Positions 1 to 37,034 of a stretch of 37,034 nucleotides of DNA are shown piece by piece (positions within the stretch are counted from its first letter, which is position 1; every line of letters starts with the position of its first letter). Position numbers and translations under genes: made by a program. This DNA is from a bacterium. Its GTDB lineage: Bacteria > Bacteroidota > Rhodothermia > Rhodothermales > UBA10348. The DNA lies in the NCBI GenBank assembly GCA_013204185.1, contig JABMOI010000065.1, positions 1 through 37,034 of the forward strand, in the 5' to 3' direction. The notes beneath the pieces were generated by a model. That model was not told the origin of the DNA, searched no databases, and was given only the letters and a program-made list of their open reading frames with translations.

Positions 1-2
1 CA

Positions 3-434
3 AGTATTGCGGCGGAACTGGGCACCATGAAAGTTACAGAGCAGATCGACGCGCTTGAGGCAATGGGACTAAATTCAATCTCTTTTCTAGTCTTGCCAAG
101 GGTTATTGCGGGCTTATTCATGTTTCCATCACTGTATGTAGCTTCCGCCCTCGTATCCATTTTGGCTGGTGGATGGTCGGCCGATTTTTTAGGCTTGCTG
201 CCCATTGAATCATTTATACAAGGCGCGCGTGCCTATTTCCTTCCTTTTGATGCTTTCTATGGCGCTTCCAAAGCGCTGGCCTTCGGTTTCTTGATCACTT
301 CGATTTCCTGCTGGAAGGGGTTTAACGCGCGAGGAGGAGCCCAAGGTGTGGGGTCGGCAACGACTCAGGCTGTTGTTGTGAGTTGCGTGAGCATCTTGAT
401 TGCGGACTATATTCTGGCCGAGATTCTACTATAG
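3..434 (+). CDS. mlaE: MlaE-family ABC lipid-transport permease, C-terminal part (5' end outside window)
   Basis: The reading frame is already open at the window edge (S-I-A-A-E-L-G-T-M-K-V-T-E-Q...), so the ATG at 27 is internal and the true start lies upstream. The stretch ELGTMKVTEQIDALEAMG is the highly conserved cytoplasmic segment of MlaE/YrbE permeases, and at least three hydrophobic segments follow before the stop at 432-434. MlaE is the inner-membrane permease of the Mla/Mce phospholipid-trafficking ABC system (known of the family), working with an MlaF ATPase and an MlaD substrate-binding protein. Neither partner gene follows, so they must be upstream or elsewhere. The next gene starts 94 bp downstream and is unrelated. 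Confidence 0.9.
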   Translation, partial: SIAAELGTMKVTEQIDALEAMGLNSISFLVLPRVIAGLFMFPSLYVASALVSILAGGWSADFLGLLPIESFIQGARAYFLPFDAFYGASKALAFGFLITSISCWKGFNARGGAQGVGSATTQAVVVSCVSILIADYILAEILL

Positions 435-528
435 GATTTATCTTACGAGCCGTCGTCGCCGTATACTGCGGGGCCAAAAAGGTCATCGATAACCTCATAT
501 CCAAGTATCCAATTAGCCAAGTAGCCCC

Positions 529-2703
529 GTGCCAGAAGTAGATTCACAACAAAAAGGACTAGGAACCTTTGGCGGCGTCTTTACGCCCTCAATTCTGACG
601 ATTCTAGGCGTAATTATGTACCTACGCTTTGGGTGGGTCGTCGGTCAGGTAGGACTCTTTGGCACGTTTACGATTGTCACCCTTTCGACAGCCATTACGT
701 TTCTGACCGGGCTATCAATTGCATCCATTGCAACGGACCAAAAGATCAAAACGGGCGGCGCCTATTACATGATTTCGCGCTCGTTAGGAATTGAAGCGGG
801 CGGGGCTGTTGGTATTCCTTTGTATATCGCTCAAGCCCTGTCAGTTGCGCTGTACACGATTGGGTTTGCAGAAAGTGTTGTGCGTGTTTTTCCGTCGATG
901 GATGAGAAAATGATCGCCCTCATTACGACGGCTCTTATCACACTGGTTGCAATAAAATCCGCTCGTGCTGCAATCAAGACGCAGTTTGTGATTATGGCAG
1001 CAATAGGGCTGTCCCTGATTTCTTTGATCTTTGGAGGACCTGTTGAGGGCGCTACCGTGGCTGTTGCCGCTGCTCCCGAATCTAGCGTTGGATTTTGGGT
1101 CGTGTTTGCTGTCTTTTTCCCAGCCGTTACGGGAATTATGGCTGGGGTAAACATGTCCGGAGATCTCGAAAATCCGTCCAAATCAATTCCTTTGGGAACG
1201 CTGGCCGCAATTGGAACGGGTTACTTGATCTACATGATCATCCCATTAATTTTGAGCTCGCGCGCGACCCCTGAGCAACTTATTGCTGATCCTTTGATTA
1301 TGCGAAAAATCTCCTTTTGGGGTGACGCCATCATCATGGGTGTTTGGGGAGCTACGCTTTCGAGCGCACTAGGCAGTATTCTTGGAGCCCCCCGAGTCCT
1401 CCAAGCCATTGCGAGAGATGGAGTTATACCCAAATTCATGAGGTTTCTTGGGCAAGGTGTTGGCCCAGACGATGAACCCAGAATGGGAACGGCCTTCACT
1501 TTCGCGCTGGCAATTATTACCGTGTTGCTGGCCGATTTGGATATGATTGCCCCTGTGCTAACCATGTTCTTTTTGACGACCTATGGCGTGCTTAACATCA
1601 CTGCCGCCTTAGAGGGGTTTCTGGGGAATCCGTCCTTTAGACCCAAATTCAGAGTCCATTGGCTGTTTTCATTGGCAGGAGCAGTCGGGTGTACCATGGT
1701 CATGTTCCTGATCAATCCCTTGGCCACCGGGGCGGCCATCGCCATCGTTATTGTCATTTACTTCTGGCTCGAACGGCAAGAATTAAGGTCCGCTTGGGGC
1801 GATGTTCGAAGTGGTATTTGGTTTAACTTGACTAGAACGGGGCTACTAAGACTTCGTAGCAACGCCGATGCAAAAAATTGGCGCCCACATCTTCTTGTTC
1901 TGTCGGGAGCCCCTACAAAGCGATGGCATCTCATTGAATTTGCATCCAGTCTTTCCCACAACAGAGGTCTTCTCACGGTATCCTCCGTACTCAGTGGAGA
2001 AAACATAACGGCTTCCAGGATCGAGAAGATGACCCAAGGCATCTATGATTACATGGATAAACAGGGTATCCAGGCGCTCGTTCGCATCATTAAGTCTAAG
2101 GACCCGTTTGGCGGCGCTACGCAACTTGTCGATACATACGGCTTGGGCACCCTCGTCCCCAATACGGTCGTTTTAGGATCGTCGGAGGAATCAGAGCACC
2201 ACCAGGCTTATTGCCATATGATATCCCGTTTTTACGCTGCAAAGCGCAACGCCATAATTATTCGTCACAACGAACAACGCGGTTTTGGCTCTAGACGGCA
2301 TATTGACGTGTGGTGGGGTGGATTGAAAGGCAACGGCGCCTTAATGATGATCCTATCTTGGTTATTGAGTACCAGTCTTGAATGGCGCGGCGCAACAGTA
2401 ACCATCAAAATGGTGGTGCCAACGGCCCAGGCCTCCGATGGAGCCCGTTCAAACTTGGAAGAAATAATTCTGTCCACAAGAACAGGAGCTCAAATGGAAG
2501 TGCTTGTTTCTGATGGCCGTTCATTCTGGGACGTACTACAAGCTTCCTCTGCAACTGCGGATCTCATCTTTCTGGGTATGGCCCCACCTGATAATCAATT
2601 TGCTTCCTACTACCCACAACTCCTTGAGAGAACAGCGGGGCTACCTTCAACTGTATTTGTGCTAGCAGGTGAAGACCTCGAATTTGGAGACGTCATCACG
2701 TAG
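529..2703 (+). CDS. Cation-chloride cotransporter-like permease (SLC12/APC superfamily)
   Basis: A 724-residue protein. Residues about 10-435 form roughly 12 hydrophobic segments, opening with GTFGGVFTPSILTILGVIMY and RFGWVVGQVG, which resemble the first helices of SLC12 Na-K-Cl cotransporters, and with GGAYYMISRSLG typical of APC-fold carriers. Residues about 440-724 form a soluble C-terminal domain, also an SLC12 trait; bacterial amino-acid permeases of the APC fold usually lack such a long tail. Likely role: electroneutral cation/chloride symport or another APC substrate across the inner membrane; ion selectivity cannot be read from sequence. The start is GTG at 529. An in-frame stop at 514-516 leaves no upstream alternative, and the conserved N-terminus begins about 10 residues later. 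No SD sequence is visible. A TATACT hexamer at 462-467 might be a -10 element, but no good -35 accompanies it. Confidence 0.88.
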   Translation: MPEVDSQQKGLGTFGGVFTPSILTILGVIMYLRFGWVVGQVGLFGTFTIVTLSTAITFLTGLSIASIATDQKIKTGGAYYMISRSLGIEAGGAVGIPLYIAQALSVALYTIGFAESVVRVFPSMDEKMIALITTALITLVAIKSARAAIKTQFVIMAAIGLSLISLIFGGPVEGATVAVAAAPESSVGFWVVFAVFFPAVTGIMAGVNMSGDLENPSKSIPLGTLAAIGTGYLIYMIIPLILSSRATPEQLIADPLIMRKISFWGDAIIMGVWGATLSSALGSILGAPRVLQAIARDGVIPKFMRFLGQGVGPDDEPRMGTAFTFALAIITVLLADLDMIAPVLTMFFLTTYGVLNITAALEGFLGNPSFRPKFRVHWLFSLAGAVGCTMVMFLINPLATGAAIAIVIVIYFWLERQELRSAWGDVRSGIWFNLTRTGLLRLRSNADAKNWRPHLLVLSGAPTKRWHLIEFASSLSHNRGLLTVSSVLSGENITASRIEKMTQGIYDYMDKQGIQALVRIIKSKDPFGGATQLVDTYGLGTLVPNTVVLGSSEESEHHQAYCHMISRFYAAKRNAIIIRHNEQRGFGSRRHIDVWWGGLKGNGALMMILSWLLSTSLEWRGATVTIKMVVPTAQASDGARSNLEEIILSTRTGAQMEVLVSDGRSFWDVLQASSATADLIFLGMAPPDNQFASYYPQLLERTAGLPSTVFVLAGEDLEFGDVIT

Positions 2704-2755
2704 GACTCCCCCTCTTTAAGAAACTACCCTTACATCTATTTCCAGATCTCTTTTC

Positions 2756-3982
2756 ATGCTGAAAACTGCGCCCTTTCCAGAAGCCCTTCGTAAAATTGCA
2801 TCGGATTACGGTACCCCAACCTACGTCTATTTTGAGCAAACCGTTCTTGATCGAATCAATTCGTTGAAGACCCATTTGGCTGGCCTTCCGCTCCAATTGC
2901 TTTATGCGATGAAGGCTAATCATGCGGTTCCCATCATGGAGCGGATGAAAAAAGAAGGGTTGGGAATCGACGCCGTGTCTCCGGCAGAGCTCCTACTGGC
3001 GCTAAAATTGGGTTTCCCGACAGAGAAAATTTTGTTTTCTGCGAACAACATGACAGACCACGAAATGCACTTTGCGATTCAACAAGGTGTGATCTTGAAC
3101 GTGGGCGAGCTTTCGAGGCTTGAAAAGCTTGGCAAAGCATATCCTGGGACTAGCGTTTGTGTTCGACTCAACCCTCAGATTGGAGCTGGACATCATAAAC
3201 ATGTAATTACGGCAGGTACGGAGAGCAAATTCGGAATCCCAGTTGAGCAGATAGAAGAAATCCATGCCATTTCGAAAAAGTATGACCTACACATTCAGGG
3301 TCTGCATCAGCACATTGGAAGTGGAATCCTAGACACGGATACGTTGTGGAAGGCCATAAGTGTGATGCTCAACGCTTCCATTTCCTTTGAGCGACTTGAA
3401 TTTATTAACATGGGGGGAGGCCTCGGCATACCGTATAAAGCCAATGAAACTGGCATTCCGATGGACGAATTTGAAAGCAAGATCGTGACTCCCTTAAAGC
3501 GGTTTATAGCAGACCATCCATCTGATGGTTTACATATTTGGTTTGAACCCGGTCGGTATTTTACTGCTGAATGCGGCGTGCTTTTGGCCACCGTCAACAC
3601 CCTTAAAGAAACAGAGCATATTACCTTTGCTGGTGTGGATTCAGGGATGAATCACCTCATCCGCCCTGCGATGTACGGTGCCTTTCACGAGGTTGTCAAT
3701 TTGACCAATCCGGACGGAGAGTTAAAACCGTACGACGTCGTAGGGAATATTTGCGAGTCAGCAGACTTTTTTGCTAGGGGGCGCTTAATTCAAGAATTGA
3801 GAGAAGGTGACGTGGTAGCCGTGTTGGACGCAGGGGCATACGGCATGTCCATGGCCAACATGTATAATTTGCGTTCCCTTCCCGCCGAAATTTTCGTTCC
3901 CGCTGATTCTCAGATACCTCATGCTTTCAGAAGTAGAAAAACCGCTGAGCAATTGGTGGATGCAGAGCTATTGAACGTTTAG
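2756..3982 (+). CDS. lysA: Diaminopimelate decarboxylase
   Basis: A 408-residue fold-III PLP enzyme, the usual length for LysA. It converts meso-diaminopimelate to L-lysine, the last step of the DAP pathway, in the cytoplasm. Visible motifs are YAMKANHAVPIM (K53 is the expected PLP-Schiff-base lysine), HQHIGSG, GGGLGIPY (phosphate binding), EPGRY, GNICESADFFARGR (active-site Cys contributed across the dimer) and DAGAYGMSMANMYN near the C-terminus. The start is ATG 2756, 52 bp after the transporter stop, with no SD sequence. Together with dapF at 13.8-14.7 kb it shows that the organism makes DAP and lysine. The 3' end overlaps the convergent FAH gene by 4 bp. Ornithine/arginine decarboxylase paralogues are possible but less likely given the CESADFFARGR signature. 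Confidence 0.95.
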   Translation: MLKTAPFPEALRKIASDYGTPTYVYFEQTVLDRINSLKTHLAGLPLQLLYAMKANHAVPIMERMKKEGLGIDAVSPAELLLALKLGFPTEKILFSANNMTDHEMHFAIQQGVILNVGELSRLEKLGKAYPGTSVCVRLNPQIGAGHHKHVITAGTESKFGIPVEQIEEIHAISKKYDLHIQGLHQHIGSGILDTDTLWKAISVMLNASISFERLEFINMGGGLGIPYKANETGIPMDEFESKIVTPLKRFIADHPSDGLHIWFEPGRYFTAECGVLLATVNTLKETEHITFAGVDSGMNHLIRPAMYGAFHEVVNLTNPDGELKPYDVVGNICESADFFARGRLIQELREGDVVAVLDAGAYGMSMANMYNLRSLPAEIFVPADSQIPHAFRSRKTAEQLVDAELLNV

Positions 3983-4641
3983 GCGTTTTTAACTCCGACT
4001 GTCAGTTCAGGTATTCCCGCAATAGTTGCCACCAAGACGTCGCCTGGCGCGACGGGACCAACTCCTTCTGGAGTCCCTGTATATAAAAGGTCTCCGGGTT
4101 CAAGTGTAAAAATTGAACTACACCAACTCACGAGCTCAGCTACAGAAAAGATCATGTCTTGAGTATTCCCCGATTGTCGAAGCTCTCCATTGATCCGCAA
4201 TTCAATGGTCAAGTCAGCAACGTCATTCACAGATTGACTTGAAACAAAAGGTCCTAAAGGTGCGAATGTGTCAAACCCCTTAGCCACGCTCCATGGGTGA
4301 CTTTTTGCTTTAGCCTGATTTTGAATATCACGAGCCGTCATATCGAGGCCCACGGCGTAGCCTGCGATATAGTCCATAGCCACTTCTACTGGAATGTCCT
4401 TGCCCTTCTTTCCAATAAGGCAGACCAGTTCGACCTCGTGATGGACGTCATTTGACATCTTTGGAATCACAATGTGGGCTCCTGAGGGGATTAAAGCACT
4501 AGATGGCTTAAGAAACACCATGGGGGATTCGGGCACTTCATTACCTAATTCCTTGGCATGCTTGGCATAATTACGTCCAATGCAAAGCAATTTTCCGGGC
4601 CTGTAAGACATTCCTTGTTCTGAAATTCGAAATTCTTCCAT
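3979..4641 (-). CDS. Fumarylacetoacetate hydrolase (FAH) family protein, acylpyruvase-like
   Basis: A 220-residue protein of the short FAHD1/YcgM type. It has the opening GKLLCIGRNYAKHAKELGN, then SPMVFLKPSSAL, the metal-binding EVE motif (E69 and E71 in HHEVELVCLIG), D100 in GLDMTARDIQ, and TGTPEGVGPVAPGD near the C-terminus. Members hydrolyse C-C bonds of acylpyruvates or act as oxaloacetate decarboxylase/tautomerase using Mg or Mn (family knowledge); the substrate cannot be decided here. The start is ATG at 4641 with no SD. Transcription converges on lysA: its TAA (3979-3981) and the lysA TAG (3980-3982) overlap, so the two mRNAs must be complementary at their ends unless termination happens inside a gene. 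It is divergent from rplU with a 153-bp intergenic region. Confidence 0.92.
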   Translation of the reverse strand: MEEFRISEQGMSYRPGKLLCIGRNYAKHAKELGNEVPESPMVFLKPSSALIPSGAHIVIPKMSNDVHHEVELVCLIGKKGKDIPVEVAMDYIAGYAVGLDMTARDIQNQAKAKSHPWSVAKGFDTFAPLGPFVSSQSVNDVADLTIELRINGELRQSGNTQDMIFSVAELVSWCSSIFTLEPGDLLYTGTPEGVGPVAPGDVLVATIAGIPELTVGVKNA

Positions 4642-4652
4642 ATAGAAAACAA

Positions 4653-4683
4653 TTGTATCGAGTTATTTATTGTTGTAAATTTG
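4653..4683 (+). promoter_or_regulatory. Candidate promoter for rplU-rpmA (Bacteroidota-type)
   Basis: TAAATTTG at 4676-4683 matches the Bacteroidota -7 consensus TAnnTTTG exactly, and a TTG lies 20 bp upstream at 4653-4655, close to the known -33/-7 spacing. It sits in the FAH/rplU divergent region and would give a leader of about 100 nt. Placement is by consensus only. Confidence 0.35.
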
Positions 4684-4754
4684 GTGGCTAGGCGGTTTTA
4701 TACCCGTCAACCTGTACTGGTACTCTGCCAGACAGTTTATACGACTGAACTCTC

Positions 4755-4776
4755 GCGTCGGTAACCACCCCGGCGC
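4755..4776 (+). promoter_or_regulatory. 5' UTR hairpin next to rplU start
   Basis: GCGTCGG (4755-4761) can pair with CCGGCGC (4770-4776), seven pairs including one G-U, with the 8-nt loop TAACCACC. It ends about 18 nt before the rplU ATG and just before a purine-rich AAGAAGAG stretch that could serve as the ribosome site. Position suggests possible ribosomal-protein autoregulation, which is inference. Confidence 0.3.
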
Positions 4777-4794
4777 TCGAAAGAAGAGAACATA

Positions 4795-5163
4795 ATGTAC
4801 GCGATAGTAGAAATTGCTGGGAAACAATACAAAGTGTCTAAAGACGACACATTGTACATCCCTAGACAAGAAGCAGCTGCAAAAGATAAAGTCACTTTTG
4901 ACCGCGTCTTGTTGGTTGCTGACGGCGATAAGATCACTGTAGGGACTCCAACAGTTACTGGGGCTTCTATTGAAGCTACCATTGTTGAGCATGTCAAGGC
5001 AGACAAAGTGCTTGTTTTCAAAAAGAAACGACGCAAGCACTACAAAGTGAAAAACGGCCACCGTCAGCCGTACACCCAAATTAAAATTGAAGCTGTTTCA
5101 GAAGCCAAGAAAAAGGCTACGAAGAAAGCAGCAGAACCCAAAGCAGAAGCAGCTGCTGAATAA
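4795..5163 (+). CDS. rplU: 50S ribosomal protein L21
   Basis: A 122-residue protein with the L21 signature: [14 protein letters not shown] at the start, a [10 protein letters not shown] strand, [20 protein letters not shown] (basic rRNA-binding loop) and YTQIKIEAV. It binds 23S rRNA in the large subunit. After the conserved core ends at about residue 104 it carries a low-complexity Lys/Ala/Glu tail ([18 protein letters not shown]), longer than the minimal bacterial L21; such tails are common among Bacteroidota relatives. The start is ATG 4795. The nearest purine-rich stretch is AAGAAGAG, a weak SD. rpmA follows after 20 bp, the standard L21-L27 operon. Confidence 0.97.
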
Positions 5164-5172
5164 CCCAACTCT

Positions 5173-5178
5173 GGAGGT
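5173..5178 (+). promoter_or_regulatory. Canonical Shine-Dalgarno of rpmA
   Basis: GGAGGT lies 5 nt before the rpmA ATG. It is the only textbook SD that I could find directly before a start codon in the window; most other genes have pyrimidine- or A-rich upstream sequence instead. Confidence 0.75.
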
Positions 5179-5183
5179 CTGAA

Positions 5184-5450
5184 ATGGCTCATAAGAAAGG
5201 AATGGGGTCCACCAAAAACGGTCGTGACTCCAACCCCAAGATGCTCGGAATCAAGGCTTTTGGTGGTGAATTTGTAAAAGCTGGTGCAATTGTCATGCGT
5301 CAACGTGGAACGAAGTTTCATCCCGGAGACAACGTTGGACGGGGCGGAGACGATACGCTTTTTGCTAAAGCGCCAGGCACCGTTCGCTTTGCAGTTGGCA
5401 TTGGCAAACGCAAATATATTCACGTCGACCCAGCTCCAGCTACAGCTTAA
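5184..5450 (+). CDS. rpmA: 50S ribosomal protein L27
   Basis: An 88-residue protein beginning [19 protein letters not shown], the universal L27 N-terminus whose free end reaches the peptidyl-transferase centre, followed by [40 protein letters not shown] and GRGGDD-type turns. It has no N-terminal extension of the kind cleaved by Prp in Firmicutes, so Ala2 should be exposed simply by Met removal. It is the second gene of the rplU-rpmA operon, 20 bp after rplU, with the only canonical SD of the region. A rho-independent terminator follows 26 bp after the stop codon. Confidence 0.97.
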
Positions 5451-5476
5451 GTCGACCTGGTATACTACCTGATATT

Positions 5477-5513
5477 AAAGGTCCCCTTTCCAATGGAAAG
5501 GGGACCTTTTTAT
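5477..5513 (+). terminator. Intrinsic terminator of rplU-rpmA
   Basis: A perfect 15-bp inverted repeat, AAAGGTCCCCTTTCC (5477-5491) and GGAAAGGGGACCTTT (5495-5509), with a 3-nt spacer AAT, followed by T-rich TTATATTT. The A-tract before and T-tract after would let it work in both directions, but no minus-strand gene ends here. Confidence 0.92.
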
Positions 5514-5608
5514 ATTTACGCTTTTCGTACTACAGCCGATTATTTAATAGCACACCGAGCCGGTACTCACTTCCGCAATCCGGTAAAAATGTCTCCTATC
5601 CGGAAAGT

Positions 5609-5628
5609 ATTGCCACCTCTCTGGCAAT
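5609..5628. repeat. Inverted repeat ATTGCCA-N6-TGGCAAT
   Basis: A perfect 7-bp dyad around CCTCTC, about 160 bp before the preferred start of the TPR gene. It could be an operator half-site pair or a small RNA hairpin. It lacks a T-tract, so it is not a terminator. Confidence 0.5.
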
Positions 5629-5707
5629 CGAAACGCATTATTTAGCTTCTAAAGGCCTTTTTCAAATTGGCAGGTCCTTTGTAAGGGAATGATCAGTCTG
5701 GTTTTTC

Positions 5708-5723
5708 CTCGAAACGATTCGAG
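5708..5723. repeat. Inverted repeat CTCGAA-N4-TTCGAG
   Basis: A perfect 6-bp dyad with the 4-nt loop ACGA. It overlaps the alternative GTG start at 5723, which is one reason to prefer the ATG at 5786 for the following gene. As RNA it would form a short hairpin in the leader. Confidence 0.45.
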
Positions 5724-5785
5724 TGCAAGACCATGATCTGAGAACAAACCCTGATGGACCAATCGTCCGAAAAAAGAGAACTGCC

Positions 5786-6628
5786 ATGATGCGTAAAGTT
5801 GACCTTCAACCCCGGAACGAATCATTTCTTTCCACCTTTCGAATTGCTGAACCTTCGTTCCAATCGACAGAGCTACCTTATTCATCGCTTACCCCACTTT
5901 GGAAAGCGCTCAACGAAAACAAATTTGAAGAAGCGCGAACATTGACCATCGCTGCGATGGGCCAGCTTCGCATTTTCCCCCAGGAGGAACGAGCTGCGAT
6001 GAAAATCGCATTGGCAGTTGCCGAACTTCATTTAGGTTCGACCGACAAGGCAAGACGGTTGGCTGGACGCTCACTCGACTTGTGTCCAAATCAGTTTTCA
6101 GCTCATCGGATTCTACTTTCTATTTATGTGGCTCACAAAGACTTCGCTGCAGCCTATTTGCACCTAGCCAATCTCCCACTACCTACGCAAACGGTTTCTT
6201 GGGACGGACCACTTCATTACGTAGATACTCAAGTTGCCCTAGCCGCATGGGCTTGGCAATTAGGTGAGTGGGATCAGGTCGCCGATCATTTGAACAATGC
6301 ATTCCCTAACGGCCTAAGTGAAATGCCGGCTGCGATTCGGGAAGATTGGTTCAAACTATCACTTTATCGTGGCCTCGCCGACGATGCTGCCGCTGCCGCC
6401 GCCTCGCTAATAGACAACCGTTCAATAGACGGAGCAGACGAAATTCTTCAGACCATTGTTCAAAGCGGTTGGACCAAACAGGCCCTCCCTCTTTATCGAT
6501 CAGTTTACACCAAGCAGCCTGAAAGCGAATTGCTTCGACGACGTTTGGTTGCCTTGTGTGTGAAAGAAGGAAATCTACAAGAAGCACGCGAACTAACGCG
6601 TCCAGGAGCCTTGAAACTCGCCGCATAA
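5786..6628 (+). CDS. TPR-like helical-repeat protein, first gene of the regulatory locus
   Basis: About 280 residues from ATG 5786 (301 from the GTG at 5723, which overlaps an inverted repeat and adds a polar N-terminus of no recognisable fold). No signal peptide or membrane segment, so probably cytoplasmic. Helical pairs such as ALNENKFEEARTLTIAAM, LAVAELHLGSTDKARRLAGR, ILLSIYVAHKDFAAAYLHLA, AWAWQLGEWDQVADHLNNAF and LVALCVKEGNLQEARELTR show the small/large/aromatic spacing of tetratricopeptide repeats, at least five copies, some degenerate. TPR proteins scaffold protein-protein interaction; nothing identifies an enzyme activity. It lies 40 bp before the HDOD gene on the same strand, with the kinase-like and sigma-54 activator genes beyond, suggesting an adaptor in the same signalling pathway. 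The partner is unknown. Confidence 0.7.
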   Translation: MMRKVDLQPRNESFLSTFRIAEPSFQSTELPYSSLTPLWKALNENKFEEARTLTIAAMGQLRIFPQEERAAMKIALAVAELHLGSTDKARRLAGRSLDLCPNQFSAHRILLSIYVAHKDFAAAYLHLANLPLPTQTVSWDGPLHYVDTQVALAAWAWQLGEWDQVADHLNNAFPNGLSEMPAAIREDWFKLSLYRGLADDAAAAAASLIDNRSIDGADEILQTIVQSGWTKQALPLYRSVYTKQPESELLRRRLVALCVKEGNLQEARELTRPGALKLAA

Positions 6629-6668
6629 TAAGCGCACTGCTTCTTCAACCTGATATTTGAGCACGACC

Positions 6669-7652
6669 ATGTCTGTCCCTTCAAAAAGCATTCTATCTAA
6701 GCTGACTGTCCGTCAGCTCCCCCTTCCCGGGACTGCATTAGCATGCCACACAATGAGACAGGGAGGTAACGCTTCGGTTCGCGATGTCGTCAGGGTCCTC
6801 GCAACCGATCCGATTTCCGCCCTATACATACTTAAAAGAGCCAACGAAGCGTATTACGGGCTCCAAGGGACCATAAGCAGTCTGACTCATGCAGTAGAGA
6901 TTCTTGGTACAGAGCACGTGCTTCACATGCTTTCTGTTGACCAAGCACCTGCAGAATTCAACGTCCCCCTTCATTTGGTGATGCAACACAGCTTTGTCAC
7001 AGCTCAAATTGCCCATCGAATTTCTGGAGGAACCTGGATGAGTGATCATGATGGAAATGTTTTTCTAGGCGGAATCTTTACTGCTGGATTGCTTCACAGC
7101 GTGGGCCGCCTTGCAACATGTATATCCTTTCCTAGTGAAGCCGGGAGGCTGTATGGGTATGACAATCACACATTCCCTATAAAAGGGTCACTTCGAGAGC
7201 TTGAAAAGCTTCAGTTTGGAGCCGATTACATAGAAATAGGGACATTCATTGCTCAAAAGTATCGATTACCCGCTGATTTATCTGATGTCATTCGAATGCA
7301 CGCAGATCCGGAGAGAGCAGATTCACGTCAGTCATCCTATCGTTTGGTTATGACCATAAATGCTGCAGCAGAAATTGCGTCGTCTTTAGGTTATGGAATT
7401 GATCCTCAGGGGTCTCTCCTACACGAACACTCTTCACCAGGACTGAATTGGTTAGAAAACGAACAGCCGGGATGTTTCATGACCATTCTACGTGAGTCTG
7501 ACAATCACCTAATTAATCTGGGTGTTTTTGATGTCACTAAACAACCATTTTTATACAGACAAGACCGGTTGCCCATTGACCATTCGCTATTTGCGCACCA
7601 GGAACTAAATGTTTCTCACACACAACTTACAGCGCCCGTAAGTGGCCATTGA
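6669..7652 (+). CDS. HDOD-domain signalling protein
   Basis: About 327 residues. Residues ~15-210 match the HDOD fold: LTVRQLPLPGTALACHTMRQ, VVRVLATDPISALYILKRAN, AYYGLQGTISSLTHAVEILG, then GLLHSVGRLATCISF, ELEKLQFGADYIEIGTFIAQ and LPADLSDVIRMHADP. HDOD proteins are HD-GYP relatives without phosphodiesterase activity and act as signalling adaptors, often near two-component genes (family knowledge). The HD catalytic pair is indeed absent: the LLHSVG segment has His-Ser instead of His-Asp. The residues after ~215 are not recognised. ATG 6669 is preferred to the in-frame TTG at 6657. Its TGA (7650-7652) falls just ahead of the kinase-like gene, with no promoter-sized gap, so the two are probably cotranscribed. 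Confidence 0.85.
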   Translation: MSVPSKSILSKLTVRQLPLPGTALACHTMRQGGNASVRDVVRVLATDPISALYILKRANEAYYGLQGTISSLTHAVEILGTEHVLHMLSVDQAPAEFNVPLHLVMQHSFVTAQIAHRISGGTWMSDHDGNVFLGGIFTAGLLHSVGRLATCISFPSEAGRLYGYDNHTFPIKGSLRELEKLQFGADYIEIGTFIAQKYRLPADLSDVIRMHADPERADSRQSSYRLVMTINAAAEIASSLGYGIDPQGSLLHEHSSPGLNWLENEQPGCFMTILRESDNHLINLGVFDVTKQPFLYRQDRLPIDHSLFAHQELNVSHTQLTAPVSGH

Positions 7653-7705
7653 AATGCGCGCGCGTTGCCTTCTCTCCCAATTATTTCGCTTATTCCGCTA
7701 CGACC

Positions 7706-8440
7706 ATGCCTTCCCAACCAACATTAACTGAACGCTCCCCAAAACAGGGCAATCGTTCAACGACCGAGATTAGCGTAAATCCAGACTCACTGTCTGATTT
7801 TTCACAAGTAATCTCGCATCGTATTGGAAGTCTGCTAAGTGGCATTGAGGGGTATACGGACCTCATTCTATCATCGCTCGAATCAACAGAAGACCGGGAA
7901 AATGCGTTTCGCATTCTTGAAAGTGTTTCCCGAGTTGGAGGCGTTCTTCAAGATGTCCGTCACTATCAAGAGTCGCTGCATCTCGAGAAAGAGCCCGTTC
8001 AAGTCCGAGACTGTGTTTCGGGGATTCTCCACCTGTTGGCAGATTCAGAAGCAGACCGTTTGAGCTTTGAATGCAACCTGCCTCCTGTATTATCTGCGGA
8101 AATAGACTCTAGTCGTATAAAACAAGCCATTCTGTCTGTATTGAGGAATGCTTTTGAAGTAACTGCATCAAGCAACCTGCCCGTTTCCCTCTATGTAGAC
8201 TTTGACCTGGCCTCTTCGTCTCTCCGATTCAAAGTGTTCTCCCCAATCCCAATGGCGGAAAAACGAATAAGAGCTCAACTCTTCAATCCTTTTTTCACAA
8301 CAAAAGCGGCTAATTTGGGTCTTGGCTTGACCATGGCACGCAGAATATTCAGGGAGCACGGCGGTGATGTAATATTAACCTCTGCCCCAATGGATGCAGG
8401 CACAGAATTTACTTGCACCCTTCCAGTACCTCAAAGCTAA
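7706..8440 (+). CDS. Histidine-kinase-like protein with degenerate ATP-binding site
   Basis: About 244 residues from ATG 7706; an in-frame TTG at 7649 would overlap the HDOD stop. A DHp-like helix carries SQVISHRIGSLLSGIEGYTD, in which the candidate phospho-His is H38 (ATG numbering), but the usual acidic residue after it is replaced by Arg. The HATPase region has an N-box-like IKQAILSVLRNAFEV, the F-box LFNPFFTTKA and a G2-like LGLGLTMARRIFREHGG. The G1 box, normally DxGxG, reads SPIPM, so the adenine-contacting Asp and both glycines are lost. No sensor domain or membrane helix is present. It may still dimerise and control the NtrC-type regulator encoded 77 bp downstream, either as a weak kinase or as a non-catalytic partner. 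Family assignment is firm; activity is uncertain. Confidence 0.82.
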   Translation: MPSQPTLTERSPKQGNRSTTEISVNPDSLSDFSQVISHRIGSLLSGIEGYTDLILSSLESTEDRENAFRILESVSRVGGVLQDVRHYQESLHLEKEPVQVRDCVSGILHLLADSEADRLSFECNLPPVLSAEIDSSRIKQAILSVLRNAFEVTASSNLPVSLYVDFDLASSSLRFKVFSPIPMAEKRIRAQLFNPFFTTKAANLGLGLTMARRIFREHGGDVILTSAPMDAGTEFTCTLPVPQS

Positions 8441-8463
8441 TTCGGGCTTTTAGATGGCGTGAA

Positions 8464-8492
8464 TGTGATTATATTGGAGGTTGATAATCACA
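8464..8492. promoter_or_regulatory. Operator-like palindrome upstream of the sigma-54 activator
   Basis: TGTGATTAT (8464-8472) and ATAATCACA (8484-8492) form a perfect 9-bp inverted repeat with an 11-bp spacer, so half-sites are 20 bp apart, about two helical turns, as expected for a dimeric regulator. It ends 25 bp before the ATG of the activator gene. The spacer contains GGAGG, so in RNA the same sequence would be a hairpin with a purine-rich loop. It resembles a stretched CRP-type site, but the spacing differs. Confidence 0.6.
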
Positions 8493-8517
8493 GATCCGGG
8501 AGAAGTTAGCCATTCGC

Positions 8518-9924
8518 ATGAGTCCACAACCCCATCTCCTTTTTGTCGACGACGAAAATCTACTTCACAACCTTTTTGAACGACTTTTTACTCGCAATGG
8601 GTTTAAGGTGACGTGTTGTGCAAGTGCAGTCCAAGCCATTGAACTTCTCAAGGTTGAGAAATTCGATTTGGTTGTGACAGACTTCATGATGCCGGATATG
8701 GATGGGTTTTCATTGCTAAGCCATATCCGTGAGTTCTACCCTACTACTCGGGTGATCATGGTAACAGCTCACGCAAATGTCCAACATGCTGTTCGAATGA
8801 TGCAGCACGGCGCGATTGACTACATTCCGAAGCCTTTTACTGCTGCTGACCTAGTTGAGCGGGTAAAGGCGTCACTCGATAAGCCTATTGAACCTGTTGA
8901 ACTTGGTTCTGGACCTAAATCAGGGCCAACCTCTGCGAAGTCTAAAACAGAATCTGGTAAGAAAACGGTCCAATATATTGGCGATTCAGCCAGTATTACT
9001 CGGATGAAATCGGTACTTCCACGAGTGAGTCAAAATCAGGCACCTGTATTTATACAGGGTGAATCCGGTACTGGAAAGGAGATTCTGGCTAAGTTAATCC
9101 ACCAAACGAGCGATCGAAGCAGCGGCCCTTACCTGACAATAAACTGCGCGAACCTTCCGCGGGAATTGGTAGAAAGCCATTTGTTTGGACATAAAAGAGG
9201 TTCGTTCACAGGGGCGGTTGAGGACATGACTGGAGCCTTTGAACACGCCGATGGTGGAACTCTTCTGCTGGATGAAATCACGGAAGTTGAACTCTCTGTC
9301 CAGGCTAAACTCTTGAGAGTGCTCCAGGAAAAGGAGTTTCAAAAAGTAGGCTCATCAGATATCAAAAAGGTCGATGTACGCGTTATTGCTACAAGTAATC
9401 GCAATTTGGGCGAAGCAATAGCGGAAGGAACGTTTCGCGAGGACTTATACCATAGACTAGCTGTCTTTCCATTGACTGTCCCGCCGCTTAGGGATCGATC
9501 CGGTGATGTTACCCTCTTGGCCAAACACTTTGTCGACAAGTATTGTGCACTCTATGGCCTAGCAGAGAAAACCCTTTCGGCAGAACTGCTACTCCACTTT
9601 GAAGGATACGCTTGGCCGGGAAACGTGAGAGAATTGGAAAACATGGTGCAGCGCGGCGTTCTACTCTCGGCAGAACGTTCCGAAATTCGTAAGCTAGACG
9701 TGTACGATGATTTCTTTACGGACGCTGATCCCATGCGCTCGGGCGGCCGTCATATGGAAGACGCGAAGCTAACGACGATCGACGATATGGAACGCTTCAT
9801 GATTTTGCAGGCCCTCGGCGAATCGGGCAATAATCAGCAGGAAGCGGCGGCAAAATTGGGCATCAGTGCCCGGACCATTCGCAATAAACTTCACAAGTAC
9901 CGAGAAGACGGTTTCGTGGACTAA
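8518..9924 (+). CDS. NtrC-family sigma-54-dependent response regulator
   Basis: A 468-residue protein with the full three-domain layout. The receiver domain (1-120) has the acidic pair D11/D12, the phospho-acceptor D55 in VTDFMMPDMDG and K105. The AAA+ domain (~152-390) has Walker A GESGTGKE (181-188), the sigma-54 contact loop as GSFTGA (228-233, a permitted variant of GAFTGA), Walker B GGTLLLDE (246-253) and WPGNVRELEN. A Fis-type helix-turn-helix closes the protein (~430-465: NNQQEAAAKLGISARTIRNK). It activates sigma-54 RNA polymerase, so the genome should encode rpoN. The ATG at 8518 is the only start after an in-frame stop at 8485-8487. Placed after a kinase-like gene and before a sigma-28-type gene, it resembles FlrC/FleR flagellar regulators, but targets are not visible. 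Confidence 0.95.
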   Translation: MSPQPHLLFVDDENLLHNLFERLFTRNGFKVTCCASAVQAIELLKVEKFDLVVTDFMMPDMDGFSLLSHIREFYPTTRVIMVTAHANVQHAVRMMQHGAIDYIPKPFTAADLVERVKASLDKPIEPVELGSGPKSGPTSAKSKTESGKKTVQYIGDSASITRMKSVLPRVSQNQAPVFIQGESGTGKEILAKLIHQTSDRSSGPYLTINCANLPRELVESHLFGHKRGSFTGAVEDMTGAFEHADGGTLLLDEITEVELSVQAKLLRVLQEKEFQKVGSSDIKKVDVRVIATSNRNLGEAIAEGTFREDLYHRLAVFPLTVPPLRDRSGDVTLLAKHFVDKYCALYGLAEKTLSAELLLHFEGYAWPGNVRELENMVQRGVLLSAERSEIRKLDVYDDFFTDADPMRSGGRHMEDAKLTTIDDMERFMILQALGESGNNQQEAAAKLGISARTIRNKLHKYREDGFVD

Positions 9925-10105
9925 GGCAGAATTTTCCGCCTACCTGTTTCTTTAGGAAGGGAAATTTTTTCCTATTCGGCTTGATTGGTGCAAAACTTAA
10001 GCGCCCCCTGCAAACTTTTTTCGTTTTTTTTGGCTTTCCAAAAAAGCGCCTTCAAACTCCATTTAGGACGTATCGGCTGGTTCAAGGCGAACATTAAGCC
10101 TTTCA

Positions 10106-10186
10106 TTGAATCTGATTCATTCCCCCGATACACTTCATGGCATACGCTTTGCTATTTGATTCATTGTGATTCGTTAACAATGATTC
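10106..10186. promoter_or_regulatory. Cluster of TGATTC motifs upstream of the small membrane protein
   Basis: TGATTC occurs at 10113, 10157, 10167 and 10181, all on the plus strand. The first copy is part of a near-perfect dyad TGAATC-T-GATTCA (10107-10119), and the last two lie within CATTGT-N8-ACAATG (10163-10182). Four copies of a hexamer in about 75 bp, ending 10 bp before an ATG, suggest a multi-site operator. There is also a TTGATT at 10156-10161, a possible -35 hexamer. Function is inferred. Confidence 0.4.
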
Positions 10187-10196
10187 GAAAAGTACC

Positions 10197-10508
10197 ATGC
10201 GTTCCCTTTTTACCCAATTCAGCCTGCTCCTCGGAGTGTTAGTGGCATTGAATATGAATGCAGAAGCAACCCCCTTGTTTGCTTCCATTTCTTGGGGTTT
10301 GATCACGGGAGGAATGGGGTATCTCATGTTGCTTCTAGGAGATTTTTCCATACATCGACTGTTGGATTCTTCTGCTAACAAGCTGACGTCAGTTCAATTC
10401 AGGCAACAACCTATTGAATTGGAGATGTTCGAAGACTTGACGACCACAAACCAACCCTCTACTTCTGTTTCTTCCTCTCGTTCTGAAAAAGAGCAACTGG
10501 CAGCTTAG
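10197..10508 (+). CDS. Small membrane protein of unknown function
   Basis: A 103-residue protein, not recognised. Two hydrophobic segments, about residues 5-20 (TQFSLLLGVLVALNMN) and 28-48 (FASISWGLITGGMGYLMLLLG), form a hairpin across the inner membrane. A hydrophilic, Ser/Thr/Glu-rich tail of about 55 residues (49-103) follows. The first segment followed by AEA could alternatively be a signal peptide, leaving one anchor. The start ATG 10197 is preceded by the sequence AAGTACC, with no SD. It is 31 bp upstream of the sigma-28-type gene on the same strand and almost certainly cotranscribed with it. The position suggests a membrane partner or anti-sigma-like element, but no sequence feature proves this. 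Codon use looks like that of its neighbours. Confidence 0.6.
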   Translation: MRSLFTQFSLLLGVLVALNMNAEATPLFASISWGLITGGMGYLMLLLGDFSIHRLLDSSANKLTSVQFRQQPIELEMFEDLTTTNQPSTSVSSSRSEKEQLAA

Positions 10509-10539
10509 AAGTCTCCCTCAACTCGAACCCTCCACGATC

Positions 10540-11301
10540 ATGTCACAAGATTTACAAAGCGTAGCCGTAGAATTTGTCAGCAACCCATGCGAGAAAACCC
10601 GAGAAGCAGTAGTTATTGCTGCTGTGCCCCTCGTGCGCTCCATTGTTAACAGATTGAACATCCCTGACCATCCATTGGCCACTCGGGAAGATCTAGAAAG
10701 CGTAGGCTCCCTAGGGCTGCTCCAAGCACTTGATGGGTTTGACCCAGAACGGGGTACCCCCTTCGTATCATATGCTTATGGTCGTGTTCGCGGCGCATTG
10801 GTTGATTATTTGAGATCGATTGACGCCCTACCCCGTGAACGTCGCAGATTGCTTGCCGAAGCACACAAAGCGATGGACGTTTTGCGTCAGCGTTTAGGCG
10901 ACGAGCCTTCAGACCATGAAGTCGCAGAATACATGAATATGACCATGGTTGAATATCACACATTACTTCGGGATGCTGAAAGTAGATTTTCACTTTCGCT
11001 GCACTCCCCTGTCGATTCGGAAGGCGACCACACCGTTGTGGAATCGATTCCTAACGAAGACACACTGCTCGCATTTGAAGCGATCGATACCGAATCATTG
11101 AAAGCCTATATCGGAACGCTGATCAAAGAATTGCCTGAACGTGAGCAAACGATACTTGCCCTCTACTACTTTGAAGACCTAACGCTTCGTGAGATTGCAG
11201 GCCTGATGGACAGAACCGAGGCTCGTATCAGTCAGATTCTAGCAAAAGTTCTCAAAACATTGCGTGCTCAGCTGGCTTTGGTTTCTAACCGAGCTGCCTA
11301 A
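10540..11301 (+). CDS. fliA: FliA/WhiG-type (sigma-28) RNA polymerase sigma factor
   Basis: A 253-residue sigma-70-family protein with regions 2, 3 and 4 and no region 1. Region 2 includes TREDLESVGSLGLLQALDGFDPERGTPF in two blocks, then VSYAYGRVRGALVDYLRSID, which is diagnostic of the FliA/WhiG/SigB-like group. Region 3 covers LPRERRRLLAEAHKAMDVL and DEPSDHEVAEYMNM. Region 4 covers LPEREQTILALYYFEDLTLREIA and DRTEARISQILAKVLKTLR. In other bacteria the group drives late flagellar and chemotaxis genes or developmental genes. No FlgM-type anti-sigma gene is adjacent; the only candidate partner is the small membrane protein immediately upstream. The gene ends the plus-strand regulatory locus and is followed by a strong terminator. 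Symbol given by family, not by proven flagellar function. Confidence 0.88.
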   Translation: MSQDLQSVAVEFVSNPCEKTREAVVIAAVPLVRSIVNRLNIPDHPLATREDLESVGSLGLLQALDGFDPERGTPFVSYAYGRVRGALVDYLRSIDALPRERRRLLAEAHKAMDVLRQRLGDEPSDHEVAEYMNMTMVEYHTLLRDAESRFSLSLHSPVDSEGDHTVVESIPNEDTLLAFEAIDTESLKAYIGTLIKELPEREQTILALYYFEDLTLREIAGLMDRTEARISQILAKVLKTLRAQLALVSNRAA

Positions 11302-11380
11302 TGAAGATTTGAGCTCTAAGCTCAGTGAAACGTATTAATAGGGCCAATTTGGGAGACTTGACCCTGTAGAAGGTTGGAAC

Positions 11381-11421
11381 GTAGGGGAGCGCGGCTAAAG
11401 TCGCGCTCCCCTACTCTTTTT
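11381..11421 (+). terminator. Intrinsic terminator of the regulatory locus
   Basis: GTAGGGGAGCGCG (11381-11393) and CGCGCTCCCCTAC (11402-11414) form a perfect 13-bp GC-rich stem with the 8-nt loop GCTAAAGT, followed by TCTTTTT. It lies 80 bp after the sigma-factor stop. Confidence 0.93.
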
Positions 11422-11502
11422 ATGTCAAAACAGGATAAATCCTCCAATTGTGGGCTCGGCGACATCCTAATAATTCCCCATGTTTAATCTTCCGCGAAAG
11501 AG

Positions 11503-11531
11503 TGAACAATTGAATTTGGATTCCGTATATT
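11503..11531 (+). promoter_or_regulatory. Candidate promoter for the ppiD-like gene
   Basis: TGAACA (11503-11508) and TATATT (11526-11531) are separated by exactly 17 bp and match the sigma-70 consensus at 9 of 12 positions. The predicted leader is about 115 nt. Based on consensus and position only. Confidence 0.4.
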
Positions 11532-11654
11532 GTTAGGCTTGGCGCGAAATGGGCTTTTTAGTTCGTTATCCGCCTCTAACGCTGATTTACAGCACTACTT
11601 TACTTATTCAGACAAATACATTTCGCACTTTTTTGGTGTGATAGAGGTTCGTCC

Positions 11655-13739
11655 ATGGGCGTTATGAATAATCTCCGGGAGAATACCGGAGTGATCCTCT
11701 GGATTCTTGTTTTTGCCTTCGGCGTCATTTGGGTTCTTCAGGACTCGGGCGGATTGGATGCTGTGGGTAACTTGAGCAACAATATTGGAACCGTTAACGG
11801 CGATGTAATCACCGTAGACGAATACAATCAAGCTGTTGACCAGCAAGTGCAGAGCTACCAAAATCAAACTGGGGAAAGCATGCCTCCTCAGATGTTGGAC
11901 CAGGCCCGTGATCGTGTTTTCAATCAACTTGTTGATTCGAAGCTTCGCGAACAGGAAATGGAGCGACTCGGTCTTGATGTCTCAGATGCTGAGCTAATTG
12001 AGATGATTGAGGGCGCAGACCCCCACCCAATTATCAAGGCTTACTTCAGTGACGGCCAAGGTGGTGTAGATCGCGCCTTGTTGCAAAACTTTATCTCCAA
12101 CCCAGAGGCAACTGCCGATTGGCTTCAAATCGAAGCCTATATCCGTAGTGAACGCCGCGGACAGAAATTGGAAAATCTGATTGGTGCGTCTGTTCGGGTT
12201 ACCGAAGCCGATGTTAATGAAGAGAACTACCGCCAGAACGCATCTGCAAACGTTCGCTATGTCTCACTCCGTTACTCTGCACTACCAGATACCGAAATCT
12301 CGTACGACGAGTCTGATTTAAAGCGCTTCTATAACGAACATAAAGAAGAGTTTGAAAGCAAAAAGACGTTTGACCTTTCTTATGTAACGTTGTCGAAAGC
12401 GCCCACGAAAGAGGATACTGCTACTGTTTTTTCTGACCTTTCGAGCTTAGCAGAGGCTTTTGGCACTGCAGAGGATGATTCCCTCTTTCTATCTCGTAAC
12501 GGATCAGAGCGCCCTTTTACAGACGCATACTTCCGCCAAGACGAACTTGACGAAACCATCGCTACGTTGGTCTTTGCTGGTTCAACGGAAGGACAAGTTC
12601 TTGGTCCAATCATTTCTGGGAATCAAGTTCACCTGATTAAAGTTCGTGACATTCGCCCTCCTGAAGAAACAGCTGTTAAAGCCAGTCATATCCTGTTTCG
12701 CGCTGCCGAAGGCGACGACGAAGCCAGAGCCGCAGCTCGCACTAAAGCGAACGATGTCTTAGCACGTCTTCGCAATGGTGATGACTTTGCAGCCATGGCT
12801 CGTGAGTTTTCTGACGACGGATCTGCTTCGTCTGGCGGTGAACTTGGATGGTTTGGACCAGGCAGAATGGTAGCTCCTTTTGAAGAAGCAGCTTTTGCGG
12901 CAACCGTGGACCGCGTTGTTGGCCCCGTTTCTACCCAATTTGGTTTCCATCTTATTAAGGTAACCGAGCGCGCTACAGAAGAAGCACAAATTGCAGATTT
13001 TGCATTGAGCTTACGTGCGAGCGTTCAAACGCTTAACAGAGCACAAAGCGCCTTGGATGACCTTCAATACTATGCGTCAGAAGAAGGTGGATTTACGGAA
13101 GAATCTGCTCGCCGTGAGTTAACTGTTCAAACGGTTTCTGTTGAAGACGAACAGGCATTTGTCCCTGGCTTAGGAAACAGCCGCAGCCTCGTCACATTCA
13201 TGGAAACGGCTAAAGTGGGCGATGTGACTCCGGTTATCGAACTAAACGACGTTTTTGTGGTCGCTGTTGTCGATAAGATCAACAAAGCTGGCTTCCGTCC
13301 TTTTGAAGAAGTGAAAGATCAACTTGAACCACGGCTCAGAAATGAAATGAAAGCCAAAGTTCAGGTTCAAAAATTGATGGATGCTTTGGGTTCTGGATTT
13401 GACGGTCTTGCAACTGCAACTGCTTCGGCAGAGCAAACAGCTGAAGGATTGTCGTTTTCAAACATGATTGTGCCTGGAATTGGTCGCGATCCTAAATTTG
13501 TAGGTACTGCGATTGGCATGGCTGTAGGAAGTACTTCAAGCGTTTTTGAAGGCGAAAACTCTGCCTACGTTATCATGGTTACCGAACTAAACGAGCCCGA
13601 TCCATTGCAGCCTGAAATGTATTCCGCGTTGTACGAGCAGTTGAAGAACCAGCGTCAAAATCTTGTCCGGTCGCAGTGGATTACCTCATTGAGAGAATCT
13701 GCTGACATCGTAGACAATCGTCGTCTGTTTTTGCAGTAG
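11655..13739 (+). CDS. ppiD: Membrane-anchored peptidyl-prolyl isomerase / chaperone (PpiD/SurA-like)
   Basis: A 694-residue protein. A single N-terminal helix (residues ~11-29, TGVILWILVFAFGVIWVLQ) anchors a large extracytoplasmic part. A SurA-N-like chaperone region (residues ~40-185) starts with VNGDVITVDEYNQAVDQQVQ. A degenerate parvulin-like domain (~215-335) ends in GNQVHLIKVRDI. One complete parvulin domain (~337-445) has KASHILFRA, FAAMAREFSDDGSASSGGEL, GWFGPGRMVAPFEEAAF and FGFHLIKV. The C-terminal third looks like another degenerate copy. PpiD/SurA proteins assist folding of exported and outer-membrane proteins, which suits an organism with several barrels. ATG 11655 is used; ATG 11664 is also possible. 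A GTCC trinucleotide context precedes the start, without SD. Monocistronic, bounded by terminators. Confidence 0.9.
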   Translation: MGVMNNLRENTGVILWILVFAFGVIWVLQDSGGLDAVGNLSNNIGTVNGDVITVDEYNQAVDQQVQSYQNQTGESMPPQMLDQARDRVFNQLVDSKLREQEMERLGLDVSDAELIEMIEGADPHPIIKAYFSDGQGGVDRALLQNFISNPEATADWLQIEAYIRSERRGQKLENLIGASVRVTEADVNEENYRQNASANVRYVSLRYSALPDTEISYDESDLKRFYNEHKEEFESKKTFDLSYVTLSKAPTKEDTATVFSDLSSLAEAFGTAEDDSLFLSRNGSERPFTDAYFRQDELDETIATLVFAGSTEGQVLGPIISGNQVHLIKVRDIRPPEETAVKASHILFRAAEGDDEARAAARTKANDVLARLRNGDDFAAMAREFSDDGSASSGGELGWFGPGRMVAPFEEAAFAATVDRVVGPVSTQFGFHLIKVTERATEEAQIADFALSLRASVQTLNRAQSALDDLQYYASEEGGFTEESARRELTVQTVSVEDEQAFVPGLGNSRSLVTFMETAKVGDVTPVIELNDVFVVAVVDKINKAGFRPFEEVKDQLEPRLRNEMKAKVQVQKLMDALGSGFDGLATATASAEQTAEGLSFSNMIVPGIGRDPKFVGTAIGMAVGSTSSVFEGENSAYVIMVTELNEPDPLQPEMYSALYEQLKNQRQNLVRSQWITSLRESADIVDNRRLFLQ

Positions 13740-13756
13740 ATCCTATTCTGCGCTAC

Positions 13757-13793
13757 AAAAAAGGGGGCTTCCATTTGGAAGCTCCCTTTTTTT
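13757..13793. terminator. Bidirectional terminator between ppiD-like gene and dapF
   Basis: AAAAAAGGGGGCTTCC (13757-13772) pairs with GGAAGCTCCCTTTTTT (13777-13792) through one G-U pair, with an ATTT loop. The A-run on one side and T-run on the other make it usable by both convergent genes. Confidence 0.9.
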
Positions 13794-13810
13794 ATATCCG
13801 CTAGGTGCAT

Positions 13811-14659
13811 TCAGATTTCGGTCGTTGCTCGAAAGACAACCGTGACTTCCCCTTCCAAATACAAGTTAACAGGATCGTCTGCCGCCCCCTCCCATCCTAC
13901 ATATAGATCTCCCCCCGGCATGTGAATGCAGGTAGGATTAGATTTGATGCGTCCAAGTCGGTTCGAAATGATGGCCGATGCAATGGACCCAGTACCGCAT
14001 GCCAACGTTTCTTCCTCCACTCCCTTCTCAAACGTCCTTACCGTGAGGGAGTCGTCGTCATTGCGCTGAACAAAATTGACATTTGCACCAGTTGGCTGTA
14101 GCGCAGAATCAAAACGAATTTTCTTTCCCAACAGAGGGACATCAACAGCCAATGCATTTAAGACCGGAACGACCAAATGCTCCGTCCCAGTCCAGATAAA
14201 GTCGGTGCCAGTCGCTTCTAACTCCTCAGCACAATCAAGCAAGAGACCCGGCTTAAAGCGCTCTGGTTGAGGTACGTACAGCCTAACTACAGACCTGTTT
14301 TCACCAATCCTCGCCGTGTACAGCCCTGCATCAGAATCAAATATCAGAGGGTCGGTCTCGATTCCTGCATCACGAGCATATCTAGCTAGACACCTCGCTC
14401 CATTTCCGCACATAGTCCCCAGCGATCCATCTGCATTGTAATAGGACATTCGGTAGGCCGCACCAGCGGTAACAGGATTTCCTAGCGCCAACAAACCATC
14501 TGCACCAACGCCTAACCTGCGTTTGCACAGGTTTAACGCCATTTGGGAAAGTTCTTCAGCAGAAAAGTGATAGAATCTATTATCAATGACAATAAAATCA
14601 TTCCCTGTGCCACTCATTTTCGTAAATTCAAGCACTAATTTTCTGGGCTGAATCAGCAT
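13811..14659 (-). CDS. dapF: Diaminopimelate epimerase
   Basis: About 282 residues from the ATG at 14659; the frame can be extended to a TTG at 14683 (290 residues), but the family begins close to the conserved FTKMSGTGNDF. DapF converts LL-DAP to meso-DAP for peptidoglycan and for LysA. The two catalytic cysteines are present: C84 in GTMCGNGARCLARYA and C221 in EETLACGTGSIASA (ATG numbering). It is a two-lobed cofactor-independent epimerase of usual length. It converges on the ppiD-like gene with a shared terminator and diverges from phoH with only about 54 bp between starts, so both promoters must be packed there or overlap the coding ends. It functions with lysA at the other end of the window. 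Confidence 0.96.
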   Translation of the reverse strand: MLIQPRKLVLEFTKMSGTGNDFIVIDNRFYHFSAEELSQMALNLCKRRLGVGADGLLALGNPVTAGAAYRMSYYNADGSLGTMCGNGARCLARYARDAGIETDPLIFDSDAGLYTARIGENRSVVRLYVPQPERFKPGLLLDCAEELEATGTDFIWTGTEHLVVPVLNALAVDVPLLGKKIRFDSALQPTGANVNFVQRNDDDSLTVRTFEKGVEEETLACGTGSIASAIISNRLGRIKSNPTCIHMPGGDLYVGWEGAADDPVNLYLEGEVTVVFRATTEI

Positions 14660-14713
14660 AAAGACAGGGCGGTTCGGTTTCAAATTGTAATCCTGTCCTG
14701 AAAATACTCCGTC

Positions 14714-15706
14714 TTGACTGAAAAACGTATCGTAATCGACAAAGCAGAACCGCTTTTACTCTTCGGTTTCAATGACATTTATCTAAAACGCATTGAATTA
14801 ACCTTCCCCCAGGCGCACATCACTGCGAGGGGCAACCAAGTCATCCTAAAAGGATCAGATGCCGAAATAACGGCCATTTCTCGTGTATTGGAGGAAATGA
14901 CAGTCCTTTTGAATCGAAATGGCAACCTGACAGAAAACGACGTCGATACCGTTTTGGCCCTTTTCGCCTCCGGCGACGGCTCGTCTCTCTCTGCTGTGCC
15001 GGGATCTCATCACACGGTATTATTTACACCTTCTGGAGGATCTGTAAAGGCTAAAACCCCAAATCAGATCAAATTGGTTGAGACTGCCCGTAAAAATGAT
15101 ATCGTGTTTGCGATAGGACCGGCTGGAACAGGGAAAACGTATACGGCAGTAGCCCTTGCCGCAGCGGCACTGAAATCCAAACAGGTGAAACGGATTGTTC
15201 TGTGCCGGCCCGCAGTAGAGGCAGGAGAACGGCTAGGCTTTTTACCAGGCGATTTAAAAGAGAAAGTGGATCCGTATCTGCGTCCACTCTATGACGCCCT
15301 GGAAGACATGGTGCCCAAGGAAAATCTGAAAAGCTTTATGGAGAACAACATCATCGAAATTGTGCCCTTGGCTTATATGCGAGGACGAACGTTGAATGCG
15401 GCCTTTGTGATTCTAGACGAAGCTCAAAACGCAACAGCGCTTCAAATGAAGATGTTCTTGACTCGTATAGGCGCAAACAGCCGGGCTATTATAACCGGCG
15501 ACTTAACACAAACAGACTTATCCTACCGCGAAGTGAGTGGTCTCGCACAGGCTCGTGAGATTTTAGACGGGATTGAAGGAATCGATTTTGTCTATTTTGA
15601 TCAAGGAGACGTACTTAGGCACAGACTGGTGAAGGAAATTATTAACGCCTATTCTCGCTTTTACGACGAAGAAAAAAACGGCAACGATAAACCAAAATCT
15701 GCCTGA
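14714..15706 (+). CDS. phoH: PhoH-family ATPase (PhoH/YbeZ-like)
   Basis: A 330-residue protein. The N-terminal RNA-binding-like region (LLLFGFNDIYLKRIELTFPQ, ITARGNQVILKG) is followed by the PhoH ATPase core: Walker A GPAGTGKTYTA (residues ~136-146), LCRPAVEAGERLGFLPGDL, KVDPYLRPLYDAL, MRGRTLNAAFVILDEAQNA (Walker B) and ITGDLTQTDL. Family knowledge: a cytoplasmic NTPase linked to RNA metabolism and often located next to ybeY; no ybeY is next to it here. The start is TTG at 14714. An in-frame TGA at 14699-14701 blocks extension, and the first in-frame ATG would remove the conserved N-terminal domain, so the rare start is well supported. The gene converges on panD with 12 bp between stops. Confidence 0.94.
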   Translation: MTEKRIVIDKAEPLLLFGFNDIYLKRIELTFPQAHITARGNQVILKGSDAEITAISRVLEEMTVLLNRNGNLTENDVDTVLALFASGDGSSLSAVPGSHHTVLFTPSGGSVKAKTPNQIKLVETARKNDIVFAIGPAGTGKTYTAVALAAAALKSKQVKRIVLCRPAVEAGERLGFLPGDLKEKVDPYLRPLYDALEDMVPKENLKSFMENNIIEIVPLAYMRGRTLNAAFVILDEAQNATALQMKMFLTRIGANSRAIITGDLTQTDLSYREVSGLAQAREILDGIEGIDFVYFDQGDVLRHRLVKEIINAYSRFYDEEKNGNDKPKSA

Positions 15707-15718
15707 ACAGACAGCGTT

Positions 15719-16117
15719 CTAACCGACGGAAACGTGATCTTCAGCTTCCATGACGGGTAGCTCTAGAACTTCTTTCGGGCGGTTATTTTTATCGACCAGG
15801 ACAACCGTAGCGCTGTGCTTCTCAGCTTCTTCGGGTGTCATTTGGGCGTAGGAAATCAAAATAACTTCGTCCCCAGTCGTGGCTAAGCGTGCAGCTGGCC
15901 CGTTCATACAAATTGTACCACTTCCTCTTTCAGCGGGAATGGTATACGTCTCAAGACGAGCACCGTTATTGACGTTCACTACATGAACCTTTTCGTACGG
16001 CAAAATTCCGGCGAGTTCTAATAGCGTTCTATCGACCGTGATTGAGCCTTCATAATACAATTCGGCCTGTGTTACGGTTGCGCGGTGAATCTTCGCTTTA
16101 AAAAGCGTAATGGTCAT
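15719..16117 (-). CDS. panD: Aspartate 1-decarboxylase proenzyme
   Basis: A 132-residue protein, a normal size. It contains the self-processing site YYEGSITVD, where cleavage between G24 and S25 would generate the pyruvoyl cofactor on the alpha chain. It also has [16 protein letters not shown], the [11 protein letters not shown] strand, and [13 protein letters not shown] and [12 protein letters not shown], all typical of PanD. It decarboxylates L-aspartate to beta-alanine for pantothenate and CoA in the cytoplasm. It lies 62 bp downstream of panC on the same strand, so beta-alanine production and its use by PanC are probably coexpressed. Start ATG 16117 follows AAAGCCCC without an SD. No panM/panZ-type activator is seen. 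Confidence 0.96.
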
Positions 16118-16179
16118 GGGGCTTTAAATAATGTCCTGAGTAATCATGTCTAATTTAACCGCGCGTCGAAGGTTTCCAT

Positions 16180-17049
16180 TCACGGTACGAGCGCAATTGA
16201 ATTATCAATGAGCCGTGCCTTGCCAAACTGAACGGCCACAGCCGAAATCAATTCTTGTCCGCTTTTAAACTCCACGACCGGTTGAAGGGTTAACGAATCG
16301 ACAACCGAAGCATAGTCCACGCGTCCGAGAACGGCTTTATTCAATTCGCTCTCAAGCAGCTGCTGTACACCTTTTCCACTTTGGATCGAGCCCGTTTCAA
16401 CAGCCTTTTTAGCCATAAAAACAGCTTTTGAAAGGACGACTGCCTCATCACGCTCGGCCTGAGATAAATATCCATTTCTAGAGGAAAGGGCCAAACCATC
16501 GTATTCCCGGACGGTCTCAACACCTTTCATTCGCGTTCGGAAGCCCATTTCCGCGGCCATTCTCTTTAAAATATAGAACTGCTGAGCGTCTTTGAGCCCA
16601 AAAAATGCCGCGTCCGGCTGAACCATAGCCAACAGTCTGGACACGATGGTAGTAACCCCTTTAAAATGCCCAGGTCGTGAAGATCCACAAAGATGACGAT
16701 CTAGATCCTCGACAATAACCCACGTTTTATTCTCAGCATACGGATACATGCCTGAAACCGTGGGTGCAAAGACGACAGAAGCCAAGCCTTGCTTCTCCAG
16801 AAGGGAAACATCTTCCTCGAGGTTTCTGGGATAGGACTCCAAATCCTCATTGGGCCCGAACTGGGTAGGATTCACAAATATGGAAACGACCACAACGTCC
16901 ACTTCCGCGGCAGCGCGTTCGACGAGACTCAAATGCCCTTTATGCAATGCACCCATTGTTGGGACAAGCCCTACGGTTTTTCCTTCCCGTACGTTGCGGA
17001 GTGTCCTTACAGACATTTCAACAGGCGAAACGATAACTTCAGGGCGCAT
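16180..17049 (-). CDS. panC: Pantothenate synthetase (pantoate-beta-alanine ligase)
   Basis: A 289-residue protein of the nucleotidyltransferase-fold ligase family. The ATP-binding signature VPTMGALHKGHLSLV carries the HxGH element near residue 37. Also present are VVSIFVNPTQFGPNEDL, the pantoate-contacting segment LCGSSRPGHFKGVTTIVSRL, FFGLKDAQQFYILKRM, and LALSSRNGYLS (the KMSKS-like loop). It joins pantoate and beta-alanine with ATP to make pantothenate. First gene of a panC-panD pair. Its start ATG 17049 is divergent from fumC across 140 bp. No panB is present in the window, so ketopantoate hydroxymethyltransferase is encoded elsewhere. Confidence 0.96.
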   Translation of the reverse strand: MRPEVIVSPVEMSVRTLRNVREGKTVGLVPTMGALHKGHLSLVERAAAEVDVVVVSIFVNPTQFGPNEDLESYPRNLEEDVSLLEKQGLASVVFAPTVSGMYPYAENKTWVIVEDLDRHLCGSSRPGHFKGVTTIVSRLLAMVQPDAAFFGLKDAQQFYILKRMAAEMGFRTRMKGVETVREYDGLALSSRNGYLSQAERDEAVVLSKAVFMAKKAVETGSIQSGKGVQQLLESELNKAVLGRVDYASVVDSLTLQPVVEFKSGQELISAVAVQFGKARLIDNSIALVP

Positions 17050-17140
17050 AACTACGGAGATTAACGTGTCTAACTAAATCAAGATACTGCTATTCTGCAA
17101 TGCGATTTCAGCAAAGCTCAACAACCGGCGATTTACCGGC

Positions 17141-17149
17141 TGGTATATT
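17141..17149 (+). promoter_or_regulatory. Candidate extended -10 element of fumC
   Basis: TGGTATATT fits an extended -10 (TGn followed by TATATT) and lies 40 bp before the fumC ATG. The same TATATT hexamer is used in the candidate ppiD promoter. No good -35 is present at 16-18 bp, so support is weak. Confidence 0.3.
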
Positions 17150-17189
17150 GAGTACTCTCAATTTATGATCTGAATTCCAGGAACCTATT

Positions 17190-18590
17190 ATGGCCGATTT
17201 TCGAATTGAAAAGGACTCTTTGGGCGAAGTACACGTCCCCACCGATGCATGGTATGCAGCTCAAACACAAAGAGCGCATGACAACTTCCCTATTTCGGGA
17301 ATTCGATTCCCAAGACGGTTTATTGAAGCCATGGGAACGGTCAAGCTAGCAGCCGCTAAATCGAACCACCAACTCGGGATTCTAGATAAAGATGTGATGG
17401 ATGCGATTGTACACGCTTCCGAGGAAGTCCGCTCAGGAAAATATGACGATCAATTCGTCCTAGACATTTTCCAAACCGGGTCCGGCACATCCACCAATAT
17501 GAATGCCAATGAAGTCATTTCAAATTTGGCCACGGTCGCGAAGGGAGGAACGAAGGGTGATAAGCTCATTCATCCGAACGACCATGTTAATATGTCCCAG
17601 TCGTCGAACGACGTGATTCCAACGGCAATGCACGTTTCGGCGGCTGTTGCCATGAAGGTCGAACTCCTTCCAGCCCTCAAAGAATTCAAAGCAGCGCTTT
17701 TAGCCAAAGCTGCTGAATTTGATGATGTTCTAAAGTCGGGCCGGACGCACTTGATGGATGCGACTCCTGTTCGGCTAGGTCAGGAATTTGAAGGATATGC
17801 GGCTCAAATTTCAAGTTGCATTCGGAGAGTGCACGACGCCATGTCGGAGCTTTCCCAACTTGCATTGGGCGGAACGGCAACGGGCACTGGAATTAATTGC
17901 CCCGCTGGTTTTGCTACTACCGCGATTGGTTTTATCAATGAGCTTACTGACCTGAAATTTTGCGAAGCCGAGAATCATTTCGAGGCCCAGGCTTCGAAAG
18001 ATGCATTTGTTCAAGCATCTAGTTCGTTGAACACGCTTGCAGTGGCTTTGATGAAAATCGTAAATGACATTCGGCACATGTCCAGTGGACCTACTTCCGG
18101 TCTTTCTGAAATTCAGTTACCAGCTATTCAGCCGGGTTCATCCATCATGCCTGGTAAGGTGAACCCAGTAATGAGCGAAGCCACCATGATGGTTTGTGCT
18201 CGCGTTATGGGAAACCATGTCACGGTTACGATCGGTGGTCAGCACGGTAATTTTGAGCTGAATGTGATGATGCCCGTGATGGCTCATGCTATGCTGGAAA
18301 GCATTTCCATTCTGAGCGGAGCCATGAACGCATTCAGGACGAATTGTCTGATAGGCATTACGGCAGACCGGGAACGTTGCCGCGAACTTCTCGAACTCAA
18401 CCCATCAATTGCAACGGCTTTGAACCGCTCGATTGGATACGACCTTGCTTCTAAAGTAGCCAAAGCGTCTGCTTCTCAGAAAAAGTCGGTTCGTCAGGTG
18501 GTCATTGAGATGGAGTTGCTCGACGAAGCAACGCTGAACGAAGTTCTTGATGTTCGACACATGACCGAACCAGGTATTCCTGGAGAGTAA
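17190..18590 (+). CDS. fumC: Class II fumarate hydratase
   Basis: A 466-residue protein of the fumarase/aspartase superfamily. It contains TGSGTSTNMNANEVI (residues ~95-109, fumarate binding), NDHVNMSQSSNDVIPTAMHV, SGRTHLMDATPVRLGQEF and the superfamily signature GSSIMPGKVNPVMSE with the catalytic serine in the flexible loop. MNANEV rather than an aspartase-type variant, and the overall length, favour fumarase over aspartate ammonia-lyase. It catalyses fumarate plus water to L-malate in the TCA cycle, oxygen-stable and without an iron-sulfur cluster. Start ATG 17190, no SD. Followed after only 17 bp by a family III CoA-transferase gene on the same strand, a probable operon. Confidence 0.96.
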   Translation: MADFRIEKDSLGEVHVPTDAWYAAQTQRAHDNFPISGIRFPRRFIEAMGTVKLAAAKSNHQLGILDKDVMDAIVHASEEVRSGKYDDQFVLDIFQTGSGTSTNMNANEVISNLATVAKGGTKGDKLIHPNDHVNMSQSSNDVIPTAMHVSAAVAMKVELLPALKEFKAALLAKAAEFDDVLKSGRTHLMDATPVRLGQEFEGYAAQISSCIRRVHDAMSELSQLALGGTATGTGINCPAGFATTAIGFINELTDLKFCEAENHFEAQASKDAFVQASSSLNTLAVALMKIVNDIRHMSSGPTSGLSEIQLPAIQPGSSIMPGKVNPVMSEATMMVCARVMGNHVTVTIGGQHGNFELNVMMPVMAHAMLESISILSGAMNAFRTNCLIGITADRERCRELLELNPSIATALNRSIGYDLASKVAKASASQKKSVRQVVIEMELLDEATLNEVLDVRHMTEPGIPGE

Positions 18591-18607
18591 CGTAACTGGA
18601 CCCAGAT

Positions 18608-19819
18608 ATGAGTGGCATTTTTTCCAACTTGGTCATACTCGAATTGGCAGGCGTACTTGCAGGACCAAGCGTTGGGCAATTTTTTGCTGAGCTTGGTGCT
18701 AGGGTCATAAAGCTTGAGAATCCGAGCACGCGCGGAGATGTGACTCGAACTTGGAAGATGCCAGGGGAACTATCAGGAGACCTCTCCTCATATTTTCATT
18801 CTTGCAATTGGGGAAAAGAGTCCATTGGAGTTAATCTAAAGTCGGAACATGGGCGCGCTGTCATGCACGACTTGGCATCGCGAGCTGATATCGTCATCAG
18901 TAATTTTATCCCGAAAGCGGCCCGAAAACTCCAAGCAGATTACGATTCCCTAAAGAAGCTGAATCCCGATATCATTGTGGGGTCCATCGTTGGTTACAAT
19001 CCCGATTCAGATCGTCCGGGCTATGATGCAATTATTCAGGCCGAAGCCGGATATTACTATATAAACGGGGATCCTCATTCGCAGGACTGGAAGCCAACGA
19101 AAATGCCAGTACCGCTAATGGACATCCTGGCAGGGCACCAACTGAAGCAGGCTCTGCTTATTGCGTTGCTGCAAAAGCATGCCACTGGCCGTGGCTCAAA
19201 TGTGACTGTGAGCTTGTTCGACTCAGCGGTCAGCGCATTGACCAACCAGGCCACCAGTTGGTTGGTTGCGGGCCAGGTACCCTCTCCCATGGGCTCTGAG
19301 CACCCAAATATTGCTCCGTACGGCTCGGTATATAAGAGTAAAGACGGACGAAACGTAGTATTGGCGGTCGGTACCGACCGCCAATTCGCTTCGCTGTGTT
19401 CACTTCTCGATGTTGATGACCTCACAACAGATCCTCGATTCCATAAAAACGCCGACCGCGTTACCCACAGAAAAGTACTCTGGACTATTCTACAAGACCA
19501 TATTGTGAAGCTTGAGCGGGCTCCATTCCTAGCCGCTTGTGAAAAAGCCGGCATACCGGCTGGCGCCGTTCATCGAATGGACGAAGTGTTTGAGCACACA
19601 CCTCCTCACGTCATGCTCCAAAATGGAAATGGTCACACGTTTGGGGTTCGCGAATGCGTTACGTGGCCAGACGTTGAGAATGGCATTGGACAATCGCTCA
19701 ATCACGACCTCTCAGCGCCGCCATCCTATGCGTCCTCGACGGACGATGTTTTGTCGGAGATCCTCGACTATTCCCCAGAATCCATAGCCAACCTTCGAGC
19801 CTCGGGTGCCGTGGAATAA
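18608..19819 (+). CDS. Family III CoA-transferase (CaiB/BaiF type)
   Basis: A 403-residue protein. It opens with LVILELAGVLAGPSVGQFFAELGARVIKLENP, the CaiB/BaiF N-terminal signature in two blocks, and has NWGKESIGVNLKSEHGR, then PVPLMDILAGHQLKQALLIAL, in which D172 is the expected catalytic aspartate that forms the acyl-anhydride. The interlocked-dimer fold moves CoA between carboxylic acids without a free-CoA intermediate (family knowledge). Substrates cannot be read from sequence. Cotranscription with fumC, 17 bp upstream, hints at a C4/C5 dicarboxylate such as succinate, malate, citramalate or mesaconate; this is inference from context. Start ATG 18608. It converges on the cytochrome c gene with 24 bp between stops. 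Confidence 0.9.
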   Translation: MSGIFSNLVILELAGVLAGPSVGQFFAELGARVIKLENPSTRGDVTRTWKMPGELSGDLSSYFHSCNWGKESIGVNLKSEHGRAVMHDLASRADIVISNFIPKAARKLQADYDSLKKLNPDIIVGSIVGYNPDSDRPGYDAIIQAEAGYYYINGDPHSQDWKPTKMPVPLMDILAGHQLKQALLIALLQKHATGRGSNVTVSLFDSAVSALTNQATSWLVAGQVPSPMGSEHPNIAPYGSVYKSKDGRNVVLAVGTDRQFASLCSLLDVDDLTTDPRFHKNADRVTHRKVLWTILQDHIVKLERAPFLAACEKAGIPAGAVHRMDEVFEHTPPHVMLQNGNGHTFGVRECVTWPDVENGIGQSLNHDLSAPPSYASSTDDVLSEILDYSPESIANLRASGAVE

Positions 19820-19843
19820 AGGCCTATCGATTAGAATGCCCTG

Positions 19844-20308
19844 TTATTCAGGGATTTCTAGCGATGGGATGCCAAGCAGGTTTTCCAGCTCAGAGGCGAT
19901 GTACAACTCGTCGGAGGTGAGGCTTGCCCGAACAACTGCCACTTCGCCAGCCTCTACTTTATCGGCGTCATTATCAAACTCTTGACGAACAAACGTGAGA
20001 ACGGAAGCGACTTGCTCGTCAGTCAAAAAGCTGTGGGGCGTCATTACGTTATTGTACGTTTCGCCTTTCACAACGATGGGTCCTTGCATTCCCCGGAGCA
20101 CGAGTCGAATAAGCCGACCCTTATCACCAGAAACCCATTCAGAATCGTACAATGACGGGAATGCACCAGAAATGCCCTTTCCATCTTGCTGATGACATGT
20201 GGCACAATACTTTGTGAACACATCCTGCCCCGATACCAGCATTGGATCTTTTGAACAACCAGAGAGCAACAAAGCGACAGCCATTGTGGCAAAGAAAGTG
20301 CGTGCCAT
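19844..20308 (-). CDS. Lipoprotein monohaem cytochrome c
   Basis: A 154-residue protein. The signal peptide MARTFFATMAVALLLSGC ends in a lipobox (LLSG/C18), so the mature protein should be lipid-anchored outside the cytoplasm. The haem c site is C35-A-T-C38-H39 (YCATCHQQDGKG), and the expected distal ligand is M89 in NNVMTPHSFLTDEQVASVLT, which is the class I cytochrome c pattern, here of the small cbb3/alternative-complex donor type. About 40 residues after the core are acidic and unrecognised. It probably shuttles electrons to a terminal oxidase or receives them from a periplasmic dehydrogenase; no oxidase gene is nearby. It starts 7 bp after the MOSC gene stop and is probably cotranscribed with it. 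Confidence 0.9.
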   Translation of the reverse strand: MARTFFATMAVALLLSGCSKDPMLVSGQDVFTKYCATCHQQDGKGISGAFPSLYDSEWVSGDKGRLIRLVLRGMQGPIVVKGETYNNVMTPHSFLTDEQVASVLTFVRQEFDNDADKVEAGEVAVVRASLTSDELYIASELENLLGIPSLEIPE

Positions 20309-20315
20309 GATTTTC

Positions 20316-20843
20316 CTATTTTTTTAGCTCAATTACGTCCTGTAACGAGATATGCCCGTCCGTGAGAACGTGAAAAAGAGCTCCTCGCATTCCTGACTCT
20401 CTAACGGCCTCCATCGCGGCTTGCGAGGTCCTTTGTGCAAATAAATTACACGGTCTATGGGCCTTTTCCGCCCGTTTCAGCCTCACCGTTCCAATTGCGA
20501 TTTCTTGCCCCGAATCTAGCGACGCAAGGTCAATTCCTGAACACACCACATTGTCTCCAATAGCCAGGTAATCTACGCCGAGCTCTTCTAATACTTCCCT
20601 AGCAATCATGGTGACTTCTCTTCCAGGAATGCGCTCTCCTCTCCAGAAGTCTTTCTTAGTGTGATCCCCTGTAAAGCCTTGTCCTGCTTTAACTTCGACG
20701 GACGCACGCGCAGCATGTATGCCCGGTGCTGGTTTCTCCAAAAGGGCCACAACCACGCTGTTCCCTGAGAAACTGAGCGAATGCAGCCTCTTTGCTATCT
20801 CTTTTTTTGCCGCGAGTGCTGCGGCTTGTTGGTCCGATTCCAT
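20316..20843 (-). CDS. MOSC-domain protein
   Basis: A 175-residue stand-alone MOSC (molybdenum cofactor sulfurase C-terminal) domain. Features are a beta-rich core with GQGFTGDHTKKDFWRGERIPGREV in two blocks, IGDNVVCSGIDLASL and VRLKRAEKAHRPCNLF, where the conserved Cys of the R-P-C motif is the proposed sulfur carrier. YiiM/YuaD-like proteins and the mARC family share the domain and act in Moco maturation or detoxifying reduction (family knowledge). No N-terminal beta-barrel (MOSC_N) domain is fused. Start ATG 20843; the preceding dnaG stop is 56 bp upstream. It runs directly into the cytochrome c lipoprotein gene, so the pair may serve a molybdoenzyme-linked redox step, but no molybdoenzyme is in view. 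Confidence 0.88.
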   Translation of the reverse strand: MESDQQAAALAAKKEIAKRLHSLSFSGNSVVVALLEKPAPGIHAARASVEVKAGQGFTGDHTKKDFWRGERIPGREVTMIAREVLEELGVDYLAIGDNVVCSGIDLASLDSGQEIAIGTVRLKRAEKAHRPCNLFAQRTSQAAMEAVRESGMRGALFHVLTDGHISLQDVIELKK

Positions 20844-20899
20844 GGAAGTTGTTAACGTTGGCTGTATGCCCTAAAAATACGATGCTAAAGCGTGTGGTT

Positions 20900-22795
20900 C
20901 TAGCCTGAAAGTTCCTTCAAATAGGTCCCTGAATCAATCGACTTACGTATATCAAACAGTTGGGTAAGTTTGATCTGAAGCTGATGTAAATCATGTCCTG
21001 ATTCTTGAGACCGTAATATCTGTCGGCGAACCAAATCAATTTGTTCGTCGACTCGATGCTTTTTCAAATATTTGATGGCACTTAGCGCGGTCTTAAAGGC
21101 GTCCTCATCCAGTTTGGGAACAGAAATATGCTTTTTGATCCAATTTGATGAAGGTTCGTCCGTTGTTGTCATCACTTCTGAGGCCAGCTGGCGAATGGCG
21201 GTAGAAGCCGAGGCACCTAAAAAATGCTGCACACTAAATTTCGATTCTTGAAATTGCTCAACCAATTCTGCTGCAAGATCCCGTGCTGGGCCCGGCGTAA
21301 AGTCTGAAAGCGCCAAACGTGACATCACCCATTCAATCATTTCAAGGCCCCCCTCGAGCATTAAACGAATCAGCTTTTTCTCAGCTGGTATGGGCATTTC
21401 TGCTGGATCCGGTGCTTCACTCACCGAGGCTGCTTGGCTTCCTTCCACCGCGCGCGAAGTCTCACTGGACTTCGAAGAACGGTACGACGACCGCCCTCCC
21501 TTTACATAGCCATCCAGAATGGGCCGAAGCTGATTGTCTGGAATATCTAAACTTTCAGCCGCCCGTCTCAGGTACGCTTCTCTATTCAGGGGATCCTGAA
21601 TTCGGGCGATAGACTGAAGAATCGTTCGCTGAACGGCCGCCACACCTTCTGGAGTTTTTGCCTTTCCTGAGGCTTTCGCGTTTGCTAGTACAAACTCGAT
21701 AAAATTCTGTCTATGGTCTCTGAGGTAGGATTCAAACGCGTTTGCTCCATGAGTTTGAACGTACGAGTCAGGGTCCTCTCCATCGGGAAGCCTGACTGCA
21801 TATGGTATCAGTCCTTCCTCCAAGATCAAATCGATGCCTCGCAGAGCTGCTCGAAGTCCGGCCGAATCCGCGTCATAGAGTAGAATGATGATCTTTGCGT
21901 ATCGGCTGAGAGCCGAAATTTGATCCTTCGTTAGGGCTGTTCCTGAAGAGGCAACAACGTGCTCAATTCCTGCCTGATGAAGCGAAACAACGTCGGTGTA
22001 GCCTTCAACCAAGATGGCTTCCTCCTTCCCTCGAATCGCATTTTTTGAGTGATAAAGCCCATATAAAATGCGTCCTTTGCTGTAGACCTTGGTCTCAGGA
22101 GAATTAATGTATTTCGGTTGGTCGTCCTCTCTCAGGATGCGCCCCCCAAACCCAACGACTTTTCCAACGTGGGAAAAAATCGGAAAAATTAGGCGATGCC
22201 GGTATCGATCGTAGTACCCTGATTCATCTTTTCGCGGGATAATGAGGCCCGCCTGCTCCATAAAATCTTCGGAGACATGTTCTTGTTCGGCTTGTTGCAA
22301 CAAGCCATCCCACTCGTCGGGGGCATACCCGATTCCGAATTTTTTGACGGATTCCGTGCTGAATCCACGTTTTTGGAGGTAGTCCCTCGCGGACTTCGCG
22401 CCTGGATCCTTGGCTAACCGTTCATGGAAGAAACGAGCTGCAAATCGAAGCGCATGATAGATAGATTCACTTTCGGAGGCTCCTTCGCCAGGTGTTTCCT
22501 CTTCTGGCAACACAATCCCCGAGCGGTCTGCCAAAACGCGAACTGCTTCCGGAAAACTGAGCGATTCCATTCGAGACACAAAACTGAACACATCCCCTCC
22601 TTCGCCGCAGCCAAAGCACTTAAACATCCCAAGACGCGGATTGACGTTGAAAGAAGGCGTTTTTTCTGAATGAAATGGGCATAATCCAACAAAGCTAGAG
22701 CTTCTTTTTTTGAGTTGTACGTATTCCCCAACGACGTCAACAATGTCCGTTAAGCTTCGGACTTCTTCGATGGATGATTCGGGAATGATGCTCAT
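20900..22795 (-). CDS. dnaG: DNA primase
   Basis: A 631-residue bacterial primase. The N-terminal CHC2 zinc ribbon has ligands C39, H42, C60 and C63 (GLCPFHSEKTPSF and FKCFGCGEGGD). The RNA-polymerase core includes YAPDEWDGLLQ and VGFGGRIL, and the TOPRIM domain has EAILVEGYTDVVSLHQAGI and LLYDADSAGLRAALRG (metal-binding acidic residues). PDGEDPDSYV follows, and a less conserved C-terminal region (residues ~430-631) probably binds the replicative helicase. It synthesises RNA primers at the replication fork. Start ATG 22795; the immediately preceding sequence is CGCCTCCTT, with no SD. It is divergent from the 77-residue protein gene across 153 bp, and downstream lie the MOSC and cytochrome genes. 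The usual rpoD/rpsU neighbours are absent. Confidence 0.97.
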   Translation of the reverse strand: MSIIPESSIEEVRSLTDIVDVVGEYVQLKKRSSSFVGLCPFHSEKTPSFNVNPRLGMFKCFGCGEGGDVFSFVSRMESLSFPEAVRVLADRSGIVLPEEETPGEGASESESIYHALRFAARFFHERLAKDPGAKSARDYLQKRGFSTESVKKFGIGYAPDEWDGLLQQAEQEHVSEDFMEQAGLIIPRKDESGYYDRYRHRLIFPIFSHVGKVVGFGGRILREDDQPKYINSPETKVYSKGRILYGLYHSKNAIRGKEEAILVEGYTDVVSLHQAGIEHVVASSGTALTKDQISALSRYAKIIILLYDADSAGLRAALRGIDLILEEGLIPYAVRLPDGEDPDSYVQTHGANAFESYLRDHRQNFIEFVLANAKASGKAKTPEGVAAVQRTILQSIARIQDPLNREAYLRRAAESLDIPDNQLRPILDGYVKGGRSSYRSSKSSETSRAVEGSQAASVSEAPDPAEMPIPAEKKLIRLMLEGGLEMIEWVMSRLALSDFTPGPARDLAAELVEQFQESKFSVQHFLGASASTAIRQLASEVMTTTDEPSSNWIKKHISVPKLDEDAFKTALSAIKYLKKHRVDEQIDLVRRQILRSQESGHDLHQLQIKLTQLFDIRKSIDSGTYLKELSG

Positions 22796-22948
22796 AAGGA
22801 GGCGTTGGATTGAACCGAAAAGTACGCAATCTGATGGAGGGGAGCGAGAACAATTACAGGTTTATTCCATCGCGTGAAACCCTGCATTCTTCCTGCCGTA
22901 GCGCAAGGTAGGCCCATCATCCTAAAATCTTGTAAATGAACCAATAGC

Positions 22949-23182
22949 ATGTCAGAATCAAATATTTCGTCGATAACTGGCACGGTTAAACGAGTCGAAA
23001 TCGAAGGCGGTTTTTGGGGTATTGAATCATCAACTGGCGATAAATTCGTTCCTCTAGACCCTCTGGCACCTGCGCTTCGCACCAACGGCCTCGCCATTCA
23101 AGCTGAAGTTGAGCTCGTTACGGTATTCAGCGTGACCATGTGGGGAAAACACGTGCGAGTTCATTCAATTCAAGCTGTCTAA
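22949..23182 (+). CDS. Small predicted beta-barrel (OB-like) protein, 77 residues
   Basis: Sequence features: a short polar N-terminus, then alternating hydrophobic strands in SSITGTVKRVEIEGGFWGI, GDKFVPLDPLA, LAIQAEVELVTVFSV and MWGKHVRVHSIQAV. The pattern G-T-V-x-x-V-E-x-E-G-G-F-W-G-I with a later L-x-x-N-G-L resembles a family of small uncharacterised bacterial proteins that I believe adopt an OB-like barrel; I cannot name a curated family. No signal peptide, so cytoplasmic. Start ATG 22949, no SD. It lies divergent from dnaG and 55 bp before the subtilase gene on the same strand, so it may be cotranscribed with it. A nucleic-acid or ligand-binding role would be a guess. Confidence 0.7.
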   Translation: MSESNISSITGTVKRVEIEGGFWGIESSTGDKFVPLDPLAPALRTNGLAIQAEVELVTVFSVTMWGKHVRVHSIQAV

Positions 23183-23237
23183 TCCCGGTCTTTCTGTCTG
23201 AGCGCATCGATACGAAACATTAATACAGGTAGAGTCC

Positions 23238-24731
23238 ATGTTACTTTCAGGTATTGCCACGCTAGCGGCCTTCTTGCTCGTGGGCCTTGGGTCAAAGTCT
23301 GAACGAAAAAGCCCCTTATTTATGATCGGGGGGTTCGCTGCGTTTGCGCTATCCATCTATTTTCACGTGGTAGCATACCAGACGGTTTTACAAGCTACTT
23401 CAGCGATTTCGGCCGAGATCGGAATCGGTTTCCTGTTGCTCGCCGGGCTGCTCACCAAAGAACGGAAGGAAGCTAAATCTTACTTCTATCTGGGCGGTGT
23501 TAGTTTACTTGTTTCGGTCCTCCTGTTCATCAGTATTAAGTTTTTCTCTCCGTCTAGTGACCCGTCTGGTGACCAGAACACAGTCTCTTTCCTGTTGGAA
23601 TTAGGCCCCGACGATTCTATTTCTGAAGTGCAATCTGTTCTGAATGACTACCAAGCAGTGTCTGAAGCTGCTTTCCCTTCTGTTTCCCTTGAAGAGGACG
23701 AAAATCTGGCCCAAATTTTCTTGGTTTATGTGGCGTCCGATGGGGTTGAAGGCCTCATGCGGGAATTGGGGCGAGATTCCGAAAACGTAGACCATACTGA
23801 GCTAAATTTCAGCGTTTCGCTGGCCGAACCTACGGTACAACGAGGATCGGAGCAGCAAGTTGAGTCCTTGCTAGAAAACGACCCGCTTGCTCCAAGCCAG
23901 TGGGCGCTCAATGCCATCCATGGACACGAAGCGCACGCCATCTTAAAGGACCTCTCGCCTGTTCGCAAAGCTCGTGTTGCCATTTTGGATACAGGAGTGG
24001 ACGCATCCCATGAGGACCTGGACTCAGCGTTCTCCCAGAGTCCTGCCACCCTCGACTTACACGGCCATGGAAGCCATTGCGCCGGAATTGCTGGAAGCGC
24101 GACGAATAATGGAATTGGCATGGCCTCGTTAAATTGGGAAGGTCGCTTCATTGAAATCTTAGGCTACCAGGCCCTTAATGAGCAAGGAACAGGAACCATT
24201 GAAATGATTTCCCAGGCCATCATAGACGCGACAAAGGATAAAGCTGATGTAATCTCAATGAGCCTCGGCGCAAAAGCAGAAACCCCGAAAGTTATTTCGG
24301 ATGCCATTGCATTTGCACGCCGAAATAAAGTCATAGTCATTGCGTCTGCTGGAAATGCCAATGAGGACGCCATTGACCACATGCCCTCCAGCGTGGAAGG
24401 CGTTATCGTTGTCTCGGCCGTCGACGAAAACTTACAAAAAGCGACGTTTTCAAATACAAATACCTCACTGAAGCGGCCCATTACGGCCCCAGGAGTTAAC
24501 ATTCTTTCTCTAAAAGCAGGCGGCGGGTACGTTGAAATGAGCGGCACTTCCATGTCCACTCCAGTTGTCTCTGGACTAGTCGGGATTATGCGTTCTCTCA
24601 ATCCAGACCTGACTGAATCCGAAGTTTATGATATCTTAGAGTCTACCGGTCGGAGCGTTCGAGATAGCGCTAAAATTGGTAAATTGATCGACTCGGAAGC
24701 AGCTATAACCACCGTGCTCAATACAAAATGA
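23238..24731 (+). CDS. Membrane-anchored subtilisin-like serine protease (S8)
   Basis: A 497-residue protein. Residues 1-104 form four hydrophobic segments (~2-18, 27-47, 57-73, 84-102), with positively charged loops SKSERKS and TKERKEAKS, so by the positive-inside rule the catalytic domain should lie outside the cytoplasm. Residues ~115-200 look like a small alpha/beta propeptide-type domain. The S8 domain (~215-495) is intact: D251 in AILDTGVDASHEDL, H277 in HGHGSHCAGIAGS, the oxyanion N373 in IASAGNA, and S438 in MSGTSMSTPVVSG. No secretion signal or C-terminal sorting domain is present. Multi-helix N-terminal anchoring is unusual for subtilases, which mostly have a cleaved signal peptide. 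The stop overlaps the GNAT start (ATGA), indicating translational coupling. Confidence 0.92.
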   Translation: MLLSGIATLAAFLLVGLGSKSERKSPLFMIGGFAAFALSIYFHVVAYQTVLQATSAISAEIGIGFLLLAGLLTKERKEAKSYFYLGGVSLLVSVLLFISIKFFSPSSDPSGDQNTVSFLLELGPDDSISEVQSVLNDYQAVSEAAFPSVSLEEDENLAQIFLVYVASDGVEGLMRELGRDSENVDHTELNFSVSLAEPTVQRGSEQQVESLLENDPLAPSQWALNAIHGHEAHAILKDLSPVRKARVAILDTGVDASHEDLDSAFSQSPATLDLHGHGSHCAGIAGSATNNGIGMASLNWEGRFIEILGYQALNEQGTGTIEMISQAIIDATKDKADVISMSLGAKAETPKVISDAIAFARRNKVIVIASAGNANEDAIDHMPSSVEGVIVVSAVDENLQKATFSNTNTSLKRPITAPGVNILSLKAGGGYVEMSGTSMSTPVVSGLVGIMRSLNPDLTESEVYDILESTGRSVRDSAKIGKLIDSEAAITTVLNTK

Positions 24732-25234
24732 CCCAGCCGCCTAAATGGATTATTCGAACAGCCACTCAGGATGACGCATGTTCGATCGCATCCATTTATT
24801 CGGAATCCATATTGGCACGCAATGCTACCATGGTATTGGATCCCGTGTCGTATGAGAAAGTGAGCGAACAAATTCGCGGCCTAAACGAGCGGGAATCCAT
24901 CATTGTGGCAACCACCAGCCACAGCCTTGTGGTGGGTTGGGGTATCGTCAAGTTTTACAGCGACCGCCCTGGCTACGCTTCGGCTTGTGAGACCTCCCTT
25001 TTTGTTGACGCGACCTATCGAAACCAGGGCGTCGGCAATGCAATCCAAGCGGAATTGGTCCAACGCGCAAGAAAGGCCGCATTCCATCACATTGTGGTTA
25101 AAATCTGGGCTCAAAACCAATCCAGTATCGTGCTCCATGAAAGGCACGGCTTTGAAATGGTGGGTATCCAAAAAGAAATCGGCCACGTCGATCAAAAATG
25201 GATCGACGTGGCCGTCATGCAATGTTTGCTTTAA
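24728..25234 (+). CDS. GNAT N-acetyltransferase (phosphinothricin/methionine-sulfoximine type)
   Basis: A 168-residue protein. The order of motifs matches the PAT/MddA branch of GNAT: IIRTATQDDACSIASIYSES (motif C/D region), ETSLFVDATYRNQGVGNAIQ (acetyl-CoA pyrophosphate loop, Q-x-x-G type), and KIWAQNQSSIVLHERHGFEMV (motif B). Relatives acetylate methionine sulfoximine/sulfone, phosphinothricin or similar small amines (family knowledge). Here the third gene downstream encodes a free-methionine-sulfoxide reductase, a loose thematic link only. It overlaps the subtilase stop by 4 bp (ATGA at 24728-24731). Near its 3' end the gene carries a perfect 13-bp inverted repeat, and its stop codon lies inside the first copy of a 17-bp tandem repeat. 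Confidence 0.9.
   Translation: MTQPPKWIIRTATQDDACSIASIYSESILARNATMVLDPVSYEKVSEQIRGLNERESIIVATTSHSLVVGWGIVKFYSDRPGYASACETSLFVDATYRNQGVGNAIQAELVQRARKAAFHHIVVKIWAQNQSSIVLHERHGFEMVGIQKEIGHVDQKWIDVAVMQCLL
25181..25213. repeat. Perfect 13-bp inverted repeat inside the 3' end of the GNAT gene
   Basis: GGCCACGTCGATC (25181-25193) and GATCGACGTGGCC (25201-25213) are exact reverse complements with the 7-nt loop AAAAATG. They encode the end of the protein (GHVDQ...WIDVAV), finishing 18 bp before the stop codon. The RNA would form a very stable stem. There is no following T-run, so it is not a standard intrinsic terminator. Confidence 0.9.
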
Positions 25235-25256
25235 AGAAGTGTTTGCTCTAAAGAAT
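25223..25256. repeat. 17-bp tandem duplication across the GNAT stop codon
   Basis: TGTTTGCTTTAAAGAAG (25223-25239) is followed directly by TGTTTGCTCTAAAGAAT (25240-25256), 15 of 17 identical. The first copy contains the last codons and TAA stop of the GNAT gene. The second copy is non-coding and ends 4 bp before the convergent gene. It looks like a recent slippage or unequal-exchange duplication. Confidence 0.85.
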
Positions 25257-25260
25257 AGGC

Positions 25261-25602
25261 CTACGATTCGAAAAGCGCTTCAGAAGGGCCGTCGCAAAAT
25301 ATATAGTCGATATTGTACATCAACTGTACTAGTGTGCCTTCTGGAGTTACAGCGAAGTGCACGCGGCCTCCCAGTTGCCCGGTTCTAGGATCCCAATTGA
25401 TGCTTTGAAACGCATCTAAAAGATCTTCAACCTGATCCCGTCTTGGACCATCGATCCAAATCACATCGATTCCGCAGATGTCTTCCCGTTCAATAACAGG
25501 ATCTTCCAGTCTAACAGCGAACACGGTTTCCGGAAAAGTCCTTTGCAGGGTGTCCGAAATCTGCTCAACTGCTTCTTCTGCAGTAACACAAATAGTTTCC
25601 AT
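25261..25602 (-). CDS. Stand-alone LPD29-like small protein
   Basis: A 113-residue cytoplasmic protein. The order AVEQISDTLQRTFPETVFAV, then GIDVIWIDGPRRDQVEDLLDAF, recalls the LPD29 domain (large polyvalent protein-associated domain 29): an N-terminal helix ending in a FP-x-x-x-F-x-V strand, then V-x-W-x-D-G-P followed by a helix and a phenylalanine. LPD29 is best known as a piece of very large phage- and plasmid-borne polyvalent proteins (family knowledge), but short stand-alone chromosomal copies exist. The last 40 residues (GGRVHFAVTPEGTLVQLMYN) are strand-rich. No catalytic residue is evident. Convergent with the GNAT gene, divergent from msrC across 170 bp. No phage genes surround it. 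Function unknown; family call is from memory of the motif. Confidence 0.65.
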   Translation of the reverse strand: METICVTAEEAVEQISDTLQRTFPETVFAVRLEDPVIEREDICGIDVIWIDGPRRDQVEDLLDAFQSINWDPRTGQLGGRVHFAVTPEGTLVQLMYNIDYIFCDGPSEALFES

Positions 25603-25772
25603 TGATCAAAACGAGTATTCAAGTCTATTAAAAAGCTGCCCCCTCCGAGGTGCAGTACGCACAGATATAGATACGTCAGAGAACTAGTTTTTCGCTTTCA
25701 AACCAAAAGGATCCGTAGCGTTTTTTCGGTGTTTGTAGCCATTCCAACATCCAACATCATGATCTAATTGAA

Positions 25773-26267
25773 ATGAACCAGAAGAACGAGACCTACGTGC
25801 AGGTTCGAGGGCATATTGAAGCCATTTTGGCCGAGCCATGCGATTGGGTCGCGGCAATGGCAACGGTAGCATGTGAACTCCATGCTGCGTTCGACTATTT
25901 CCATTGGACAGGATTTTACCGCACCGTCCGCGCCGCGCACCTTCAAGTCGGCCCGTATCAAGGCGGTCATGGGTGCATAGACATTCCCTTTTCAAGGGGA
26001 GTATGCGGCGCCGCTGCATCAACTAAACAGACTCAATTGGTGGATGATGTCAACGCATTTCCCGGCCATATTGCCTGTTCTAGTGCGACTGTCTCCGAGA
26101 TCGTGGTGCCCATAATGGCACTTGATGGGACCGTAATTGCCGTTCTTGACGTAGATTCAAACAACCCTGCCGCTTTTGATTTTATCGACCAAGAACATCT
26201 TGAAGCAATTTGTGCTTCGCTCGGGGCCCGGTTTGGACACGAAGCAATTGGGGCCATCGCCAAGTGA
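25773..26267 (+). CDS. msrC: Free methionine-(R)-sulfoxide reductase (GAF domain)
   Basis: A 164-residue single GAF domain. The three active-site cysteines of fRMsr are all present: C68 in GHGCIDIPFSRG, C78 in GVCGAAA and C102 in FPGHIACSSAT. Their spacing (10 and 24 residues) equals that of E. coli fRMsr C84, C94 and C118. Additional family motifs are VGPYQGGHGC, QLVDDVNAFPGHIAC and SEIVVPI. It reduces free methionine-R-sulfoxide in the cytoplasm, with recycling by thioredoxin. Start ATG 25773 after TAATTGAA, no SD. It converges on the beta-barrel gene with only 4 bp between the stops, and no terminator is evident between them. Confidence 0.93.
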   Translation: MNQKNETYVQVRGHIEAILAEPCDWVAAMATVACELHAAFDYFHWTGFYRTVRAAHLQVGPYQGGHGCIDIPFSRGVCGAAASTKQTQLVDDVNAFPGHIACSSATVSEIVVPIMALDGTVIAVLDVDSNNPAAFDFIDQEHLEAICASLGARFGHEAIGAIAK

Positions 26268-26271
26268 TCCG

Positions 26272-27975
26272 CTAGTCTACGTTTAAACCAAAAGAAAACC
26301 GCATCAAAAGATCCGGGACGCCCACTACCTGCACCCCTACATCCAACCTGTCGAACAAGGTATACGAACGGCCAATAGACACTGAAGTGGGAAGCATTCC
26401 CCCTAACAAGCGCTCTAGGTCTTCCGAAAACGTATTGTCAAGCCCATACACAACCGGCTTGCCCCACTGAACCGCGCCTGAAAAGCGATATCTCGGGTTT
26501 GAGTATTTAGTCCAATTGCCTAGCAATTCCATTAAAACGCCATCCACATCCAGCGTCAAGATTCGCAGGGGGATATTCCAAGAACCTACCCCATTTTGGC
26601 GTTCTTGTCTGCCCAGGTCAATGCCAGCCTTTATTCCCCAACTTGGCTTTTTGCCCAATTTATATCGCTGAAGTACGCCGTTCTCTAGCCCGTACTCACC
26701 CTCAACGGCGAGCGAGCCGAAAAATCGAGTCAAGTTGAACACAAGTAAGTGCCGCCCCATTGGGAAATCGATGCCGGCTGTCAGAGTAGAAGGAGTGTAA
26801 ATGTTCATCCACTGCCCAATTGCATCGTGGGTTTGCCGCGTCTGGTTGGGCCTTGACAAATCCAGTAACTCGATGTCCAGCAAGTCTTTATCACTTGAGT
26901 CCTGAGAATTCAGGACTCCTTCAAGGTTTATGAACTTGGGCATGTAAGACAAAGCAAATGCATCCCCATCCCACATCTTGATCTTAGGCGCTAAATCCAA
27001 ATATAGAGACGTCCCTAACTTTTCCAAATAGGTGCGATGCATGAGCCCCATCCGTGCCCCCACTCCGCTTCCTTGGAATCCGCCTCGTATTCTCCAGAAA
27101 AACGCGTTCGTTTCTTGTTGAAGAGGGTCTAGATTGAGATCCCCCGAGTCATTAAAGTAGAATTGCTCGGTGCCCGAAATCGTTAACACACCCTGAGGCA
27201 GCATATCGAGACTAAAGTGAGCAGAAGCGCCCAGCCGGTACAGCGTTATGCCCCACCAAACGGTGCCAAATGGATACGGCTCTAGCAAGCCGCCAGTCCC
27301 GATACTTATTTCATCTAAATGCACGTCGATTGCCGAGTTAAGAGACAGCTCCGCCAGCATATCAACTTGAATGGAGTTGGAATTGCTCTCTTTTCGCCCA
27401 CTGAGAAGGGTTTGAAAACCAGACAATTTCAGGCTGCTTGAAAATAAAAGAGGCTGCCGATATCCAAATCCAACGGCTACCGTTCGTTTAATTGGCCACG
27501 TCAACCAAAATGCGGAGACTTGCCGGGGCTGCCCAATTGCAGCAAATTCAGTATCGGTATAGTGCGGGGTCTCATCAGCTGGGAAAGACAGGTCGGACAA
27601 AAAACCATCTGTCTTCCGATTAACTGAAGCAGGCAACCGATTCGTCGAACCAAATCCTAAAGACCCGTTTCTAAAAGAAAGCCGCGATTCAAGACCAATT
27701 TGTGGCCGGCCCACCAAAGAGAGCAGCGCTGGATTTCCAAAAATACTTCCCCCATCTGGCGCAGCCATCGCACTATGAATGCCAGAAAAAGAACCACTTA
27801 GTCCGCCTGATCCAAACAAGTTTGAGCCAAGTCGAATATCCATGTATGCCCTTCCGCCATCGAAGGAAAGAGCGGTGAAGTCTTGGGACAAGTTTGATTG
27901 AGCTTGAATAAGAGTCGGAGTAAAACCAACCAACCATAGAAAAATCAACACACGATATGTCCGATTCCTCCTCAT
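26272..27975 (-). CDS. Outer-membrane beta-barrel protein of the giant-protein operon
   Basis: A 567-residue exported protein. The signal peptide runs from the basic N-terminus through VLIFLWLVGFTPTLIQA, with cleavage predicted before Q26. The mature part is dominated by alternating polar/hydrophobic strands separated by short turns, typical of an outer-membrane barrel, and it ends in MRFSFGLNVD with a near-terminal aromatic. GSIFGNPALLSLVGRPQIGLES near residues 75-97 resembles the N-P-A motif of FadL/PorV-like barrels. It is not a recognised named family. Its ATG overlaps the stop of the upstream barrel gene (ATGA on the minus strand, 27972-27975), so expression should be coupled. It is the last gene of the operon and may be a second membrane partner for the giant protein. 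Confidence 0.72.
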   Translation of the reverse strand: MRRNRTYRVLIFLWLVGFTPTLIQAQSNLSQDFTALSFDGGRAYMDIRLGSNLFGSGGLSGSFSGIHSAMAAPDGGSIFGNPALLSLVGRPQIGLESRLSFRNGSLGFGSTNRLPASVNRKTDGFLSDLSFPADETPHYTDTEFAAIGQPRQVSAFWLTWPIKRTVAVGFGYRQPLLFSSSLKLSGFQTLLSGRKESNSNSIQVDMLAELSLNSAIDVHLDEISIGTGGLLEPYPFGTVWWGITLYRLGASAHFSLDMLPQGVLTISGTEQFYFNDSGDLNLDPLQQETNAFFWRIRGGFQGSGVGARMGLMHRTYLEKLGTSLYLDLAPKIKMWDGDAFALSYMPKFINLEGVLNSQDSSDKDLLDIELLDLSRPNQTRQTHDAIGQWMNIYTPSTLTAGIDFPMGRHLLVFNLTRFFGSLAVEGEYGLENGVLQRYKLGKKPSWGIKAGIDLGRQERQNGVGSWNIPLRILTLDVDGVLMELLGNWTKYSNPRYRFSGAVQWGKPVVYGLDNTFSEDLERLLGGMLPTSVSIGRSYTLFDRLDVGVQVVGVPDLLMRFSFGLNVD

Positions 27976-28973
27976 AGCCCAACTAGAAGGGAAACGTGTT
28001 GGGTGGTTGCGAGAAACGAGGATACGTAGGCATAGTCAACGCTCAGTCGCAGATCCATGGATCGAGGCGTCCTAATCCCAAATCCGAACGTGCTCACTTC
28101 GTTTTTGTATCCATCTTGTAGAAGCATGCGCCCCGCGCGTATCGAGATAGAATACACCGGACTGAAATCAGCTCCAAAACCTATGCGGCTTATCGAAGAT
28201 GAGGCAAGGTCTGGAACCCATTCCAACGCCCCCGAAATATGATCTGACAACTGATAGGTAACGCCAGTTGAAATTTCCAGCGGGATTGATTCTACATACG
28301 ATGAAACCTCAGGCCTAGACTGACTTGCGGACTTCCACGTAAGCGGAGCAGTCACATTTTTGGCTGAGATACCCCAGCGAACATCCGCCCCCAACTTCAT
28401 CAAGAGTCCCAGATCTACATTTAGCCCGGAAGCATTTCCGTACACCTTTCTGTTATTGGCTTCGTCGACATCCGAGTCACTAAACACGTGATAATCCGAA
28501 GACGAAATCGTATTTCTGCCAAAAGAAGCACTTCGATATCCAACTCCCAATCCCAACCACATAAATGCAATCCGGTGAGAATACCCGAAGTGAACAGATT
28601 GTTCAGTCAGGGCCTCGTCTCCAGAATATTCTGCTGAAAAGGCGACTGCATTTCGATTGCTGAACAGCGGAATAGCAATGGATACGTGCCCGTAGTCAAT
28701 TAAACCGAGTTGATCGACATACGAAAAGCTTGCTTCCAATCCATCCGCTGGATAGATCGAAGCGATATTCCAATTCACTGCTCCAGCTCCTGAAATGGAG
28801 GCGGTTCCTGTAAAACCTTGCCCAGCCACGTGCGCACCAATTCCTATGTCCGCAAAGGCACCCGGGATGGCAGATAGCTGCCGCGCGTTTACTCGATGAG
28901 TAAACGTGAGCAATATTGCCAGAATCAGATAAAATGAAGTGCGTTGCATATGGTTATTTCGGGGCGTGGCCAT
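27972..28973 (-). CDS. PorV/PorQ-like outer-membrane beta-barrel protein
   Basis: A 333-residue exported protein. The second methionine (28949) starts a classic signal peptide (MQRTSFYLILAILLTFTHRVNA), so the true start may be there. The mature N-terminus GAFADIGIGAHVAGQGFTGT followed by GAGAVNWNIASIYP follows the PorV/PorQ pattern: small-residue-rich plug, then W-N-I/P-A-x. About 12-14 amphipathic strands follow, ending in QHVSLLVGL. PorV and PorQ work with the type IX secretion system (T9SS) of Bacteroidota: PorV shuttles cargo from the translocon to the attachment complex (family knowledge). The gene lies 14 bp after the giant-protein stop and overlaps the next barrel gene by 4 bp. Which PorV-type role it has cannot be told; a dedicated partner of the giant protein is inferred. 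Confidence 0.75.
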   Translation of the reverse strand: MATPRNNHMQRTSFYLILAILLTFTHRVNARQLSAIPGAFADIGIGAHVAGQGFTGTASISGAGAVNWNIASIYPADGLEASFSYVDQLGLIDYGHVSIAIPLFSNRNAVAFSAEYSGDEALTEQSVHFGYSHRIAFMWLGLGVGYRSASFGRNTISSSDYHVFSDSDVDEANNRKVYGNASGLNVDLGLLMKLGADVRWGISAKNVTAPLTWKSASQSRPEVSSYVESIPLEISTGVTYQLSDHISGALEWVPDLASSSISRIGFGADFSPVYSISIRAGRMLLQDGYKNEVSTFGFGIRTPRSMDLRLSVDYAYVSSFLATTQHVSLLVGL

Positions 28974-28987
28974 GCCTGCTAGTTCGG

Positions 28988-29290
28988 CTATTTGACCAAT
29001 ACCACGGGAAGCATCCGCGAAGTAGATCCGTTATTATCTCTGGCTGTCACTCGAATGATATAACGTCCATTTCTCGCCTTTTGGTTGTCTTCAGTCGTTC
29101 CGTCCCACTCAATTTGCTTGAGGCCATTACTGCCTCCATAAGGCCCAGCCCACTGTTGGTCGCCATCTAGTATGGTCTTCACCAGCTCGCCCCGCATGTT
29201 GAGTACGTGAATACTTACGGTTGCAGGAGGAGCACTCGTATCTAAAAAGTATGCGATACGCAGAGGTGCAATTTCTGGGGAAAATGGTGA
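28988..29290 (-). other. FlgD-like/T9SS-type C-terminal domain of the giant protein
   Basis: Residues ~2276-2375: APLRIAYFLDTSAPPATVSI, VLNMRGELVKTILDG, QIEWDGTTEDNQKARNGRYI, RVTARDNNGSTS and a final VVLVK. This is the Ig-like fold of FlgD and of many Bacteroidota C-terminal sorting domains (P-x-P-F-x-P, W-D-G-T, N-G-x-Y-x-x-R-V). It is the probable secretion or surface-attachment signal. Confidence 0.7.
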
Positions 29291-32200
29291 TGGCAGGGCT
29301 TCTAGGTATTTAATTCCTAGTTCCTGGCTTTGAACAACCACGTTATAGTCACCAAGCCTGGTAGCCATCGTGGTCACAACGTTGGTTTCACTTGCAAAGG
29401 ATGGAAGAGCTTGCCATGAAAGTGTCGATTCATCGAAATGCCCTATCTGCTTCCCCCCTCCATAAAGGGACAAGGCAGGGTCTTGACGTAGCGTTAAGGT
29501 TGCTGGCGCGGCGAGCGAATCGCCTAAAAGAGCACGATCTGAGCGTAATGAAAACCGATAGGTTTTAACTCCAGAGGTTAACCCACCACTGCCATCCGTT
29601 CCCGATTCAAACCTTTTGGGCGAGGGTGTTCTTGGGTAGGATAAAGAGAGTTCAGATTTGAATGGAAACGATGTGGCAGGAATAAACAACTCCATTCCGT
29701 TGTAGTCGGTCAGGGAAATGGCCTGGTCACCATTGATGTCAGCATAAACGGAAACGGTTGCACTATCTGACGCTCCACTTTGTGCATCGAGGACTGTAAT
29801 GGCTAGCGGTCCGATATACTTCGAATTCTCAGTAGTTACTGTGCCCGACTGATTTATAGTTGCTGCGACAGACGGCTCCACCGTCCAAAAAACCGAATTT
29901 CCGAGCAAAACACTTCCGCCCGTTTGAGTTGTCCCCGAAACAGAAAAACGAGATGTCCCACCCTGATTTACTACACGAGTCGACTGGGCGTTGATCAGAA
30001 GACTTGACACTTGAACGGAGCGCGCTTCAAATTCTATGGGCACGACGCTTTGTTTTGAGCCAAGGGCAATGCGGACCTCAATGGCAAAGGTCCCCTGGGA
30101 TCGAGGTGTGATGATGGCTGTTAGCTTGGTTCCCCCAGAATTGGTGTCTATTCCAACGTCTCCGGCAACAGATATCCACTGCACTTGACCCCGTTGAAGG
30201 ACGTCCTCTGAGATATCGACACCTAACCCATCTCGTATTTGTAAAGCGACTCCGTACTGGTCTGAAACCCTCAATATTTGGCCGTTAAGGTTTGGAAACA
30301 GCCGTGTTTCTTGTAATTGACCTGAAACAACGGTTGTACGCTCTATGACAGATGAACTGTATTCCACAGAACCAGTGCCTGAGAGCACCTCTACAAAATA
30401 TTGGATCTTCCCTTCTCCAGGAGGCGGGATGGAAGCAACGAATGCACCGTTCTCAAATGCCATCACGATCTGCTCGGGAGCTTGTCCCGGAAGTTGATAC
30501 GAGAGCTTCGCTGAGCGATTCAAATGCGCTGTGCTGCCAACAGATGAAACAGAAACCACCACGGGCTGATCGCTTCGGATGATGTCTTTTGGTGTGTGAG
30601 CAAAGGGCAAAACCAAGTTTGTTCGCTGCTCACTATCGATTAATAGCAAGACAACTTGACGACTGGAAGTGCTAGGCTGCAACAAACTCGTGTTTAATAT
30701 CTCAACTGTGTAATTACCAGGATCGAGTACGGCTCCCGTTTCAAACACTCCATTTGAGTTGGTAACGCCTTGCACCGCGCCGCCATCTTGACCCCGGATC
30801 AGAACTTCCACACCAGCAAGAGACGCTATGCCATCGTTTAGTTCGACTGTAATTTTCCCTGAAGCCAACGTAATGGGCTCAAGATCAATTGTTTGCCCCA
30901 CATTTGCATTGGAAACAGATATGCGACGTACTATCGGAGGCCGGCCCGGGCGCTGAACGGAAATTTCGATTACCGTTTCCCCTGTCTCTGAAACCGGCAC
31001 GTTCGTAAATGAAAAGGTACCTAAAGTGTTTGTTACCACCGATACATTCAGCGGTCCCGACAGGGACACCGTTAGACCGGGAACTGCTTGGCCGGCGCGC
31101 ACAATCGTGCCGCGGATTTCAACACTTTGCCGTTGAAGAGCCAGTTGAATCCCTGAAACGGTCGCATTCTCTGCAACCGTAACCGTTGTAGAAGATGGAA
31201 TAAACCCAGTTTTCCTACCCGTAATGACGTAGGTCCCTGGAGGCAGCGGTCCCAAGGTGAACTCGCCGGAGGTGGACTCGGTAAGGTAGTCTTGAGACAA
31301 GCCTGTCTTCGCCGTAACGGTTACACCCGATATTATGGAGCCTTGTGTGTCTTTCGTCTGCCCAGACAGAAATGAGTTGATCCCAAAGACCGTAAATGAT
31401 GCCGTTGCTTCAGCTTGAGAGCCTAAATCGATGTCAATAAACGCTGGGTCAAACAACCGAGTCGTTGAAACGGGTTCGATTCGATAGCGGAGTCCGAGAG
31501 GAAGCTGCTGAGGTAGAAGGGTTCCGTTCGCATCCGTACGTAGGGTTTGGTCTATGGAACGATCAAAGCTGGAAACCCTTACGGGGACATCGAAAACGCC
31601 TGTTCCATCCTGCCGTCGAACTTGAATCGTGACTAGTCCAAGATTTGAGGTAGCGGAGAAAGAGGCGGTTCCAACTTCATTCTCTGATACAGTCAGTGTC
31701 CTTCGAGTTGGTGCAAATTGATGCCCCAGCTTTGTGGGAATGACTTCATACGAACCGGCCTCGAGAAAGGGTACTTTAAAGGTTCCATTTTCGATACTTG
31801 TGGCAACAGCTACGGTAGCTCCGGCAGCGTCCAATATCGTGATTGTTACACCGGTCAATCCTGCAGATCCCGTGATGGCAGAGGATAACGTCACGATGCC
31901 GACGTCCCCAAGCGAAAGTTGCGTTTCGCTATTTCCAATTGGGATAACACGTTCAATATCACGATAGTTTTCGCGCTGAATCCGTGTACGAAGGACTACT
32001 TTTTCACCTTGAGGTAACTGATCAATCACAAAGCGACCATCGGCCGAGGTAAACACCTGATGCTCTTCGCGAGTTGTTTTTACCTCAACCGACACATCAA
32101 ACGGGAGAGCAGACCCATTCGTCGAGCGAATCCTCCCCGTTAGGACGGCCTGATTCCGTCTCATTCCGATGCTAGTCGTGGTTGTTTGGCCGTTCTGAAC

Positions 32201-35200
32201 AGAAATGAGCTCGTTTGAGTACCGGTAATTGTCTAAAGACGCCGTCAGCGTCCAACTACCACTTTCCAATCCTGTAATTTCGAATGCTCCCAACGCGTTA
32301 GAACGAGCGCTCTTAACCCCGAATTGGCTTGTTGCCACAATCACCACCCCAGACAAAGCGGACGAAGTCGCTTCATCTTGGACAAGACCAGATATTAGTC
32401 CTGTCCCTTTCACAAGTTGAATTGTGGGAGCAATCGCCGTCCGATTTGAGGATGAAAGCGTCACTTGAACGGAAGGAGCTAACGAGTAACCATTTTTTTG
32501 AGCCGAAATGGCATACCCACCATCCGGTAAGGATTCGAATTGATACGATCCGTCTGCACCAGACTGGGCATAAATCTCATACGTCCCGCCTTCCAGCCGA
32601 AGGGTGGCGCCTGGGATTGGGTTACTTGAACTATCCACGACGCGTCCGTTAATCTTGCCGAAAACAGGTACCATAACAAATGTTTGACGTGACGTCACAT
32701 TTGATGGTATGGAGACACTTCTCGCCACCGTCACAAAACCGGCAGACCTAACCGTTATTTGATAAATGCCCGCTGGAAGCCCTGAGAAAGTCACCACACC
32801 CTCCGAGCTCGATATGCCCGTTCTTGAACCTGGACCAATGGCAGACAATGAAGCCCCTACAATAAGACTTCCGTTGCGAGGGTCTAAGATGGTCGCGATA
32901 AGGGTGCTTTGGGAGGATTCTAGAGTTATTGAAATATTTTCAAGGCGTTGACCGGCACTAACGCTCAGGGAAACGCTAGCTGATTCAAACCCGGTTGAGC
33001 TAACTACCATCTCATAGGAACCCTTTTCAACGTTCAATTGAAATGACCCGTCTGTACTGGTTATTGTTGAGAATTGAGTTATGCCGCCTACCTTTATCGC
33101 AACGTTTGCGCCAGAGACAGCCTTTCCCTCTGCATCTTTGACTTTACCTTTGATCACGGCTTCCGAAGCAACCAGCGGCAGATCCAAGGCCAACGTTGCA
33201 CCTGGCAAATCAGTGGTTAGCGAGTATCTAAATGGATTAAACCCTGGCTCATCCATCTCCAAATCAAACCTGGTTGACGCAGACAATAGAGCTGTATACC
33301 TGCCCGATGCCCCACTAATCGTCTTGAGTGTCGAGGCAATTCCACGCGACTGATTCACATCCACCGCGTTGATCATTGCTCCCTTAACTCCAACACCATT
33401 GTATTTTACAAACCCATCTAACCGCACGTAGTCTTCTTTCATGATCAAGTCGAAAGATTCTACTGTTTGCCCAGCCCTGATCGGCAGAGAAATCGCATCT
33501 GGCAAACGGTACCGAGGTGACGCAGCTTGAATTTGCCATGTTCCGCCGGGCATCTGAAGCACATAGTGTCCCCCAGCATCGCTCGTGGTCTCATAGCTTT
33601 CATTTCCACTCAACGCCACAATTCGTACACCAGCCAATGGTCCTGCTTGCGATCGAACCGTTCCAGATACGTCGGCCGCATTGGGATGTAGTGTCAAAAC
33701 AACCCCAGAGACCTGAGAATTTGGGCCAAGCGCAACGGTTGTTTTTTTGCTCGGAAGGAGGCCCTTTTTAGACGCTCTTAGAGTTTGAGCGTTTGCGGAA
33801 AGTTGAAGTACAAATGTGCCTCCAGTTTGCGAAAGTGTGGACTGCCCGTCCGATGTTTGAACCTCTGCGCCCTCTATTCCCTCTCCCCCGGCCGATACAA
33901 CTCGACCAAATACCGTGGAGGTAAACTCATTCAGACTGAAATTTACGTCTCTGAATATCTCATTGGGTCTGATCATCAGGTCAATCTGACTCGATTGCTC
34001 ATAGCCTTCGGCCGAGGCGAACACAGAGTAGAAACCAGTGCCCAAATCTAAAACGTATCTTCCCAAATTGTCGGCGTCAACTTGAATTCCTTCCCCATAC
34101 AAAGGGTATGCGGTGACATGAGCTCCACCTAGCGTGATTTGCTCTGTTCTTCCGTCGCTTAGTGTCCGGACCCCAAAAGCTGTCCCTTCGATTCTGCTTG
34201 CTTGCTGAACAAGAATAAAGTCTACATTTTCCAGCACATCGCCAGCAAACAGCGTCAATGCGCGGGGAATCGGGGCTAAAAACCCATCCTTTGTGGCAAA
34301 AACAGACCAGATTCCTTCACTTAGAGCCAACGACCACCTTCCGTCTCCATTCGTAACAATAGTGTGGGATTGTGCCCCCAGAACCGCAGTTACAGGAACG
34401 CCAGATATCGGGATGCCGTCTTGATTTACCACCCGCCCAGAAATGGACACGTGGTCGTCCACAATTTCTAGAGGCAGTGGAAGAGATAAAACCTGATTTT
34501 CTAGAACGGAAACCGTGATCGGTATGGAAGCTCGAAATCCTGCTTTTGTCGCTGTAATTCTGAACGTTCCCGGAGATAGGTCGCGAGAAAAGACGCCAGT
34601 TGTTCCTGATTTTGTTGAGAAGGTTTCACCAGAAGGCACACCTACAAAGTTGAGCGTGGCATTTTCGACTGGAAAACCCGAGTCGTCAACAACCTGTCCA
34701 TTGATTCTTGAGGGAAGCGGGTCCATCGAAATCGGAACAGATGTGTTGACACCTTTTCTGATTTGGACAGGCAAAATTTTATCAGCAAACCCAATCTTGG
34801 TCGCTTTAAACTCATAGTTGCCCACCACGAGACTGTCTAAGAAGGCCGACCCATTCGAGTTGATCCACGAATTAGGGGGGGTATATCCCCCATCCGTCGA
34901 GCGCCCCTTAACAACCACACCTAAGATCTCGGCCCCGTTGCTTGATGAGGTGGTACTAAATTCAAACGTGCCCATATCGGCAGCATAGCGAAACGTGCCA
35001 AAACCAGAGACACTTCCCGCTCCTTCTCGGTCATTGGCAATAACGAACCAACGATATTCGCTTTGTCGGAAAACAGATTTTGAGGAGATCGTTATGAACG
35101 GATTGGGCGTGTTACCTGAAAACACCTGCACATCGGAGATGGCCGATACGTCTTTAATTCTCTCATACACCGACACATCGTAGGAAATTGCGCCGTCGAC

Positions 35201-36115
35201 TGGTTCCCAAGAGAACTCGGTTACTTCCTCCCCAGCGATGCGCACATTTTGGGTTGGGTAAACCAAGTTGGCGGGCGTGAGCATGCCTCTGTTTTCTAGT
35301 GAGAATGAAACCACATTCCCGATTACGTAACTAAGCAAGCCCGGATCACTTTTACTATACGCGTTCAGAATGGTGTAGTAATACGTTTGCCCTGGAACGA
35401 GGGGAAGTGGGTTGAACTCGACCAGCGGATTTGTCTCCGGTCGCTCACCATATAAGGCTGCTGTATTTGTGGTTGAATGAAGCCATACTGGGTTTATTCC
35501 CTCCACATTCGGCTCCCCGCTCGGTCCCGAAGAAATGGTGAACGGTGTACTTGAAATAATAATTGCGTACGAAACAACACCCGGGACAGGCTCCCATTCA
35601 AACGTAGGGACTCGGTCTGTGATCGTGCCACGAGGAGCGATTACTCGAGGGGCTACCAGCGATTCAATTACGAACAAAAACTCGGTAGAGTATCGGATAT
35701 CGGGGTTTGTAGAAGCTTCAATTTGAATCTCGGTGAAGCTATTGGACGTGGCGTTGGTCAAAACTCCGTAGTAGACCCCTACAGGCAAGCCGACTACTTC
35801 GGGACTAAACGAAGACTCACGATCGCCCCGCATGCGAATGGATTTCAGGCCGTAAGTCCCTGGTATTTGGCCGATTTTCAAATTCAGATCACTGTTGGCC
35901 TCCTGCCACCTAACGGTGACGACATCCTCGGCCCGAAACATAATGGTGGTCGTGGTCGATCCTCCACGAACAACTTGTGGACTTCTTAACGTCACATTTT
36001 GGCTAAATGCGGGAAGCACCCAACAAACCGAAACCAGTGTCGCCAGCAAGAACTGACGGCACCAGCGGAGAGATATTTCCGAGGCAAATAGCCGCATAAA
36101 GCCTGTGCGAAACAA
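28988..36115 (-). CDS. Giant secreted multi-domain surface protein (tandem carboxypeptidase-regulatory-like domains)
   Basis: A 2375-residue protein, first gene of a three-gene unit. A signal peptide core at residues ~21-38 (QFLLATLVSVCWVLPAFS) lies behind a long N-region; M7 may be the true start. Residues ~155-380 hold two FN3-like modules (FEWEPVPGVVSYAI, FSWEPVDGAISYDV). Residues ~383-1842 hold about 17 tandem 80-92-residue beta domains of the carboxypeptidase-regulatory/CNA-B type (G-x-V-x-D-x-x-G-x-P-I-x-G-A, D-G-x-F-x-L, L-x-x-G-x-Y-x-I-x-A). Then come Ig-like domains (~1843-2120), a dockerin-like loop (2126-2137), a ~130-residue beta region, and a FlgD-like C-terminus. The chain is probably a long rod on the cell surface; a T9SS route is suggested by the C-terminus and the adjacent PorV-like gene. 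No enzyme domain is seen. Adhesion or structural function is inferred. Confidence 0.88.
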   Translation of the reverse strand: MFRTGFMRLFASEISLRWCRQFLLATLVSVCWVLPAFSQNVTLRSPQVVRGGSTTTTIMFRAEDVVTVRWQEANSDLNLKIGQIPGTYGLKSIRMRGDRESSFSPEVVGLPVGVYYGVLTNATSNSFTEIQIEASTNPDIRYSTEFLFVIESLVAPRVIAPRGTITDRVPTFEWEPVPGVVSYAIIISSTPFTISSGPSGEPNVEGINPVWLHSTTNTAALYGERPETNPLVEFNPLPLVPGQTYYYTILNAYSKSDPGLLSYVIGNVVSFSLENRGMLTPANLVYPTQNVRIAGEEVTEFSWEPVDGAISYDVSVYERIKDVSAISDVQVFSGNTPNPFITISSKSVFRQSEYRWFVIANDREGAGSVSGFGTFRYAADMGTFEFSTTSSSNGAEILGVVVKGRSTDGGYTPPNSWINSNGSAFLDSLVVGNYEFKATKIGFADKILPVQIRKGVNTSVPISMDPLPSRINGQVVDDSGFPVENATLNFVGVPSGETFSTKSGTTGVFSRDLSPGTFRITATKAGFRASIPITVSVLENQVLSLPLPLEIVDDHVSISGRVVNQDGIPISGVPVTAVLGAQSHTIVTNGDGRWSLALSEGIWSVFATKDGFLAPIPRALTLFAGDVLENVDFILVQQASRIEGTAFGVRTLSDGRTEQITLGGAHVTAYPLYGEGIQVDADNLGRYVLDLGTGFYSVFASAEGYEQSSQIDLMIRPNEIFRDVNFSLNEFTSTVFGRVVSAGGEGIEGAEVQTSDGQSTLSQTGGTFVLQLSANAQTLRASKKGLLPSKKTTVALGPNSQVSGVVLTLHPNAADVSGTVRSQAGPLAGVRIVALSGNESYETTSDAGGHYVLQMPGGTWQIQAASPRYRLPDAISLPIRAGQTVESFDLIMKEDYVRLDGFVKYNGVGVKGAMINAVDVNQSRGIASTLKTISGASGRYTALLSASTRFDLEMDEPGFNPFRYSLTTDLPGATLALDLPLVASEAVIKGKVKDAEGKAVSGANVAIKVGGITQFSTITSTDGSFQLNVEKGSYEMVVSSTGFESASVSLSVSAGQRLENISITLESSQSTLIATILDPRNGSLIVGASLSAIGPGSRTGISSSEGVVTFSGLPAGIYQITVRSAGFVTVARSVSIPSNVTSRQTFVMVPVFGKINGRVVDSSSNPIPGATLRLEGGTYEIYAQSGADGSYQFESLPDGGYAISAQKNGYSLAPSVQVTLSSSNRTAIAPTIQLVKGTGLISGLVQDEATSSALSGVVIVATSQFGVKSARSNALGAFEITGLESGSWTLTASLDNYRYSNELISVQNGQTTTTSIGMRRNQAVLTGRIRSTNGSALPFDVSVEVKTTREEHQVFTSADGRFVIDQLPQGEKVVLRTRIQRENYRDIERVIPIGNSETQLSLGDVGIVTLSSAITGSAGLTGVTITILDAAGATVAVATSIENGTFKVPFLEAGSYEVIPTKLGHQFAPTRRTLTVSENEVGTASFSATSNLGLVTIQVRRQDGTGVFDVPVRVSSFDRSIDQTLRTDANGTLLPQQLPLGLRYRIEPVSTTRLFDPAFIDIDLGSQAEATASFTVFGINSFLSGQTKDTQGSIISGVTVTAKTGLSQDYLTESTSGEFTLGPLPPGTYVITGRKTGFIPSSTTVTVAENATVSGIQLALQRQSVEIRGTIVRAGQAVPGLTVSLSGPLNVSVVTNTLGTFSFTNVPVSETGETVIEISVQRPGRPPIVRRISVSNANVGQTIDLEPITLASGKITVELNDGIASLAGVEVLIRGQDGGAVQGVTNSNGVFETGAVLDPGNYTVEILNTSLLQPSTSSRQVVLLLIDSEQRTNLVLPFAHTPKDIIRSDQPVVVSVSSVGSTAHLNRSAKLSYQLPGQAPEQIVMAFENGAFVASIPPPGEGKIQYFVEVLSGTGSVEYSSSVIERTTVVSGQLQETRLFPNLNGQILRVSDQYGVALQIRDGLGVDISEDVLQRGQVQWISVAGDVGIDTNSGGTKLTAIITPRSQGTFAIEVRIALGSKQSVVPIEFEARSVQVSSLLINAQSTRVVNQGGTSRFSVSGTTQTGGSVLLGNSVFWTVEPSVAATINQSGTVTTENSKYIGPLAITVLDAQSGASDSATVSVYADINGDQAISLTDYNGMELFIPATSFPFKSELSLSYPRTPSPKRFESGTDGSGGLTSGVKTYRFSLRSDRALLGDSLAAPATLTLRQDPALSLYGGGKQIGHFDESTLSWQALPSFASETNVVTTMATRLGDYNVVVQSQELGIKYLEALPSPFSPEIAPLRIAYFLDTSAPPATVSIHVLNMRGELVKTILDGDQQWAGPYGGSNGLKQIEWDGTTEDNQKARNGRYIIRVTARDNNGSTSRMLPVVLVK
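29705..29740 (-). other. Dockerin-like calcium-binding loop in the giant protein
   Basis: Residues 2126-2137 read DINGDQAISLTD, with D, N and D at positions 1, 3 and 5, Ile at 8 and Asp at 12, as in a dockerin/EF-hand loop. Only one loop is present, whereas cellulosomal dockerins have two, so it is more likely a calcium-stabilised linker than a cohesin partner. Confidence 0.6.
30590..34969 (-). repeat. Array of ~17 tandem beta-sandwich domains (protein-level repeat)
   Basis: Domain starts at residues ~383, 469, 556, 640, 732, 814, 897, 986, 1071, 1153, 1239, 1323, 1413, 1493, 1580, 1665 and 1753, a period of 80-92 residues. Most copies open with x-I-x-G-x-V (RINGQVVDD, SISGRVVNQ, VIKGKVKDA, KINGRVVDS, LISGLVQDE). 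Copies 13, 14 and 17 are the most degenerate. Copies share motif but no obvious DNA-level identity, so the array is old rather than freshly duplicated. Confidence 0.8.
34976..35653 (-). other. Two FN3-like modules at the N-terminus of the giant protein
   Basis: Residues ~155-270 and ~275-380 each begin with a P-x-x-G/N-x-x-x-x-x-x-F-x-W-E-P-V-x-G-x-x-S-Y pattern and contain a late Y-x-W/Y-x-V/I strand (QTYYYTILN, EYRWFVIAN). This is the usual look of Ig/FN3-like modules in Bacteroidota surface proteins, here preceding the repeat array. Confidence 0.6.
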
Positions 36116-36165
36116 CTAATCGTTGTTTTTCGCTTAATTAAGGTGTTTTGCGACTATTAACTCAA

Positions 36166-36194
36166 ATCCTATGCCAAGTAGGGTTTGGTCTCAA
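36166..36194 (-). promoter_or_regulatory. Candidate promoter of the giant-protein operon
   Basis: On the minus strand, TTGAGA (36194-36189) and TAGGAT (36171-36166) are separated by exactly 17 bp and match 9 of 12 sigma-70 consensus positions. The -10 ends 50 bp before the ATG at 36115. Position and spacing are good, but no experiment supports it. Confidence 0.4.
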
Positions 36195-36231
36195 TTTGGG
36201 ACTATAAAACAAACGTTAAGGGCGCGCCCAT

Positions 36232-37034
36232 TCAATTGGAGGACTCTTTCAGGATACTCACCACGTGCGAAACGCGCGCCGTACTAGCAAACAATCCCCT
36301 CCCATTATCGACATGATCTAAAACATTCGGTATCTCGCCGGGAGAGAGGGTTGAACCACCCTGCTGAACCTGTTGGTACCGCTGAAAGTCGTACAAATTT
36401 TTATCAAGCACGGTCATGGTAACTCGTAGAGGACCATAAAAGGCAACGACGAACCAAGGCAACTTTACGCGAAGCGTCCCATCTCCAAAAACCTCATAAT
36501 TACCCTCAAAAATAGGAGGAGAACTAAAACGGACAACTTCACGCAGGTCGTCTAGCGTCCATTCTATCGTATCAATGTCCTCGTAATCCTCTTCAAAGAT
36601 AAACTCAAAGTATGCTGGGATTAAGTTCTGAAGCGTCGGGTCAAGGCTCTCCATTGTGAAAACAAACACGCTCTGCCCCCCTTCCACTTCGCTTTGGGTC
36701 ACCAACATTGAATACTGATCTGGGTCTTTGTATTCGATTTCTGTGGCGCTCGGAGCAATGAGTTCAAAGTCGTTTGGAACCGTTGTTACTGCGGTAACCA
36801 AGTCAAAAGATGGTCCCGCATCGACTTCCAATCGGTAGCTGTGGCCGCCGCGGACTAAGACATTTTCGGAAGCGTGGTACGCGCCAGGTTCGTCTGAGGC
36901 TTCCAAGAAAAGAATGGATTTCACGATCGAACCAGACCCATCGAGCTCATGAACGACCACGTGTGCGTTTCGGAGAGCCACTGCGCTGGGGTTAAACGTG
37001 TCGTCAATGGAAATCGACTTGCTCAGCCAAATCG
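36232..37034 (-). CDS. DUF4249-like exported protein, C-terminal part (5' end outside window)
   Basis: The reading frame stays open to the window end (...WLSKSISIDDTFNPSAV ahead of the GTG at 36981), so the real start lies beyond 37034. The visible 267 residues begin with a strand-rich segment, then AVALRNAHVVVHELDGSG, YHASENVLVRGGHSYRLEVD and TAVTTVPNDFELIAP. This order, an S-x-S-x-x-x-D strand, a V-x-x-A-x-V strand, then Y-x-L-x-V and a T-x-V-P turn, resembles the start of DUF4249 lipoproteins of Bacteroidota, often encoded near outer-membrane proteins. The C-terminal part (EFIFEEDYEDIDTIEWTLDD) is acidic. Same strand as the giant gene, 116 bp upstream, but a promoter candidate lies between, so cotranscription is uncertain. 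Confidence 0.5.
   Translation of the reverse strand, partial: IWLSKSISIDDTFNPSAVALRNAHVVVHELDGSGSIVKSILFLEASDEPGAYHASENVLVRGGHSYRLEVDAGPSFDLVTAVTTVPNDFELIAPSATEIEYKDPDQYSMLVTQSEVEGGQSVFVFTMESLDPTLQNLIPAYFEFIFEEDYEDIDTIEWTLDDLREVVRFSSPPIFEGNYEVFGDGTLRVKLPWFVVAFYGPLRVTMTVLDKNLYDFQRYQQVQQGGSTLSPGEIPNVLDHVDNGRGLFASTARVSHVVSILKESSN

Follow-up and report, generated by a model that had tools for sequence, protein, structure and literature searches.

The window analysed here, which is the whole stretch of 37,034 nucleotides, carries three co-directed genes on the minus strand at the end of its contig. They encode a giant secreted rod protein (28988..36115), a barrel of 333 aa (barrel 1; 27972..28973) and an outer-membrane barrel of 567 aa with an NPA motif near its N-terminus (barrel 2; 26272..27975). 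As reported in the preliminary description, the ORF list gives the giant 2375 codons, barrel 1 follows after a gap of 14 bp in the window sequence, and the genes of barrel 1 and barrel 2 overlap by 4 bp (ATGA). The reported length holds for the ORF counted from its first in-frame start, a TTG at 36115, but an ATG at 36097, 18 bp (six codons) inside, is the likelier start. Since the nearest orthologue starts with an ATG at the aligned position, the protein probably begins there and consists of 2369 aa.

From the N- to the C-terminus, the giant contains a signal peptide (by sequence inspection), a conserved head with FN3-like domains (residues 38–400 at 34916..36004, minus strand, the stretch used for the reciprocal search below), a rod of repeats (residues ~357–1857; 30545..35047, minus strand), an Ig-like C-terminal region and a FlgD_ig/PorU-like C-terminal domain (residues 2262–2375; 28991..29332, minus strand), the last being a putative sorting and anchoring domain. 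Domain scans found about 17 CarboxypepD_reg-like repeats in the rod, in agreement with the earlier account of the cargo as a rod of such domains. Upstream of the giant (36163..36194, minus strand) lies the motif TTGAGAC-N10/11-TTGGCAYAGGATTTG, a possible promoter with sigma-54-like -24/-12 spacing in which TTGA replaces TTGC. It precedes the giant in five genomes of the window's own family (the window, L040, L042, L047 and L048) and is conserved in this family only; a looser form of its second half occurs once in 235 kb of sequence from the window's own genome. On the other side of the trio, at 23238–25234, a subtilase gene overlaps a GNAT gene close to ArsN1-type arsinothricin acetyltransferases, and this pair adjoins the trio's locus in several own-family genomes.

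The three genes were found to be conserved as a block, also in bacteria that are only distantly related. Full-length giants are present in 16 of 395 genomes of the phylum, and all 16 encode both barrels in the same order. With the profile of the N-terminal head, a full-length head was detected in 17 of the 395 genomes, 16 of which are shared with the set of 17 detected with the barrel 2 profile; in the shared genomes, the giants have 2355–2421 codons in open frame. Many weak matches to the head profile in other genomes, mostly over its FN3-like end, were set aside. The two discordant genomes hold remnants, in G090 nothing but a truncated head that runs into a stop codon and in G315 nothing but barrel fragments. 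Fisher's test for co-occurrence of head and barrel 2 gives 2e-26 when the genomes are treated as independent. Their relatedness makes this value an overestimate of the significance, but chance does not account for the pattern, and the coupling goes far beyond it. A search with the giant alignment returned five loci from Rhodothermales or Bacteroidota MAGs, apparently members of the family already known.

Adding two more family members to the 16 genomes gave 18 sets of the three proteins. The order is identical in the 18 loci, with spacings from +33 bp to overlap, although in one (G101) two contigs each carry part of barrel 2. Six relatives from the same family, whose giants are 30–64% identical to that of the window, carry this order, and in each of eleven loci outside the family, read directly, the giant is followed by barrel 1 and then barrel 2, while the flanking genes of the trio differ between families. 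Of 14 splits, 12 are common to the trees of the three proteins, so that the block has for the most part been inherited jointly, and the distances correlate at 0.74–0.87. The proposal that the three genes constitute one unit is upheld by the constant order and the shared splits. Giants occurring regularly without the barrels were looked for, and the exceptions proved to be broken remnants.

Where the block has been lost, all or most of the giant and of barrel 1 is gone, together with all or part of barrel 2. Two genomes carry in-frame fusions from large deletions. In G100, the first 683 residues of the giant are joined to the last 71 residues of barrel 2 (L047 10463–12670), whereas in G103 the last 62 residues of barrel 2 are preceded by the start of a TonB receptor-like protein (L049 149–910). 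G086 lacks the giant and barrel 1, and its barrel 2 starts at about residue 144. Most of the genomes with such scars are fragmented drafts, so that any one case might reflect faulty assembly; the firmest is G090, a genome of two contigs that retains only the head of the giant.

Upstream of the giant is a DUF4249 gene cut by the contig end, and in several own-family relatives this gene follows a TonB-dependent receptor gene, both preceding the giant. Given the known pairing of DUF4249 proteins with TonB receptors (PMC11003636), the giant and its barrels might act together with these two proteins in nutrient capture. This is very improbable, because neither gene adjoins the trio in the other-family loci read or in two genomes of its own family. 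The receptor and DUF4249 genes were rejected as parts of the unit on the ground that their association with the trio does not extend beyond the family.

Barrel 1 had been described as PorV/PorQ-like. The window protein scores 46.6 bits against the PorV/PorQ family (NF033709), below the cut-off of 90, but all 18 members match this family at E ≤ 0.001 (best 4.3e-27), and the best solved relative is PorV. Judged by these matches, barrel 1 is best classed as a divergent branch of the PorV/PorQ family. Barrel 2 had been assigned to no named family, and the window copy indeed has no Pfam hit and no match to the FadL/TodX family (PF03349). This can be refined, since PF03349 matches 6 of 21 barrel 2 rows (best 2.1e-8) and a fold search with the predicted structure (pLDDT 82) ranks FadL first (E 1.9e-5), with modest TM-scores to FadL-type proteins, mostly 0.35–0.53; a sequence search of the PDB with barrel 2 found nothing. 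Taken together, the predicted fold and the remote profile matches suggest that barrel 2 is FadL-like, which would place both barrels in the same broad superfamily. With the FadL/TodX family, which includes BamG, barrel 2 appears to share its predicted fold and the NPA motif, but it is about 150 residues longer than the solved members, is strictly tied to the giant and, in the window copy, lacks any Pfam hit.

The rod is of nearly constant length. The mature giants measure 2349 ± 15 residues (range 2324–2374) among orthologues with 26–64% identity to the window protein, and the repeat region measures 1505 ± 11. The count of CarboxypepD_reg-like repeats is 17 for 13 of the 18 orthologues and 18 for the other five, where a split match is likely because the total length is unchanged. 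When four orthologues were tested, 15 to 17 of the 17 repeats had their best match in the repeat at the equivalent position, whereas the repeats within one giant are only 25% alike. With number and order thus fixed, repeats appear to have been neither gained, lost nor homogenised. Repeat adhesins usually vary in repeat number, and by this comparison, drawn from general knowledge and not from a control set, constant length and fixed repeat order are unusual. The head and the C-terminal domain are the most conserved parts of the giant; a PDB sequence search with the head returned only noise.

The C-terminal domain (about 102 residues when counted from LPSPFSP onwards) passes FlgD_ig (PF13860) with 31.2 bits against a gathering cut-off of 27 over residues 2294–2360, this being a general Ig-like fold found also in FlgD itself. 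The same domain matches the end of the PorU model in 17 of 18 members, and among 14 proteins of the window's own genome with such tails, the PorU tail scores best against its profile. On these profile comparisons, the domain resembles that of PorU. The window giant fails the T9SS type A model (TIGR04183) with 14.3 bits versus 23, the match lying on a repeat and not on the tail, and of 18 C-terminal regions one matches (E 4.7e-5); NCBIfam scans gave no match to the type B domain (TIGR04131). Structure prediction confidently resolves the C-terminal region into successive beta domains (pLDDT 91). Sequence searches of the PDB with the C-terminal domain mostly found FlgD, and a fold search with the whole region found generic Ig-like chains including S-layer proteins, which is uninformative.

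Type B substrates are known to be encoded with a barrel gene directly downstream (PMC12618676). The same layout for a giant surface protein recalls SprB and SprF, and the trio could accordingly be a gliding adhesin system of this kind. We consider this extremely unlikely. Barrel 1 scores only 25.4 bits against the PorP/SprF family (TIGR03519; cut-off 90.55) and is PorV/PorQ-like instead of PorP-like, the C-terminal domain is of FlgD_ig/PorU type and not type B, there are two barrels, the rod is constant in length with a fixed number of repeats, and the T9SS motor subunit GldM was not detected (see below). Membership of the SprB/SprF system was rejected on the tests of the C-terminal domain and the barrel.

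The PorU:PorV and PorZ:PorQ pairs of the T9SS attachment complex offer a better precedent than SprB/SprF, since a PorU-like C-terminal domain is encoded here beside a PorV/PorQ-like barrel. In Porphyromonas gingivalis, PorU is anchored through PorV and PorZ through PorQ (PMC5562754), and the C-terminal domains (CTDs) of PorU and PorZ are not removed (PMC11285876); protection of CTDs by cognate PorV-like barrels has also been proposed (PMC10202324). In these pairs a CTD protein is held at the surface by a PorV/PorQ-type barrel, an arrangement to which the PorU-like CTD and the adjacent barrel of the trio may correspond. The trio differs in its cargo, a rod of about 2370 residues that has no peptidase domain, in the tight linkage of its genes as a single unit, and in a second, FadL-like barrel, which is always present.

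With a probability of roughly 0.6, the giant, barrel 1 and barrel 2 form one surface assembly in which the giant is exported via SprA and held uncleaved by barrel 1. We infer the secretion route, binding, anchoring and orientation of the giant as follows: i) the giant would cross the inner membrane by Sec, using its signal peptide, ii) the C-terminal domain would direct it through the SprA/Sov translocon, iii) barrel 1 would receive this domain at the translocon and keep the giant bound, instead of passing it to PorU for cleavage, iv) the rod would be anchored non-covalently in the outer membrane with the conserved N-terminal head pointing away from the cell, and v) barrel 2 would be a partner that the assembly requires and might provide the base with a second subunit.

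The export machinery bears on this reading. SprA scores above cut-off in the window's own genome and in each of the 19 genomes that carry the unit or a remnant of it, so that the outer-membrane export system looked for is indeed encoded; it is found as well in 27 of 27 family genomes searched, with or without the unit, and its presence does not discriminate between them. On another contig of the own genome, PorU is followed by a strong canonical PorV. Of the T9SS core genes that the preliminary description proposed to look for, the SprA/Sov translocon is present in the genome, but the GldM/PorM motor was not detected: among 12 unit-bearing genomes, neither the window's own genome nor 10 of the other 11 gave a match, a profile silence that does not amount to absence, and G216 gave one weak match. 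Unit-bearing genomes with SprA and without detected GldM might have a divergent motor, or none.

The missing GldM match and the strict linkage of two barrels to one cargo would suit a dedicated export path formed by barrel 1 and barrel 2 without SprA. Both barrels are of FadL/PorV type, and known members of this type are narrow, plugged barrels, which argues against such a path, as does SprA in 19 of 19 genomes; we regard it as quite improbable.

PorU and the canonical PorV lend themselves to another interpretation, in which the giant is ordinary T9SS cargo, barrel 1 a mere shuttle and barrel 2 a separate, co-expressed transporter. PorU would then cleave the C-terminal domain, cleavage being the normal fate of type A CTDs after shuttling by PorV (PMC10202324), and the rod would be released or linked to surface polysaccharide. 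This interpretation is unlikely, given that both barrels accompany the giant in every intact locus and that barrel 2 is lost along with the rest of the trio. The length of the C-terminal domain also speaks against it, though weakly, because about 102 residues falls within the 96–108 of the unprocessed CTDs of PorZ and PorU and above the 67–88 of processed ones (PMC11285876).

Retention of the giant by barrel 1 would make the trio a case of private partnering. In Flavobacterium johnsoniae, one PorV serves all type A cargo, and it is for the PorP/SprF type that private partners are on record (PMC12618676). With a conserved giant, a PorV/PorQ-like barrel dedicated to it and a second barrel, such partnering would reach the PorV branch as well, and the trio has the look of a so far undescribed variation on type IX secretion; the literature searched, which takes in few subscription journals, contained no description of it. 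It is possible, though we propose it only tentatively, that the trio is an undescribed surface apparatus with the fixed-length rod as a molecular spacer on a two-barrel base, within a wider scheme of PorV paralogues as private anchors. The constant length of the rod raises the question of which distance is kept, and between what. With only three genes, the unit is compact enough to be tested directly by genetics.

Dedicated partners of the PorV type may be more widespread, since several PorV paralogues of the window's own genome, which has 12 PorV-family matches, sit behind CTD cargo of their own. On contigs C49, C38, C72 and C110, a PorV-family gene lies directly behind an ORF of 1089–1211 residues with a CTD-like tail, the call for the C38 and C72 proteins depending on inspection and weak profile scores. 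These four proteins, encoded with their downstream PorV-family genes at L153 1004–5556, L154 7119–11431, L155 2423–7091 and L158 5921–10389, have no Pfam domains. On contig C256 (G000; L152 6361–9928), a gene for a FlgD_ig protein is followed by two PorV-family genes, each overlapping the previous one by 4 bp, which is the same three-gene arrangement as that of the trio with a smaller cargo.
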